Below, one piece after another: positions 1-64,000 of a stretch of 64,000 nucleotides of DNA. Location of the stretch: NCBI GenBank assembly GCA_021108395.1, contig JAIOQZ010000011.1, forward strand, positions 51,898 to 115,897, read 5' to 3'. A model generated the notes under the pieces. That model saw only the letters and a program-made list of their open reading frames with translations, was not told the DNA's origin and did not search any database. The translations under genes and the position numbers were made by a program. The number at the start of each line of letters is the position of its first letter. Position 1 is the first letter of the stretch. This stretch comes from Candidatus Cloacimonadota bacterium (GTDB lineage: Bacteria > Cloacimonadota > Cloacimonadia > Cloacimonadales > JAIOQZ01).

Positions 1-255
1 TGCGGGGTCGAGGTCGGTGGCGGCTTCCTCGAAGTAAACCGCCAGCTTTTGACGAAAGAATTCTTCGCGGGCGTGCTCGCCATACATGTTCTCGATCATC
101 GGTAGCGGGGCCTTGCCCTTGCGGAACCCTGGCACCATGGCCATGGGACGCAACGAGCGCAGAATGCCGGAGTAGTCCTGCTTGGCACGGTCGGCGTCAA
201 CGGTGATTACAAGATCGCGCACACATTGGCTAATCTCTTTGATTTCGGTCTTCAC
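1..255 (-). CDS. tig: Trigger factor, N-terminal part (runs off window start)
   Basis: Reverse-strand translation from GTG at 255: MKTEIKEISQCVRDLVITVDADRAKQDYSGILRSLRPMAMVPGFRKGKAPLPMIENMYGEHAREEFF..., with the trigger-factor signature VPGFRKGKAP. Confidence 0.85.
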   Translation of the reverse strand, partial: MKTEIKEISQCVRDLVITVDADRAKQDYSGILRSLRPMAMVPGFRKGKAPLPMIENMYGEHAREEFFRQKLAVYFEEAATDLDPA

Positions 256-296
256 ATCGTGCTCCTGCTTCTATAATTCTTCATGTTCTATAATAC

Positions 297-381
297 TGGT
301 GCGAAAGAGGGGACTCGAACCCCTACGGGTTTCCCCACTGGATCCTAAGTCCAGCGCGTCTGCCAATTCCGCCACTTTCGC
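297..381 (-). tRNA. tRNA-Leu (anticodon UAG), encoded CCA end
   Basis: Acceptor stem GCGAAAG/CTTTCGC, anticodon arm CTGGACTTAGGATCCAG, T arm GGGGTTCGAGTCCCC, long variable arm; followed by A-CCA. Confidence 0.96.
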
Positions 382-456
382 ATGGAGGTAAAACATTGTT
401 TTGTCATAATAGTTCAAGCAAGCTGGCTGTCAAGCATAAGTTATACGCACACCGCA

Positions 457-757
457 AGACAGGGACTCTGCCCCTGAAGTATGGGGCGCTGCCCCTAAAC
501 CCCGCTCGCCTTTTGTAAAAGGCGAGACCAAAAACTTTTGCGGATACTGCGTATCCTATGTACATAACACATTCTTGTGACACAAGGATGCGATAGCATC
601 CGCCAGAAGTTTTTGATCCAAACTTTTTACAAAAAGTTTGGCTTATCGCGGAGCTATGTCACTCCGCTACGCTACATGAGCCTTCTACAGCGGAGTGAGG
701 CGGTCGCGTAGTGTAACAGAGTGACTCTTCCAGTGGTTCAGGGGCGGCACCCCTGTC
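457..757. repeat. MITE-like multi-hairpin intergenic repeat, copy 1 (full length)
   Basis: Terminal motifs caagacaggg...ccct and ggttcaggggcggcacccctgtctt; internal hairpins CTCGCCTTTTGTAAAAGGCGAG, GGATACTGCGTATCC, GGATGCGATAGCATCC, CCAAACTTTTTACAAAAAGTTTGG; shared with other copies in the window. Confidence 0.85.
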
Positions 758-759
758 TT

Positions 760-1920
760 CTATTGCAAGTCGTTGTAGAGCTTGTTGTACCTATCTGCGT
801 CGGCGGTACGGCCCAGGTTGTTGGCGGCCTGATACAGGAACATCACCGGCATCGGGTCTTCGGGCGCTGCCGCGTGCCACTTCTCGCCGGATTCGATCAG
901 GTCTTCCCAGCGCTCGGTGGCGAACAGCTTCGAGCAGATGGTTTCCAGCCATTCGATATTGCCGGGCTCGGCGTCGATAGCCTTCTGGAGGTAGAGGATA
1001 GACTCGTCGGGTTTGTCGAGCTGCGAGGCGAGGTTGCTGGCCCAGGTGAGCGCTTCGGTGTTGCCCGGCTCGAGATCAGACACGCGCACGAAGGCGTCGA
1101 AAGCGCCCTGGTTGTCGGGTATCTGTAGGTAGGTCACCGCCATGTTGTAATAGTTGTCCACCGCTTCCGGCTCCACCTCGGCGGCCTTTTGGTACCACTC
1201 GACGGCCTTGCCGTAATCTTCTGTCTCGTAGTAGAGCGCGGCCACGTTGCGGTACAGCGCGCCATCATCGGACATTAACGCCGCCTGCTCGAAATATTCG
1301 AGAGCCTGCTCGTTCTTCTCCTGCTTCATGCAGATGTTGGCCATCAGGGTGATGGCGCCGAGGTATTCGGGGTCAAGCTCGATGACCTTCAGGGCGACGC
1401 TTTCGGCCAGCTCGTAGTTAGCTTTGTTCATCTGGTTGATGGCGATGTTGTACAGCCTGACACGGCAGCTCTTCAGCTTCTTTTCAGCGTCATCCTGTAG
1501 TTCGAGCTGCTTCTCGCGCTTGCCGCCGGTCTCGTAGTTGTCGGGAACCTGTAGAGCGGCGAGGCAGCGGTCAAGAAAATCGTAAGCCACGAGGTAGTGC
1601 TCGACAGCTATTTCCGGCGCGGCGTGCACACGGGCGCCGTCTTCTGTGGAAGCGTACTGTCCCTTGTTCTCGCCCCAATAAAAATAGAGGTCTCCCATAT
1701 TCTTCAGCGCGTCGATGTAGTCGGGCTGAATCTCGAGAACTTTCATGTAGTTTTCGGCGGCCTTGTCCCAGTTTTCCTGACCCCAGTACATATTGCCGCT
1801 GCGCATAAACCGTTTTGCTTCGCCACTCAGCTTCTGCTTGGCCGACAAGACGGCGCATAGCGCGAGAAGGATTGCCATTATCACTATAATGCGTGTCATT
1901 CTGGTCGTTCCGTAAAACAT
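760..1920 (-). CDS. TPR-repeat protein with N-terminal signal/anchor
   Basis: Repeated TPR motifs (WDKAAENYMKVLEIQPDYIDALKNMGDLY, EQALEYFEQAALM, YGKAVEWYQKAAEVEPEAVDNYYNMA). Confidence 0.85.
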   Translation of the reverse strand: MFYGTTRMTRIIVIMAILLALCAVLSAKQKLSGEAKRFMRSGNMYWGQENWDKAAENYMKVLEIQPDYIDALKNMGDLYFYWGENKGQYASTEDGARVHAAPEIAVEHYLVAYDFLDRCLAALQVPDNYETGGKREKQLELQDDAEKKLKSCRVRLYNIAINQMNKANYELAESVALKVIELDPEYLGAITLMANICMKQEKNEQALEYFEQAALMSDDGALYRNVAALYYETEDYGKAVEWYQKAAEVEPEAVDNYYNMAVTYLQIPDNQGAFDAFVRVSDLEPGNTEALTWASNLASQLDKPDESILYLQKAIDAEPGNIEWLETICSKLFATERWEDLIESGEKWHAAAPEDPMPVMFLYQAANNLGRTADADRYNKLYNDLQ

Positions 1921-2185
1921 GGAACCTCCTTAGTTGCAAACTTTTGACAAATTTATTTTAGTACCATATTTCCTGTAGTGCGTACTTTCAGCTACATTGT
2001 GACTACATAATACAGGTCAGAGTATCTTTTGCTTAACTTCGGGGATTCAGCGTATTACAATACGCATTCACCCTCAGTTCAACAAAACATATCTCTGATT
2101 TGCTTTTCATAAAGCAAACAGAAAACCAGATTGCTGTTAGTTATCCATAACTGCATTTCAGAAACTAAAGCTCTGAAACAGCGAT

Positions 2186-3946
2186 TCAGTCAAGCAATTT
2201 CTGGAGCGCCCAGATGTCGGTGCGGGCGTCCCAATGCACGTCTGAGGCCACAGGAGCCAGCATGAGCACATGCTCTTCGCTAAGCATATGCAGCCACAGA
2301 TCGAGGTCGGCGGGCAGTGACCGCGCCTGCGCCATCTGCATCCGATCCTGCAGCTTCAGCCCCTCGCGCAGCATCTCCTCGAACATCGATACGCGGCGTG
2401 GGTAGCTTTCCACCCTATATTGCGTAATGCCGGCCAGCCGCGCAGCGCAATCCAGCGCGTCGTCAAGGCCGCCGATGGCGTCCACCAATCCGGCATCCAC
2501 CGCCTGTCGGCCTGTATATAGCTTGCCCTGCGCCAATTCCTGCACTTCGGTGAGAGTCATGTCGCGTCCATCCGCCACCCGCGTCTTGAATTCCTCATAC
2601 ACCAGCTCGCCATGCGTGCGCAATGAACTCGCCAGCTTGGCTTCGAGCGGCCTCCACACATTGAAAACGTCAGAAAACTTCCCGCGTGACACAGTATCGC
2701 TGTGCAGAGAAATATCGTCGGCCAGGCCGCTGAGGTTTGGCAGCATACTCACCACGCCGATCGAGCCGGTGATGGTGAACGGCTCTGCGAAGATGCTGTC
2801 GGCGCCGCAGGAGATGTAGTAGCCACCCGATGCGGCTATGCCCGCCATCGAGACCACCAGCGGTTTGCTCTGCTGCATACGCTTCAATCGCTGGAATATC
2901 CGCTCGGAGACGAAGGCGCTGCCGCCGGGGCTGTCCACGCGCAGCACCACAGCCTTCACCGACTGGTCATCCTCGATTTCATCGAGTATCTCGTCTATGT
3001 CGGCGGAGGTGATGACATTGCCGCCCCAGAGCCCGCTGGACGAAGTGATGCCACCCTGTGCATAAATGACGGCGACCTGGTCTCCCCAGGCAATCTCAAG
3101 CTTGGGGTCATAGTCGTCCCAGTCCACGAGTTGTTCCTCGGTAATGCCAAGCTCCTCCAGAAACTCGCCGCCATAGAGCAGCGCATCGACCAGTCCCCAG
3201 TCCAACGCCTGCGCAGGAGTGATGAAGAGCGACTCGCGTTCCTCGTATATACGGCGCACCGGCGTAGTGTCGCCATCAAAACGGCGGTCGGCCAGCGCTT
3301 GCAGCATCGACTCATAGTATCCGTCGAGCAGGCGGCTCAGGTTGCGGCGAAAAGCCGCGGAAAACGAAGTGCGCTCGAACATCTCGCCGGCGCCTTTGCT
3401 GTCACCCACCTGGAACACATGCACCTTGATTCCCAGTTTGGCCAGGGCGTCGGTGTAAAACAGCGAGCCGCCGCCAACGCCGGTGAACAGCAGAGAGGCG
3501 GAGTTGGTTGGAATCATGTGTATGCGGTCGGCGTAGGTTGCCAGCCAGTAGTCCTTTTGCGAGCCGGAGCTCAACCAGGCTTCGACAGGCTTGCCGCTGG
3601 TTTTGAAGAACTCGATAGCGCTCCCGATGCGAGTCAGCCCGACACCGGAGATGGCCCCCAGCCGAGGCGAAAGCACGACACCCGCGATGCGCTCATCGGC
3701 GGCGGCGTGGCGCAGGCACTGCTCGATATCGTACACCGACGCCTGGGTGACGCCGGAGAAGATGTCGTCTTTGTAGCGCTTATACTCCACGATGGAGCCG
3801 CTGATATCGAGGTACAACCAGGATTCTTCCTGAATGTCGGAACCCGAATGCCGGAAGGCGGAAAAGACAATGCCGACCGACACGAACATGATGCCCACAA
3901 AGACAACAAAGGCAACGATTGCAATGATAACCCATTTTTTTTGCAC
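2186..3946 (-). CDS. sppA: Signal peptide peptidase SppA (67K type); GTG start after AAGGAG preferred over the longer ORF start at 3982
   Basis: Two S49 peptidase repeats; VVLRVDSPGGSAFVSERIFQ and SMAGIAASGGYYISCGAD motifs. Confidence 0.92.
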   Translation of the reverse strand: MQKKWVIIAIVAFVVFVGIMFVSVGIVFSAFRHSGSDIQEESWLYLDISGSIVEYKRYKDDIFSGVTQASVYDIEQCLRHAAADERIAGVVLSPRLGAISGVGLTRIGSAIEFFKTSGKPVEAWLSSGSQKDYWLATYADRIHMIPTNSASLLFTGVGGGSLFYTDALAKLGIKVHVFQVGDSKGAGEMFERTSFSAAFRRNLSRLLDGYYESMLQALADRRFDGDTTPVRRIYEERESLFITPAQALDWGLVDALLYGGEFLEELGITEEQLVDWDDYDPKLEIAWGDQVAVIYAQGGITSSSGLWGGNVITSADIDEILDEIEDDQSVKAVVLRVDSPGGSAFVSERIFQRLKRMQQSKPLVVSMAGIAASGGYYISCGADSIFAEPFTITGSIGVVSMLPNLSGLADDISLHSDTVSRGKFSDVFNVWRPLEAKLASSLRTHGELVYEEFKTRVADGRDMTLTEVQELAQGKLYTGRQAVDAGLVDAIGGLDDALDCAARLAGITQYRVESYPRRVSMFEEMLREGLKLQDRMQMAQARSLPADLDLWLHMLSEEHVLMLAPVASDVHWDARTDIWALQKLLD

Positions 3947-3962
3947 AAAAACTCCTTTATGG

Positions 3963-5312
3963 TCAGTCGCTGGTGATGCCAAGCTCTTTCAGCTTGCGCG
4001 AGAGATTGCTCTGGTGCATCCCGATGGCCTTAGCCGTCTGCGAGATGTTGCCATTGTGCATGGTAAGTTGAGCATCGAGGTAGCGTGTTTCAAAGGCTCG
4101 CTTTTTGTCAATGAAAGGAGCCGTCTCCTGCCAGAAAGCCTTGTCCGAGTCGTCCTTGCTCACACTCGCCACCGGCAGGTCTTCCGGCGCTATCTCGCGT
4201 TTCTCTACCAGTATGTAGATACGCTCGACAAGGTTCTTCAGCTCGCGGATATTGCCGGCGAACTTCCAACCGGACAGCTCGCGCACCGTAGCGGGGAGAA
4301 ACAGCTTGCGGGGAACTCCCAGTTCGCGGGTGAATGTATCGGAGAAGTGTTCGAGCAGCAGCGGGATGTCTTCGGTGTGCCGACGCAATGGGGGCACCAC
4401 CACAGGCACCACGTCGAGGCGATAAAACAGGTCTTCGCGAAAGGCGCCGCTCTGCACCATCTCCTCCAGATTCTTGTGGGTGGCGGCGATGATGCGGGCA
4501 TCGATCTTCTTGGTGGCGTTGCTGCCCACTCGCTCGAACTCGCCCTCCTGAATCACGCGCAGAATCTTGGCCTGCGCCGAAAGCGACATATCGCCAATCT
4601 CATCCAGGAAGAGAGTACCGCCATCAGCCTCCTCGATTTTGCCCTTGCGGCTTTTGACAGCACCGGTAAACGCGCCCTTTTCGAAGCCGAACAGCTCGCT
4701 CTCGACCAACTCGCTGGGAATGGCGGCGCTGTTGAACTTGATGAACGGGCGACTGCTGCGCCGGCTCTTCTGGTGAATAGCCCAGGCTACAAGCTCCTTG
4801 CCGGTGCCGCTTTCGCCGCGAATCAGCACTTTGGCTTTGGTGGCGGCCACACGCTCTATCATCTCGCGCAACTCCTGCATGAGTTGGCTGTCACCCACCA
4901 TGCGGTATTGTTCTTTGTGGTCGGAACGCAGGCGGCGCACATCTTCGCTCAGGGCGCGGAACTGCATCGCCTTGCTCACGGCAATCTTCACATGCGGCAG
5001 GCTTAGCGGTTTTTCGAGGAAGTCGAAAGCGCCAAGTTTGATGGCCTGCACTGCCTCCGAGATGCCGCTGTGGCCGCTGATCATGATAATCTGTAGAGTA
5101 GGGTCTGCTGCCAGCATCCGCTTTAGGGTTTCGAGGCCGTCCATGTGCTCCATTTGCACATCGAGCAGCACAACGCCCGGACTGAACGATTCGAGCAGGT
5201 CGAGGCCCTGACGGCCCGACCCCGCCGTGACGCAACGATAGCCTTCGTCTTCGAGTATGCTCTTCAACGTCTGGCCGATGTTGCGCTCGTCGTCAACTAT
5301 CAGGATGTTCAC
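3963..5312 (-). CDS. ntrX: Sigma-54-dependent response regulator (NtrC/NtrX family)
   Basis: Receiver domain (IVDDERNIG...VVLLDVQM), AAA+ domain with GESGTGKE and GAFTGA, C-terminal Fis-type HTH. Confidence 0.92.
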
Positions 5313-6468
5313 GATACTCCTCTATAATGAGCTCGAAGGTCGTTCCGTCGCCGGGTTTGCTCTTGGCTCGGATAATGGCGCCGTTGGCGTCGGACAGGCG
5401 CTTGACAAGAGCCAGCCCCAGCCCTGTGCCGCGTTTCTTGCGGGTAAAGTAGGGTTCAAATATGCGGCCCAGATCCTCAGGGGAGATGCCCTGGCCCTGA
5501 TCGACGATGTCGAGCACGAGATAGCTGCGGCTCTGCCTCAGCGAGATGAGGATCGTCCCCTCGGGCGGACTGGCGTCGATGGCGTTCTGGATTATGTTGG
5601 TGAATATCTGGTAGAAATGCGTCTTGTCGAAGGCGATGAGATGCCCCTTGACAAGCTCTTTCTTGAGACTGTAGCTGCTTTCGTAACCGCGCAGAATTTC
5701 ACAGATGGTGTCAGTCGGATCGAACACCGTCGTTTCCGGCTGACTGATCTTGGCGAACGTGCTGAACGATTGCACCAGGCCGCGCAGGTTCAATATCTCC
5801 TGGTTGATGATGCCGGCGCACTCGGGGAAGATGGCGACGAAGCGTTCGGGATCGTCTGTGTATTTCTCTTCGAGCCGCTGCACCGAAAGCTGAATAGGCG
5901 TGAGCGGATTCTTGATCTCGTGGGCAAGAATGCGTGACAGCTCCTTCCAGATCATCTCCTTCTCGGCTTGCAACAGCTTGTCCTGCACGCTCTCGAGCTC
6001 GCGGCTCATGTCGTTGAACGACTGCTTGAGCAGGCGAATCTCGCTGGTGCCGGTGGGCGGCAGATAGACAGAGAAGTCGCCCTCGCGGATCTTGGCGGTG
6101 GCCACCTGTAGTTCCTTCAGCGGATGGGTGATGATGTAGAACCCGAAGATGAACAGCGTACTCGATACGGCCATAAGGATGAGCACCACAGCCAGCGAAT
6201 AGAAGTTCGTGCGGTGCTGGGTGGCCGCTATCGAGGCGATGACCTGACGATATTCGATCAGCACCTCGGTGGTGATTTCGTCATCGCGGGGGACCTGCCG
6301 ATAGCACTCGGCGAAGCGCTCGGCGAAGCGGCCATCCACCAACCGTTCGACCATACGGTTGCGTGGCTGCACGAAGTAGTTGTTCAGAATGACAATGCTG
6401 GCCACATAGAGGATGAGAAACAGCAGCAACACGCTGACGCGCAAACCGAGCTTAGGTTTCAAGTTCAT
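5293..6468 (-). CDS. ntrY: Sensor histidine kinase with HAMP domain (NtrY-like)
   Basis: TM segments, HAMP, H-box LAHEIKNPLTPIQLSVQRL, N/G boxes NAIDAS...DQGQGIS...GTGLGLALVKRL; overlaps the regulator gene. Confidence 0.9.
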   Translation of the reverse strand: MNLKPKLGLRVSVLLLFLILYVASIVILNNYFVQPRNRMVERLVDGRFAERFAECYRQVPRDDEITTEVLIEYRQVIASIAATQHRTNFYSLAVVLILMAVSSTLFIFGFYIITHPLKELQVATAKIREGDFSVYLPPTGTSEIRLLKQSFNDMSRELESVQDKLLQAEKEMIWKELSRILAHEIKNPLTPIQLSVQRLEEKYTDDPERFVAIFPECAGIINQEILNLRGLVQSFSTFAKISQPETTVFDPTDTICEILRGYESSYSLKKELVKGHLIAFDKTHFYQIFTNIIQNAIDASPPEGTILISLRQSRSYLVLDIVDQGQGISPEDLGRIFEPYFTRKKRGTGLGLALVKRLSDANGAIIRAKSKPGDGTTFELIIEEYREHPDS

Positions 6469-7051
6469 TCAGTATGCAGCTCCTTCGGACAACCGGCCGT
6501 TTAAAGTTCCACAACAGCATCAGATCGAACGGTTCCGACATCGTATCCAGTCGAATCTCGGCGAGGTAGCCGGTGACGGACACTATAAGGCTTTGTTCAT
6601 GGTCAATGTCCAACAGGGATATGGTGTGGTCGAACAGACTGACCACCTCGATGAGTTCAGCATAGCTCCTTGCCGATACGGTGTATTGCTGGTCGTGCAG
6701 GTATATCTCGAAATATGAGGACATGGGGTCAAACTCGACACGGTGATAGAAAAACTCTTCGAGCACAACTTCTCTGCCGCTATGTACCTGAAGCATGAAC
6801 CAGACGTTCACCGGCTTGCCGGAGCGGAAGAACTCCTCAAAATCGTGGTCGAAGGCGCTCACGAGACGGCATTGTACAGTGAGCATATCTCCCTGGCGTT
6901 GCAATGCCAGGTTGCTGAAGGCCGCGTCGTTGCCGGTGTAGCTGGAAAACACCAGCGCGGTCAGCGACGCGACAGTTGACACAAAGCGATTGGTGAGATT
7001 GCCAAACATGCCTGCCTCGATACAGTGTGCGTTATGTGAATAACGCAACAT
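6452..7051 (-). CDS. DUF4390-like hypothetical protein preceding the histidine kinase
   Basis: N-terminal hydrophobic segment, beta-rich protein; position next to NtrY-like kinase matches DUF4390 context. Confidence 0.55.
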   Translation of the reverse strand: MLRYSHNAHCIEAGMFGNLTNRFVSTVASLTALVFSSYTGNDAAFSNLALQRQGDMLTVQCRLVSAFDHDFEEFFRSGKPVNVWFMLQVHSGREVVLEEFFYHRVEFDPMSSYFEIYLHDQQYTVSARSYAELIEVVSLFDHTISLLDIDHEQSLIVSVTGYLAEIRLDTMSEPFDLMLLWNFKRPVVRRSCILNELET

Positions 7052-7147
7052 ACTTCAGGATATTACAACCACCGCAACAGGAGAATAACACTCCAATAAC
7101 AAATGGTATTCCTGAAGCTTATGAAGTCAACAGATTTCATAAAAACG

Positions 7148-7175
7148 AAAAAAGGGGCAGTGCGCGCTGCCCCTT
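7148..7175 (-). terminator. Rho-independent terminator downstream of the PDZ-domain gene
   Basis: Minus strand AAGGGGCAGCGCGCACTGCCCCTTTTTT: GC stem followed by T run. Confidence 0.85.
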
Positions 7176-7262
7176 CGAACTGAGGAGAGGGTCTTGTTAT
7201 CAGAACCCGTGAGGGCTCGATAGTTTATGCAGGAACCCACTGGGGTTCCATTGTTTCATACC

Positions 7263-8666
7263 TTAGAAGCCGAACCAGGGGCCGACGGTGAAGGTCATGC
7301 CGTCGAAGGTGGTGTCGGGCGAATTCTTGATCTCATAATTCTCGTCAATCATCTCGACCTTCCAGCCACTGTAGAACGAGTAGCTGTACATATAGCCCAC
7401 TTCGGCGCGAATGGCGAGCCAGTCGAGGATGCGGTACATCACCATCACCTTGGGCTGTATCAGGATGTAGGTCTTGCCGATTGACACATAGTTGTTGCTC
7501 GAGTTGTTCAGCGAACTCTCGAAAGTATTCCAGTCATAGTCGCCGTCGGTCTGGCTCACTTCGAGATTCCAGCCACCCCAGCCCAGCATGAAGCCAAGCG
7601 AAGTGATGAACTTTTTTGTAATCGGAATACGTTTGTCGAGAGTGACGCCACCGTAGCCGGCGCTGAAGTTCATGCGGCGAATTAGCTTGTTGGATGGATC
7701 AACCGGGTCGGGAACTGAGGTTTTGCGGTCGAGGCTGTAGCCACAGCCCATGCCGCCTAACATCCAGCCCTTGCCCACGTTGCCCTTGCCGCCGCCACCG
7801 TTGAAGAACAAGCCCCTGTCGTCAATCTCGCTGAACCCGAGGCCGTCATCTCCGGCGACAAGATCATCTCCACTGATAAGCTTGTTGATATCTTCAAGGT
7901 CGGGCTGAAAGAACACGGGAATCCAGCTGCCGCCGCCGTCGCCCGGGTTGAGCTTGGGCTTGACGGGCTCGCCGGTGATCTCGTCAACGCAGACAGTTTT
8001 CTTGCGGCTGCCAAAGACAAAGTCGATAACCTCGGTCCGGCCGTCGCGGAACAGCTTGATCTCCACGGCGTCACCGATGTAGTGTGAGTCGATGATTTTG
8101 CTGAAAGACTCCTCGTTCAACACTTTTCTGCCCCCGATCTCCATGATGATGTCGTCTTCGAGGATGCGATAAAGACGGGCGGGGGAATCGGACACGACGC
8201 CGGATATGAGAACGCCATAGAACTTCTCGTACCCCATTTCGCGGGCTTCAGAAAGAGTTATTTCCTCATAATAAACGCCCATGAAGGGCTTCTCCATGTC
8301 TTCCTCGCTCAGGTTGATAACGACGGGCGAGGTGATGCTGAATGTGCTGCCTTCGCCGATAGCAGTGCCTATCTGAAGCTGCACTTCGCGCAGTTCTTCT
8401 TCCATCTCTTCCAATTCTTCGTTCGCCTGGGCGAGGATGACGTTATGTTCCGCGAGCAACTCCTTGAGTTCCTCGTCGTCAAAGTCGCCGCTGTAGGTGG
8501 TTATCTCGCCGTTCTCGTTGATGATGATCGTGGTTTCGCCATCATCTTCCATGGTTACGTCAACCTGGGTGGTATATTCCGTGGAAACCTCTGCTTCTTG
8601 TCCTTCCTGAGCGGCCAGCGTGCAAAGCATCGCCAGCGCCGTTAAGATAATGATCAGCTTTTTCAT
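7263..8666 (-). CDS. PDZ-domain-containing envelope protein (start MKKLIIILTALAMLCTLAAQ, not the ORF start at 8810)
   Basis: Signal peptide; PDZ-like segment YEEITLSEAREMGYEKFYGVLISGVVSDSPARLYRILEDDIIMEIGGRKV; RBS gaggagg upstream of 8666. Confidence 0.8.
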   Translation of the reverse strand: MKKLIIILTALAMLCTLAAQEGQEAEVSTEYTTQVDVTMEDDGETTIIINENGEITTYSGDFDDEELKELLAEHNVILAQANEELEEMEEELREVQLQIGTAIGEGSTFSITSPVVINLSEEDMEKPFMGVYYEEITLSEAREMGYEKFYGVLISGVVSDSPARLYRILEDDIIMEIGGRKVLNEESFSKIIDSHYIGDAVEIKLFRDGRTEVIDFVFGSRKKTVCVDEITGEPVKPKLNPGDGGGSWIPVFFQPDLEDINKLISGDDLVAGDDGLGFSEIDDRGLFFNGGGGKGNVGKGWMLGGMGCGYSLDRKTSVPDPVDPSNKLIRRMNFSAGYGGVTLDKRIPITKKFITSLGFMLGWGGWNLEVSQTDGDYDWNTFESSLNNSSNNYVSIGKTYILIQPKVMVMYRILDWLAIRAEVGYMYSYSFYSGWKVEMIDENYEIKNSPDTTFDGMTFTVGPWFGF

Positions 8667-8714
8667 TGTTCCTCCTCTCTCTAAAGCTGTATTTTTGCTC
8701 TCGTCGAATATATA

Positions 8715-8730
8715 TGCAATGCCGGTGCCA
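8715..8730 (-). promoter_or_regulatory. Sigma-54 (-24/-12) promoter upstream of the PDZ-domain gene
   Basis: Reverse complement TGGCACCGGCATTGCA; GG-N10-GC spacing as in the TGGCAC-N5-TTGCW consensus. Confidence 0.8.
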
Positions 8731-8971
8731 ATCGCGCAGTGCGTGGCCTTAATCTGTGTCTTGCATACAGTTGTGCAGTCAGGCACCAGCGAGGACGCTG
8801 TGCGTCCCATATCATTCCCGCATACCTTGCGCCCGGCTCATATCGCTTCGGTATATTCACTGCCGGTTGTGAGCCCGAAGATCGGGATGCAGCACAGCGG
8901 CGCGAAGTTTTGTTTGACAAGCCCCGCGCCGCTCGGATTGTGGAAAAACTCCCGCCGTACAAGGAGACCAT

Positions 8972-10402
8972 ATGCACAGTGATGTCCGCGTCCGCTTCGC
9001 GCCCAGTCCCACAGGAATGCTCCATCTGGGCGGATTGCGCATGGCGCTTTACGATTATATCTATGCCAGGCAGCAGGGCGGCACGTTCATCCTCCGCATC
9101 GAGGACACCGACCAGACACGCTTCGTCGAAGGCGCGTTCGAGAACGTTGTCGAAACGCTCGCCGCCATGGGCATCGACTACGACGAAGGCCCCGGCCGCG
9201 AGGGCGACTGCGGCCCTTATGTACAGTCACAGCGACTGCCCATCTACCGCAAATACATCGACCAGCTCGTCGCCTCGGGGCATGCCTACCCCTGTTTTTG
9301 CAGCAAAGAGCGCATCGAGTCCGTGCGCGAGCGCCAGCGCGCCGCCAAGCAAGACCCCCGCTACGACGGCCTCTGCCGCAGCCTCGACCCCGCACAGGCG
9401 CAACGCCGCATCGACGAGGGCGAGGAGTATGTGGTTCGGCTGGCCATGCCGCAGCAGCACACGTTCGTCTTTTACGATAAAATCCGCGGCAAGGTCGAGA
9501 TCGACGCGGCGCAGGTGGACGACCAGGTCATCCTCAAGAGCGACGGCTTTCCCACCTATCATCTCGCCGTCGTGGTCGATGACCACCTCATGCGCATCAG
9601 CCACGTCTTTCGCGGCGAGGAATGGCTGCCCAGCGCCCCCAAGCACATCTTTCTGTACGAGGCGCTGGGCTGGAAACCGCCCATCTGGGTGCATATGCCG
9701 CTCATCCTCAGTCCCGAGAAGGGCAAGCTCTCGAAGCGTCATGGCGACTTCTCGGTCTCGGCGTTCCGCGACAAGGGCTACCTGCGGGAGGCGCTGGTCA
9801 ACTTCGTGGCGCTGCTGGGTTGGCACCCAAAGGGCGACGAGGAGATTTTCGGCCTCGAGCGCATGGTGAAGGAATTCAGTTTCAAGCGCGTCAACAAGGC
9901 CGGCGCCGTGTTCGACATCACCAAACTCGACTGGATGAACGGTCAGTACCTGCGCAGTCTGCCGCTCGACAATATCTGCGACGAGGCGCGCCCGTTCTTC
10001 GAGGCCGCCGGCCTGCCCACCGACGGCGAGCGATACATCAAGGCTGTGGCCGAGGCGCGTGGCCGCGTCAGCCGGCTCGAACAGATTGCCGACGAGGCGC
10101 GGGTGTTTTTCGAGGCCCCGCGATTCGCCGCCGCCGCCCGCGAAGCACTGGCCGCCGATACCGCGCCGACTGTGCTACAGTGGTGGCTGGCTCACCTCGA
10201 CACCGACAACCGCGACGCCGTGAATGACCTCGTGAAACGCGGCATCGAGGAAACCGGCGTCAAAGGCAAGCGCTTCTACTTCCCGGTGCGGCTGGCCCTC
10301 TACGGCAGCCCGCACGGCCCCGACATCCCGGCGCTCATCGATGTCCTCGGCATCGAGGAAGCGCGCCGGCGTTTTCAACTCGCACTCGATATTAACAAAT
10401 AG
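8972..10402 (+). CDS. gltX: Glutamyl-tRNA synthetase
   Basis: RFAPSPTGMLHLGGLRMALYDYIYA, KLSKRHGD. Confidence 0.96.
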   Translation: MHSDVRVRFAPSPTGMLHLGGLRMALYDYIYARQQGGTFILRIEDTDQTRFVEGAFENVVETLAAMGIDYDEGPGREGDCGPYVQSQRLPIYRKYIDQLVASGHAYPCFCSKERIESVRERQRAAKQDPRYDGLCRSLDPAQAQRRIDEGEEYVVRLAMPQQHTFVFYDKIRGKVEIDAAQVDDQVILKSDGFPTYHLAVVVDDHLMRISHVFRGEEWLPSAPKHIFLYEALGWKPPIWVHMPLILSPEKGKLSKRHGDFSVSAFRDKGYLREALVNFVALLGWHPKGDEEIFGLERMVKEFSFKRVNKAGAVFDITKLDWMNGQYLRSLPLDNICDEARPFFEAAGLPTDGERYIKAVAEARGRVSRLEQIADEARVFFEAPRFAAAAREALAADTAPTVLQWWLAHLDTDNRDAVNDLVKRGIEETGVKGKRFYFPVRLALYGSPHGPDIPALIDVLGIEEARRRFQLALDINK

Positions 10403-10411
10403 GAGGCAACA

Positions 10412-11038
10412 ATGGCCATACCCGGCAGCCCGCTGCATTTCAAGAAACTTATCGGCGAGAAGGTCTTTCTTTCGCCAATCAACCCCGGAGACGCCGAGAA
10501 GTTTACCACTTGGCTCAACGATCTCGAGGTCACGCAGTTCCTGACCATCAGCCACCGCATCTACAGCCTGGTGAAGGAGCAGGCCTATCTCGACAATAAA
10601 GCGCGCTCCGACGCCTACGCCTTCTCCATCCTCGACGACGAGAGCAAGAAGCTCATTGGCGTATGCGAGCTGTTCGACGTCAACTGGATCAACGGCACGG
10701 CGGAGCTGGGCATATTCATCGGCGACAAGAACTTCTGGGGTCGCGGCTTTGGTCGGGACGCCATAACCCTGCTGCTCGATTTCGGTTTCAACCTGCTCAA
10801 CCTGCGCAACATCATGCTGTGGACAGACAGCTTCAATCCTCGCGGCATCAAATGCTACACGAGCTGCGGGTTCCAGGAAGTCGGCCTGCGCCGCAACGCA
10901 CGCACCATCGCCGGTGAGACCCACGATATGCTGATGATGGACATCACCAACGACGACTTCGAGGGCGCCTTTGTGAAGGGCGTATTCGAGAAAGCGCGTT
11001 CGAGTGATGGCCCGACACAATTGGAGATCGTCACCTGA
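10412..11038 (+). CDS. GNAT family N-acetyltransferase (RimJ/RimL type)
   Basis: LGIFIGDKNFWGRGFGRDAITLLLDFGFNLLNLRNIMLWTDSFNPRGIKCYTSCGFQEVG. Confidence 0.85.
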   Translation: MAIPGSPLHFKKLIGEKVFLSPINPGDAEKFTTWLNDLEVTQFLTISHRIYSLVKEQAYLDNKARSDAYAFSILDDESKKLIGVCELFDVNWINGTAELGIFIGDKNFWGRGFGRDAITLLLDFGFNLLNLRNIMLWTDSFNPRGIKCYTSCGFQEVGLRRNARTIAGETHDMLMMDITNDDFEGAFVKGVFEKARSSDGPTQLEIVT

Positions 11039-11040
11039 CC

Positions 11041-12156
11041 ATGTTCACGCGAATTCGAGGTCAGCAGCGGGCGGTGGAGCTGCTGCAGCGCGCCTTGCGG
11101 GATGACCGCACCGCGCACAGCTATCTGTTTCACGGGCCGCAGGGTGTCGGCAAGGTTACTGCGGCGCTGGCGCTGGGCATGGCGCATAACTGCCTGGCGC
11201 CCAAGTTGCGCCGTCCCTGCGGCGAGTGCAACTCGTGCCGCAAGTTCATCACGTTCAACCACCCCGATCTGCTCTACATCTTCCCCACGCCCAACCTCAG
11301 CATCACGCCCGAACGCGAGATAAAGGACAAGGCGCTGGCCGAACAGTACGAAGCCTACCTCGAAAACCGCCGCAAGCACCCCTGGCGCGAGTTTCTCTTC
11401 ACCAGCAGAACCGGAATCCGGCTCGATATGATTCGCATGTTGCAGCATCACGTCATTCGCACCCCGCTCGAGGGGCGGTTCAAGGTGTATATCATCGAGG
11501 ACGCGGAGACGATGGGCAGGCAGGCCGCCAACGCCTTCCTCAAGACGCTCGAAGAACCGCCCGCCGACACCCGCATCATCCTCACCACCACGCGACCGCA
11601 CCTCCTGCTGCAAACCATCCTCTCACGCTGCCAGAAAGTGCCCTTTCAGCCGCTCACCAGACAGATCATCGAGACCGAGCTGATCGAGAACCGCTCGCTG
11701 GAAAACATCGAGGCCAAGACCTACGCCCGCATTGCCGGGGGTAACATGGAAAAGGCGCTGCGACTGGTCGAGGAAGGGCACATCGAGGCGCGGCAACTGG
11801 CCATCGAGTTCGTCGAGATCCTCATCGCGCAGGACGACAACGAGTTTCTCGATTTCCTCGAACGCTCACATCAGGGCAAGGTGCACGCGGTCTATGACGA
11901 ACTGCTCACCTACCTGGCCGTGTGGCTGGCCGATGTGGGACTGTATAAGGACGACCCCGACCAGATCGCCAATATCGACAAGACGCACCTGTTCGACCAC
12001 TTCTACGCCCACCGCGTCGATGCCGATGAACTCATCAGCGATCTGCTCGACACGCTCGACGGCCTGCGCCGCCGACTGAGGGGCAACGTGAACCCACGAC
12101 TCGTGCTCACGCGGGTGTATCATATCCTGGGGGAGGCGTTCGGGTTTAGTCGGTGA
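11041..12156 (+). CDS. holB: DNA polymerase III subunit delta' / clamp-loader AAA+ ATPase
   Basis: YLFHGPQGVGKVTAALALG, Cys4 zinc motif CLAP..CGECNSCRKF, AETMGRQAANAFLKTLEEPP. Confidence 0.9.
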   Translation: MFTRIRGQQRAVELLQRALRDDRTAHSYLFHGPQGVGKVTAALALGMAHNCLAPKLRRPCGECNSCRKFITFNHPDLLYIFPTPNLSITPEREIKDKALAEQYEAYLENRRKHPWREFLFTSRTGIRLDMIRMLQHHVIRTPLEGRFKVYIIEDAETMGRQAANAFLKTLEEPPADTRIILTTTRPHLLLQTILSRCQKVPFQPLTRQIIETELIENRSLENIEAKTYARIAGGNMEKALRLVEEGHIEARQLAIEFVEILIAQDDNEFLDFLERSHQGKVHAVYDELLTYLAVWLADVGLYKDDPDQIANIDKTHLFDHFYAHRVDADELISDLLDTLDGLRRRLRGNVNPRLVLTRVYHILGEAFGFSR

Positions 12157-12249
12157 GATAATGCTTGCTCAATACCGAAAGACATCTATCCTGTATGATG
12201 GTAAGGCTTATAAATAACGCAACAATGCCGGTGAAAAAGGAACAGCTGT

Positions 12250-12615
12250 ATGGCGCGTGTGCTCATAGTCGATGATTCGCCCTTCATGATCAGTTTATTG
12301 CGCAGTCTGTTCGAAAAAGCAGGGCACGAAGTGGTTGCCGAGGCAGCCGACGGAATCCACGCCTACATGGAGTATGAGAAGCATAAACCTGACATGGTCA
12401 CCCTCGATCTCAACATGCCCCTTCTCAATGGAATTGATACGATCGGTATCCTGCTTGAGAGTTTCCCCGATGCCAACATCATCGTCATCAGTTCGGAGCA
12501 GAATCGAGACACGATCACCGACTGCATCAAGAAAGGCGCCAATCACTACATCATCAAGCCGGTGTCGATCGAGAAGATCAAGACCGCTGTGACTAAGGTT
12601 CTTCAATCCCACTAA
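12250..12615 (+). CDS. CheY-like single-domain response regulator
   Basis: ARVLIVDDSPFMISLLRSLFEKAGHEVVAEAADG...DMVTLDLNMPLLNG...KPVSIEKI. Confidence 0.92.
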   Translation: MARVLIVDDSPFMISLLRSLFEKAGHEVVAEAADGIHAYMEYEKHKPDMVTLDLNMPLLNGIDTIGILLESFPDANIIVISSEQNRDTITDCIKKGANHYIIKPVSIEKIKTAVTKVLQSH

Positions 12616-13718
12616 TGCCTGTATAGCTCCAGCAGTTCCCGCACGGCCTGCGTCACCGGTTTTTTGCCCTCTTCTACCTCGCGTTCGCAGCCGGCCAGGC
12701 GCGTCTTCACCGTTTCGTCCTGATAGAAGGCGCGTGTCAGCTCGTTGCGCAGCATGGCGTGCATCCACTGCTTTGCCTGTTGCCGCCGCCGCCGCTCGAA
12801 CTCGCCGCTCTCGTCAGTGAGCCGCCGGAAACGGGTGATCATCTCCCAGATTTCATCAATGCCGGTGTGCTCGTGCGCCGAGCACACCAGTGACGGCGTA
12901 CGCCAGCCAGGAGTAGCGGGCGCCAGGTAATGCAGGGCGCGCTCGAACTCGCTGCGCGCCAACAGCGCCGCTTCGCGGTTTGCGCCGTCGGCCTTGTTGA
13001 TGACCACTGCGTCGGCCAGCTCGACAACGCCCTTCTTGATGGCCTGTAGCTCATCACCGGCGCCGGCGATCTTGAGCAGCAGGAAGAAATCGACCATCGA
13101 GCGCACGGTTATCTCGTTCTGCCCCACGCCCACCGTCTCCACCAGGATAACGTCATAGTCGGCGGCTTCGCACAGGGCGATGGTCTCGCGGGTTTTGCGG
13201 GTGACGCCGCCCAGTTCGCCGCCGGAGGGTGAAGGACGGATGAAGCAGTCGCGCTCACGGCTCAGAAGCTCCATGCGGGTCTTGTCTCCGAGGATGCTGC
13301 CACGGGTGCGACTACTGCTCGGATCCACCGCCAGCACGGCCAATCGGTGCCCTGCGCGGATGAGATCGAGGCCAAGCGCCTCGATAAAGGTGCTCTTGCC
13401 TGCGCCGGGTACGCCGGTGATGCCGACTCGGATCGAGCCGCACCTGTGTGCGCTGAGGTGTTGCAGCACCTCCTGACCAATGTCGATATGGTGCGAGGCG
13501 TTGCTCTCGATGAGGGTGATGACGCGGGCAAGGATGGCGCTGTCGCCGCGTAACACGCCGTCAACGTAGTCGTCCACCGACAGCTCGCGACGTCTGGCGG
13601 GGGACACGCCTTGTGTGTGCTCTTTCCTACGCACACCCTTCATCACGCGGGTGGCGAATTCCTCGCCGGCGTTGTCGGGCGTCCATTCGGGGCGACGTGG
13701 CGGTTTTTTGTCTGGCAT
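12612..13718 (-). CDS. meaB: Methylmalonyl-CoA mutase-associated GTPase MeaB
   Basis: RVGITGVPGAGKSTFIEALG, AVLAVDPSSSRTRGSILGDKTRM, VETVGVGQNE. Confidence 0.95.
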   Translation of the reverse strand: MPDKKPPRRPEWTPDNAGEEFATRVMKGVRRKEHTQGVSPARRRELSVDDYVDGVLRGDSAILARVITLIESNASHHIDIGQEVLQHLSAHRCGSIRVGITGVPGAGKSTFIEALGLDLIRAGHRLAVLAVDPSSSRTRGSILGDKTRMELLSRERDCFIRPSPSGGELGGVTRKTRETIALCEAADYDVILVETVGVGQNEITVRSMVDFFLLLKIAGAGDELQAIKKGVVELADAVVINKADGANREAALLARSEFERALHYLAPATPGWRTPSLVCSAHEHTGIDEIWEMITRFRRLTDESGEFERRRRQQAKQWMHAMLRNELTRAFYQDETVKTRLAGCEREVEEGKKPVTQAVRELLELYRH

Positions 13719-13723
13719 ACAGG

Positions 13724-15889
13724 CTACCCGAGCCGCTTTTCGATCTCCTCGAGGGTGCGCATCGCGGACTGCGGCAACACCGTGCCGGGTCCGAATATCG
13801 CGGCTGCGCCATGCTCGTAGAGGAAGTCGTAGTCCTGCGCCGGAATAACGCCGCCGGCCACCACCATGATGTCCTCGCGCCCCAGCCTGCGCAGTTCGTC
13901 GATGAGTTGCGGCAGCAGGGTCTTGTGTCCGCCGGCCAGCGAGCTCATGCCGATGACGTGCACGTCGTTCTCGACAGCCTGGCGCGCGGTTTCCTCCGGT
14001 GTCTGAAACAACGGGCCGATGTCAACGTCGAAGCCCATGTCGGCGTAGGCCGTGCTTATCACCTTAGCCCCGCGATCGTGGCCGTCCTGGCCCATCTTGG
14101 CAATGAGGATGCGTGGACGGCGGCCTTCGCGCTCGGCAAAGGCGTCGGTAAGCTTGCGCACGTCTTCAACGGCGCCGCCTTTACCATATTCGCTGCTGTA
14201 AACGCCGGAAATGCTTTGTATCACGGCTTTGTGCCTCCCAAAAATCTTTTCCATCGCGTCGGATATCTCGCCCAGCGTGGCGCGGGCGCGCGCCGCCTCG
14301 ACCGACAGTTCGAGCAGGTTGCCCTCGCCGGTTTCCGCCGAATGCGTAATGGCGTCCAGCGCACGTTGCGTCCGCGACTCGTCGCGCTCGTCGCGCAGCT
14401 TCCGCAACCTGCGAAGCTGGGCCTGACGTACGCTGGTGTTGTCCACCTCGAGAATTTCGATAGGTTCTTCGCGTTCAAGGCGATAACGGTTGATACCGAC
14501 GATGGTTTCCTTGCCGGAATCGATGTGCGCCTGACGTCGCGCCGCCGCTTCCTCGATGCGTATCTTGGGCAGGCCCGACTCGATGGCCTTTGTCATCCCG
14601 CCCAGCTCCTCGACCTCGCTGATGTGCGTCCAGGCGCGTTTGAGCAGTTCGCCGGTGAGCGCCTCGACGTAGTATGAGCCTCCCCAGGGGTCCACCACGC
14701 GGCAGATGCCGGTTTCATGTTGCAGATAGAGCTGCGTGTTGCGGGCGATGCGCGCCGAGAAGTCTGTGGGCAGGGCGATGGCTTCGTCAAGCGAATTGGT
14801 GTGCAGCGACTGCGTATGCCCCAGCGCCGCGCCCATTGCCTCGATGCAGGTGCGCGCTATGTTGTTGAACGGGTCTTGCTCGGTGAGCGACCAGCCGGAT
14901 GTCTGTGAGTGGGTGCGCAGCGCCATGCTCTTAGGATTCTTCGGGTTGAAGTCTTTGATGAGCTTGGACCAGATGAGACGCGCCGCCCGCATCTTGGCCA
15001 CCTCCATGAAATAGTTCATGCCAATCGCCCAGAAGAACGACAGTCGCGGCGCGAATGCGTCTATGTCGATTCCCGCGGCGATGCCGGTGCGAACGTATTC
15101 GAGGCCGTCGGCCAGTGTGTAGGCCATCTCGAGATCGGCGCTGGCGCCCGCTTCCTGCATGTGGTAGCCGCTGATGCTGATCGAGTTGAACTTTGGCATG
15201 TGCTTCGAGGTAAAGGTGAAGATGTCGGCGATGATGCGCATACTGGGTTCAGGCGGATAGATGTAGGTGTTGCGCACCATGTATTCCTTGAGAACGTCGT
15301 TCTGGATGGTGCCGATGAGCTGCTCCAGCTTCACGCCCTGCTCTTCGGCAGCCACGATGTAGAACGCCATAATGGGCAGCACCGCGCCGTTCATGGTCAT
15401 CGACACCGACATCTTGTCCAGCGGGATGCCGTCGAACAATATCTTCATGTCGAGGATTGAGTCCACCGCCACGCCGGCCTTGCCCACGTCGCCCACCACG
15501 CGGGGGTGGTCGGAGTCATAGCCGCGATGCGTGGCCAGGTCGAAGGCGATGGAGAGGCCTTTCTGTCCGGCGGCGAGGTTGCGCTTGTAGAAGGCGTTGC
15601 TTTCTTCGGCTGTGCTGAACCCGGCGTACTGACGCACCGTCCATGGCCGCATGACATACATGGTGGCATAGGGGCCACGCAGGTATGGCGGCACACCGGC
15701 GGTGTAGCCCAGATGTTGCAGGTCGCTCATGTCGTCGCGGGTGTACAGGGGCTTCACGCCAATCTGCTCGTGGGTACGCCACAGCAGTTTGTCCATATTC
15801 TCGGTCACCTGACTGCGAATCTGTTCTTCACTGGCTTCGCGGTCGGCGGATGTGAAATCGGGGGCGATTTTCGTTAAATCGACGCTCAT
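13724..15889 (-). CDS. mutB: Methylmalonyl-CoA mutase large (B12-binding) subunit
   Basis: [52 protein letters not shown]-terminal cobalamin-binding [15 protein letters not shown]. Confidence 0.96.
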
Positions 15890-17955
15890 ACCGTCACTCC
15901 TGTCTGCCGTGCGATGGCGGCCAAAACTTCCCACGCGTTTGCGCGAACGTGAATAAATTCGTCGATGCCCGCCTGCCGGTAGGTCTCGACCATATCCTTC
16001 GGGTAACCCGCCAGCACGGCCACAACCTTCGGTTGTTTATGCTTCATCGCACTGACAAACGCGGGCACAAGCTCAGGGAATGTGTCGTCGGTCGAGCAGA
16101 GCACGGCCACGGCAGCGCCTGCTTCGGCGGCAGCTTTGGCCGCAGCTTCGGGTGTCGCCAGTCCGCTCTGCGCCACTACCTCGTAGCCGCCCGGCTCAAA
16201 GAACCCCTGCGACCAGTCCAGGCGCGCCTTGTGCTGCCGCAACGGCCCCATGCCGGCCAGAAAGACCCTGCGGTTCCTGCCGCTGGTTTGCACTGCGAGG
16301 CGCAGGCGTTCCCACGGCTCACTCAATCGCAACGGCGGCACAGGCGTCACTTGCGGCCATGCTTTGGCGCCGGCAAAGAGCAACTCGCGCAATTGGCCGA
16401 CGGTGCAACCACCGCGACAGGCCGTCATCATCGAGGCTACCAAGTCGTTCATGCGCAACCCAAAGGGTTGATTTGAGCGGCCAAGCCTCACGGCCTCGGC
16501 GCGTTCGGCGCCCACGTCGGTCGCCTCGGCAGGCAGTTCCGGTTCGTGATGATTGACATACATATTGAGGCCCACCTTGACGTCACGGCGAGCGGCGACC
16601 TTCTTGCAGCGCTCGGCCAGAACGGCGGCAACCTCGCGCTGAGGGCCGCCCCCGGCCAGAGCTTCGGCCAGTCCGCCGTCTGCCTCGATGCCTTGCAGCA
16701 TTTCCCAGGCTTTACGGGCAACCTCGTCCGTTAGCCACTCGACGAAGTAGCTGCCACCGGCGGGGTCGAGCACATGGTCGATGTGCGCTTCTTCGCTCAG
16801 AATGAGATGGATGTTGCGCGCCATGCGGCGGGAGTGTTCCACCCCCTGGCGCAGTGGCGCGTCAAATGTGTCGATGCCAATGCTGTCTGCCGCGCCCACA
16901 ACCCCGCTGAAGGCTTCTGTGGTGGCGCGCAACGAGTTCACATATGGGTCAAGCGTGGTGGCATGGAAAGAAGATGTGCGCACATGGATACGCATTTTGG
17001 CAGCCTCGTCGTCGCCCCCGAACGCCCGCACGACGTTTGCCCACAGCATTCGCGCAGCGCGCAACTTGGCGATCTCGGCGAAGAATACCGGCCCCAGCCC
17101 GAAGGAAAACTCAATGCCGGCGGCTGCGTCGTTTGCGCTGACGCCACGCTCGATGAGCGCACGCAAGTAGGCCACGCCGGCGGCCAGCGCGCAGGCAAGT
17201 TCCTGAACGCCGCTGGCCCCCGCCTCGTGCCACACGATGCCGGACGCGGACAGGGGCCTCATGCCCGCTGTATGCTTGCCGCAGTATGTGATCATTGCGG
17301 CGAGAATGTCGTAGATGTCATCGAGAGGCAGCGGCAGCTTGCCACTGCCGGCCAGTTCGCCCAGTGGGTCTATGCCGCCGGCACCGTGAAGCGCGCCGCC
17401 TGCCGCCTCGAGCAGCATCGGCAGGTAGAACATGCCGCCCAGCCCAGCGTCGATGCGCACAGGCACGGCTGCGAGATCGACATCCCTCAGCGCGGCCTTG
17501 ATGTCGGCAAGACTTGAGGCGGACAGGCCGTCGGCGCCAACGCTGTCGGCTGGCGCTTCGTCGGCGTCCTGGCCGGCGCGCCCGGCGGCGTCGATGTTGA
17601 GCGCCACTGCGTTGAGTCCACGGCCAAGCGCACTCAAAAGCGCTTTGTTCCAGTGGGCCGGCGCGCCGACAGCCGGTGGCTGCGCCATCGACCACGGCTG
17701 CTGGTGGTAGCCCTGAGGACGTGTGCCGCGCACATAGGGGAACTGCCCGGGCAGAGCGGCAGTGTACGGCAGGTTTCTGGCGTCGTCACTGGTAAAGATG
17801 CCATCCCAGGTGATACCCTCGGGAGTGGCTGTGCGCATAATCTTGTCGTAGGGCGTGCCCTTGAGCAATGCCTCGGCAGCCTTGCGCCACTGTTCGGGTG
17901 TGGCGTCGGGGAATGCGCCAGGCAAATCGAGCGGCGGCAGCTTGTTGTCAGTCAT
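15886..17955 (-). CDS. mutA: Methylmalonyl-CoA mutase small subunit
   Basis: [58 protein letters not shown]; overlaps mutB start by ATGA; ORF extension to 18993 not supported. Confidence 0.92.
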
Positions 17956-18135
17956 ACTTGCTCCCATAGTGCGATAACTTATATCCTGTGCTAAAGTCTT
18001 GTAAGTACGAAATGTTAAGGTGGGCTTGGATGTCAATGAAAAAACGAGTTGACAAACAAGAGCCACTCGCCCCATATTATCTTTGGTCTTTTGTTTGTAA
18101 TGTTGATTTTTCATTACTAATGATAAGGAGGAACG

Positions 18136-19110
18136 ATGAAACGTTTCACATTGCTTGTTATCTTGAGCCTCGTGGCGGGGGCTATGTTCGCCCAGAACCT
18201 CACCTGCTACGATGTGCAGTACACCGCCAACCCCGATGGCGTGTCGCCCTATTTCGGGCAGAATGTCGTTGTCGAAGGCATCGTGAGCGCCGTCTTGTGG
18301 AAAGGCTATGCCAGCTTTTTCATCTCCGACCCGGCCGGCGGAGCCTGGAGCGGCGTGTTTATCTATGACCTGGAAAACGAGTATGGCTACGATCTTGCCC
18401 TGGGAGACATGGTCGAAGTGCATGGCCTGGTTGACGAATACTATGACATGACCGAGATCAAGGATCTCACCGATGTGGTAGTGGTCAGCTCGGGCAACCC
18501 GGTTCCCGATCCCTGCGACATCACCACATACCAACTGTCCACACAGGAAGATTACGAGGGCGTTCTCGTCCGCGTCAACAACGTCACCGTCACCCAGGAC
18601 CTGGACGACCACAACCAATGGTTCGTCGATGACTACGCCTACCGCACCGAAGCGCAGATCGACGACGGCTTCTTCTACCTCGACGAAGTAATGCCGCCCA
18701 TCATCATCACCATCGGCGATACCTACGACTATCTCATCGGCCTTGTCGATTATTCCTACGACGAATTCGGCCTCAATCCGCGGACGCCGCAAGACATGGG
18801 CATCGGCGTAAGCGTGGACGAAGAAACCATCGCCGCGCTTGCGGTTCTGAGTAACTATCCCAACCCGTTCAATCCAGAGACCACCATCGTATTCAGCATG
18901 GTTGAACCCGCCACCGCCGACCTCGCCATCTACAACGTCCGCGGCCAGCGCGTGCGTCACTTCGGCGCCCAGTCCTACGACAGCGGCGAGCACCGCATCA
19001 CCTGGAACGGCGCCGATGACAGCGGCCGTCCGGTGGCCAGCGGCGTCTATTTCTTCAAGATAGGCTCGGGACGCTACACCGCCACCAAGAAGATGATCCT
19101 GCTCAAGTAA
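18136..19110 (+). CDS. Secreted OB-fold-like protein with type IX secretion C-terminal sorting domain
   Basis: Signal peptide; C-terminus SNYPNPFNPETTIVFSM...YNVRGQRVR...GEHRITWNGADDSGRPVASGVYFFKI..KKMILLK. Confidence 0.85.
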   Translation: MKRFTLLVILSLVAGAMFAQNLTCYDVQYTANPDGVSPYFGQNVVVEGIVSAVLWKGYASFFISDPAGGAWSGVFIYDLENEYGYDLALGDMVEVHGLVDEYYDMTEIKDLTDVVVVSSGNPVPDPCDITTYQLSTQEDYEGVLVRVNNVTVTQDLDDHNQWFVDDYAYRTEAQIDDGFFYLDEVMPPIIITIGDTYDYLIGLVDYSYDEFGLNPRTPQDMGIGVSVDEETIAALAVLSNYPNPFNPETTIVFSMVEPATADLAIYNVRGQRVRHFGAQSYDSGEHRITWNGADDSGRPVASGVYFFKIGSGRYTATKKMILLK

Positions 19111-19128
19111 CCGAGCATTGTAATATCA

Positions 19129-19156
19129 CGAAGCCCCGCTTAACGGCGGGGCTTCG
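19129..19156 (+). terminator. Stem-loop terminator after the T9SS-tail protein gene
   Basis: cgaagccccgc-ttaacg-gcggggcttcg hairpin directly after stop codon. Confidence 0.75.
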
Positions 19157-19177
19157 TTGTGCAAAAAGGTGAGCCGT

Positions 19178-19600
19178 TCAGTAGCGCATCGTTATGCCAA
19201 GCGCCAGGTCGTCACCGGTAACCTCGAAATGGCAGTCCTTCCACCTGGGCGGCCCCATGCGCGGCTTGGGGTTGTTCGAGGCGCCATAGCCCTCTTTGGG
19301 TATGCCTATCCAGTTGGTGTCCATCTTGCCGTTGCCATTTTCGTCGTGCATGACCCTGATGGCATAGACGCCCGGCGGCACATCCTCGATGACAAAAACC
19401 ACCCGGCCGTTTTCTATGGCGGCGTGAGCCTGGAAAAATGCCTCGCCTTGGCCATTTTTAAAACTGTCCTCGCCGCTTAATAACGACATCATCACCATGC
19501 CATCATCAGACCTGACCCCCGAAACCTCGATGGTGAGGGTGGCCTGCGCCCAGACAGTTGCCGTCATGGCCAGCGCAAGCAATATCAATCGGTATCGCAT
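19178..19600 (-). CDS. DUF2141 domain-containing protein
   Basis: Signal peptide, LTIEVSGVRSDDGMVMMSLLSGEDSF..., YAIRVMHDENGNGKMDTNWIGIPKEGYGASNN. Confidence 0.88.
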   Translation of the reverse strand: MRYRLILLALAMTATVWAQATLTIEVSGVRSDDGMVMMSLLSGEDSFKNGQGEAFFQAHAAIENGRVVFVIEDVPPGVYAIRVMHDENGNGKMDTNWIGIPKEGYGASNNPKPRMGPPRWKDCHFEVTGDDLALGITMRY

Positions 19601-19635
19601 ATTATCTCCTTCATAGTTTTTTGCAGCAGCCTCGC

Positions 19636-22482
19636 TTAGAACTTCACCTCGGTGGTAAGGAACATGTTGAAGCGCGGCGCGGGCGAGACATACATGTAGC
19701 GCCGCCCATTCATAATCGGGTTGTTGGTGCCGTAGTCAGAAGCCCAGCTCGCCGAGCTGATGTTACGCCAATCGTAGAAATTATTGAAGTCAAGCTTCAA
19801 AGACACTTCAGTACCGTGTATGTGGAAATCGTATTTCATATCCACATCGATCTGAATAAACCAGGGCAGTCTTGCCTTATGGGTCTCGATGGTGTTTGTG
19901 CCATCGTCGTGGAAAACAGGCACGTCGTATTCGTTGGTATAGTTCCCGTAGTATTCCGCCCACCATTTCAGTTTCCAGCCAATACGAAATTTGCTCTGAC
20001 TGGGATTATCCCTAAATGTAAAGCCTTGCGCTATCGTCATCATTTTCTCTGGCGAAAAGGGAACCACCTTTCCCACGATGTTTTCGGCCTGCGTACTGAA
20101 TATCTGCGTCACATTCATGCGCATCCAGCGATTTTGCGAGAGGGTTAATGAAAGCATCAAATCGCAGGTGCCATCATCGACTTTCGCAGTAAATTCCCAG
20201 CCCTGATGGCGGGCACGGCCTGCGTTCATGGTGATATTGCCGAGCTGCTCGTCGGAGACGCTCTCGATCTTGTCGGTGTAGTTGGTGATGTAATAGTTTA
20301 CGTTGGCGTCCAGAATGATGCCGGTATAGCCCAGGCCCCATTCCAACGTTTGAGTCTTTTCCGGCTTCAGCTCATAGGTTTTCTCGTCGCCGTTGTCATC
20401 GTACACCTGTCCCTGGTTGGGGCCGTCGGAGCGGTCGTACCATTCGTAGGTTCGGGGTTCCTTGTAGGCAATCGAGAAGTTGGTGAGCACATTGACATGG
20501 TCTGTGAGATTGATGTTCAACCCCATCTTGGGCGAGAAGAACTTGAACGTCTTGCTGTAATCGTTGTCGTCGAACATCAGGTTGCCGTCGTCGTCTTTCC
20601 TGTTCCTGGTGGCATAGAAGGTCTCGCCGGTGAACTCGCCGGTGCGGAAATCGAATATGTCGATGGGGTTCTCGTCGATCTCACTCGTGTAGTTGGCCCA
20701 CTGGCCATCGAGCACGACGTTGATAACCCCTGGCACAGGCGCTATCTGGGCGCGGATGAAGCCCGACATGTTGTGAACGATCGAGGAATAGTCATAGCGG
20801 CGCTGCACTTCGCTGAAAACGCGCACGGTGTCGGTTCCGGTGGACTCGGTATTCCAGCAGCGGAAGTCCATCGACTGGGCGTAGTGATCGGCCATCCAGC
20901 GGCGCATTTCGCCACCCACGGTGATGGTGAGCTGGTCGGAGACCTCGTGCTGGAAGTAGGTGTTAAGGCCCAGTTGAACGTGGTCGTTCTGGCTGTCGTT
21001 CAGCCATGTATGGTTGTATGTATCGTTCACCAGGTTGCTGGCAGTGTGCACGTTGCTCGTGTCGGTGTAGGCGCCGGTGTCTGGGTCCCACCCCACATAT
21101 GTGCCCGTGTCCGGGTCGAACCCTGGCAGGATAACACCGGCGGTTTCCCATGCCCACAGCGCATGACGGGCGAAGTAGCGATTGTCGGTTCTGTATTTCA
21201 CTTCCTGCGTGCCCATCTCGCCCGTTGGCGTTCTGCCGGCGCGCATATCGCCGTCGAATGTATCGTTGCGAAGATACTTGCCGCCGCCATTGCCCACGGT
21301 GAAGAATACATTGGTCATCATGTTGCTGTTCTCGCTGATTGTCCATTCGTCGCGGACAGAGAACTGCGGCTTGAAGTAGTAGTTCTCCTGATAGGGGCTG
21401 TTGTTGCGGTTATACTCGCGTCCCAGATGAGAAAACAGCATGGGGTCAGAGACTTTGCGAGTCTGGTTGTGCTTCTGTGGCGCACCGATGAGACTATAGT
21501 TGAGGCTGTGCCTGCCCAACAGCGTGGCTGCCTCGAAACCGAATGACCAGCCGTCGTAGGTGGTGCCGTCAACGTAGCTGTCGCCGCCCTTGCGCTCGGC
21601 CATGAGGGTATAGTTGAATTTGCTGTTGAAAAGCATGCCGCTGCGAAACCGGAGGATAACGTTGTAGTTGACCGGATTATATTCCTCGAAACCGCCCTTG
21701 CCGTCGGCGACCTTGCTGTCGGTGGCGTATGTTCCGAACGAGCTGCGGACTTCGATCTCGCGCTGGATGCTCGAACCCATCGTCTCGATGTTCACCGAGC
21801 CGCCGAAAGCGCCCGAACCATACATCGACGAGCCGGCGCCACGCTGTACCTGCACCGATTTCACGTTCGACGAGAGGCCAGTCCAGTTAGACCAGTAAAC
21901 CCGCTGGCTTTCGGGGTCGTTCACGGGGATGCCGTTGATGAGAATCTGAATCTTGTCGGCGGCGAAGCCACGCATGGTGATTTCTGACTCGCCCAGTCCG
22001 AGACTGCTGGCAAAGAGGCCGGGCACGTCGTCCATGAGCTGCGGAATATCCTGGGTGGTATAGCGGGAAGTCAGGTCTTCTTCGCTCAGGGTCGAGAACG
22101 CGATGGGGGTTTCTCGTTTCACGGCGCGGGTGGCGCTCACCTTGAGGCCCTCGATGGCCAGAGGCTTCACCTCGAGCCGCAGATTTTCGATGGTCGTCTC
22201 GCCGGGGCGCACCGTTACTGCACGCCGAACTTCTTCATAGCCGATGTATTGAACGACCAGCGAGTAGTCGCCCTGGGGCACATTCTTGATGATGTACCCG
22301 CCGTTGCGGTTGGTCATGGCGCCAATGCCGGAGCCTTCGAGGATGACGGTGATGTTCGACATGCCTTCACCGGTGGCGTCGGAGACGACCTTGCCGGCGA
22401 TGTTGCCGGTGGCGGCGGAAAGGATGGTGATGAAAAGGCAGAGAATCGCGGTCACAATCAATCGCATAATCATTCCTCCCAA
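19636..22482 (-). CDS. TonB-dependent receptor with carboxypeptidase-regulatory-like N-terminal domain
   Basis: GNIAGKVVSDATGEGMSNITVILEG..., plug domain DIPQLMDDVPGLFASSLGLGESEITMRGFAADKIQILINGIPVNDPES, large beta-barrel. Confidence 0.93.
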   Translation of the reverse strand: MGGMIMRLIVTAILCLFITILSAATGNIAGKVVSDATGEGMSNITVILEGSGIGAMTNRNGGYIIKNVPQGDYSLVVQYIGYEEVRRAVTVRPGETTIENLRLEVKPLAIEGLKVSATRAVKRETPIAFSTLSEEDLTSRYTTQDIPQLMDDVPGLFASSLGLGESEITMRGFAADKIQILINGIPVNDPESQRVYWSNWTGLSSNVKSVQVQRGAGSSMYGSGAFGGSVNIETMGSSIQREIEVRSSFGTYATDSKVADGKGGFEEYNPVNYNVILRFRSGMLFNSKFNYTLMAERKGGDSYVDGTTYDGWSFGFEAATLLGRHSLNYSLIGAPQKHNQTRKVSDPMLFSHLGREYNRNNSPYQENYYFKPQFSVRDEWTISENSNMMTNVFFTVGNGGGKYLRNDTFDGDMRAGRTPTGEMGTQEVKYRTDNRYFARHALWAWETAGVILPGFDPDTGTYVGWDPDTGAYTDTSNVHTASNLVNDTYNHTWLNDSQNDHVQLGLNTYFQHEVSDQLTITVGGEMRRWMADHYAQSMDFRCWNTESTGTDTVRVFSEVQRRYDYSSIVHNMSGFIRAQIAPVPGVINVVLDGQWANYTSEIDENPIDIFDFRTGEFTGETFYATRNRKDDDGNLMFDDNDYSKTFKFFSPKMGLNINLTDHVNVLTNFSIAYKEPRTYEWYDRSDGPNQGQVYDDNGDEKTYELKPEKTQTLEWGLGYTGIILDANVNYYITNYTDKIESVSDEQLGNITMNAGRARHQGWEFTAKVDDGTCDLMLSLTLSQNRWMRMNVTQIFSTQAENIVGKVVPFSPEKMMTIAQGFTFRDNPSQSKFRIGWKLKWWAEYYGNYTNEYDVPVFHDDGTNTIETHKARLPWFIQIDVDMKYDFHIHGTEVSLKLDFNNFYDWRNISSASWASDYGTNNPIMNGRRYMYVSPAPRFNMFLTTEVKF

Positions 22483-22582
22483 AGCTCGATTTGCGTCGAT
22501 AATGGCAGGGACGAATCGTTGGTCAAGTAAGAAAGAAGGCTGCGGATACTTTTATTGCTGGCGGCTGGGTATCAGTATCTTC

Positions 22583-23857
22583 TCACTTCGCTGCCGTTTC
22601 AGCGGCTGTGGTATAGCAATTAATGAACTGCTCTGCCACGGCCTCCCAGCTATAGCGCTTGCGCACCGTCTCTGCCGCCGCGCTCCCCAGCCTGTCGGCT
22701 TCCGGTTTGTCGCGCAGCAGGCGCAGCATGGCCGCGGCAAAGGCATCGGCGTCGGTGGCGTCAACCAGCAGGCCGTTATCGCCATCAGCTATCATTTCGC
22801 GGATACCGCCGCTGCTGGATGCAATCACCGGGGTGCCGCAGGCCATTGCCTCGATGGCCGACATGCCGAACGGCTCGAAGCGTGATGGCAACGCAAACAG
22901 ACGCGCCTGGCGATAGTATGGCGCCAGCATACTCTCCGGCACATAGCCGATTTGGCGGACGTGTTCGCCCAGCGTCTTTTCGGCAATGATGGCGCGAATC
23001 TGCTCGCTCACTTCCTTTTCGTTTCCACATGGATTGCCCGTGCCGCCACCAATGATGAGCCGCGCTTCCGGCAGCTCCTGGCGCACCTTGTCAAAAGCTT
23101 CGAGCAACAGGTCATGGCCTTTATAGACATCAAAGCGCGTGAGTGAGAACACATAGAGCGGCGGCAGACGTTTGGGAAGCTCGTGCTCATCCTCGCGCAA
23201 CGGACGGAACCGCCGCACGTCCGCTCCGCACGAGATGAGATGGATGTTGCCGTTCTGGTAATCGTAAAGCTCGTCGATTTTCTCGGCCTGGAGGTCGCTG
23301 GTGAGGGTTACGGCGTGGCACTGCCGCAACAGTCGCGTCTCCTCTTCTATCCGGTGCGAGAAGTGATAGTCGTTCTCCAGCTCGACGGGATCACCCTTCA
23401 TGCTGGCGCGCTTCCAGGCGCCCAGGGAATGCGCGGTATATACCACCGGCTTGCGAAATATCTCGCCCAGAACCAGCGCCACCATGCCGCCATCAACGTA
23501 GTGGCCGTGAAAGAGATCGTATTCCAGCCCGTGCTGCACCATAAACTGGCGCATGTTCTCGGAAAGCTCCGGCAGCAGGTCGTATATGCGTTCTTTGGGA
23601 ATGAACTCCCAGTCGCCGGCCCGAATACGGATGACGCGAACGTCTGGAATGCCCGGAACATGCTCGACCTGCTTCTTGAAGCGGTCGAACCAGCGGGTAT
23701 AGATGTCCACGGCGATGCCTTGCCGCGCCAGCGCCCTGGCCAACTGTAACACATACACCACCTGCCCGCCCGTGTCAACCTTACCCAGTTGCGGGGTCGG
23801 GTCCATATAGCCATGAACGCTTGTCATGGCAATGCGCTGAAAGCTATGAGATGCCAT
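22583..23857 (-). CDS. Family 1/4 glycosyltransferase (sucrose-phosphate-synthase-like)
   Basis: QLGKVDTGGQVVYVLQLARALARQGIAVDIYTR; LPSRFEPFGMSAIEAMACGTPVIASSSGGIREMI. Confidence 0.88.
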   Translation of the reverse strand: MASHSFQRIAMTSVHGYMDPTPQLGKVDTGGQVVYVLQLARALARQGIAVDIYTRWFDRFKKQVEHVPGIPDVRVIRIRAGDWEFIPKERIYDLLPELSENMRQFMVQHGLEYDLFHGHYVDGGMVALVLGEIFRKPVVYTAHSLGAWKRASMKGDPVELENDYHFSHRIEEETRLLRQCHAVTLTSDLQAEKIDELYDYQNGNIHLISCGADVRRFRPLREDEHELPKRLPPLYVFSLTRFDVYKGHDLLLEAFDKVRQELPEARLIIGGGTGNPCGNEKEVSEQIRAIIAEKTLGEHVRQIGYVPESMLAPYYRQARLFALPSRFEPFGMSAIEAMACGTPVIASSSGGIREMIADGDNGLLVDATDADAFAAAMLRLLRDKPEADRLGSAAAETVRKRYSWEAVAEQFINCYTTAAETAAK

Positions 23858-24029
23858 CAGAGCTCCTTATTCAGTATCGTTCAACATGAAAAGTAAAATA
23901 AAAATCTGTTCCGGTGCGTCAATTAAAAACGGCGCTTTGGAGAATTATTTCGCCGGCAGCCAACTTCTCGATTGACGAAATCGCTCGCACGACTAAACTA
24001 AAGACAAAGCGATATTCAGGGAGGAAACC

Positions 24030-24410
24030 ATGAATTTTGGCGAAACACTGAAAGCCTACGTCGGCAAGCTGACCGATAGCTTGAGGGTTGGCGCTGTCTT
24101 TGGCGAACCCATCGAAAAGTATGGCAAGACCATCATACCGGTCGTTTCCTACGGTTTCGGATTCGGACTGGGTGGCGCTTTCGCCGGTGGGGACAACGAG
24201 ACTGAGGAACCGCCACAGTCAGGCGGGGCTGGTGGCGGCGGCGGGGCAGAACCGCTGGGCGTGTTCGAGATTACCGAGACCACCACTCGCTTCATCCCCG
24301 TCATTCGACTGCGCCAGGTACTGGTGGCGGCCACCATCATCTTTGTGCACCTCAACTTCTATCGCATTGTGAAAACGCTGAAAAAGCCGAGAAAGAAACC
24401 CAGAAAATAG
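24030..24410 (+). CDS. GerW/YtfJ-family (spore protein YtfJ-like) small protein
   Basis: SLRVGAVFGEPIEKYGKTIIPVVSYGFGFGLGGAFAGG...GGGGGAEPLGVFEI. Confidence 0.8.
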   Translation: MNFGETLKAYVGKLTDSLRVGAVFGEPIEKYGKTIIPVVSYGFGFGLGGAFAGGDNETEEPPQSGGAGGGGGAEPLGVFEITETTTRFIPVIRLRQVLVAATIIFVHLNFYRIVKTLKKPRKKPRK

Positions 24411-24413
24411 CCG

Positions 24414-25403
24414 TTACACTCCGAACATCCGCTCCAGGCGTTGTATTGCCTGTCGCAGGCGTTCGGGCGGCAGTTCGCCCTGGTTTATGGCGCTTTGCAC
24501 GAGGCTGTTCCATCGACGCGCCAGGGTAATGTCGAATTCGAGCCAGTTACCGGCGAGGAGCACGTCTGCACCGGCATGCAACGCCTGCAGCATAAGCGAC
24601 TCGGCACTGCCGAAAGCGCTCAACGCGCCCATCTGCATGTCGTCAGACACCACCACGCCATCCCAGCCCAGCTTTTCGTGCAGGTATCGCAGATGCGCGG
24701 CGGACAGCGTCGCCGGGCAGTGGGCGTCACACTCGCGGTGCAGCAGATGGCCAGGCATTACGGCGTCCACAAGTCCCTGTTGCAGCAGGTTGGAATAGGG
24801 CAGCAGTTCGGTTTGCCGCCATGTGTCGGTAATGTCCGCCAGCCCTTCATGCGTATCAACCCCGGCGCTGCCGTGTCCGGGGTAGTGCTTGAGACAGGTC
24901 TTTACGCCCGCTTTGCGATGCGCTCGCAGAAATGCGCCGGCAAACTCGCTCACAGTGTCCGCGTTCACGCCAAAGCTCCGTCCGCCCGCCCCGATTGCCG
25001 GTGACAGCGGGTCTATGTCGAGATCGACGACAGGGGCGAGATTCCAGTCCACCCCGCAGGCTTTCAGCTCGTGCGCCATGTCTTCATACAGCGCCTCAGC
25101 TTCATCAGACGACATACCGGCGGCGACATCCCGCGCACTGGGCATATCGTGCCAGGGCAATCGCTGCACGCTGCCACCTTCCTGATCAATGCAGATGCGC
25201 AGGCGGTGAGGCGATGGCAGCTCGTGAAGGGAGTGGCAGAGTGACTGAAGTTGTTCGCGACTACTGCAATTGCGCTGCAACAGCAATACACCGCCAATGA
25301 GGCCTGCCGCCGCGAGCGGGGCGAGAGCGGGTTCGTCTGCGATGGTCAGTCCGCGGAACCCGATAAACAGCAGGCGGCCGGCGGCGTGGGCCGGTTGCAT
25401 CAC
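24414..25403 (-). CDS. nagZ: Beta-N-acetylhexosaminidase, glycoside hydrolase family 3
   Basis: RICIDQEGGSVQRLP, CLKHYPGHGSAGVDTHEGLADI, GVVVSDDMQMGAL. Confidence 0.93.
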   Translation of the reverse strand: MMQPAHAAGRLLFIGFRGLTIADEPALAPLAAAGLIGGVLLLQRNCSSREQLQSLCHSLHELPSPHRLRICIDQEGGSVQRLPWHDMPSARDVAAGMSSDEAEALYEDMAHELKACGVDWNLAPVVDLDIDPLSPAIGAGGRSFGVNADTVSEFAGAFLRAHRKAGVKTCLKHYPGHGSAGVDTHEGLADITDTWRQTELLPYSNLLQQGLVDAVMPGHLLHRECDAHCPATLSAAHLRYLHEKLGWDGVVVSDDMQMGALSAFGSAESLMLQALHAGADVLLAGNWLEFDITLARRWNSLVQSAINQGELPPERLRQAIQRLERMFGV

Positions 25404-26677
25404 ACCAGTTCGATGGCCCTTTGCAGGCGGAAAACGTTGTCCAATATGTCGCTGAGATCAACCATCTCCTCGTACTCTTTGACGAGATTTATCATGCGAA
25501 TCTTGCCGCGGCGAATGTTACGCTCGTCCAGCAGCAGAGCCAGCGAGCAATTCAATCGGTGCGCTTCGTCGCGGGCGCTCTCCACCTCGCGGCACGACGA
25601 CACGAGTATGGTGTGGAACTGGTAGTCGTGCAGCTCCTGCTCAATCTGCAACAGAGTGAGGTCGAGCCCGGGCGACAGCGAGCAGATAAAGACGGTGAAT
25701 GGCCGTTCAGGCTCGTGAAAAAGCTCCTCGCGGTCGAGCAGCCGGATAAGCTTGAGCATGTCGAAGGTGAAGCCCACGGCCGGGATGTCGTCGTCGAGAA
25801 TGGCCTTCGAGAGATAGTCGTAGCGGCCGCCGCCGCCCAGCGACGCCGTCTCGCCTTCGCCGTCTTCAACGACGATGTTGAAAACAGTGCGATAGTAGTA
25901 TCCAAACGGCCTTGCGAGATATGGGTCGAGCCGGAAGTCTATCGCCAGGTTCGAGAGCAGGCGCGTGAGGCTGTCGAGGTGCCGTCGGCAATCATCGCAG
26001 AGGTAGTCGGTGATGCGGGGGGCGTTTTCCAGAAGCTGCTGGCAGGTTTCACGCTCGCACCGCTGGTAAAACTGTAGGGGGTTATACAGCGTGGCAACGC
26101 GGCAGTTGCGGCAGTTCTCCTGTGGGTTGTCTTGCAGATACACCTGTAGGGCGCTGATGTAGTCGGGACGGCACTCGTGGCAGCCGTAGCTGGTCAGGTC
26201 GATGCGGGGCGAGCGCAGGCTCAGGCGCTTGCAGATGCGCATGGCCACCTTCATCACTTCTACATCGGCGATAAGGCTTTCATTGCCCAGAATCTCGAAG
26301 CCGAACTGGTGAATCTGGTAGTGTTCCGACTGGCTGGTACGACGGAACACCGGCCCGTTATACCAGAACTTCTGCACAGCATTGCGGGCACGCCGCACAA
26401 CCTCGCTCTTGAGGATGGTGATGGTGCTCTCTGGCCTCAGCGAAAGTTCTTCGGGACCACACAGGTGCAGAAACAGGTCATCGAACGAAATATCGTCGTC
26501 GAAGCGAGCCGCCTTTCTGTAGGGTTCCTCGATTGTGGCGCGTTCCTGTAGGATCGATGTGCGGATTTCGCGGAAGTTGAACAGGCCAGCTACGACTTCG
26601 AGCTCCCGCTCGACGAATTTCCACTTCCATATCTCGTCCGGGAAAATGTTCAAAACGGCTTTCGTTGGCTGTGTCAT
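25400..26677 (-). CDS. Histidyl-tRNA synthetase-like class II synthetase fold protein (HisS/HisZ family)
   Basis: LRPESTITIL motif, FRRTSQSEHYQIHQFGFEILG (motif 2), Cys-rich insertion GCHECRPDY...CRNC...CDDC, C-terminal HGTP-like domain; motif 3 degenerate. Confidence 0.75.
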   Translation of the reverse strand: MTQPTKAVLNIFPDEIWKWKFVERELEVVAGLFNFREIRTSILQERATIEEPYRKAARFDDDISFDDLFLHLCGPEELSLRPESTITILKSEVVRRARNAVQKFWYNGPVFRRTSQSEHYQIHQFGFEILGNESLIADVEVMKVAMRICKRLSLRSPRIDLTSYGCHECRPDYISALQVYLQDNPQENCRNCRVATLYNPLQFYQRCERETCQQLLENAPRITDYLCDDCRRHLDSLTRLLSNLAIDFRLDPYLARPFGYYYRTVFNIVVEDGEGETASLGGGGRYDYLSKAILDDDIPAVGFTFDMLKLIRLLDREELFHEPERPFTVFICSLSPGLDLTLLQIEQELHDYQFHTILVSSCREVESARDEAHRLNCSLALLLDERNIRRGKIRMINLVKEYEEMVDLSDILDNVFRLQRAIELV

Positions 26678-27051
26678 AATGCTTTTGGTTTCCTGGCGTG
26701 TCGCCTGATGGTGAAATGGGCTATGATAATTATTGTAATGCCGGTCATATCGGCGAGGATGTCCAGCCACGAGCAGTTGCGGCCCGGGATGAACAGTTGA
26801 TGCACTTCGTCAAGCAGCGGAACAATCGGCATCAGTATGAGCAATTCGCGCCCCGACCTGTGTGCGGCGCCATCCAGTCGCCTCATGCGCAAAAACAACG
26901 CGGCGAAAACGGCGTAAAGAACGAGATGCGCCAGCTTGTCCAGCGAAAGGGATTCCGGGCCTGACCACGGGGTGGTTGGCATTGAGGTAAGCACAAGAAT
27001 GAACCCGCACCACGACCAGAATGCCACTCGGCTGAAGCCTCGCGTCGTCAT
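26674..27051 (-). CDS. VanZ-like family membrane protein
   Basis: LDKLAHLVLYAVFAALF...PLLDEVHQLFIPGRNCSWLDILADMTGI. Confidence 0.85.
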   Translation of the reverse strand: MTTRGFSRVAFWSWCGFILVLTSMPTTPWSGPESLSLDKLAHLVLYAVFAALFLRMRRLDGAAHRSGRELLILMPIVPLLDEVHQLFIPGRNCSWLDILADMTGITIIIIAHFTIRRHARKPKAL

Positions 27052-27776
27052 GGCTGGATACCTTCGAGCACCCACTGCACCGGAAACGGCCTCATGCGAA
27101 AGCTGGCGCGCACGGGCAAGCAGCGGTCATCATCGCTGAACCAGAAATGCAGCGGGTCGCCGCGAGTGACGAGATTGCTGGTGAGAGTATCGCTACGCTC
27201 ATTGTTGCCGCCGTCCACCTGCTCGAAGGTGAACTCGACCTTGCGGGCCGCTATTCTGCCAATGCCGGTGCGCACGTTTTCGCGGCTCAACACGCGATAG
27301 CGCGCCCGCCAGATAGTGCCGGCGGCATCCAGCAGCAGTTCGCCCTCGTCTGCCGGCGCATTGCGAATATAGTACAGCGCGGTGAAGAAATCGCGCACGT
27401 TCGTGTCGATGTGATACTGGCGGTTGCGTGCCGGGTTCAGGTGGCTGACACGTCTCGCCGTGCCTGTGTCACGATAATAGGTGGTAACCCGGTCTTCTTC
27501 GTAGTTCTTTTGATGAACACGCTTGCTGTAGGTGTCCGGCAGATACTCGCCGGAATAAGCCGATTCGTATGTGTTGTCGAGCTGAACCATATGCCTGGCG
27601 ATTCCTGTGCTGCGCGCCATGACCATGAGACGCCCGCCGCCGTCGTGCCGGACATCGTCGATGGTGACGTCTGCCACCTTGATACCGATGTAGCGGATTG
27701 AGAAGTTCAGGCGCTCGGCCGACAGCGCCACACAGGCGACAAGCGCCAGCAGAAACAGGCTAATCCTCATCGTCAT
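27048..27776 (-). CDS. DUF3108 domain-containing protein
   Basis: ERLNFSIRYIGIKVADVTI...YESAYSGEYLPDTYSKRVHQKNYEEDRVT...DFFTALYYIRN. Confidence 0.75.
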   Translation of the reverse strand: MTMRISLFLLALVACVALSAERLNFSIRYIGIKVADVTIDDVRHDGGGRLMVMARSTGIARHMVQLDNTYESAYSGEYLPDTYSKRVHQKNYEEDRVTTYYRDTGTARRVSHLNPARNRQYHIDTNVRDFFTALYYIRNAPADEGELLLDAAGTIWRARYRVLSRENVRTGIGRIAARKVEFTFEQVDGGNNERSDTLTSNLVTRGDPLHFWFSDDDRCLPVRASFRMRPFPVQWVLEGIQP

Positions 27777-29070
27777 CTTCTGTCGCCAGCAGGGTCAGTT
27801 TGACGAAATTGATGCGGTTCTTCTCGATATCGGCCACTGTGAAGACAGCGCGGTCTTCCCAGGTGAAGCGTTCGTCAAGCTCCGGCATGCGATTGAAGTG
27901 ATCAAGCAGGAATTCGGCGATATTGTCGTAGGTGTCATCGTCGAGATTCAGGTCGAACTGCTGGTTGAGCTCGGCGATGCCGAACATGCCGCTGAGCGTG
28001 TATTCGGTTGGCGATATGCGCTCGATGCGCAGCGCTTCGTTATCGTGCTCGTCCAGAATCTCGCCGAACACTTCTTCGAGGACATCCTCGAGCGCGACCA
28101 GCCCGGAGGTGCCGCCATACTCGTCAACGACGATGGCGACGTGAATCTTGCTGGCCTTGAAGAAATTGAGCAGCTTCTGGATACTCATGTTCTCGGTCAC
28201 GAACACAGGCCTGCGCAGATGACGGTCTATGCGGAGCGTCTCGGCGCTGAGAATGAGATCCTTGGCATAGACGAAGCCGATGATGTTGTCGATGGTCTTG
28301 CTGAACACCGGAATGCGCGAATGCCCTGAGTCAACGATAACGCGCTGGAGTTCGTCCATGCCATCCTGGATGTCCACCGCCACCATATCCACACGGGGAA
28401 TCATTATCTCGCTGGCCTGGGTTTTGGGCAGGCGAAAGATGTTGGCGATTATCGTCTTTTCATGCTCTTCGAGTGGATGATTGGCCGTTTTCGACTCGAT
28501 GAGATGGCGAAAGTCTTCGCTGGTAATGCTCGCGTCAACCTCTGCGGACAGCTTCTCGCTGCGAGAGAACACCAGGCTGATGAGTTCGAGCAGCTTGATG
28601 AGCGGCCAAAGCAGGTATTTGAGGATTTCGAGGAAGAAACCGGAGAAGCCGGCTATGCCCTCCGCATGCGCGAAAGCAACCAGCTTGGGCGTGATTTCGC
28701 CCATGATGAGCAAGAGCACAGTCATCAGAATTATCTGGGGAACAAGCAGCAGTTCCTGTAGGTTGACATCCTGCGGGAACAGTTTCAAGCCGATATCGAG
28801 AGTGATGAGCGCGCCCAGTGAGGCGGCGGCGATGTTGACGACGGTGTTGCCCAACAGGATGGTGATGAGCAGCATCCGCGGTTGCCTTAGCAGACGCAGA
28901 ATGCGGCGGCTCGAAGCCTTCCTGCGCTTCTCGATCTTTTTCAGTTGTATCTTGGAAAGCGAGAAGAAAGCCGTCTCGGATCCCGAAAAGAAAGCCGAGA
29001 GACACAGGCAAATCAGCATACCGGCGAGTTTGAAGCTCGTCGGCGCGACTACGTTCACTTGCGCTATCAT
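27760..29070 (-). CDS. CNNM/CBS-domain hemolysin-family membrane protein (CorC/TlyC type)
   Basis: CLCLSAFFSGSETAFFSLSKIQLKKIEK; CBS pair; VDEYGGTSGLVALEDVLEEVFGEI. Confidence 0.93.
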   Translation of the reverse strand: MIAQVNVVAPTSFKLAGMLICLCLSAFFSGSETAFFSLSKIQLKKIEKRRKASSRRILRLLRQPRMLLITILLGNTVVNIAAASLGALITLDIGLKLFPQDVNLQELLLVPQIILMTVLLLIMGEITPKLVAFAHAEGIAGFSGFFLEILKYLLWPLIKLLELISLVFSRSEKLSAEVDASITSEDFRHLIESKTANHPLEEHEKTIIANIFRLPKTQASEIMIPRVDMVAVDIQDGMDELQRVIVDSGHSRIPVFSKTIDNIIGFVYAKDLILSAETLRIDRHLRRPVFVTENMSIQKLLNFFKASKIHVAIVVDEYGGTSGLVALEDVLEEVFGEILDEHDNEALRIERISPTEYTLSGMFGIAELNQQFDLNLDDDTYDNIAEFLLDHFNRMPELDERFTWEDRAVFTVADIEKNRINFVKLTLLATEDDDED

Positions 29071-29486
29071 GTTTCCCCTCGTTGAAATTGCCGCATGTAT
29101 CGTTGCTGTCTGTCTTGCATGGCCATGCGTTGCCGCTGCCCCTGATGATTGTGGCCCAGAAGATGCAGAAGGCCGTGAAGCAACAGCATTTGCACCTCAT
29201 CATCCAAGCCGTTGTCTCCTTTTTGGCGCGCCGCTGTTTGCGTGTCAATCAGAATATCGCCCAGCTCGCCGCCAACGCCGATGTCAGAGGGAAACGAAAG
29301 CACGTCGGTGGCTCGGTCGGGACCGCGAAAGCGGCGGTTGTAGTCTCTCATCAGGTCGCTGGTGCAAAGCACGAGGTTCACTTCGCTGTCCGCAGTGGCT
29401 TTTTCGAGCCGCAGAACAAGCTCGCAGAGTCGGTGTAAGGCGGGTTCGTCGAGAAGGTCGCCGGAGCGATTGTCGATGTGCAGCAT
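29067..29486 (-). CDS. ybeY: rRNA maturation RNase YbeY
   Basis: NRRFRGPDRATDVLSFP; zinc motif HGLLHLLGHNH. Confidence 0.94.
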   Translation of the reverse strand: MLHIDNRSGDLLDEPALHRLCELVLRLEKATADSEVNLVLCTSDLMRDYNRRFRGPDRATDVLSFPSDIGVGGELGDILIDTQTAARQKGDNGLDDEVQMLLLHGLLHLLGHNHQGQRQRMAMQDRQQRYMRQFQRGET

Positions 29487-31609
29487 CAGTCATCCCCCTC
29501 CGGCTCGGGATACTCGATGCGCTGGTTATAGACACCCTTCAGGATGGGCAGCATATAGCTCTTCATTGTTTCGAGCTCACGCAGGGTGATGGGCACTTCG
29601 ACTATCTGCCCCTCGCGGATAAGGCGCAGCACCGTCTCGTTGAGCGTCTTGCGAATGGCCTCTTCGTCGGGTTGCTTGAGCGACTTGATGGTCGATTCAA
29701 CAATATCGGCGATCATGACAAGCGCAGCCTCTTTGGTCTGGGGGCGCGGGCCGAAATATTGAAACTTGCCGATGTCGAACGGTTTGCCCTCTTTCTGCGC
29801 CTTGTCGAGAAAGAAGCGTATCTGGCTGTTGCCGTGATGCTGCGCGATGATGTCGATGACCGCCTGCGGCAGCCGGTGGCGCCGCGCATAGGACAGCCCC
29901 CGCGAGACATGGTCGCGAATGCGCAACGCGCTCTCTTCGGGGGTCAGTTCGTCGTGGATGTTGCTGGAATCAGGGTTGTTCTCGGTAAATATCTCCGAGC
30001 CCTCGATCTTGCCGATGTCGTGGTAGTAGCCCCCTACACGAGCCAGCAGCGGGTTGGCGCCAATGGCGCCGGCGGCGCTTTCGGCCAGATTGCCCACCAG
30101 CAGGCTGTGAGAATAGGTGCCGGGGGCGCTCGCGGCAAGTCGTTTGAGCAGAGGGCTGTTGAAATCGAGCAGGTCGAGCAGTATCTGGCGGGTGGCCATC
30201 TTCAGCCTGCGCTTCACGAACGGGGTGAGTGTGGCAACCAGTACGACCGAAATGAGGATGGACAACCCACCCCAGAACATTCCATTGGCGTAAATGGGAA
30301 AGCTCTCCAGCTTGATGAGATTTACCGCGGCCAGCGAAGCAAGAAATGGAAAAAGCACAACCAGGAGCATCTGTACCGGCGCACCGCGGTCGCCCATACG
30401 CAGCAGCAGCAGCAAAGCGATGAGAATGGCGAGAGTCATTTGCAGCGGAGAAAGAAAATCCCAGTTGAGAAACAGCGCTGCCACCACGAAGTTGAAAAAA
30501 TTGAACACAATGCCCACCCGCAACTCGAATATCATCGCCACAAACAAAGGCGCGAACAGCACGGGAATGAGCAGCACATGCAGCGAAAACACATCGTGAA
30601 CCAGCACAGTGGCCAGGGCGGTGAACACAATCGGCAACACCAGCAGCACACTGCGAACCACCGAGCGAAACTGCGGCGCGAAGTAAAAGTTCATCAAGAT
30701 CATCAGCATACCCAGAACGATGAGCAGAAAGAGGAACACGCCCAGTGTCGAGAAAAGTATCTGGCGGTCTGTGAAGGTGCTGAAGCCGAGCTGGCGCTCT
30801 GCGATGTGCATGGACTGCAACCTGCGAAACTGCATCGGCGTAACACGGGTGTTCTTTTCGATAATCTTTTCGTTGGACTCGACAGTGCCCAGCGTTGGCT
30901 CCACCCTGTCGCGGGCGTCTTGCCGCAGCATCTCGGTCACCTCGTTCTCTGGCTCGATGTTGACCAGGGTGATGGGGCCCAGGATGTCCTCGACGATTGT
31001 GCCCGGAGCGCCGTAGGAAAGACGCCTGGCGATGATGCGCTTGGCCCCCGACTCGGTGTTCAGCTCGTGCAGCGGCACATCGACTATCTCGCCGTCTCGC
31101 ATAAGCTGAAGCTGCTCTCCATCGATGAGCGCGTCATCATACACGCCTTCCTCGACCAGTCGGCGCACCTCCTCGGAGAGCCTCGCTTGCAGGCGATTCA
31201 GGTTATCGAAATCGCGCAGGAAACTGATAGACTCGCGAGAGAGAGAAAAGCCCTTGTGCTTGCGAAAGAAATCGCGGATATTGACGTCGTCCTGTTCGTT
31301 GCCATAGAGCTTGAGCAGCTCACTGAAGAAAGCGTCGAGGTTCTTGAAGATGCTGTTGTTGCGGTTGGGACTGATGTACCAGACCGTCTCCACCTGCGAT
31401 GCAGCCAGAACGCGTTCCTGGCTCAGTTGGGCTTCATCCTTGAAGATGGGAAACGAGAACGGAGCGATGATGTCGCGGTCGGCCACCTGATTGATCTTGG
31501 GGGCATATGTGACGTACTCGTGGCGCAGTGGACTGACCACGAAGTACAGCAATGCCATCACGGCCGCGGCGGTGATGACGATGATGGTCTGATAGACGTT
31601 GGGTTTCAT
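29486..31609 (-). CDS. 7TM receptor with intracellular HD hydrolase domain (PgpH-like)
   Basis: Extracellular 7TMR-HDED-like domain, seven TM helices, HD domain ARVGGYYHDIGKIEGSEIFTENN. Confidence 0.92.
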   Translation of the reverse strand: MKPNVYQTIIVITAAAVMALLYFVVSPLRHEYVTYAPKINQVADRDIIAPFSFPIFKDEAQLSQERVLAASQVETVWYISPNRNNSIFKNLDAFFSELLKLYGNEQDDVNIRDFFRKHKGFSLSRESISFLRDFDNLNRLQARLSEEVRRLVEEGVYDDALIDGEQLQLMRDGEIVDVPLHELNTESGAKRIIARRLSYGAPGTIVEDILGPITLVNIEPENEVTEMLRQDARDRVEPTLGTVESNEKIIEKNTRVTPMQFRRLQSMHIAERQLGFSTFTDRQILFSTLGVFLFLLIVLGMLMILMNFYFAPQFRSVVRSVLLVLPIVFTALATVLVHDVFSLHVLLIPVLFAPLFVAMIFELRVGIVFNFFNFVVAALFLNWDFLSPLQMTLAILIALLLLLRMGDRGAPVQMLLVVLFPFLASLAAVNLIKLESFPIYANGMFWGGLSILISVVLVATLTPFVKRRLKMATRQILLDLLDFNSPLLKRLAASAPGTYSHSLLVGNLAESAAGAIGANPLLARVGGYYHDIGKIEGSEIFTENNPDSSNIHDELTPEESALRIRDHVSRGLSYARRHRLPQAVIDIIAQHHGNSQIRFFLDKAQKEGKPFDIGKFQYFGPRPQTKEAALVMIADIVESTIKSLKQPDEEAIRKTLNETVLRLIREGQIVEVPITLRELETMKSYMLPILKGVYNQRIEYPEPEGDD

Positions 31610-31615
31610 AGAAAT

Positions 31616-31644
31616 CAAGCCTCTCCCGTGCTGAGAGAGGCTTG
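31616..31644 (-). terminator. Stem-loop downstream of the LysM gene
   Basis: caagcctctc-ccgtgct-gagagaggcttg hairpin between LysM and 7TM-HD genes. Confidence 0.6.
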
Positions 31645-31662
31645 CTCAGTTAATGTCGTTTG

Positions 31663-32553
31663 TCAGTCGCGGGGAATCTCAAAGTCCTGCCCCGGATAAA
31701 TCAGGTCGGGATCGTTGATTTTGTCCTGGTTGGCGCGATAGATGCGCGGCCAATCGCTGCCCTTGCCATATATTTCAGGGTACGAAGCGATGCGCCACAG
31801 GCACTCGCCTCGCCACACGCTCCAGCTATATGGAAGCCCGCGCGGAATCTTGAGTACCTGGTCGGGATAGATCAGGTTCGGGTCTTTGATCTGGTCGCGG
31901 TTGGCGCGATAGATGACGCCCCAGCGGGTGGGATCGTTATAGATGAAGCTGAGGCCCGAGATTTTGTAGAGATAGTCTCCGCGCTGGACGGAATAGTTGT
32001 CCTCGTAATACTTGGGCTTGGCGTTCTGTAGGTTGCGTTCGAGCGCGGCGACACGGCGATCGAGGTCTGAGAACTGGCCGTAAACTTCGGGCATCCTGGC
32101 GTAGTTGGTGCCGCGGTAGGAGTTGTATTCCTCCACCATTTCCGTCACGGCTTTCTTGGCGGCCCACAACTGGTCGTCTGTCATGCGGTCGTAGCGGCCA
32201 AGCTGGGTCTCGAAGTACTTGATCTTGCGCAAAACGCCGGCAAGGTCGGCCTCGGTGACGCCGAGAAAGGCATAGATCTCCTGGCGAGTCTGGGCGTAGT
32301 CTGCGTCAATGGTTTGCACCTGCTCGTTCATCTGAGCGATTTCCTGGCGGTAACGCTCGGCGTTGGCAATGGCGTCTGCCTTGCGCTGCTGCAAGTCGAT
32401 GACTGCCTGTTCCATGTCGGCGAAATACTGCTTGCGCTCGTTGCCGCGCAAATCTTTTATCTCGTCGTCACTCAGATAGACAAACTCGGCTGAAAGCAGC
32501 AATGCGGGCAACACGAGCGAGAAGACAAGAGCGAGTAGTGTCAGCTTCTTCAT
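31663..32553 (-). CDS. LysM-domain protein with coiled-coil N-terminal region
   Basis: Signal peptide; two LysM-like units YSVQRGDYLYKISGLSFIYNDPTRWGVIYRANRDQI..., YSWSVWRGECLWRIASYPEIYGKGSDWPRIYRANQDKI. Confidence 0.88.
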   Translation of the reverse strand: MKKLTLLALVFSLVLPALLLSAEFVYLSDDEIKDLRGNERKQYFADMEQAVIDLQQRKADAIANAERYRQEIAQMNEQVQTIDADYAQTRQEIYAFLGVTEADLAGVLRKIKYFETQLGRYDRMTDDQLWAAKKAVTEMVEEYNSYRGTNYARMPEVYGQFSDLDRRVAALERNLQNAKPKYYEDNYSVQRGDYLYKISGLSFIYNDPTRWGVIYRANRDQIKDPNLIYPDQVLKIPRGLPYSWSVWRGECLWRIASYPEIYGKGSDWPRIYRANQDKINDPDLIYPGQDFEIPRD

Positions 32554-32561
32554 GTGTCCCC

Positions 32562-32801
32562 CTATTGGCCTTCGGCCATCAGCTGCCGCTGATAGTCCTG
32601 CAAGGCTTTCAGTTCTGCATTCTTCTGGTTGATTTGCTGTTGAAGCCCGTCGCGCTCGGCCTTCACTTCGGCAGTTTCACCTTCGGCGGTAAGAGTCTCT
32701 TGCTGAATCTGTTCGAACTGGTCACGTTCGACGGGCGGCTTGGAGCAAGCAGCCGCAAACAGAATGAGTAAGATCATTATCGGCAATATCCGTTTCATCA
32801 T
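32562..32801 (-). CDS. Small predicted lipoprotein with coiled coil
   Basis: Lipobox ILLILFAAACSKPP; operonic with the LysM gene. Confidence 0.7.
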   Translation of the reverse strand: MMKRILPIMILLILFAAACSKPPVERDQFEQIQQETLTAEGETAEVKAERDGLQQQINQKNAELKALQDYQRQLMAEGQ

Positions 32802-32913
32802 TTCCCACTCCTTATTGCATGTTTACAATCTGGTATTCCCTTTTTTCCACTTCTCATGTTTACAGAGACCTGTCAAGTTAAACCCTGCGCCCGCCGTTTT
32901 TTTTCGCTATTCA

Positions 32914-32995
32914 CTTGCCTTTTACAAAAGGCGAGCTTGTCATGTAGCGAAGCGGAGTGAGCCTTCTATGGGGTGGGGGCAGCGCCCCTGTCTTA
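32914..32995. repeat. MITE-like multi-hairpin repeat, copy 2 (one end only)
   Basis: gccttttacaaaaggcgagcttgtcatgtagcgaagcggagtgagccttctatggggtgggggcagcgcccctgtctta, matching the end of copy 5. Confidence 0.8.
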
Positions 32996-34279
32996 CTGCT
33001 CTTGCGGCGGCACCACAATCCAGCGAAACTCGCGCAAGCCGTCGAGGGGGTTGCCGGCGGCGTCGGTGGTGGCCTGGTCCAGTTCGAGGCGATAGGTGGC
33101 GTAGGGTTTGAGCGGAGCGGATGGCTGTAGCATATAGATGTCGCTGTCGCCGGAAAGAACGTCGAGGCTCACCTCGCGCCCGCTTTCGTCGTGCACCAGC
33201 CGAAACAAAGCATTGCCTGCGGGAATAATCTCGGAGAAGCGCACGGTGAGCGCCGGCAGAACCTCTGTGAGCACAGCGCCGCTGCGTGGACTACTGCCCA
33301 GCGCTTCCGGGCGCAGTGTATCGGGCAGGACGAGGGCGTCGAAGAAAAGCGAGTCGGTTGCGGTGCGGTTGCCCCTGCTGTCGCGGGCGCCATGCAGCTT
33401 CACCAGATAGCGGCCTTCGATCATTGGCGACAGCAGCAGTTGAATCTCGGTATCGTGCAGCACAGCGTGGGTCACTTCTTGCGGCGCGGACAGCGAGTCG
33501 GCCGAAATGACCTCGACAGACGCGAACCCGACCAGCGGCTCGCTCGCCTCGAGACTCACCTGACGCTCGGAGTGCGGCACAGCGCGCTTGAGCGTGGGCG
33601 GCAGGGTGTCCTCGACCGCCATTTCGAGTCGTAACGAAACCCGCTGCTCCGCCGGCGCAAGCGCCTCGACGCGCAGGTCATTGCCATACTGATAACGTCC
33701 ATCGTCTGCCACGTCGGCCCAGGCGCGCAGCAGGTGCGGCTCGATGTTGAGATGTTCGAGCGCGAATGTAGCCTCGTTCACCACCCAGCTTGCGATGAAG
33801 GTGGTGTCGGCGGAGAAAAGGTCGAGCTGCACAGGCAAACCGGCAAGCTCCGGATTCTCCCAGTCAAACGCACCAGCAATGCGTCCCTGTTGCAGCTTGC
33901 CATGACGAAACACGAACACTTCCGGTTCTGGCAAAGCGTTGCCGTGGGTGTCTTTGAGCTCGCGGCCAAGCCACAGCGTGTAGTTGGTGTCCTCGGCCAG
34001 CTCCTCACGCAGTTCGATTATCATCGTCTGCGAATCTGGCCAGCGCAGCTTGCGGTCGAGCACAAGCGGATAGAGCTTTATTCCGGTGAGCGCACTGTTG
34101 CGGTCGATGGGCTTGGAAAAAACAACCGTGATGCGATTGCCCAGTGAGTCGAGCGGGGCGGGTTGCACATCAAGCACCTCGGGGGCGACGGTGTCGCGGG
34201 GGCCGCCGGAGGGGGCTTTGCGATGTCCGCAAGCGGAGACAATCAGAAAAAGAAGCGCGAGACTAATAGCCCTGTTCAC
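32993..34279 (-). CDS. Lipoprotein with SbsA-type Ig-like domains
   Basis: Lipobox FLIVSACGHRK; DTVAPEVLDVQPAPLDSLGNRITVVFSKPIDRNS...; DAAGNPLDGLREFRW. Confidence 0.8.
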   Translation of the reverse strand: MNRAISLALLFLIVSACGHRKAPSGGPRDTVAPEVLDVQPAPLDSLGNRITVVFSKPIDRNSALTGIKLYPLVLDRKLRWPDSQTMIIELREELAEDTNYTLWLGRELKDTHGNALPEPEVFVFRHGKLQQGRIAGAFDWENPELAGLPVQLDLFSADTTFIASWVVNEATFALEHLNIEPHLLRAWADVADDGRYQYGNDLRVEALAPAEQRVSLRLEMAVEDTLPPTLKRAVPHSERQVSLEASEPLVGFASVEVISADSLSAPQEVTHAVLHDTEIQLLLSPMIEGRYLVKLHGARDSRGNRTATDSLFFDALVLPDTLRPEALGSSPRSGAVLTEVLPALTVRFSEIIPAGNALFRLVHDESGREVSLDVLSGDSDIYMLQPSAPLKPYATYRLELDQATTDAAGNPLDGLREFRWIVVPPQEQ

Positions 34280-34895
34280 GCAACCACTCCTCGCTCATCC
34301 CGCCCTTGCGGGACTCGACCTGCCGCAACACATACTTGCCCAGGATGTCATACTCGATGTTGACCAGCTCGCCAGAGCGCAGGGACGACAAATTGGTGTG
34401 CGCCAGCGTGTGCCCGATGAGCACCACCTCGAAGCGGTCGGTACCCAGGGCGGACACTGTGAGGCTGACGCCGTTCACCGCCACACTGCCTTGCGCAACG
34501 ACAAGCGCAGCCTGCTGGCGCGGAAGCTGCACCGCGAGGTAAAGCGTCTCTCCGCTACGGCGCGCCTCGAGCAGTCGGCTGGCGGTGTCCACATGCCCCT
34601 GCACGATGTGGCCGTCAAAGCGGCCTGCGGCGCGCATGGCGCGTTCGAGGTTCAGCTTGCGGCCTCTTGACCACGCGCCGATGGTGGTCTTGCTCAGGGT
34701 CTCGTGCATCACCTCGACGGTCACGCTCGAAGCGTCGAACGAAATGGCGGTGAGGCAGGCGCCGTCGCAGCAAATGCTGTCGCCTTCTTTCAAATCGGCC
34801 AGAACCTGCTTGCATGACAGCGTGACGAAACGCTTACCGCCGCTTTCACGGATGGCAATCACAGTGCCGATTTCTTCGATTATGCCGGTAAACAT
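34263..34895 (-). CDS. ribE: Riboflavin synthase alpha subunit
   Basis: MFTGIIEEIGTV...; GDSICCDGACLTAI; GHIVQGHVDTA; VNGVSLTVSAL. Confidence 0.95.
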   Translation of the reverse strand: MFTGIIEEIGTVIAIRESGGKRFVTLSCKQVLADLKEGDSICCDGACLTAISFDASSVTVEVMHETLSKTTIGAWSRGRKLNLERAMRAAGRFDGHIVQGHVDTASRLLEARRSGETLYLAVQLPRQQAALVVAQGSVAVNGVSLTVSALGTDRFEVVLIGHTLAHTNLSSLRSGELVNIEYDILGKYVLRQVESRKGGMSEEWLREQGY

Positions 34896-34900
34896 AGCGC

Positions 34901-35503
34901 CTACTCGATGCTGAAGCGCCGCAGCAGCGCGTTGGACAGCGTTACCTGGCTGGTGTAGCCGATGTCGCCGCCGAATGGGATGCCGGTCGAAAGCCGCGTC
35001 ACCGTTGGGGGAAGTTCGGCCAGCAGGCTGCCCAGATAGTCGATGGTGCTCTCGCCCTCGGTGGACGGATTGAGCGCCAGGATAACCTCTTCCACCTGTC
35101 GGCTACGCAGCAGTTCGAGCAGCTCCGGCAGGTGAATCTCGTCCGGCCCGACGCCGTCCAGCGGCGAAAGCAAGCCGCCAAGCACGAAATATCTGCCGTG
35201 ATACTCGCCCGTCTGCTCGAGCAGATAGACATCGAGTGTGCTTTCGACCACGCACAGGCGGGTGTCATCGCGATTTTCGTCGGCGCAGAAGGCGCACATC
35301 GGGGCGTCGGTGAGCATGAGGCAACGCGGGCAGGCGTGATAGTCGGCTACAGCGAGACGCAAGCTGTCGGCCAGTCCAAGCGCCAGTTCGCGCTCGGAGG
35401 CCACCAGGTGCAGCGCCAGACGCTGGGCGGTCTTTGCCCCGATGCCGGGGAGCTGCTTCAGGTGCTTTTGCAGCTCACCCAGAGAGCCGTGAAACAGCAT
35501 CAA
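34901..35503 (-). CDS. recR: Recombination protein RecR
   Basis: LKQLPGIGAKTAQRLALHL; Toprim LALNPSTEGESTIDYL; TRLSTGIPFGGDIGYTSQVTLSNAL. Confidence 0.96.
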   Translation of the reverse strand: MMLFHGSLGELQKHLKQLPGIGAKTAQRLALHLVASERELALGLADSLRLAVADYHACPRCLMLTDAPMCAFCADENRDDTRLCVVESTLDVYLLEQTGEYHGRYFVLGGLLSPLDGVGPDEIHLPELLELLRSRQVEEVILALNPSTEGESTIDYLGSLLAELPPTVTRLSTGIPFGGDIGYTSQVTLSNALLRRFSIE

Positions 35504-35826
35504 AAAAGGCCGGGAATGTTTAGCCCGCCGGTGAGCTTGCCCATCTCGTCGTCACTGGTGCGGGAAATCTTCTCCTGAGCCTCGCGGAAGGCGGCCATCA
35601 CAAGGTCTTCAAGCATCTCGACATCGTCGGGGTCAACCGCTTCGGGGTCAATCTTCAGCGAGATTATCTCGTGCTTGCCGTTCATCACCAGCTTCACCAT
35701 TCCGCCGCCGGCGCTGGCTTCTACTTCCTGCGTCGCCAGCTCTTCCTGCGCTTTCATCAGGTCTTGCTGCATCTTTTGCGCCTGCTTCATCAGGTCTTTC
35801 ATTCCTTTTTTACCACCGGGATACAT
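35500..35826 (-). CDS. YbaB/EbfC family nucleoid-associated protein
   Basis: MKDLMKQAQKMQQDLMKAQEELATQEVEASAGGGMVKLVMNGKHEI; overlaps recR. Confidence 0.95.
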   Translation of the reverse strand: MYPGGKKGMKDLMKQAQKMQQDLMKAQEELATQEVEASAGGGMVKLVMNGKHEIISLKIDPEAVDPDDVEMLEDLVMAAFREAQEKISRTSDDEMGKLTGGLNIPGLF

Positions 35827-35901
35827 CGCGAACCTCCTGTATAATTATCGAGTTTGTGCTACATTGCGCGGAACCGCTGTGCAGCGCAAGCAAAAACTGC
35901 T

Positions 35902-36128
35902 GAAGAGCAGGGGCGCTGCCCCTTTTGAAGGCTCACTTCGCTTTGCTGCACGACTAACCCCGCTCGCCTTTTGTAAAAGGCGAGACCGAAAACTTATAAC
36001 GGATGCTTTGCATCCTTTGTGTCAAAAGAGTATTACTGTACATAGGAAACGCAGTTTCCGCCAGAAGTTTTTGATTAAACTTTTTGCAAAAAGTTTACGG
36101 GGAGTCAGAGGCGGCGCTCCTGCTCTTT
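35902..36128. repeat. MITE-like multi-hairpin repeat, copy 3 (full length)
   Basis: Left end gaagagcaggggcgctgcccc, right end cggggagtcagaggcggcgctcctgctcttt (inverted); internal CTCGCCTTTTGTAAAAGGCGAG, GGATGCTTTGCATCC, TAAACTTTTTGCAAAAAGTTTA. Confidence 0.88.
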
Positions 36129-36947
36129 AAGGCTCAGGGCGCGCTCATAGACGCGGTTGCGCGGCGCGCCTGTTTGACGGCACACGGCTTTCACGGCGTC
36201 AGAGCGGCTGTCTCCGGCGGCCAGGCGCTCTCGCAGCAGCGCGTCCAGGGCGTCGTCACTCGCCTCGGCAGGCGTGGCGCCCTTAATCACCACCACGAAC
36301 TCGCCCTTCCACACCACGCCGCCCTCTGCGAACAGCAGCTCCGACAGCTTGCCACGATGGAAGCTCTCGAAGTGTTTAGAAATCTCGCGGGCAAGGCAGG
36401 CGCGGCGGTCTCCGAGATGCTCCAGCAACTCCGCGAGGAATGCGCGGATGCGGTGCGGCGCCTCATAGAATACCAGCGTGTCGGGCATGGCGGCAAGGCG
36501 CAACAGCAGCGCCTCGCGCTCCGAGACTTTGGCCGGCGCAAATCCGGCGAAGTAGAATCTGGCGGTATCGAAGCCGCTGGCTGTGAGCGCCGGTACCAGC
36601 GCCGTTGCGCCTGGCAATGGGCTCACCGGCAACCCCTCCTGTATGGCCAGTCGCACAAGGATGCCCGACGGGTCGCTGATGCCTGGCGAGCCGGCGTCGC
36701 TCACCACAGCCACATCCTCACCATTGCGAAGTCGCTCCAGCAACTGCTCGGCACGGCTGCGCTCGTTGAACTTGTGATAGCTCAACATGGGCGTGTCGAT
36801 GCTGTAATGCCGCAGCAGCACCGCTGTGGTGCGGGTGTCTTCGCAGGCGATTACCGCCACGCTCCGCAACGTCTCTATTGCTCGCTGGGTGATGTCACCC
36901 AGATTGCCCACAGGCGTGGGCGCCAGCCACAGCGTTCCGGTTTTCAT
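36105..36947 (-). CDS. rsmI: 16S rRNA 2'-O-ribose C1402 methyltransferase RsmI
   Basis: GTLWLAPTPVGNLGDITQRAIETLRSVAVIACEDTRTTAVLLRHY; VVSDAGSPGISDPSGILVR. Confidence 0.95.
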   Translation of the reverse strand: MKTGTLWLAPTPVGNLGDITQRAIETLRSVAVIACEDTRTTAVLLRHYSIDTPMLSYHKFNERSRAEQLLERLRNGEDVAVVSDAGSPGISDPSGILVRLAIQEGLPVSPLPGATALVPALTASGFDTARFYFAGFAPAKVSEREALLLRLAAMPDTLVFYEAPHRIRAFLAELLEHLGDRRACLAREISKHFESFHRGKLSELLFAEGGVVWKGEFVVVIKGATPAEASDDALDALLRERLAAGDSRSDAVKAVCRQTGAPRNRVYERALSLKEQERRL

Positions 36948-36990
36948 GTCGCGAAATTCCTCAAACGTATGTTTCCTCTGCAAAAATTGA

Positions 36991-37028
36991 CCGCGGGCGC
37001 ACAGACACTCGTCCTGACACACCCGCGG
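36991..37028 (-). terminator. Stem-loop terminator downstream of kbl
   Basis: ccgcgggcgc...acacccgcgg inverted repeat immediately after kbl. Confidence 0.55.
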
Positions 37029-37049
37029 CCAAAGGTTTATGGAAGCGGC

Positions 37050-38297
37050 CTACAGGCCGAACTTCTCGATGATTTCTTTCTTGCTCAGGCCCAGAATGCC
37101 GTGCTTGGCGCCAACCTTTCTGAAGGCGTCGAGACCTTTTTCGAGGTGGTGCATCTCGTGGCCGGCAGAGATTTGCGTGCGGATGCGCGCCTTGCCCTGC
37201 GGCACCACTGGGAAGAAGAAGCCCATGGCGTAGATGCCCTCGTGATAGAGGTCGTTGCTGAAGGCCTGCGCCAGCTTGGCGTTGAACAACATCACGGGGA
37301 CGATAGGCGTGTCGCCGGGCTGGAGCACAAAGCCTGCTTCTTCCAGGCCCTTGCGCCAGAATTCGGTGTTGACTTCGAGCTTGTCGCGGCGCTCGGTTGA
37401 CGCCGACAGCACCTCGAGCACCTTGAGAACGCCGGCCACCACCACAGGGGCTATGGTGTTCGAGAACAGATATGGCCGCGCCTTCTGGCGACACATCTCC
37501 ACCACCTCGCGCCGACCGCTCACGCAGCCGCCCGAAGCCCCGCCCAGCGCTTTGCCAAACGTGGTGGTGATGATGTCAATCTTGCCCAGAACGCCGCAAT
37601 GCTCGTGGGTACCGCGTCCTGTCTTGCCAATGAACCCGCTGGAGTGGGATTCGTCCACGAACAACATGGCGTCATACTTCTCGCACAGCGCCACCATCTC
37701 GTCGAGCTTGGCGGTGTCGCCGTCCATCGAAAAAACGCCGTCGGTGATGACGACTTTGAGGCGTTTGTCGGCGTGAAGCTGGAGCTTCTTTTCGAGGTGA
37801 TTCATGTTCGAGTGTTTGAAGGTGTCGTGCATGGCCGGACACAGGCGCATACCATCGATGATCGATGCGTGCACCAGGCGGTCGGAAATCATCACGTCCT
37901 CTTCAGTGAGGATAGCCTCGAACACACCGGCGTTGGCGTCCATGCAGCTCGGGAAGAGGATGGTGTCTTCGGTGCCGAGAAACTCGGTGACACGCGCCTC
38001 GAGCTCCTTGTGGATGTCCTGAGTGCCACAGATGAAACGAACGCTGGACATGCCGTAGCCACGAGAATCCAGCCCCTCGTGCGCCGCCTTCACCACGTCC
38101 GGGTGCGACGACAGGCCGAGATAGTTATTGGCGCACATGTTGATAACTTTCTTGAGCGAAGAACCCGTAGGGAACTCCACTTCGATGTCGGCGGCCTGCG
38201 CCGAGTGGATGAAACGCTCCACCTTGAACAGACCCTGCGTCTGGATACCTTCCAGCGTATCCTTGTAGATGCCGCGAACCTTGTCGCTGTATGCCAT
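37050..38297 (-). CDS. kbl: Glycine C-acetyltransferase (2-amino-3-ketobutyrate CoA ligase), alpha-oxoamine synthase family
   Basis: NMCANNYLGLSSHPDVVKAAHEGLDSRGYGMSSVRFICGTQDIHKELE; PLP lysine context TTFGKALGGASGG. Confidence 0.93.
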   Translation of the reverse strand: MAYSDKVRGIYKDTLEGIQTQGLFKVERFIHSAQAADIEVEFPTGSSLKKVINMCANNYLGLSSHPDVVKAAHEGLDSRGYGMSSVRFICGTQDIHKELEARVTEFLGTEDTILFPSCMDANAGVFEAILTEEDVMISDRLVHASIIDGMRLCPAMHDTFKHSNMNHLEKKLQLHADKRLKVVITDGVFSMDGDTAKLDEMVALCEKYDAMLFVDESHSSGFIGKTGRGTHEHCGVLGKIDIITTTFGKALGGASGGCVSGRREVVEMCRQKARPYLFSNTIAPVVVAGVLKVLEVLSASTERRDKLEVNTEFWRKGLEEAGFVLQPGDTPIVPVMLFNAKLAQAFSNDLYHEGIYAMGFFFPVVPQGKARIRTQISAGHEMHHLEKGLDAFRKVGAKHGILGLSKKEIIEKFGL

Positions 38298-38325
38298 AAG
38301 TGTCTCCTTGCGTCAGAAAAGCTGA

Positions 38326-38353
38326 GAGCCGCGCCCTGGCGAGGGCACGGCTC
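38326..38353 (-). terminator. Stem-loop between ACP and kbl genes (possible attenuator)
   Basis: gagccgcgccctggcgagggcacggctc hairpin followed on the minus strand by a short T run. Confidence 0.5.
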
Positions 38354-38359
38354 GATAGA

Positions 38360-38617
38360 TTACTTGGCGAGGTGCTTCAGCACCAGGTCGGTGATGGACA
38401 GTACGTTGTCGAACGCTTCGGGGGTGGCTTCCTCGTCCGGCAGGCTGATCTTGTAGCTGTTTTCGAGGAACCGCTTCAGCGAGACCATCGAGAAACTGTC
38501 CACGAGTCCACCGGATATGAGCGGCGTGTCGAATCCCACTTCCTCGTCTTCGTCCTCGACATATTCCTCGATCACGTATTCGAGCACCACATCTTTGATT
38601 TCGTCTTTTGTTGGCAT
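38360..38617 (-). CDS. Acyl carrier protein
   Basis: Acidic 85-aa protein with carrier motif GGLVDSFSMVSLKRFLE. Confidence 0.85.
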   Translation of the reverse strand: MPTKDEIKDVVLEYVIEEYVEDEDEEVGFDTPLISGGLVDSFSMVSLKRFLENSYKISLPDEEATPEAFDNVLSITDLVLKHLAK

Positions 38618-38638
38618 GATTGTCTCCTTATATTTTGG

Positions 38639-40351
38639 TTAGTCGTCTTCGTTTTCGAGGGTGGATGTGTCGCCAATCTCCTCGCCCCATTCCTGCGCGT
38701 GAAGCAGACGGCGCATTATCTTACCGCTGCGCGTCTTGGGCAAGTTCTTGACGTACTCGGTCTCCTGCGGCATGGCCAGCGGACTGAGCTTCTTGCGGAT
38801 GAAGTTCATGATCTTGAGTTCAAGCTCGTCGGTGGGATCGAAGCCCGCCTTGAGCACCACGAACGCTTTCACCACTTCCATGTTCACGACGTCGGGCTTG
38901 CTCACCACGGCGCTCTCGGCCACAGCCTCGTGCTCCAGCAATGCGCTCTCCACCTCGAACGGACTGACCAAGTGACCGCCGGTGTTGATGACGTCGTCGT
39001 CGCGCCCCACGAACCAGAAGTAGCCCTCTTTGTCGATGGTAGCGCGGTCACCGGGGATGTACCAGCCGTTCTTGAACTTGCTCTTGTAGGTTTCTTCGTT
39101 GCCCCAGTAGGTGCGCATCATGGCAGGCCAGCCGGGACGGAACCCGATGAGGCCGATCTGGCCTGGCTCGGTTATCTCTTCGTAGGTATCCGAATCGACC
39201 ACAGCGGCGGTGATGCCGGGGAACGGCTTGGCCATCGAGCCTGGCTTCACTTTCATGCCCGGGTAGTTGCAAATCATCATCGAGCCGGTCTCGGTTTGCC
39301 AATAGGTGTCCAGAAACGGCAGGCCAAAGACCTTCTCCGACCAGATGACAGCCTCGGAGTTCAGCGGCTCGCCCACGCTGGCCAGCATCCGCAGGCATTT
39401 CATGTCGTGTTTCGTCACCAATTCGTCACCCGCCTTCATGAGAGAGCGGATGGCCGTGGGCGCCGAATACCACATCGACACGCGGTGCTTCTCGATGAAG
39501 CGATACCATTCCTCGGCCGAGAACCCGCGGTCGAGCACGCACTGCGTGACACCCAGGCTCCAGGGACCGATGATGCCGTATGATGTGCCGGTGACCCAGC
39601 CGGGGTCGGCGGTGCACCAATAGATGTCGTCGTCCTGTAGGTCAAGCACCCACTTGGAGGTGAGATACTGCGAAATAAGCGAATAGTGAACGTGCTTCAC
39701 GCCCTTGGGCTGTCCGGTGGTGCCGGAGGTGTAGTGCAGCACCGAGGGGGTCTCGGCGAAGGTGGGTTCGCAGGTGAAGTCCTCGACCGGCGTGGCGGAT
39801 TCGAGATCGAAGGCGACCTCGCGCTCGCGCAAGGGGCTTCTGCCGTCGTAGTCAACCATGATGACATGCTTCATATAGGACATGTCGGCGAGGATGCGGC
39901 GCACCTTGGAAACGTGCTTCTTCTGGGTGATGATGGTGGTGGCCTCGGAGTTATCGAGGCGAACCTTGAGCGATTCGTCGCCAAAGGCCGAGAAAAGCGG
40001 CTGTGCGATGGCGCCCATCTTGAGCACGCCCAGGAAACTGAAATACAGCTCTGGAATCTTGTCCATGAACAGGCAGACACGTTCACCTGGTTTAACACCC
40101 TGGTCGCGCAGGAACTGCCCGAAGGTGTTGGCGGCCAGGCGAGCGTCGTTGAAGGTGTAGCGTTTTTCCTTACCGCCCTTGCCCTCCCAGATGAGCGCGA
40201 GCTTGTCGGCCTTGCCCTGCTGGCAGATACGGTCGGTGCAATACCACCCGATGTTGATGACGTCGCCGTCTTTGTAGTCGAGTTCCTTCTCGGCGATAGA
40301 CCAACTGAAATCCTTTACTCGTTCTTCATACGAACCTATGTTGAACATCAT
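38639..40351 (-). CDS. AMP-forming acetyl/acyl-CoA (or acyl-ACP) synthetase
   Basis: VLHYTSGTTGQPKGVKH; YWQTETGSMM; KTRSGKIMRRLL. Confidence 0.92.
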   Translation of the reverse strand: MMFNIGSYEERVKDFSWSIAEKELDYKDGDVINIGWYCTDRICQQGKADKLALIWEGKGGKEKRYTFNDARLAANTFGQFLRDQGVKPGERVCLFMDKIPELYFSFLGVLKMGAIAQPLFSAFGDESLKVRLDNSEATTIITQKKHVSKVRRILADMSYMKHVIMVDYDGRSPLREREVAFDLESATPVEDFTCEPTFAETPSVLHYTSGTTGQPKGVKHVHYSLISQYLTSKWVLDLQDDDIYWCTADPGWVTGTSYGIIGPWSLGVTQCVLDRGFSAEEWYRFIEKHRVSMWYSAPTAIRSLMKAGDELVTKHDMKCLRMLASVGEPLNSEAVIWSEKVFGLPFLDTYWQTETGSMMICNYPGMKVKPGSMAKPFPGITAAVVDSDTYEEITEPGQIGLIGFRPGWPAMMRTYWGNEETYKSKFKNGWYIPGDRATIDKEGYFWFVGRDDDVINTGGHLVSPFEVESALLEHEAVAESAVVSKPDVVNMEVVKAFVVLKAGFDPTDELELKIMNFIRKKLSPLAMPQETEYVKNLPKTRSGKIMRRLLHAQEWGEEIGDTSTLENEDD

Positions 40352-40386
40352 CCCTCCTTGTCCGCGCAATGCTGCGCGCACATCGT

Positions 40387-40782
40387 TTATGTTGTTTGCT
40401 CAGTCTCGATTATCACCGTGGCGCAGGCCATTTCCTTCAGGTGGCTCAGCGACACATGCAGTCGGGTCGCTCCCGCCGCCGCCGCCACTTCCTTCGCCTT
40501 GCCGCTCAACACCAGGCTGGGCCGCCCCAGCTCGTTGTTCTCGACGGACACTTCGCGCCATTCCATGCCGTCACGCCAGCCGGTGCCCAGCGCCTTGAAG
40601 AAGGCTTCTTTGGCGGCGAAGCGCGCCGCGTAATGCTGCGCCGCGTGGCGCTTAGACTCGCAGTATGCTATCTCCACCGGCGAGAACACGCGCTGACAGA
40701 ACCCCGCCGTTCCTTCGACCTGCTTCTGCACACGCGCCACTTCGATAATGTCAATGCCCGCGCCGAGGATTCTATACGACAT
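40387..40782 (-). CDS. acpS: Holo-[acyl-carrier-protein] synthase
   Basis: ILGAGIDIIEVARVQ; FAAKEAFFKALGTG; HVSLSHLKEMACATVI. Confidence 0.92.
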   Translation of the reverse strand: MSYRILGAGIDIIEVARVQKQVEGTAGFCQRVFSPVEIAYCESKRHAAQHYAARFAAKEAFFKALGTGWRDGMEWREVSVENNELGRPSLVLSGKAKEVAAAAGATRLHVSLSHLKEMACATVIIETEQTT

Positions 40783-41266
40783 TATCTTCGTTAACAAGGT
40801 TTGCGCAAGCAATTAGCTCCTCATGACGATTCTCATCATAAACTCTCGGAAGAACCTGCGGGTATGAAACGGGGTATAATACTCTGTTTTGTAAATACTC
40901 AGGCTGTTTCTTGTCTCTTGCGCAAACAAGCTGACACCAAGAACAAATAACTAATGCAATTATATGCTGATCATTAAGTTTCTTGTCTGTTAGTGGAATA
41001 CCATTTTGTTCAGCTCTTTTTTCAACTTCTTTTTGCTCCTTGTCAACGTCTTCATTAATTATTCGTATTATCGACATTTTATCATTGTCCGCTTTCAAAC
41101 TATTAATGTGTGCTCTCATTCTTTCATTTTCCATAAAAACTGAACCTCCCACAATTAGTGAGAGACTCCCATCGATAATCTTTGCATAAATAAGAGAATA
41201 CTTCTCATGTTCTTTATTAGTAGTTTTAAACACCGTTGAGAATGAGCAAGTATCAACTACTACCAT
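40772..41266 (-). CDS. PIN-like nuclease domain protein (candidate effector of ATPase-PIN pair)
   Basis: VVVDTCSF start, glutamate in VFMENERM, KLNDQHIIAL and CARDKK: arrangement of acidic residues as in PIN domains. Confidence 0.6.
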   Translation of the reverse strand: MVVVDTCSFSTVFKTTNKEHEKYSLIYAKIIDGSLSLIVGGSVFMENERMRAHINSLKADNDKMSIIRIINEDVDKEQKEVEKRAEQNGIPLTDKKLNDQHIIALVICSWCQLVCARDKKQPEYLQNRVLYPVSYPQVLPRVYDENRHEELIACANLVNEDNVV

Positions 41267-41269
41267 AGC

Positions 41270-42535
41270 TCAAAGATCCAGCATTTCCATTGATTCGTTT
41301 ACAAAAAATTTGCGATAGCTTTTTGGGGGCTTGCTCTCGAATTTGCCTGAACCATCTATTGGAAGAGGAAACACTTTGTTCCCTTCATCGTTCCTCTCAA
41401 AGTACAGCACTTGACTATCGACCTTTTCCTCTGATTCTTGTTGTTCAAGGCGAAATCTGTCTATGATAAAGTCACTGTGTGTTTCCAGAAACACAAAACT
41501 ATCTTCCTCAATTTCACAATAGTCGTGCAAGAATTTCCCAAAAGCGGCTTGTGCTTTGGGGTGCATGTGTATTTCTGGTTGCTGGATAAAGAAAACCGTC
41601 TTTTCCTTTTTCATCAGCAAGTCACCGATTATTGGAAGAATTTGAGAAACGCCGTAGCCAACATGTTTGATATTTACGAAGTGCTCCCCAAGCTTGACAA
41701 AGATTCTAAAAGGAGCTCCTGGATTCGAAATAATGTATTCATCAAACCTGATTTCCTCGAATAATCCGCTACTGCGACCAAATTTATGTAGCGCAGAAAT
41801 TATTCTCTTATGCTTCCTCTGGTATACTTCGTGTAGTTTATATGGTATATGTACCCCTGTAGAGTCATACTCAGTAGCATAATCCGTGTAAATCGCTTGG
41901 GGAGCACTTCGAATTGGTGCCATCCAGCAAGTTTGTCTTTGGAAAGAGCATGTCTCAAACATCATGGCTAAAGTGTCAAAATAATTACCAATATCCTTTA
42001 AAGGGACCTCTACATCTGGGACTATTCTGAAATGGCTGCCTTCTCTTTTTATCTCTACTCCCCTAACATATTTTCCTTCTTCAATGTCCGTGGCCAATAA
42101 TCCTAAAATATTATGAAATCCAGTGTCAATTTCTTCATGGACTTTTCGGTACAAGCGCTTTTTCTTAAAAAGAAACTTCTTTAAACCGTCGGGACCAACT
42201 CTAATACTACTCCGCAATCCCGGCAACCCCCTATATTCCATAAACTTATATCCGGCCATAGTGGTATCTTTATCCGTCTCTCCTGTTTTGATAGATGCAA
42301 TCCGAAAGTGCTGATTGTCATGCAAATTGTGGCTGACAATTTCATCAAAAGTGCCTAACTGAAAATTCAAGTTGTTAAACTTAAATCTACCGAAGGGCCC
42401 CTCCATCAAAACACACAACGCGGCCATAACAGATGTCTTCCCCGTACTGTTCTCGCCTACAAGGAAATTAACATTCCGCAGGGGAATCAGTGCGTTCTGA
42501 AACCCCCGGAAATTGTCGAGGTACAAATAGCGCAT
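41270..42535 (-). CDS. AAA/ABC-type ATPase of the OLD/SMC-like superfamily (no TOPRIM)
   Basis: MRYLYLDNFRGFQNALIPLRNVNFLVGENSTGKTS (Walker A), VGYGVSQILPII (signature), FFIQQPEIHMHP (Walker B), ETHSDFIIDR. Confidence 0.88.
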   Translation of the reverse strand: MRYLYLDNFRGFQNALIPLRNVNFLVGENSTGKTSVMAALCVLMEGPFGRFKFNNLNFQLGTFDEIVSHNLHDNQHFRIASIKTGETDKDTTMAGYKFMEYRGLPGLRSSIRVGPDGLKKFLFKKKRLYRKVHEEIDTGFHNILGLLATDIEEGKYVRGVEIKREGSHFRIVPDVEVPLKDIGNYFDTLAMMFETCSFQRQTCWMAPIRSAPQAIYTDYATEYDSTGVHIPYKLHEVYQRKHKRIISALHKFGRSSGLFEEIRFDEYIISNPGAPFRIFVKLGEHFVNIKHVGYGVSQILPIIGDLLMKKEKTVFFIQQPEIHMHPKAQAAFGKFLHDYCEIEEDSFVFLETHSDFIIDRFRLEQQESEEKVDSQVLYFERNDEGNKVFPLPIDGSGKFESKPPKSYRKFFVNESMEMLDL

Positions 42536-43479
42536 CACAGCCTCCCTTTCAGCGTCGTCAGCATATCCTTCGTCATTGAGGGCAGGTCGTATTCGTGCTG
42601 CCAGCCCCATTCCTCGCGGGCGGCGGAGTCGTCCATGCGGTCTGGCCAGCTGTCTGCAATGGCCTGGCGCACGGGATCGATGCTATAGCCCATCTCGAAG
42701 CCGTGAACGTGCTTGCATATCTCGGCGCAGATGTGCTCCGGCGCAAAGCTCATGGCGGCCACGTTGAAGCAGTTGCGGTGCACCAGCCTGTCCGGGTCGG
42801 CCTCCATCATCTCGACGGCGGCGCGGGTGGCGTCGGGCATGTACATCATATCGAGGTAGGTGCCGGGCTGGAGGTTGCAGGTGTAATGCTTGTGCTGCAA
42901 GGCATCGTAGTAGATGTGCACGGCGTAGTCGGTGGTGCCGCCGCCGGGCTTTGCCGTATTGCTGATGATACCCGGATAGCGCACTCCGCGGGTGTCAACG
43001 CCGAACCTGGCGAAATAATAGTCGCACAGCAGCTCGCCCGCCACCTTGGTGACGCCGTAAATGGAGGTGGGGCGCTGGATGGTGTCCTGCGGCGTGTCCT
43101 GCTTGGGCGAACTGGGCCCGAACGCGCCTATCGAGCTGGGCGTGAACACGGCGAAATCGAGCTCTCTGGCCACCTCGAGGATATTCAGCAGCCCCCCCAT
43201 GTTGACCTTCCAGGCGAGCTGAGGCTTTGCCTCGGCCACTGCCGAAAGCAGCGCTGCGAGGTTGTACACCGTGTCGATGCCGTGTGCCTTCGCCACCTCT
43301 GCCAGGCGCTTGCCGTCGAGGCAGTCGATGATTTCGTAGGGGCCGTCTTTGAGCACAGGCGGGACATCGTCGCGGATGTCTGAGGCTACCACGTTTGATT
43401 CACCGTAAAGTTTGCGAAGAAAGGGAACAAGTTCCGTACCAATCTGCCCTGCGGCGCCGATGACCAAAATCTTTTTCAA
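42535..43479 (-). CDS. tdh: L-threonine 3-dehydrogenase, extended SDR (epimerase-like) type
   Basis: ILVIGAAGQIGTELVPFLRKLYG; YNLAALLSAVAEAKPQLAWKVNMGGLLNILEVARE; YGVTKVAGELLCDYYFARFGVDTRGVRYPGIIS. Confidence 0.88.
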   Translation of the reverse strand: MKKILVIGAAGQIGTELVPFLRKLYGESNVVASDIRDDVPPVLKDGPYEIIDCLDGKRLAEVAKAHGIDTVYNLAALLSAVAEAKPQLAWKVNMGGLLNILEVARELDFAVFTPSSIGAFGPSSPKQDTPQDTIQRPTSIYGVTKVAGELLCDYYFARFGVDTRGVRYPGIISNTAKPGGGTTDYAVHIYYDALQHKHYTCNLQPGTYLDMMYMPDATRAAVEMMEADPDRLVHRNCFNVAAMSFAPEHICAEICKHVHGFEMGYSIDPVRQAIADSWPDRMDDSAAREEWGWQHEYDLPSMTKDMLTTLKGRL

Positions 43480-43807
43480 ATCACTGCTCCTGTATAAAAT
43501 GGTATTGCAAAGCTTGCAAAATCGACCTGATTCTTGTCAACAAGAAACTTGGCGCTTCGAGCTATCTCGTGTTATGATGAAGAATTCCAGAATTGCATGG
43601 CCGCGGTTTTCGCAAGGTGAGCAGGACAAGTTGTCTTTTCTTCGATGCTATTGCAGTGCAAGGTGGATTGCCCCAGGCAGAGCATCATCCGCAATGCAAG
43701 CTGCCGGGTATATGAATGATGGCAACAGTAAGCCTGGAGCGATATTGCTTCATTCGAGAGTTCGCTGGTCTGGCTGGAAAGAATACTCGATACTAACCTT
43801 CGGGAAA

Positions 43808-44395
43808 TTAAACGTCTGTATTTTGCTCTTTGAGAAGCTCCTTCTCAAGAGCCAGCAATCCCTTTTTCCTCTCCTTTAACCGCTTCGCAGGGATACCCAC
43901 ATAAATTCCCCAGGGTTGAAGGTCTTTCATAATCAGAGACATTGCCCCAACGCTGCATCCTTCTCCCAGATTGCTTGGCCCGATAATTGTGCAGGCGCTC
44001 CCAATAATGACATGCCTGCCAATTATCACAGGGCCTCCAATGTGATGTGCGGAGAACTTGTGGGGAACGACCTGGTTAGTGATGTAGTCACCGGTATAAT
44101 CATCGGAGGCGCTGTAGATGACAGTGTTAGCTCCCATACTGGAAAAATCGTGCATAACTATCCCTTTGGCTCCACCCAGGTGTGAATTGCGAGTTATATG
44201 CACAAAATTGCCCAGAGTAATGTAACCTTTGGAAGCAGCGAGAATCACAAAATCATCTATTCGGACATTGCTTCCAATTGAGATGTTTTCTGGGCCATAT
44301 ATCCTTGCATCTGAGGAAATACGCACGTTTTCGCCAATGGCTTTAAAGCCGAAATCCTTCAAGTCGTTTTCGGTCAAATATTTACTCTGTAGCAT
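43808..44395 (-). CDS. Hexapeptide-repeat acyltransferase (LbH family; sugar N-acetyltransferase-like)
   Basis: Hexapeptide repeats ENISIGSNVRIDDFVILAASKGYITLGNFVHI; GGPVIIGRHVIIGSACTIIGPSNLGEGCSVGAMSLI. Confidence 0.88.
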   Translation of the reverse strand: MLQSKYLTENDLKDFGFKAIGENVRISSDARIYGPENISIGSNVRIDDFVILAASKGYITLGNFVHITRNSHLGGAKGIVMHDFSSMGANTVIYSASDDYTGDYITNQVVPHKFSAHHIGGPVIIGRHVIIGSACTIIGPSNLGEGCSVGAMSLIMKDLQPWGIYVGIPAKRLKERKKGLLALEKELLKEQNTDV

Positions 44396-44622
44396 GGGAA
44401 CTCCTTTTTTGAATGTAAGTAAAGGGCTGCGCAGTTACATCAACCGTGTCCACTGTTTCAATATCACTACAAATGTTATTGCTCGTCAAGTTTTTACGGC
44501 TTGTACACAATAAGTATTTCGGACAGCGCTTTGTAAACTCTCAAAAGTGGAAGTCTGAAGTGAGTGCGAAACACAAATCAGCGCCTGTTATGAAACATCA
44601 CAAACTGTTTCTAAGAATCGAG

Positions 44623-44988
44623 CTACTTCACCTTCAAAATCAGAAACACGCCCACCATGATAACCAGTACCCCAATCCAACGGATGGCCGGAACATCTTC
44701 TCCGAAAACCACAATCGCCGCGACCAGGGCAAACACATAGCTGATGCTGACTAACGGGTATGCCTGGTTGAAATCGTAATTTCTCAGGACAAGTACCCAT
44801 ATTCCGGCTGCAACACCCATCAGAAGCGCTGAAGAAATGACCCAGGGAGATATCGCCAGATGAAGAAAGTATTTAACGTTGACCACCTCGCCTTTCAGGC
44901 GACCAATACCGGTTTTCAGGACTATCTGGCTGGCAACGAGGAAAAGACTCTGCACCGACATGAGAAGCAGGAGTTTCAGGTTGAACAT
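44623..44988 (-). CDS. Small four-TM EamA/SMR-like transporter (ArnE/ArnF-like)
   Basis: Four hydrophobic helices; YDFNQAYPLVSISYVFALVAAIVVFGEDVPAIRWIGVLVIMVGVFLI. Confidence 0.8.
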   Translation of the reverse strand: MFNLKLLLLMSVQSLFLVASQIVLKTGIGRLKGEVVNVKYFLHLAISPWVISSALLMGVAAGIWVLVLRNYDFNQAYPLVSISYVFALVAAIVVFGEDVPAIRWIGVLVIMVGVFLILKVK

Positions 44989-45458
44989 CGTAGATCCTTT
45001 ATCACCTTTGCCGGATTGCCGCCAACCAGAGAATATGCAGGAACGCTCTTTGTAACAACTGCCCCTGCGCCGATAATGCAGCACTCCCCGATGGTGACAT
45101 CGGGTAATATAATCGCTCCGACTCCAACAAAAGTGCCTTCCTTGATATGCACATGCCCCTTTTTTGTGTGGAAACCGAGAACCGAACTGAGACTCTTTGT
45201 TGGATTGATGTGCGAGATAATTTTTGCGCCGCGAGTAAGGTAAACGTCCTTTTCGATGCGAATGTATTCTGGATAAATGGAATCAATCAGAACATTGGGG
45301 GCAATATAGACATTGAACGGGTCATCAATGATTGTTCCTCTCATGCGGTGAATCAACGGTGACAGAAAGCTCGGGAATATCGAATAATAGGCGACATAAC
45401 CCAGAAGCCCGCGCCAGATAAACCGCCAGGAAGCCAGATAATTGATTTTCTTGTCCAT
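44976..45458 (-). CDS. Hexapeptide-repeat acyltransferase
   Basis: YIRIEKDVYLTRGAKIISHINPTKS...VHIKEGTFVGVGAIILPDVTIGECCIIGAGAVVTKSVPAYSLVGGNPAKVI. Confidence 0.88.
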   Translation of the reverse strand: MDKKINYLASWRFIWRGLLGYVAYYSIFPSFLSPLIHRMRGTIIDDPFNVYIAPNVLIDSIYPEYIRIEKDVYLTRGAKIISHINPTKSLSSVLGFHTKKGHVHIKEGTFVGVGAIILPDVTIGECCIIGAGAVVTKSVPAYSLVGGNPAKVIKDLRCST

Positions 45459-45839
45459 CTATTCTCCAACAGCTTGAGATTTTTCGATTGAATTCTTGTT
45501 GTCCTGAATCTCCTTTTCGAGAATGGCGATTGTGGAGATCATCTTCTGAATCTGGGTGTGAAGTTGAGTGATTTTGATACTCAAATACAGGATGAAGAGA
45601 AAAAGAAAACCTATCAGGATGGTGAATATCATGTTCTGGGCGCCATGGATATGAATTACCTGATAGCTGAGCCAACGGTAGAAGTCCTCGAAGATGGAGA
45701 TGGAAAGCAGAAATACCGATACGGTTATCCAGATAACGGCGAGAGAGGGGCCAATCTGGTTTCGCTTGATGGTTCGGATAATGATGAAAAAGAAAATGAA
45801 ACCGAAGAGAATGACTAATCCCTTGAAAACCCAACTCAT
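45459..45839 (-). CDS. DUF2304 family membrane protein
   Basis: Three TM helices; paired with the adjacent GT2. Confidence 0.7.
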   Translation of the reverse strand: MSWVFKGLVILFGFIFFFIIIRTIKRNQIGPSLAVIWITVSVFLLSISIFEDFYRWLSYQVIHIHGAQNMIFTILIGFLFLFILYLSIKITQLHTQIQKMISTIAILEKEIQDNKNSIEKSQAVGE

Positions 45840-46546
45840 TTTTTCCTCTTCTTCATTTGCAGCTTGCAGCCAAGCGAGTTGACCAGGCTTTTCAGCATAT
45901 ATTTGGAAGCAAAGCTTATATTATACTCCGATGTGCCATGAATCCGTTCCTGCATAATAATCGGAACCTCGGCAAACCTTGCTCCGCTCATCGAGCTCAC
46001 CATCGCAAGTTGCAGCGTATCATGAATCTCATAGGGATATTGCATTGCGATATAATCAATAACACGCTTGCTATACGCCCTGAAACCGGAAGTTATATCG
46101 GTAAACGGAAATCCGATCGACCTCGAGGCGATGTTGGCCATGAGCGTGATTCCCATGCGTCTCAGCGCGGTTGACTGAAACCCCTCCTTCTTGAGGAAAC
46201 GAGACCCGATGACATAATCCGCTCTATCTTCTTGAATCGGAGTGATAACCAATGGAAGCTTCGCGGCGAAATGCTGTCCATCTCCATCGAACTGACAGAG
46301 GATATCGTAATTATATCGATGTGCGTATTCAAAATAAGCACGCAACGTGCCGCTTGCAGAGCCGGTGTTGACACAGTGCCGGACACAGGGGATACCATGC
46401 TCCGCAGCCACTTTCGCTGTTTCATCACTCGATCCGTTATCGATTAGAACAACGTCGTAGCCGAAATTGTGCTCGGCCAAATCCTTGAATACAGCCGGCA
46501 GGTTTTTCTCCTCGTTGTAGGCGACTACCGCAATCAGTATTTTCAT
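45836..46546 (-). CDS. Family 2 glycosyltransferase (polyisoprenyl-phosphate sugar transferase-like)
   Basis: MKILIAVVAYNEEKNLPAVFKDLAEHNFGYDVVLIDNGSSDETAKVA; QFDGDGQH. Confidence 0.9.
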   Translation of the reverse strand: MKILIAVVAYNEEKNLPAVFKDLAEHNFGYDVVLIDNGSSDETAKVAAEHGIPCVRHCVNTGSASGTLRAYFEYAHRYNYDILCQFDGDGQHFAAKLPLVITPIQEDRADYVIGSRFLKKEGFQSTALRRMGITLMANIASRSIGFPFTDITSGFRAYSKRVIDYIAMQYPYEIHDTLQLAMVSSMSGARFAEVPIIMQERIHGTSEYNISFASKYMLKSLVNSLGCKLQMKKRKK

Positions 46547-47727
46547 TTCACTTCCTGAATCAGTTTTTCGCATACATAATCGACATCCTCGAATGTAAGA
46601 TTTGATGAACACGGGACGTTCAACGTTTTTTCCGCCAGTTCGGCCGCTTTTGTTATTTCAAACGCAGGGCAGCTCCGATAGGGCTTCTGCCTGTGGTTAA
46701 GCTCCCAAACAGGGCGAGCCTGAATTTTCTGTACAGCGAGTCTCTGGATTAATGCTCGCAGGTCTTCCCGCCTGTAGCCGTCTATCTGAACAGAATAGAA
46801 CCAATGGTTCGAGTCGCAGTATGGAGGATAGCCGATTAGCTGTAACCTTGCTGTATCTGCCAGGTTTTGCCTGTATCTCTGGAAATTCGCTTTCTTCGTG
46901 GCGATGAATTGGTCAAGCTGCTCCAACTGAGCGACACCGATGGCAGCCTGGACATTGGTGAGGCGATAATTGAATCCCACTTCATGGTGAACAAAAAACT
47001 CCAGATCGTCTTTCGCCTGCTCACTCAGGTATTTCAATCTCCTGGCGACACTCTCGTTATCGGTAAGAATCATGCCGCCGCCGCCGCAGGTGATGATTTT
47101 GTTGCCATTGAACGAAAGACAGCCGAATTCGCCGGTGACGCCAGTATGCCGGCCCTTCAGTTCGCCAGCGGTATAGCGGGTGCCAAGACTCTCTGTAGCG
47201 TCTTCCACAACAGGAATCCTGTACTCGAGGCAGAGCGCCGATAACGATTCCATATCGACTGCCCCGCCAAAGACGTGAACCGGCACAATCGCGGCAATCC
47301 TGCGCCCCGTTTGCCTGTAAACACAAGCGTCACCCTCGATACGGGTTTCACTTTCAAAAAACCGGCGCAACTTCGAGACATCGATGTTATAGAATGCGTC
47401 GCAATCGAGAAATATCGGCTCTGCGCCGCAATACTTGACCGTGTTGATCGGGGCGATGAAAGTCAACGATGGAACCAGGACGTGATCGCCGGGGACAACC
47501 CCCGCCATAAGCAGCGACAAATGCAAAGCTGCCGTCCCGTTCACGCAGGCGATTGCAAACCTGGCGCCGGTGTAACTCGCAACATCCTCTTCAAATCGAG
47601 TGACGAAAGCGCCCGCCGATGAAACCCACTCCGTGTCGATGCATTGCTGCACATACTCGCCTTCCCGCCCCTGCAGGCTGGGGACGGAAAGCGGGATGAA
47701 CGCTCGCTCACATCTCGCGTCAGACAT
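46543..47727 (-). CDS. legC: LegC-family DegT/DnrJ/EryC1/StrS aminotransferase
   Basis: IPLSVPSLQGREGEYVQQCIDTEWVSSAGAFVTRFEEDVASYTGA; IPVVEDATESLGTRY; SFNGNKIITCGGGGMILTDN. Confidence 0.85.
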   Translation of the reverse strand: MSDARCERAFIPLSVPSLQGREGEYVQQCIDTEWVSSAGAFVTRFEEDVASYTGARFAIACVNGTAALHLSLLMAGVVPGDHVLVPSLTFIAPINTVKYCGAEPIFLDCDAFYNIDVSKLRRFFESETRIEGDACVYRQTGRRIAAIVPVHVFGGAVDMESLSALCLEYRIPVVEDATESLGTRYTAGELKGRHTGVTGEFGCLSFNGNKIITCGGGGMILTDNESVARRLKYLSEQAKDDLEFFVHHEVGFNYRLTNVQAAIGVAQLEQLDQFIATKKANFQRYRQNLADTARLQLIGYPPYCDSNHWFYSVQIDGYRREDLRALIQRLAVQKIQARPVWELNHRQKPYRSCPAFEITKAAELAEKTLNVPCSSNLTFEDVDYVCEKLIQEVK

Positions 47728-48694
47728 TATATATCTCGGGTTTATAACGAGACAGATTATCCTTCAGGAAGGCGATAGTCTCCAGTAGTCCGGTCTTCAA
47801 CGTGTACGCAGGAGTCCAGTCTGTGTTTGCCAATATCTTTGCGTTAGCGCAATATAGCCGATCCACTTCGCTTTTATCTGGGCGAATTCTTTCGGCGTCA
47901 GTCTGAATTTCCACATCGGCGCCACAAAGCTGAATCATCATGTTGACGATATCCTCAATCGAAATCTCGTCATTCATGCCGATATTGGTAATCTCTCCGT
48001 TCAATGCGGATGCTCTGCCAATTGCTTCAAAACCCGTCACTGTGTCTTTAACGAAAGTGAGGTCTCGCGTTGGATGTAAATTGCCAAGTTTCAGAACCTT
48101 CGCGCCAGAAAGCAACTGCGTGATAACTGTGGGGATAATCGCTCTGGCCGATTGGCGCGGACCGTAAGTGTTGAACGGGCGAACGACTTTGACCGGCAGG
48201 TCGAACGAGCGCCAGAAACTCAGGGCCAAATGGTCTGCGCCTATCTTTGTAGCGGAATAGGGAGACTGCCCGACCATGGGATGCGTTTCATCTATCGGAA
48301 CGTATTGCGCAGAGCCGTAGGTTTCGCTGGTGGATGTAACTATCACGTTATCCACACCTTCCATTCGGCTGGCCTGCAAGACATTGTATGTGCCCTCTAC
48401 GTTCGTTCTGATATACGCCAATGGGGATACATATGAATATGGAATACCAATAAGGGCAGCCAGGTGAAACACCTGATCGCAACCCTGAACGGCAGCGTGA
48501 ACGGAATCGTAATCCCTGATATCACCAGCCATCACTTCGATATCGTTGCGGCAGGAGCTTTCTTCCAGCCATCCCCAGTCGTTTCTCGAATTGTAATGGA
48601 CAAATGCCCGAACATCGTATCCCTTTTCAATAAGCAGCTCTACGAGGTGGGATCCGATAAATCCACCGGCGCCGGTTACAAGCGTTTTATTCAC
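47720..48694 (-). CDS. legB: NAD-dependent sugar-nucleotide dehydratase/epimerase (LegB-like)
   Basis: TLVTGAGGFIGSHLVELLIEKGYDVRAFVHYNSRNDWGWLE; YSATKIGADHLALSF; NTYGPRQSARAIIPTVITQLLSGAKVLKLGNLHPTRDLTFVKDT. Confidence 0.85.
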   Translation of the reverse strand: MNKTLVTGAGGFIGSHLVELLIEKGYDVRAFVHYNSRNDWGWLEESSCRNDIEVMAGDIRDYDSVHAAVQGCDQVFHLAALIGIPYSYVSPLAYIRTNVEGTYNVLQASRMEGVDNVIVTSTSETYGSAQYVPIDETHPMVGQSPYSATKIGADHLALSFWRSFDLPVKVVRPFNTYGPRQSARAIIPTVITQLLSGAKVLKLGNLHPTRDLTFVKDTVTGFEAIGRASALNGEITNIGMNDEISIEDIVNMMIQLCGADVEIQTDAERIRPDKSEVDRLYCANAKILANTDWTPAYTLKTGLLETIAFLKDNLSRYKPEIYNV

Positions 48695-49392
48695 GATTTG
48701 TCCTCAAAATGCTCAGTGTATATTGCCTGAGCCTTTTCATAGTCGTCAATCTTGCCAATATCCAGCCAGTATTGCTTTATCTCATACTTGGCGACAGGAT
48801 CGCCCAGGTCAAGCATCTTCAAAATCAGCTGGTCTATCCCATAGTATTCGTTATCGGGGATGTGTTTGAAGATTTCAGGCGTAAGCACATATATCCCGGC
48901 GACAATCATCGACTTGATATCCGGCTTCTCCTCGATTCCGGTTACAAAATCGCCCTCGAAGTATAGATTCCCGAATTGGAAAGGCGTGGTGATTTGCTTC
49001 GTGCCAACAGTCAGTGACGCTTTTGATTTACAGGCAAAATCATACATCTCCCTGAAATTCACCAGAGACAGAATATCTCCGTTCATCATCAGGAATGGTT
49101 CGGTAAGTTGATCCTTCAGCAAAGTAAGCGGCCCCACAGTGCCCAGCCTTTTCTCTTCTTTGCTGATAGTGAGTTCGACGCCATATGCCGAGCCGTCGCC
49201 GAAAAAATTCTGGATGTAGCTGCTCTTGTAGTTTGTCGCCAGCCAGATTTGATTGAACCCATGTTCACGCAGATGTTCAATCTGAATTTCCAGCACCGCC
49301 TTCTCTCCGATGGGAAGCAGCGGTTTGGGTATCACTTCCGTAAATGGCCTTAGCCGAGAGCCTAACCCCCCGGCAAGAATTACTGCTTTCAA
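48691..49392 (-). CDS. Sugar nucleotidyltransferase
   Basis: MKAVILAGGLGSRLRPFTEVIPKPLLPIGEKAVLEIQIEHL. Confidence 0.92.
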   Translation of the reverse strand: MKAVILAGGLGSRLRPFTEVIPKPLLPIGEKAVLEIQIEHLREHGFNQIWLATNYKSSYIQNFFGDGSAYGVELTISKEEKRLGTVGPLTLLKDQLTEPFLMMNGDILSLVNFREMYDFACKSKASLTVGTKQITTPFQFGNLYFEGDFVTGIEEKPDIKSMIVAGIYVLTPEIFKHIPDNEYYGIDQLILKMLDLGDPVAKYEIKQYWLDIGKIDDYEKAQAIYTEHFEDKS

Positions 49393-50759
49393 AGTTCAAC
49401 TCCCTCAGTAGATAATTTCTCAACCGATTTCTGCCGCCACATCGTGTGGAGCAACCAGTAGCCATAGACTCCGCCCAGAATGACGAAAGGCGTAACCGGA
49501 GTCCTGTAACGATATACGACGTACGCAATAAAAATATGAAAAGAGGCGTGCATTGCGATGAGGAGGAACATGAATATAATAATCCTGTTCCGATACGCAA
49601 TCAATAACGCAACTATGAATCCAGGGATAAATATTCCCCAGGAAAGCAATGAAGCGACATTCTGGTGCAAAGGCCATTCTTTCGAGAATTTGTAACCGGA
49701 CGCTCTGAAATCGTTATCAAGATCTACAAGCTTGAAAAACTCACTGAAATTAGATAAATAGCGACGCATAGTCGAAAATCCATGCGGCCTGACTCCATTA
49801 TCGAGCCCCAACCGGATATTTTCTTCTGCACGCAACCGAACGCTACTGGGACTCAATCCTGCGGCAATTGAATCAATCGCCGCCTCACTGATTGAAATTG
49901 ATCCATATATATGACTTGTATTAATGGGGGCAACAATTTCTTTCCATTCATAGCCCAGTTTTGAGAATAGGGAGTCACTGTAGGATGCTGTTCGATAGGA
50001 CAGAAAAATCGGCCTTCCAAATACGACGTTGTTTCTCGCCGCCCAGGGAACTGAAAGAAGCAAGATAAAGGCGCCATATGAAACCGCAATCAGCAGGCGT
50101 TTCCGAAACCGAACGGAATGAAAAAGGATGATAATGAGCATTATCAGGAATATGTGGATAATAAAGCGTTCGTCTGTGTGAATCAGATATGTGCTGAGCG
50201 CTCCTGCTCCAAGGATGCGCCAGAGATAGGATTTGAAAGAAACGCCTTCTTTCCCATCAATGAAATATAGGATAATCAGATAAATCAACCAGATAAACAG
50301 AAAACCCGTTATCGATTCTTTCAGAACCACGCGTGAATAAAACACAATAGTGGGATTCAGCATAACTGCCGCAGCTGCAATAAATGATAAGACATGATTT
50401 TTGAAGAGCAACAAGCCAATCTTATAGGCAAAGAAAGAAATCAAATGCCCCATGACAACGTTGATGATAACCTGTAACAGGATGCTATCGATAAACAGAT
50501 AGAAGAAGGACATCAAAAGCGGATAGCCAGGGCCAATCTCATTCAACCCCGCAGGACTTGTCGTGACGTCTGGGATCAGTAGTCCCTGGGAAACAAATTG
50601 TTTAGCAAAATTGATGTAATCTGTCGAATCGGGTGAAATCAGCAAGCCAGGGTCTTTATAAAACATTCCGCATATTAACGCAATTTTCAAAACAAGGACA
50701 ATCGCAAAGAGAATATAGAAATTCTTCTTTGAGAACAATGAACAGTAATCAAGCTTCAA
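49389..50759 (-). CDS. Multi-TM glycosyltransferase, GT39/ArnT-like
   Basis: About ten TM helices with early acidic loop ISPDSTDYINFAKQFVSQGLL; overlaps the nucleotidyltransferase. Confidence 0.75.
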   Translation of the reverse strand: MKLDYCSLFSKKNFYILFAIVLVLKIALICGMFYKDPGLLISPDSTDYINFAKQFVSQGLLIPDVTTSPAGLNEIGPGYPLLMSFFYLFIDSILLQVIINVVMGHLISFFAYKIGLLLFKNHVLSFIAAAAVMLNPTIVFYSRVVLKESITGFLFIWLIYLIILYFIDGKEGVSFKSYLWRILGAGALSTYLIHTDERFIIHIFLIMLIIILFHSVRFRKRLLIAVSYGAFILLLSVPWAARNNVVFGRPIFLSYRTASYSDSLFSKLGYEWKEIVAPINTSHIYGSISISEAAIDSIAAGLSPSSVRLRAEENIRLGLDNGVRPHGFSTMRRYLSNFSEFFKLVDLDNDFRASGYKFSKEWPLHQNVASLLSWGIFIPGFIVALLIAYRNRIIIFMFLLIAMHASFHIFIAYVVYRYRTPVTPFVILGGVYGYWLLHTMWRQKSVEKLSTEGVEL

Positions 50760-51024
50760 AATTCATTACCTTCTGGTAAACCAATGTGTCTGCATAGCTA
50801 TAGCAGGAATTTGAGCCATCAACTTCATGGGGCCTCGTTGTCTTTGAATATTGCATATACCTGCCATATATCGAGCGTATTTTTCATGTTTTTCACAAGT
50901 TCCAATTACTTACAAAACAATTTTATGTCAAGCAATTCCCCAGAACCTGAGCCGGCAGTATATGCCCCGAACAAAAACCTTGTCACTTTGTCCGCCGATT
51001 ACATTGTTTAAGTAAGGAGAAGCC

Positions 51025-51465
51025 ATGCGTATACTCGCGATGTTCCTGCTTTGCTGCCTCGCCACCGGATTGTGGGCAGAACCCGCCGACACCCTTGTCT
51101 GCAAAAACGACCTCTCTCGTGAGCAGCTTACGGCCGTTCTGCGCAACCTCTACCTCAGCGTCGGCCAGTCCGATCTCGCCTGGGTCAGCGCCGCCGACAG
51201 CCTCGATGCTGGAACTGTCTGCCAGGCCGACATCGTCCGCGCCTTCCCGGCTGATGAGGAAATCGTTATCCTCACGCTCAACCGCGAGCAACTGCACACC
51301 CACTTCGGCAGCAGCCTCGATCCCGGCGAGGCCTACATCGTCCGCGTAGCGCTGGGCGAGGCAGACGCGCAAGAAATTATCGAACGGTTCGCCCTGCCAG
51401 ACATGCGCATAAAACGCACTGGCAAGCGTGTACACGAGATTGTTCGACACTGGCTGCGCCCCTGA
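51025..51465 (+). CDS. Small secreted protein resembling a 5'-nucleotidase C-terminal domain fragment
   Basis: Signal peptide MRILAMFLLCCLATGLWA; VCQADIVRAFPADEEIVILTLNREQLHTHF. Confidence 0.55.
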   Translation: MRILAMFLLCCLATGLWAEPADTLVCKNDLSREQLTAVLRNLYLSVGQSDLAWVSAADSLDAGTVCQADIVRAFPADEEIVILTLNREQLHTHFGSSLDPGEAYIVRVALGEADAQEIIERFALPDMRIKRTGKRVHEIVRHWLRP

Positions 51466-51509
51466 GCAGAAACCGCTGCCTGCTCAATTGCGAATTTTCT
51501 CAAGAAAAT

Positions 51510-51538
51510 ATTTGACACCGACAACTATTTCTCTAACT
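51510..51538 (+). promoter_or_regulatory. Possible sigma-70-type promoter upstream of thioredoxin
   Basis: ttgaca-ccgacaactatttctc-taactt. Confidence 0.35.
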
Positions 51539-51572
51539 TGTCTTGCAAACACTCGAACAGCAAGGAGAAAAA

Positions 51573-51926
51573 ATGGAACATCTGACATTGCAGACATTCA
51601 AGGATAAGATATACGACTGGGAACAGAACAAGGAATGGAGCTTCAAGGGCGAACGCCCGGCTGTCATCGATTTCTATGCCGACTGGTGCGCCCCATGCAA
51701 GCAACTTGCGCCCACCATGGACGAACTGAGCGAGGAATACGACGGCAAGGTCGATTTCTTCAAGGTCAACACCGAGCAGGAAGGCGAATTGTCGGGCTTG
51801 TTCGGCATCCAGAGTATTCCGTCCATCCTGTTCATTCCAGTTGGTGAACAACCACAGATGGCCGGCGGCGCGCTGCCCAAGGAATCGTTCAAAGAACTTA
51901 TCGAAAAAGTCCTGCACATCATGTAA
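51573..51926 (+). CDS. trxA: Thioredoxin
   Basis: AVIDFYADWCAPCKQLAPTMDELSEEYDGKVDFFKVNTEQEGELSGLFGIQSIPSILF. Confidence 0.94.
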   Translation: MEHLTLQTFKDKIYDWEQNKEWSFKGERPAVIDFYADWCAPCKQLAPTMDELSEEYDGKVDFFKVNTEQEGELSGLFGIQSIPSILFIPVGEQPQMAGGALPKESFKELIEKVLHIM

Positions 51927-52060
51927 GACAGGGACGCTGTCCCTGAACCCCGCCAAACTTTTTGCAAAAAGTTTGGATCAAAAACTCTTGCGGAAACTCT
52001 GTTTCCTATGTACAGTAATATTATCTTGTACACAGGATACGCAGTATCCGTCAAAAGTTG
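51924..52060. repeat. MITE-like multi-hairpin repeat, copy 4 (right end truncated)
   Basis: taagacagggacgctgtccctgaaccccgccaaactttttgcaaaaagtttggatcaaaaactcttgcgga...ggatacgcagtatccgtcaaaag. Confidence 0.85.
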
Positions 52061-54159
52061 GGCAGCGTATGTATGATGAAGGCGTATTGCATCGCAAGTT
52101 CGCGGTAGAAGTCATAGCGGCCTGAAGCGCCTGCGTGCCCACCACTCATGTCTGTGCGCAGCAGCAACGGGTTATCGTCGGTCTTGAGATAGCGCAGCCT
52201 GGCCACCAGTTTGGCAGGCTCCCAGTAGTTCACACGCGGGTCGTAAAACCCAGCCAACACAATCATTGCCGGGTAGTCTTGCGCCGTGACGTTCTGGTAT
52301 GGACAGTAGCCGAGAATGCTCTGGAAGTATCGTTCTTCGTTCGGGTCGCCCCACTCCTCGTACTCACTGATGGTGGCCGACAGCGTCGGGTCGAGCATGG
52401 TGTTGAGCACATCCACGAACGGCACATCGGCGATTATGACTGCGAACAGGTCGGGGCGCATGTTGGCCACTGCGCCAATGAGCAACCCGCCAGCGCTGGC
52501 GCCATAGCCCACAAGCTGGTCGGGATTGGTGTAGCCGCTGTCAACGAGGTATTCGGCGCAGGCGATGTAATCGCTGAACGTGTTAGCCTTGTGCAACATG
52601 CGGCCATCCTCATGCCACTGCTGTCCCAGATCGCCGCCGCCGCGCACATGCGCCAGTGCATAGACAAAGCCTCTGTCAACCAGGCTGAGCATAGCGCTGA
52701 AGAACATCGGGTCATTCGGGTCGCCATAGGCGCCATAACCTTCGAGATAGCAGGGGTTGCCACCGTCAGCACGCAGCATGTCGGGGCGATAGAATAGCGT
52801 GATGGACACCTTCACGCCATCTGATGCTGTAGCCCACACACGCTCGGTGTGGTAAAGTGACGCATCGTAGTCCTTCACTTCCTGCTGCTTCAACAGGCTC
52901 AACTCGCGGGTGCGGCAGTTGTATTCATACACCGAGTGCGGAGTGGCCAGCGATGTGTAGGTGAAACGCAACGTTTCGTCCTCGTACTCGGTGAAATAGC
53001 CCCCGCCAATTGTGTAAACATCCTCCGGCATGCTCAGGTAGTGCTCTTCGCCGCTGTCCAGATGAATGAGCCGCAACCGGCGAACGCCATCAACCCGCTC
53101 GATGACGGCCATCCAGTCCTGCGAGATGGTGCAGCCAACGTCAACGGTTTCGCGCCAGGGGATGTAGCCGCGCCAGTTCTCGCGTCCCAGGCTGTCTTCA
53201 TGAGTCCAGGCAATCTTATAGCTCGAGGCGCCGTCGGCGTTGGTGGTGATGAAAAAGCCGTCGTCGCGGTGGTCGAGATAGTATTCGACGCCCTGTTCAC
53301 GCGGGGCGACAAGCTCGAACGGCTCGTCGGGGCTGTCGGCGGGCATCACCCACATCTCGCTGGTGGTCTTGCTGCCCGCGCCCATGACGATGTATTCATC
53401 GGACGCCGTGCGATAGGTGTAGAGATAGAAGCGGCCATCGGGTTCGTAAAACAGGTGCGTGTCCTCGTCCGCGCCCAGATCGTGACGCCAGAGGTTGTCG
53501 CTGCGGCCGGATTCGTCGTCGGTGGTGTAGAAGATGGCGGCGGCGGCGGCCCAGGTGACGTCGCTGGCGCCGGGGATGATGTCCGGCAGCAACTCGCCGG
53601 TGATCAGGTCTTTTATCACCAGCGTATATATCTCGTCGGCGGTGGTGTCGTAACTGTAGGCCAGCAGAGTCTGGTCGGGCGAGAGACTGAAGCTGCCCAG
53701 CGCGTAATACTCGTGCCCTGTGGCCAGTTCGTTCATGTCGAGATAGATTTGCTCGGGGGCATCCATGCTGCCCTGTCGTCGGCAGAAGATGGGATATTGC
53801 AGCCCTTCGCTGCGGCGACTGTAGTAATACCAGCCGTCTTCTTTGTCGGGCACGCTCAGGTCGGTCTCGGCGATGCGCCCGATGATCTCCTCGAACAGGC
53901 TGTCCTCGAGCGCGGCCAGCGGCTTCATCCACGCCTCGGCGTAGGCGTTCTCGGCCTCGACGTAACTCAAGACCCCCGGCACCGTGCGCGATTTATCCTT
54001 CAGCCAGTGATAGGGGTCTTGCACAACGACGCCGTGCAGCGTGTCGGCATGTGCGATGCGTTGGGCCACAGGCGGTTCAGGTTTCGAGGCCTGCGGGGCT
54101 ACGTGGGCGCAGGCGGTTATTGTCAATGTTACAAGCAGGATACAAAACAAGCGGTTCAT
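52051..54159 (-). CDS. S9 prolyl oligopeptidase family (oligopeptidase B-like), lipoprotein signal
   Basis: MNRLFCILLVTLTITACAHV lipobox; PYLEGYGAYGDPNDPMF; GYGASAGGLLIGAVANMRPDLFAVIIADVPFVDVLNTM. Confidence 0.92.
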   Translation of the reverse strand: MNRLFCILLVTLTITACAHVAPQASKPEPPVAQRIAHADTLHGVVVQDPYHWLKDKSRTVPGVLSYVEAENAYAEAWMKPLAALEDSLFEEIIGRIAETDLSVPDKEDGWYYYSRRSEGLQYPIFCRRQGSMDAPEQIYLDMNELATGHEYYALGSFSLSPDQTLLAYSYDTTADEIYTLVIKDLITGELLPDIIPGASDVTWAAAAAIFYTTDDESGRSDNLWRHDLGADEDTHLFYEPDGRFYLYTYRTASDEYIVMGAGSKTTSEMWVMPADSPDEPFELVAPREQGVEYYLDHRDDGFFITTNADGASSYKIAWTHEDSLGRENWRGYIPWRETVDVGCTISQDWMAVIERVDGVRRLRLIHLDSGEEHYLSMPEDVYTIGGGYFTEYEDETLRFTYTSLATPHSVYEYNCRTRELSLLKQQEVKDYDASLYHTERVWATASDGVKVSITLFYRPDMLRADGGNPCYLEGYGAYGDPNDPMFFSAMLSLVDRGFVYALAHVRGGGDLGQQWHEDGRMLHKANTFSDYIACAEYLVDSGYTNPDQLVGYGASAGGLLIGAVANMRPDLFAVIIADVPFVDVLNTMLDPTLSATISEYEEWGDPNEERYFQSILGYCPYQNVTAQDYPAMIVLAGFYDPRVNYWEPAKLVARLRYLKTDDNPLLLRTDMSGGHAGASGRYDFYRELAMQYAFIIHTLPNF

Positions 54160-54212
54160 GCAAACTCCTCGACGATAATACTTCGGAGAACCGCTCATGC
54201 ACGGCGCGTTCC

Positions 54213-54517
54213 AAGAGCAGGGGCGCTGCCCCTGAACCCCGTCCACTTTTTGTAAAAAGTGGAATCAAAAACTTCTGGCGGATGCTGCGCATCCTTGTGT
54301 CAAAAGAATTATGGTTATGTGTCACTAAGAAAAACTATTGTACATTAGGATACGCAGTATCCGTAATAAGTTTTCGGTCTCGCCTGCGAAAATCGGCTTC
54401 ATAGCCGATTGTTCGTCCCAGGAGCAAAAGGTGTTTACACCGTTTCTCCCAAAAAGGCGAGCTTGTCATGTAGCGGAGTGAGCTTTCAAAAGGTTCAGGG
54501 GCAGCGCCCCTGTCTTC
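54213..54517. repeat. MITE-like multi-hairpin repeat, copy 5 (full length, with nested insert)
   Basis: Left aagagcaggggcgctgcccctgaaccccg and right ggttcaggggcagcgcccctgtctt are inverted repeats; internal hairpins CCACTTTTTGTAAAAAGTGG, GGATGCTGCGCATCC, GGATACGCAGTATCC. Confidence 0.9.
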
Positions 54518-54626
54518 CCCGTTCGCCGAAGACACAACGACCAAGCTGTTGCTAATAAAATAATTTTCCCTTGCCAGCTTTGCGCCTGCCGTTAACTTAC
54601 TGTCAAACCAGTTTGAAGGAGCACAC

Positions 54627-54998
54627 ATGAAGATTATCCACACGATGAAGGCGCCGGCAGCCATCGGGCCGTACTCGCAGGCCACCGTCTGCAACGGCAT
54701 ACTCTACAGCAGCATGCAGATCGGCATCGACCCGTCCAACGGCAAGCTGGCCGAGGGCTTCATCGCCCAGGTCGAGCAGGTGATGCACAACCTGCGCGGC
54801 ATCCTCGAAGAGGCCGGGCTGGGCTTCGGCAAGGCGCTACAGGCAAGGGTCTGTCTCACCGACCTGGACAATTACAAACCTTTCAACGACATCTACAGCC
54901 GCTATTTCCGCGAAGTATTGCCGGCGCGCGAAGTGGTCGAGGTGAGCCGCCTGCCGGTCGGCGCCCAGGTGGGTGTTTCGCTCATCGCGTCTTCGTAG
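54627..54998 (+). CDS. ridA: RidA family (reactive intermediate/imine deaminase)
   Basis: APAAIGPYSQATVCNGILYSSMQIGIDPSNGKLAEGF; ARVCLTDLDNYKPFNDIYSRYF. Confidence 0.93.
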   Translation: MKIIHTMKAPAAIGPYSQATVCNGILYSSMQIGIDPSNGKLAEGFIAQVEQVMHNLRGILEEAGLGFGKALQARVCLTDLDNYKPFNDIYSRYFREVLPAREVVEVSRLPVGAQVGVSLIASS

Positions 54999-55106
54999 TC
55001 ACGCGGAAGATGTTTCCTTGCGCGGAAAGTATCTCCGCCGCTCGGCGCGTCGTCTTGTTTTTGCTATTTTTCTGTCCTGACGCCACTTAGCCCGCCACCG
55101 GTTCAT

Positions 55107-55122
55107 TGGCACCGCGCTTGCA
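55107..55122 (+). promoter_or_regulatory. Sigma-54 (-24/-12) promoter of the flgB operon
   Basis: TGGCACCGCGCTTGCA, GG-N10-GC, 26 bp upstream of flgB ATG. Confidence 0.85.
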
Positions 55123-55148
55123 TTTAATGCAGGCAGAGGTCATGAACA

Positions 55149-55565
55149 ATGGTGAACAAATTTCTGTTTGAAGGCACAGTTGTGCCCGAACTCGAACGTG
55201 CGCTCGACGTCCAGTCGGCGCGGCATCGAGTTCACGCCAACAACATAGCCAATGTGAACACCCCATGCTACCGCGCCCGTGAGGTAAGCTTCGAGACCGA
55301 ATACCGCCGCCACCTCGACCGCCACCCCAAACCATCCGCCCTCACCCACGAAGACCACATCCCCCTGGGCCGCCGTCCGTTGGACCGCATGCGCCCGGAG
55401 ATAACCTTTGCCGACAGCCGCCGCAACGACAGCGGCCTGAACAATGTGGACATCGACCACGAGATGGCGGAGCTGGCCAAGTCCAACATGCGCTACGAGA
55501 TGGACATCGCGCTCATCAAGAAAAGATTCAAACTTCTACGCAACGCTATCAGGGGCCGCTCGTAG
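55149..55565 (+). CDS. flgB: Flagellar basal-body rod protein FlgB
   Basis: LERALDVQSARHRVHANNIANVNTPCYRAREVSFE. Confidence 0.94.
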   Translation: MVNKFLFEGTVVPELERALDVQSARHRVHANNIANVNTPCYRAREVSFETEYRRHLDRHPKPSALTHEDHIPLGRRPLDRMRPEITFADSRRNDSGLNNVDIDHEMAELAKSNMRYEMDIALIKKRFKLLRNAIRGRS

Positions 55566-55580
55566 CGGCAGGAGTGAGTT

Positions 55581-56078
55581 ATGCTGAACAGCTTGTTCGG
55601 AACCATCGATATCGGCGCCTCGGGACTCAATGTGCAGCGCACGCGCCTGAACATTGTCGCCCAGAACATCGCCAACGCGGAAACAACCCGCACCGAGGAT
55701 GGCGAGGCCTACCGTCGGCAAATCGCCGTGGTCGAGGCAGGGACGTGCGATGGGCGCTTCCGCGAGACGCTGCGGGAATCGCAGTTGCAGCTCGACCGCA
55801 CCAGCGCCAACCACATGCCCGCCGGCCGTTCCCGCGCCATCGAGCGCTGTGGTAGCGCCGGCGTACATGTGGCGGGAGTCATCGACGACCCGGCGCCGTT
55901 CAAGATGATCTACGATCCACACCATCCCGACGCTGACGAGAACGGCTATGTGGCGATGCCCAACGTGAACATCGTGCAGGAGATGACCGAGCTCATCAAC
56001 ACGACGCGTTCTTTCGAGGCCAACGTCACCGTCATCACCAGCGCCAAAGAAATGATTCGCAAAGCCATCAAATTGTAG
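55581..56078 (+). CDS. flgC: Flagellar basal-body rod protein FlgC
   Basis: IGASGLNVQRTRLNIVAQNIANAETTRTEDGEAYRRQ; VAMPNVNIVQEMTELINTTRSFEANVTVITSAKEMI. Confidence 0.95.
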   Translation: MLNSLFGTIDIGASGLNVQRTRLNIVAQNIANAETTRTEDGEAYRRQIAVVEAGTCDGRFRETLRESQLQLDRTSANHMPAGRSRAIERCGSAGVHVAGVIDDPAPFKMIYDPHHPDADENGYVAMPNVNIVQEMTELINTTRSFEANVTVITSAKEMIRKAIKL

Positions 56079-56091
56079 GAGACAGGCTACC

Positions 56092-56382
56092 ATGAACGAA
56101 CATTTGATGCGTGTTTACAGCCAGGAGTCCGCCCCGTCCGACCGCGCCGCACAGCAGCATGGTCTTCGTCAGCAGCGGGCAGGCCTGCAAAAATCGCTTG
56201 TGCAAAACGACAATCGGGCACATACTTTCAGTGTGCGACCCGACGAGCTTACCCAGTTGCTCAGCGACGATGAGAAAGACGCGCTGTCCGCGATATTCAC
56301 GGGCGGCCATTCACCTCACGCCTATGGCGCCACAACAGACGGGGTTCGTTTTTGCGGCGCCCTGGTTGATCGAACTGTATAA
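56092..56382 (+). CDS. Small hypothetical protein between flgC and fliE
   Basis: 96-aa ORF closely spaced in flagellar operon; conserved-looking LLSDDEKDALSAIFTGGHSPHAYG. Confidence 0.65.
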   Translation: MNEHLMRVYSQESAPSDRAAQQHGLRQQRAGLQKSLVQNDNRAHTFSVRPDELTQLLSDDEKDALSAIFTGGHSPHAYGATTDGVRFCGALVDRTV

Positions 56383-56396
56383 GCAGGGAGAGAGCA

Positions 56397-56708
56397 ATGA
56401 TTGATGCGCGAGTCGAAGCGATCCGGCAGATGCAGCAGATGCAACGGCAGGCCGCAGGACAACAGCAAACCCAGCAAGACGCCACTGAAGTGTCGTTCGG
56501 TAGTATGCTGAAGCAATACATGACCGATGTAAACGATATGCAGGTGCAAGCCGACGACCAGATTCGCCGGGCCATCGCCGGTGAAGACATCGATCCTCAC
56601 AACGTCATGCTGGCGGTCGAAAAAGCCGACATCGCCTTCGAGATGGTGATGAAGATTCGCAACAAAATGCTCGAAGCCTATCAGGAAGTGATGAAAACGC
56701 AGGTTTAA
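56397..56708 (+). CDS. fliE: Flagellar hook-basal body complex protein FliE
   Basis: DPHNVMLAVEKADIAFEMVMKIRNKMLEAYQEVMKTQV. Confidence 0.93.
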   Translation: MIDARVEAIRQMQQMQRQAAGQQQTQQDATEVSFGSMLKQYMTDVNDMQVQADDQIRRAIAGEDIDPHNVMLAVEKADIAFEMVMKIRNKMLEAYQEVMKTQV

Positions 56709-56784
56709 CCGTCGCTTCGACAAGACGTACAAAGGGCTAACGTGAACACAGCTTTCAGTGGACACGTCTTCTTAGGGGACACAC

Positions 56785-58419
56785 ATGAAACATTATTTTT
56801 TCGACTTCAAGAACAAGGCCGGCGACATTTACCAGCGACTCGAGGCGCGCCAGAAGATCGTGCTGGGCGCTCTGCTGTTGATGACCATCGTCGCTTTCGC
56901 CTTTCTGGTGCATGTGAGCACCCGCACCCACTACGAGTTGCTCTTTGGCAATATGGAGCCGCAGCAGGCGAATCAGGCCATCGAGAAGCTCGACGAGATG
57001 AAGGTGCCCTACCGTCTGAGAAATGGCGGCACCGCTATTCTGGTACCGCAGGATCGCGTATATGAAACGCGCATCAGGCTCTCGGGCGAGGGAGTCATTC
57101 CCCAGGCCGGTCGTGGGTTCGAGGTGTTCGACAAACCGAACCTGGGCATGACCGAAAAGATTACAGACATCAAATATCAACAGGCACTGGCGGGCGAGCT
57201 CGAGCGCACCATCGCTTCCATCGACCGCGTAGATGACGTTCGCATTCAGCTTGTGCTGCCCAAAGAACGCCTCTTTGCCGAGGATCAGAAAGACGCTACC
57301 GCATCGGTGTTTCTGCGTCTGAGCAGCCGACTGAAAGAAGCCCAGGTGCAAGGCATCGCCAACCTCGTGGCCGCCGCCGTCGAGGGCCTCGACGCAGCCG
57401 ACGTGACCATCACCGACCAGAACGGCAACACGCTTTCAGAGGTACACGACGAGAACTTTGCCGGTACCTGGGACAGGCTGCGCTATCAGCGCGCTGTAGA
57501 AGAAGACCGCCGCCAGAAGATTCAGTCGATGCTCGACAATTTGCTCGAACCCGGCAACGCGGTGGTGCGCGTCACCGCCGATCTCGACTTCGATAAAATC
57601 GAAACGACGATGGAAACGTTCAATCCCGAGGGGAAAACACCGCGCTCGGAAGAAATAGAATCTACCCAGTCCAGCGAAACCTACACCCCCTCCGGCGATA
57701 TCGAAAACGTCGCCATGGCCGACGAAAACATCACGACACAGACCGAGCACATCATCACCAACTACGAGATCGACCACACCTTGCGCAGCATCAGCAACAC
57801 GCCAGGCGCCATTCGTAAGCTCAGCGTAGCTGTGAACGTGAACCACCGGCTCGATATTGTCGAGGTGGATGGCGAGACAGTGGAACGCTATGAAGAGCGC
57901 AGCGCCGCCGAGCTGGCCAACATCGAATCGCTGGTGCGCAATGCCGCCGGTTACAGCACAGACCGCGGGGACGAACTGGTTGTCACCAGCTTCAAGCTCG
58001 AAGACGACCGCCGCCGCGAGGAAGCCCGCCGACGCATGGAAGAAGAGCGCAGCGAACGTTTCTGGGAAATGGCCATCCGTCTGGGCATCCTGGTAGTATT
58101 GCTCATTCTCGTGTTCTCGCTGCTGGCACAGTTCCGCCGCGTTTTCGCGCCACCCGAAACTGAAGAAGAACTGGCCACTGTGCGTCAGACTCTTGCCGAT
58201 GGCGAGCCTGATACAGAAGGCTTCTATCCTGAGGGCGAAGAAGGCTTGCCGATGGGTGAGGGCAAAATATCCTACAGTTTTAAACCAATGCAGGACATCA
58301 AGATCGAGCAAACCGACAGCCAGGTGTTGCAGGATGCCGTGCGCCAGTTCGTTGTTGACAACCCCGAAACGGCTGTCCGTCTCTTCAAAAGCTGGATGCT
58401 CGACAAAGGGCAAAGGTAA
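56785..58419 (+). CDS. fliF: Flagellar MS-ring protein FliF
   Basis: YELLFGNMEPQQANQAIEKLDEMKVPYRLRNGGTAILVPQDRVYETRIRLSGEGVI; QQALAGELERTIASID. Confidence 0.96.
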   Translation: MKHYFFDFKNKAGDIYQRLEARQKIVLGALLLMTIVAFAFLVHVSTRTHYELLFGNMEPQQANQAIEKLDEMKVPYRLRNGGTAILVPQDRVYETRIRLSGEGVIPQAGRGFEVFDKPNLGMTEKITDIKYQQALAGELERTIASIDRVDDVRIQLVLPKERLFAEDQKDATASVFLRLSSRLKEAQVQGIANLVAAAVEGLDAADVTITDQNGNTLSEVHDENFAGTWDRLRYQRAVEEDRRQKIQSMLDNLLEPGNAVVRVTADLDFDKIETTMETFNPEGKTPRSEEIESTQSSETYTPSGDIENVAMADENITTQTEHIITNYEIDHTLRSISNTPGAIRKLSVAVNVNHRLDIVEVDGETVERYEERSAAELANIESLVRNAAGYSTDRGDELVVTSFKLEDDRRREEARRRMEEERSERFWEMAIRLGILVVLLILVFSLLAQFRRVFAPPETEEELATVRQTLADGEPDTEGFYPEGEEGLPMGEGKISYSFKPMQDIKIEQTDSQVLQDAVRQFVVDNPETAVRLFKSWMLDKGQR

Positions 58420-58427
58420 GGTGAATC

Positions 58428-59486
58428 ATGGCCGAAGATCTGATGAGCAATATCACAATGAGCAAAGAAAAGACCGAGGAATTCCAGAGAATTCTCAAGA
58501 ATTACTCTGGCGTGCAAAAGGCGGCCATCATTATGATCAGTATGGGCAAAGAAGGCTCGGCGGCCATAATGCAGAACCTTTCTGATGATGAAGTGGAACA
58601 GATTTCAGCGCAAATCGCGACCACCACTTCGGTGGAACCACTGGTGACCGAGGCGGTTTTCGAGGAATACTACCAGATGATAAAGGCCCAGCAATACATC
58701 TCGGTAGGCGGCATCGAATATGCCCGTGAGGTTCTCGAAGACGCCGTGGGCGACATGCGCGCGCTCGAAATCATCAAGAAAATCCAGCGCCTGCTACAGG
58801 TTCGAGGATTCAATGTCCTCAAACAAGTGGATAGTTCCCAGTTGCTCACTTTCATCCAGAAAGAACATCCGCAGACCATCGCCCTGGTGCTCACCCAGCT
58901 CGATCCTGGCCAGGCGGCCAATGTTGTCGGCGAGCTGCCCGAGGAGCTTCGCAACGACGTCATCATGCGTTTCGCAACCATGGAGCGCGTTTCGCAGGAC
59001 ATGATTACCACTGTCGAGCGGGTGCTCGAAGACCGCATAGACTTCAGCCAGCAGGGCACGAAGTTCGGTGGCATCACCGCCGCAGCCGAAATCATCAACA
59101 TGGTCGGCTCGACAATCGAGCGCTCTGTCCTCGAAGCCATCGCCGCCAAGGATCCCAAGCTGGCCACCGAAATCAAGAACCTCATGTTCGTCTTTGAAGA
59201 CATCCTCTACCTCGACGACCGCACCATCCAGAAAGTGCTGCGCGACATCGACCAGAAGGATCTGGCTCTGGCGCTCAAGGGCGCCAACGACGAAGTGCGC
59301 GACAAGATGTTCAACAACATGTCCGAACGCGCCGCCACCATCATCCAGGAAGAGATGGAGTTTGCCGGCCCCGTCCGCCTGCGCGATGTCGAAAACGCGC
59401 GGCAGAATATCCTCGATATCATCCGCAAGCTCGAAGAACTGGGCGAAATCCAGCTCACCAAGGGCGGCGAATCGTTCATCGAATAG
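58428..59486 (+). CDS. fliG: Flagellar motor switch protein FliG
   Basis: KEHPQTIALVLTQLDPGQAANVVGELPEELRNDVIMRFATMERVS; MFVFEDILYLDDRTIQKVLRDIDQKDLALALKGA. Confidence 0.97.
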   Translation: MAEDLMSNITMSKEKTEEFQRILKNYSGVQKAAIIMISMGKEGSAAIMQNLSDDEVEQISAQIATTTSVEPLVTEAVFEEYYQMIKAQQYISVGGIEYAREVLEDAVGDMRALEIIKKIQRLLQVRGFNVLKQVDSSQLLTFIQKEHPQTIALVLTQLDPGQAANVVGELPEELRNDVIMRFATMERVSQDMITTVERVLEDRIDFSQQGTKFGGITAAAEIINMVGSTIERSVLEAIAAKDPKLATEIKNLMFVFEDILYLDDRTIQKVLRDIDQKDLALALKGANDEVRDKMFNNMSERAATIIQEEMEFAGPVRLRDVENARQNILDIIRKLEELGEIQLTKGGESFIE

Positions 59487-59561
59487 TACGCGAATTGCCG
59501 CATGAGAGAACGCTCTCTTGCGCCTGACAAATAAACCCGACGATACAATGCCTGGACAGGA

Positions 59562-60293
59562 ATGGAAAATACTTTGACCAACGACATGACGCCGCAAAAC
59601 GGGAAAAGTCCCGTACTCAAGATCAGCTCGGACTACCCCATCAGGGGAGCGCGGGTTATTCCACACAAAGCGCAACATAAGGCTTTCGAGAAACCGGTGG
59701 GACTGGGTCACGATATGGTCGAGCGGATGCTGACGCACGAACTTTCCCGCGCCGAGCAGGCCTGGAAACAGAAGCTCGAAGAAGCGCGCCGGCAGTCCTA
59801 TGAAGAAGGTTTTGCCAATGGCTGCAAGGAAACGGAAAACAAGTTGCTGGGGCAGTTCAAAAAGTCCAATCAGATATTGAAAAAAACCGCCGAGCGATTC
59901 CACGCCGATGTAAACATTCTCATGCAGGAACAGGAGCAGAATATACTGCACCTCATCTTTGGCATTGCCCGCAAGGTGGTGGGACTCGATGTGTCGCTCA
60001 ACCCCGACATCGTGCTCGAGGTGCTGCGCCAGGCTCTGCGCCTCATGAACGAAAAGCAGGTGGTGCGCATTGTAGTCAATTCATCGGATCACGCGCATGT
60101 GCGAGACCATCTCGAACAGTTGCGCATGCAGTTCGACCTGCCGACCGGCGTCGAGATTGTGGCCAACGAATCACTCGAACCCGGCGGAGTCCGCCTCGAA
60201 AGCGAGTATGGCTCCATCGACGCCGACATCGCCACTCAGTTCGAGGAGATTTCTCGCAGGATGCTGAAAGATGACTCCCCCATCAGCGACTGA
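59562..60293 (+). CDS. fliH: Flagellar assembly protein FliH
   Basis: FliH/SctL-like: coiled coil then LIFGIARKVVGLDVSLNPDIVLEVLRQAL...VEIVANESLEPGGVRLESEYGSIDADIATQFEEI. Confidence 0.92.
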   Translation: MENTLTNDMTPQNGKSPVLKISSDYPIRGARVIPHKAQHKAFEKPVGLGHDMVERMLTHELSRAEQAWKQKLEEARRQSYEEGFANGCKETENKLLGQFKKSNQILKKTAERFHADVNILMQEQEQNILHLIFGIARKVVGLDVSLNPDIVLEVLRQALRLMNEKQVVRIVVNSSDHAHVRDHLEQLRMQFDLPTGVEIVANESLEPGGVRLESEYGSIDADIATQFEEISRRMLKDDSPISD

Positions 60294-61593
60294 TTTCTCG
60301 AAATACGAGACTATCCTCGAACGGGTGAACCCCATCCGTCAGAACGGGACTGTCTCTCAAGTCATCGGCCTCATTGTCGAGAGCCACGGCCCCACAGCTT
60401 CCATTGGCGACATCTGCTACATCCACAGCCGTGACGGCACCAACCATGTGGCCGAAGTGGTCGGCTTCAAGAAAGGCAAAACCCTGCTCATGCCGTTGAA
60501 AGAGCTTTACGGCATCGCCCCCGGCAACCAGGTGAGCACTTTCTGCGAGCCGTTCAGCGTGGGCGTGGGCGACGAGCTCATTGGCCGCGTACTGGACGGC
60601 CTGGGCAATCCCATCGACGGCCTGGGCCAGCTGAAACTGCGCGAGAAACGCTCGGTGTATGCCAAGCCGCCCAACCCGCTCACACGGCAGCGCATCACCC
60701 AGCCGCTCGAGCTGGGCGTGCGCAGCATCGATGCACTGCTCACCTGCGGCAAAGGCCAGCGTACGGGCATCTTTGCCGGCAGTGGCGTGGGCAAAAGCGT
60801 TCTGCTGGGCATGATGGCCCGCAACACGACAGCCGACGTGAACGTTATCGCTCTCATTGGCGAACGTGGACGCGAGGTGCGCGATTTCATCGAAAGCGAT
60901 CTCGGCCAGCAAGGGTTGGCGCGTTCGGTGGTTGTCGTAGCCACGTCCGACCAGGCGGCGCTTACCCGCGTAAAGGGAGCGCAGGTGGCCACAACCATCG
61001 CCGAATACTTTCGTGACCAGGGCAAGGACGTCCTGCTGATGATGGACTCGGTGACGCGCTATGCTATGGCTTTGCGCGAGATTGGGCTGGCCATCGGTGA
61101 GCCGCCGACCACCAAAGGCTATACGCCATCAGTTTTCGCCAATATGCCCAAGCTGCTCGAACGCGCCGGAACATCGCACCGTGGCAGCATCACCGGGCTG
61201 TATGCCGTACTGGTGGAGGGCAACGACCTGGACGAGCCAGTTGCCGACGCCGCCCGCTCCATCCTTGACGGGCATATCGTGCTGAATCGCCGTCTGGCGA
61301 GCAAAGGACACTACCCGGCAGTCGATGTGCTACAGTCCATCAGCCGCGTGATGAGCAGCGTTATCAGTCGCGAGCACCGCGATGAAGCGCGCAAGATCAT
61401 CGAAGTGCTGGCCACCTATGCCGAAGCGGAAGACATGATCAACATCGGCGCGTATTCCGCAGGCACCAATCCCCGCGTCGATCACGCCATCTCGAAGATA
61501 GACGCAGTCAACAGATTCCTGCGTCAGGAAATAGAAGAAAAAGCGCCGTTCGATAAAATCATGGAGCAGTTCCATCGAATTATGGGCGCTTGA
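60271..61593 (+). CDS. fliI: Flagellum-specific ATP synthase FliI
   Basis: GIFAGSGVGKSVLLGMMARN; VLLMMDSVTRYAMALREIGLAIGEPPTTKGYTPSVFA. Confidence 0.97.
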   Translation: MTPPSATDFSKYETILERVNPIRQNGTVSQVIGLIVESHGPTASIGDICYIHSRDGTNHVAEVVGFKKGKTLLMPLKELYGIAPGNQVSTFCEPFSVGVGDELIGRVLDGLGNPIDGLGQLKLREKRSVYAKPPNPLTRQRITQPLELGVRSIDALLTCGKGQRTGIFAGSGVGKSVLLGMMARNTTADVNVIALIGERGREVRDFIESDLGQQGLARSVVVVATSDQAALTRVKGAQVATTIAEYFRDQGKDVLLMMDSVTRYAMALREIGLAIGEPPTTKGYTPSVFANMPKLLERAGTSHRGSITGLYAVLVEGNDLDEPVADAARSILDGHIVLNRRLASKGHYPAVDVLQSISRVMSSVISREHRDEARKIIEVLATYAEAEDMINIGAYSAGTNPRVDHAISKIDAVNRFLRQEIEEKAPFDKIMEQFHRIMGA

Positions 61594-61622
61594 TCTTACT
61601 CGATTAATCCCCTCCTCAAAAT

Positions 61623-61732
61623 CTGAATCATGATTTACAGGATTATGAAGTTGGAAGCCCGACAGTTTTTTGTCTTATCCTGAAATTTCTGAAATCCTGT
61701 GAATATCTTGAATCCAGCGAATCCCGATTCAG
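61623..61732. repeat. Degenerate ATCCTG-rich palindromic intergenic repeat
   Basis: ctgaatcatgatttacaggat ... atcctgtgaatatcttgaatccagcgaatcccgattcag, imperfect inverted repeat. Confidence 0.55.
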
Positions 61733-61766
61733 AATATTTATTAATCCTTCCCACTTGTACCCCCTT

Positions 61767-61782
61767 TGGCACCTCGATTGCG
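61767..61782 (+). promoter_or_regulatory. Sigma-54 (-24/-12) promoter of fliJ operon
   Basis: TGGCACCTCGATTGCG, GG-N10-GC, upstream of fliJ. Confidence 0.82.
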
Positions 61783-61837
61783 TATTACCCAGTGAATTGT
61801 TCGATGAAGTGAGAATAAAATTCCGGAGTATGGATGT

Positions 61838-62290
61838 ATGAAGAAATTTGAGTTCTCTTTACAGAAGGTGATGGAAGTGCGGCAAACCGAGGAAAAGGTG
61901 TTACAGCGTGTCCTCGCTGATGCCAGGCACAAACTGCTGGAGGCCAGAGAGGATCTGGAAGCGCTGTTGCACAAGCTCGACCAGCATCTGGAGCGCAAAG
62001 GCAAGATGCACAGCGTCACTATGAACTCGGCACGCTATATGCTGTTGCAGAACTATATCCAGCTTCTGGAAGAGAACATCGACATCTCCCGCAAGCGCAT
62101 CGTCGAACTTGAGAAAGAGGAGAACGAGGCGCGTGAGAAATTGCTCGAGAAGTCGAAACAGAAAAAGGCTATCGAAAAGCTCCGTGACAATCGTTTTGAT
62201 GAATATCGACGCGAAATGAAGAAAGAGGAGCAGGTATTTCTCGACGAGATTACCGCCCAGAACGGCAACCAGAAGGCAATGTGGAAGTAA
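61838..62290 (+). CDS. fliJ: Flagellar export protein FliJ
   Basis: MKKFEFSLQKVMEVRQTEEKVLQRVLADARHKLLEAREDLE; coiled coil, downstream of fliI. Confidence 0.9.
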   Translation: MKKFEFSLQKVMEVRQTEEKVLQRVLADARHKLLEAREDLEALLHKLDQHLERKGKMHSVTMNSARYMLLQNYIQLLEENIDISRKRIVELEKEENEAREKLLEKSKQKKAIEKLRDNRFDEYRREMKKEEQVFLDEITAQNGNQKAMWK

Positions 62291-62302
62291 GCGGAGGACA
62301 TC

Positions 62303-63024
62303 ATGGGTAAGCAGATCGCCATCTATGTCGGCATCTTCGTGGTGGTTTTCGCGCTCATCAGCACTACCCTGTTCATCGTGTTCAACAAGAAACAGGCCGA
62401 GCCGCCAGAGCTGCCGACCACCGAAATCGACTCGACCGCATCCGTCGCCGACACCACCAGCCAGCAGCCTATCGACAGCCTCGCCATGCTTCGCCCCGAC
62501 ACCCTCGTGAAAGCGATTACCGAGCTTCCCGATCCGCTGCTGGAATACAACAACCTGATGATGCTGCGCAAGCGTCTCATCGAGTTTTACTCTGAAGGCG
62601 AGATTCGCGCCTACAGCAGTTCCGAAATCGATTCGTTATTCACCGGATTCGTCGCTCAAATCGATTCGCTGGCCTACAAACAGCAACAATATATCGCCAA
62701 GATAAACGAACTGAGCAGAGTGCTGCTGTCAGCCTCCAGTCACAAGTAACCCGGCTCGAGGAAAATATTTCCACGATGAAACTCCAGCACAGCGAGGAAA
62801 TCGCATCGCTCACGAACGGCGACGGCGATAATCTCGTTCAGGCGGCAGCCGAAATGTGGGAAAACATGCAGCCCGCCAACGCCGCCCAGAGCCTGTTGCC
62901 GCTCACCGACAATGAAATCATCGCTATTTTGCGTTCCATGAACGTGCGCCGCGCCTCGAAGATTCTGGATAAGCTGCCAGACACCCGCGCCGCCAGCCTG
63001 CTCAAGACAATGAGCAATCCATAG
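62303..63024 (+). pseudogene. motE: MotE-like protein apparently split by a frameshift (TM/coiled-coil ORF 62303-62749 plus MgtE_N-like ORF 62776-63024)
   Basis: N-terminal TM segment; C-terminal MWENMQPANAAQSLLPLTDNEIIAILRSMNVRRASKILDKLPDTRAASLLKTM; downstream frame is open upstream through TEQSAAVSLQSQVTRLEENISTMKLQHSEE. Confidence 0.65.
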
Positions 63025-63032
63025 AGGTAGCC

Positions 63033-64000
63033 ATGCAAAATCCACTTGCCGTTTTATTCGCCGGTCGCCAGGTAAAACCGACCGCGGACACCGCTGTAGC
63101 GGTGGCAGGTGGCGCCTCTTTCCTGCAATTCCTCACGCAATCACCCCGTAACAGCGCCAAATCGATGCAAGCCCTCACGCCGGAAGTGGCGCAGAGCTTT
63201 TTGGAAGGCAAGCTCGACGTACGCATGCAAAGCGGTGGCAAGGTGTTCAGCCTGCAACAACTGCTCCAGCGCGCCGAGAGTGACCCGAAGGCGGCTTCTC
63301 GTCTCTGGAACGATCTCCGCTCCGGCAATATGCAATTGCTGGACATTGTCGAAGTCGCACAGGCCGCACAGCGGCATCACGTACAGGTACCCCAGAAGCA
63401 GGCCGCACAAGAACAGGCGAGGCCCGCCGCGCCAGCCGCAACGCTAACGCGGAAGCAACTCCACCAGCAAGCCGCGCTCGGCGATTTCTCTTCCCTGCTA
63501 CTTTTCTCTCCGGGCAAAGTCGCGCAGGTCGCACAGGTCGCACAGCGACTTCATGTACAGGCACCCCATAAGCAGGCCGCACAAGAACAGGCGAGGCCTG
63601 CCGCGCCAGCCGCAACGTTAACGCGGAAACAGCTCCGTCAGCAAGCCACGCTCGGCGATTTCTCATCTCTGCTACTTTTCTCTCCGGGCAAAGTCGCGCA
63701 GGTCGCACAGGTCGCACAGCGACTTCATGTACAGGCACCCCATAAGCAGGCCGCACAAGAACAGGCGAGGCCTGCCGCGCCAGCCGCAACGCCTAACGCT
63801 CAGGCGGTCACACAGAAGCTTTCAGCCCAGCCTCAGCCGCAAGTAGCACCAAAACAGGCTGCCACGCTTAAACTTTCTACCCAACCTAAGCCGCAAGCAA
63901 CGCAGAAACAGGCGAAGCCTGCCGCAACGCCTAACGCTAAGGTGGCCACTCAGAAGCTTTCAGTCCAGCCTAAGCCGCAAGCAACGCAGAAACAGGCTGT
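63033..64000 (+). CDS. fliK: Probable flagellar hook-length control protein FliK, N-terminal part (open at window end)
   Basis: MQNPLAVLFAGRQVKPTADTAVAVAGGASFLQFLTQSPRNSAK..., Gln/Ala/Pro-rich low-complexity region; position after fliJ/motE. Confidence 0.65.
   Translation, partial: MQNPLAVLFAGRQVKPTADTAVAVAGGASFLQFLTQSPRNSAKSMQALTPEVAQSFLEGKLDVRMQSGGKVFSLQQLLQRAESDPKAASRLWNDLRSGNMQLLDIVEVAQAAQRHHVQVPQKQAAQEQARPAAPAATLTRKQLHQQAALGDFSSLLLFSPGKVAQVAQVAQRLHVQAPHKQAAQEQARPAAPAATLTRKQLRQQATLGDFSSLLLFSPGKVAQVAQVAQRLHVQAPHKQAAQEQARPAAPAATPNAQAVTQKLSAQPQPQVAPKQAATLKLSTQPKPQATQKQAKPAATPNAKVATQKLSVQPKPQATQKQA
63352..63791 (+). repeat. 174-bp in-frame tandem repeat (58 aa unit, about 2.5 copies)
   Basis: cacagcg...cagg starts recur at 63367, 63541 and 63715; unit encodes QVAQR.HVQ.P.KQAAQEQARPAAPAATLTRKQL.QQA.LGDFSSLLLFSPGKVA. 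Confidence 0.92.

Follow-up and report, generated by a model that had tools for sequence, protein, structure and literature searches.

A dispersed palindromic repeat with two unlike hairpin-bearing arms in a Cloacimonadota genome, and related elements in other phyla

Five copies of a non-coding repeat lie in the window, by which we mean the whole stretch of DNA analysed (64,000 nucleotides). The parts of the element follow a fixed order, H1-linker-H2-linker-I-AT-rich centre-I'-linker-H2'-linker-H1', in which H1, H2 and I are small hairpins. The initial annotation had proposed at least five copies with a layered inverted-repeat design. All five are present, with limits refined to those listed here, and the design holds overall, except that copy 2 has no inner inverted pair and copy 4 has no right H2 or H1. 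Arm types A and B are defined below the list.

456-759: copy 1, a complete element whose right end touches the TAG stop of a gene for a TPR protein (760-1920, minus strand); left arm of type A (H2 CTCGCCTTTTGTAAAAGGCGAG with ACC, inner allele GGATAC), right arm of type B (H2 CCAAACTTTTTACAAAAAGTTTGG with ATC, inner allele GGATGC)
542-556, plus strand: left inner hairpin I of copy 1, GGATACTGCGTATCC
About 32914-32995: copy 2, a right-end remnant with one H2, submodule B (GTAGCGAAGCGGAGTGAGC) and H1
35903-36127: copy 3, a complete element with submodule B at its left
51925 to about 52059: copy 4, its right end shortened at the next gene
54213-54516: copy 5, a complete element between divergent genes; B arm on the left, A arm on the right with an expanded nested H2 and submodule B
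54218-54234, plus strand: left H1 hairpin of copy 5, CAGGGGC-GCT-GCCCCTG
54242-54263, plus strand: left H2 hairpin of copy 5, TCCACTTTTTGTAAAAAGTGGA
54280-54294, plus strand: left inner hairpin I of copy 5, GGATGCTGCGCATCC
54348-54362, minus strand: right inner hairpin I' of copy 5, allele GGATAC, unlike the left allele
54496-54512, minus strand: right H1 hairpin of copy 5

Copy 1 carries two H1-type hairpins in tandem at its left end (one extra H1). Copy 2 adjoins the stop codon of a gene at 32993-34279 (minus strand), and the right-arm H1 of copy 3 provides the stop codon of an rsmI-like gene (36105-37022, minus strand). The AA of copy 4 completes the TAA stop (51924-51926) of a gene at 51543-51926 (plus strand), and the stop of an oligopeptidase-B-like gene (52051-54246, minus strand) lies inside the right part of the same copy. 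The expanded H2 of copy 5, with two nested hairpins (of the AAAATCGGCTTCATAGCCGATT and ACGGTGTAAACACCGT types), replaces the short H2 at 54377-54462, as it also does at loci L002, L003, L004, L005 and L014. Tandem repeats of 174 and 58 nt occupy positions 63354-63999, up to the end of the window.

Read inward, an element end consists of AAGA(G)CA, H1 (AGGGGC-3 nt-GCCCCT), the linker TGAACCCC and then H2, a hairpin of about 10 bp that occurs in the types CTCGC, TACC, CCAC and CAAAC and is followed by ACC or ATC. Inward of this trinucleotide come RAAAACTTYT..GC and the inner hairpin I (GGATGC, GGATAC or GGAAAC with its complement). The AT-rich centre is 25-95 nt long, mostly 29 nt, and often has the form TTGTGTCATAAGAAT...TTGTACATA; the rest is mirrored, with terminal inverted repeats, (T)AAGA(G)CAGGGGC..., at both ends. 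Some copies have a submodule (GTCATGTAGCGAAGCGGAGTGAGC) between H1 and H2, and others an expanded H2 with nested hairpins; complete elements measure 190-325 bp. The H2 types CTCGC and TACC go with ACC (arm type A) and the types CCAC and CAAAC with ATC (arm type B), and most elements have one A arm and one B arm.

To assess the size of the family we used a covariance model, R1, built from an alignment (A1) of 35 half-elements, all from the element's own genome. In this genome (2.89 Mb) R1 found at least 150 half-elements, belonging to 112 elements, and the 38 elements in which both halves scored are head-out without exception. The dispersed modular hairpin family without a gene of its own that was first described from the window therefore has at least 112 members genome-wide. 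An unselected 401 kb of the genome contained 16 clusters, which extrapolates to about 115. In the window, searches allowing up to 3 mismatches found 16 H1-like palindromes (2.9 expected by chance), 4 H2 palindromes (0.2 expected) and 8 inner hairpins (1.2 expected), counts that were reached in none of the dinucleotide-shuffled control sequences. Further copies were sampled from the genome as stretches. Some copies lie at contig ends (G000:C6:3-174, C30:1-172, C24:350-426 and many short G065 contigs); short-read assemblies thus probably break at the repeat, and the true copy numbers are higher. A second palindromic repeat, ACCCCCCTGTCAAGGGGGG ... CCCCCCTTGACAGGGGGG, stands beside one truncated copy (L244:225-355, corresponding to G000:C12, about 43342-43472).

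The hairpins pair almost perfectly. In A1, 97.5% of the cells pair, a figure that falls to 47-65% if the partner is displaced by 1-3 columns. Both sides are altered in 36 cells, and G-U pairs make up only 1 of 629 cells. All but 2 of 350 H2 cells are Watson-Crick, across several alleles. The compensatory changes seen initially in the inner hairpin (GGATAC/GTATCC versus GGATGC/GCATCC, and also GGAAAC/GTTTCC) hold up, with 118 of the 119 inner hairpins sampled from this genome perfectly complementary. Hairpins vary as whole Watson-Crick alleles, with changes coming in blocks, and DNA-level palindromes or module exchange therefore fit better than stepwise RNA evolution. The near absence of G-U pairs fits a palindrome that works on both strands or as DNA. 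No Rfam family scored above its gathering threshold for the element, the only match in the 64-kb window being a tRNA; the element thus has no counterpart among existing Rfam families in that search. Together with the single G-U pair, this disfavours the structural RNA element that the initial annotation had raised as an alternative.

The distribution of the element is wide and patchy. Within its own order, the exact H1 motif was present in 0 of 106 other genomes and R1 found no halves in three relatives; a BLAST DNA search found no copies in 58 relatives. When GTDB genomes were scanned with an H1 motif of 21 bases, more than 119 stretches matched, among others in Acetobacteraceae/Rhodospirillales, gut Clostridia, Desulfovibrionaceae, Magnetococcales and Acidobacteria. 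Twenty-four motif-bearing genomes had 2-105 exact H1 copies each (0 for the reversed control), and a perfect stem, 6 bp or longer, follows H1 in 71 of 87 cases, compared with 85 of 4000 random positions. Matches in Streptomyces are doubtful, a slightly longer motif being absent from the one genome checked.

R1 detected 148 halves in a Ruminococcus MAG, 74 in Clostridiaceae strain 9 and 25 in Oscillibacter sp. 1-3, copies that were not selected by H1, though the genomes were. The best single matches run through H1, H2 and the linker, and include near-identical 60-nt stretches in different phyla (Oscillibacter, E=1e-12); we note that about 20 bits of the score must be discounted for loci fetched by their H1, such as the Oscillibacter match. 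Comparison of the 16S region gave 73.5-74% identity between Oscillibacter and two members of the element's own order, a value that supports placement in different phyla. Gut Clostridia have the same A and B arms and the same grammar, and Acetobacteraceae and Desulfovibrionaceae carry related elements. R1 found no matches in the Pseudoroseomonas and Desulfovibrio genomes, whose elements have the plan in common with the Cloacimonadota element but not the H2 and inner sequences. In Clostridiaceae strain 9 (L085, L089 and L123) the H1 unit also recurs in tandem about every 41 nt, with the spacer GCGCCTGCGCGGCGGGCGGC. Dispersed palindromic repeats are usually regarded as limited to about a genus; in this case a single grammar, in part with the same sequence, connects unrelated phyla that include gut and soil bacteria.

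The two arms of an element are systematically unlike. Only 1 of 41 complete elements has the same inner allele on both arms (14.5 expected by shuffling), and none of 31 has the same H2 class on both (7.2 expected). Because the copies are related, the permutation P values are approximate, and the test was redone on the 28 distinct module combinations: 1 was alike, compared with 9.8 expected (P about 2e-5), or 9.5 expected when the shuffle preserves the link between H2 class and inner allele. H1 lies outside this rule in the element's own genome (2 of 19 alike, 2.1 expected). The linkers stay complementary between the arms although the hairpin alleles differ. Computed RNA energies put local and cross-arm pairing of I almost level for the alleles actually present (mean 0.2 kcal/mol), whereas equal alleles would favour the cross-arm duplex by about 9 kcal/mol. 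Several minimum-free-energy folds pair the linkers across the arms and form H2, and in some also I, locally; others favour longer cross-arm pairing.

Comparable differences are found in foreign genomes. In complete elements of the Ruminococcus MAG, the A-like arm has CAAGCCTTT and GACCGAAACTTT, and the B-like arm has CCAACTTTTT or TGAACTTTTT and ACAAAAACTTTT or ATCAAAAACTTTT. All 20 sampled Pseudoroseomonas elements combine a GGGGTGAC arm with a GGGGTGG arm, a constant pairing that may be built into the element, and their H1 stems follow a weak difference rule (18 of 19 differ; 1 of 19 alike, 3.9 expected, P 0.055). Among nine elements at other foreign loci, H2 is unlike in 8 and H1 in 9. The rule is a sharp clue that local hairpins count, and not one long hairpin. 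Palindrome instability and structure-specific recognition are candidate reasons for it.

The element is placed preferentially behind genes. A neighbouring gene was present at 67 H1 ends; 46 of these ends face the gene's 3' end, and 27 of the 46 sit 1-6 nt behind the stop codon. At a typical junction a host T and the AA of the element form a TAA stop, as at 51924-51926 in the window, and in five genes a TGA inside H1 (-17) is the end of the gene. About half of the 19 elements listed lie between convergent genes, compared with 30 of 283 intergenic intervals. Some element ends are 6-24 nt from a start codon, beside the ribosome-binding site. Genes were called with a simple codon-usage finder, so that starts are approximate and stops are firm. 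The location of the elements is likely to affect translation termination and the mRNA 3' ends of the neighbouring genes.

Filled and empty orthologous sites were found in other taxa. In the genus of the Ruminococcus MAG, the flanking genes are 11-12 nt apart in three species (TGA-12 nt-ATG, TGA-11 nt-ATG and TAA-11 nt-ATG; for instance, TGA-CAGGAGGAGTTT-ATG), and one or two elements lie between the same genes in three congeners. In Pseudoroseomonas, a double hairpin stands behind a TGA in several species and is absent in one genome (G092), where 17 nt separate TGA and ATG. At both sites the modules vary between species and the plan is kept. The comparison is based on one genome per species, with flanks that are 15-30% diverged, so that the joints are approximate and loss is a less likely alternative. 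Mobility is well supported in these related elements, and we infer it for the Cloacimonadota genome. The search for target-site duplications suggested initially gave none recognisable in 28 complete elements, whose flanks were compared by eye. In one genome (L334, G151:C28), one pair of genes encloses two near-identical elements in direct tandem, an arrangement suggestive of whole-element duplication in place.

We also searched for genes that could move the element. The Y1 transposase (PF01797) is absent from the 98% complete own genome, in which control profiles did match. This genome has no gene for an IS4-type transposase (PF01609), and its three genes with an rve domain (PF00665) are not flanked by H1 or other element parts; neither search found an insertion sequence with the element's ends. 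Pairs of facing half-elements were considered as a possible autonomous copy. The one readable pair, in C12, encloses a TPR gene and no transposase; a second pair, in C16, is 6 kb apart. Likewise, no obvious transposase was found among the ORFs of a variant Pseudoroseomonas site that might have held an insertion sequence, and a BLAST comparison of a window copy with plasmid and phage collections gave no match.

Beyond what the initial annotation described, the arm-difference rule, the placement at stop codons, the occurrence in other phyla and the filled and empty orthologous sites bear on what the element is. It is probably a non-autonomous mobile palindromic repeat of two unlike arms that is moved in trans. 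Each arm is a string of three small hairpins (H1, H2 and I), with short linkers complementary between the arms. The predicted fold, whether of one strand alone or of a doubly extruded cruciform, is a ladder: pairing of the linkers from arm to arm would alternate with local H2 and I hairpins in either arm, so that four-way junctions stack on one another. Because the alleles of the two arms differ, a single long hairpin would lose its advantage. A putative trans-acting activity would insert copies chiefly a few bases behind stops, without a clear target duplication; H1 often supplies the stop codon in part or whole. Hairpin modules would swap whole between copies via recombination or template switching. 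We infer a folded substrate, a trans-acting mobiliser and horizontal spread from these patterns, and the occurrence of one grammar across phyla calls for a mobiliser that acts on DNA structure. More tentatively, the elements in several phyla might all belong to one superfamily of hairpin ladders that spreads horizontally. A machinery without a linked gene would then move them, folded as single strands or cruciforms, by reading their structure and distinguishing A from B arms, by analogy with attC recognition.

The placement behind genes could instead reflect selection on a functional RNA element at 3' ends, whose hairpins would delay ribosomes at termination, hold back 3' exonucleases or terminate transcription from both strands. 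The 27 of 46 gene-3'-adjacent ends within 1-6 nt of a stop and the enrichment of convergent gene pairs among sampled elements agree with this explanation, as do the double-hairpin plan retained at an orthologous site despite sequence turnover and the report that REPs within 15 nt of a stop stall ribosomes (PMC12306157). We nevertheless consider it rather unlikely, because there are only about 112 elements in the genome, orthologous genes of sibling species have none, and some copies lie between divergent genes. Moreover, G-U pairs are almost absent, Rfam gave no match, and H2 carries its T run at the 5' side, opposite to the order in an intrinsic terminator. A classical MITE, derived from a DDE insertion sequence by internal deletion and mobilised by the transposase of that insertion sequence via the H1 terminal repeats, would account for the terminal inverted repeats, the many copies, the size of 190-325 bp and the intergenic location. 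It is improbable given the 28 complete elements without target duplication, the H2 and I hairpins that are unlike between arms, the lack of a PF01609 gene, the three rve genes without flanking H1 and the TPR gene in the readable facing pair. The initial description of the repeat as MITE-like and non-autonomous thus survives as a dispersed modular hairpin family with mobility indicated by empty sites elsewhere. A strict MITE is unsupported: no duplication was found, nor any matching insertion sequence in the searches for PF01609 and PF00665 genes, and a MITE should have matching terminal repeats, whereas here H2 and I are unlike in the two arms.

Equally improbable is an origin in place, in which template switching during replication perfects imperfect palindromes, gene conversion spreads a few alleles and each lineage arrived at a similar grammar on its own. 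Templated quasi-palindrome correction does yield covariation in entire Watson-Crick blocks with no intermediate states, and modules do turn over at orthologous sites; yet near-identical 60-nt stretches across phyla (Oscillibacter, E=1e-12; 148 halves in the Ruminococcus MAG) and the contrast of filled with tightly spaced empty sites speak against separate origins. If the element is a mobile repeat moved in trans, templated palindrome correction may well act on the exchange of its modules.

Searches of an open-licence literature collection, its REP papers included, found no description of the grammar of the element; GGGGCTCTGCCCC occurs in no paper of that collection, and the sole paper there with CCCCTGGACCCC is unrelated. 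The element departs from the intrinsic terminator pattern of a G+C-rich hairpin and a T run, since a C-rich linker follows H1, and H2 has its T on the 5' side and its A on the 3' side. With MITEs such as Correia elements, RUP and MITEAba12 it shares terminal inverted repeats, a non-coding nature and an intergenic location; it differs in its unlike arms and in that no target duplication was seen, nor any parental insertion sequence among PF01609 and PF00665 genes. ERIC-type repeats are a single conserved long imperfect palindrome, whereas the present element is a chain of exchangeable hairpins. It resembles the RU-1, RU-2 and RU-3 repeats of this type in enterobacteria in being an intergenic repeat thought to be mobile; these measure 103-168 bp (PMC2759123).

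The closest kind of known repeat is the REP/BIME. As in REPs and BIMEs, short palindromes occur in hundreds of units per genome, extragenically, mostly behind genes and in mosaic composites. Unlike them, the element has a fixed mirrored order and three kinds of hairpin per arm, and it avoids equal alleles on the two arms. The alignment of 35 half-elements shows no GTAG/CGTC tag beside H1, H2 or I, and the genome, unlike those with tagged REPs, has no RAYT/Y1 transposase; with tags and RAYT missing, we do not claim membership among tagged REPs. Untagged REP-like stem-loops have been noted in Mycobacterium tuberculosis, Deinococcus, Bordetella, Brucella and cyanobacteria and named as an open question (PMC3733652). 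Those families are likewise palindromes without a terminal tag; they are listed per organism, whereas here one grammar spans several phyla. GTAG REPs sit behind genes and their termini often provide the stop codon (PMC3733652), as H1 does here, and we therefore describe the element as REP/BIME-like, not as a tagged REP.
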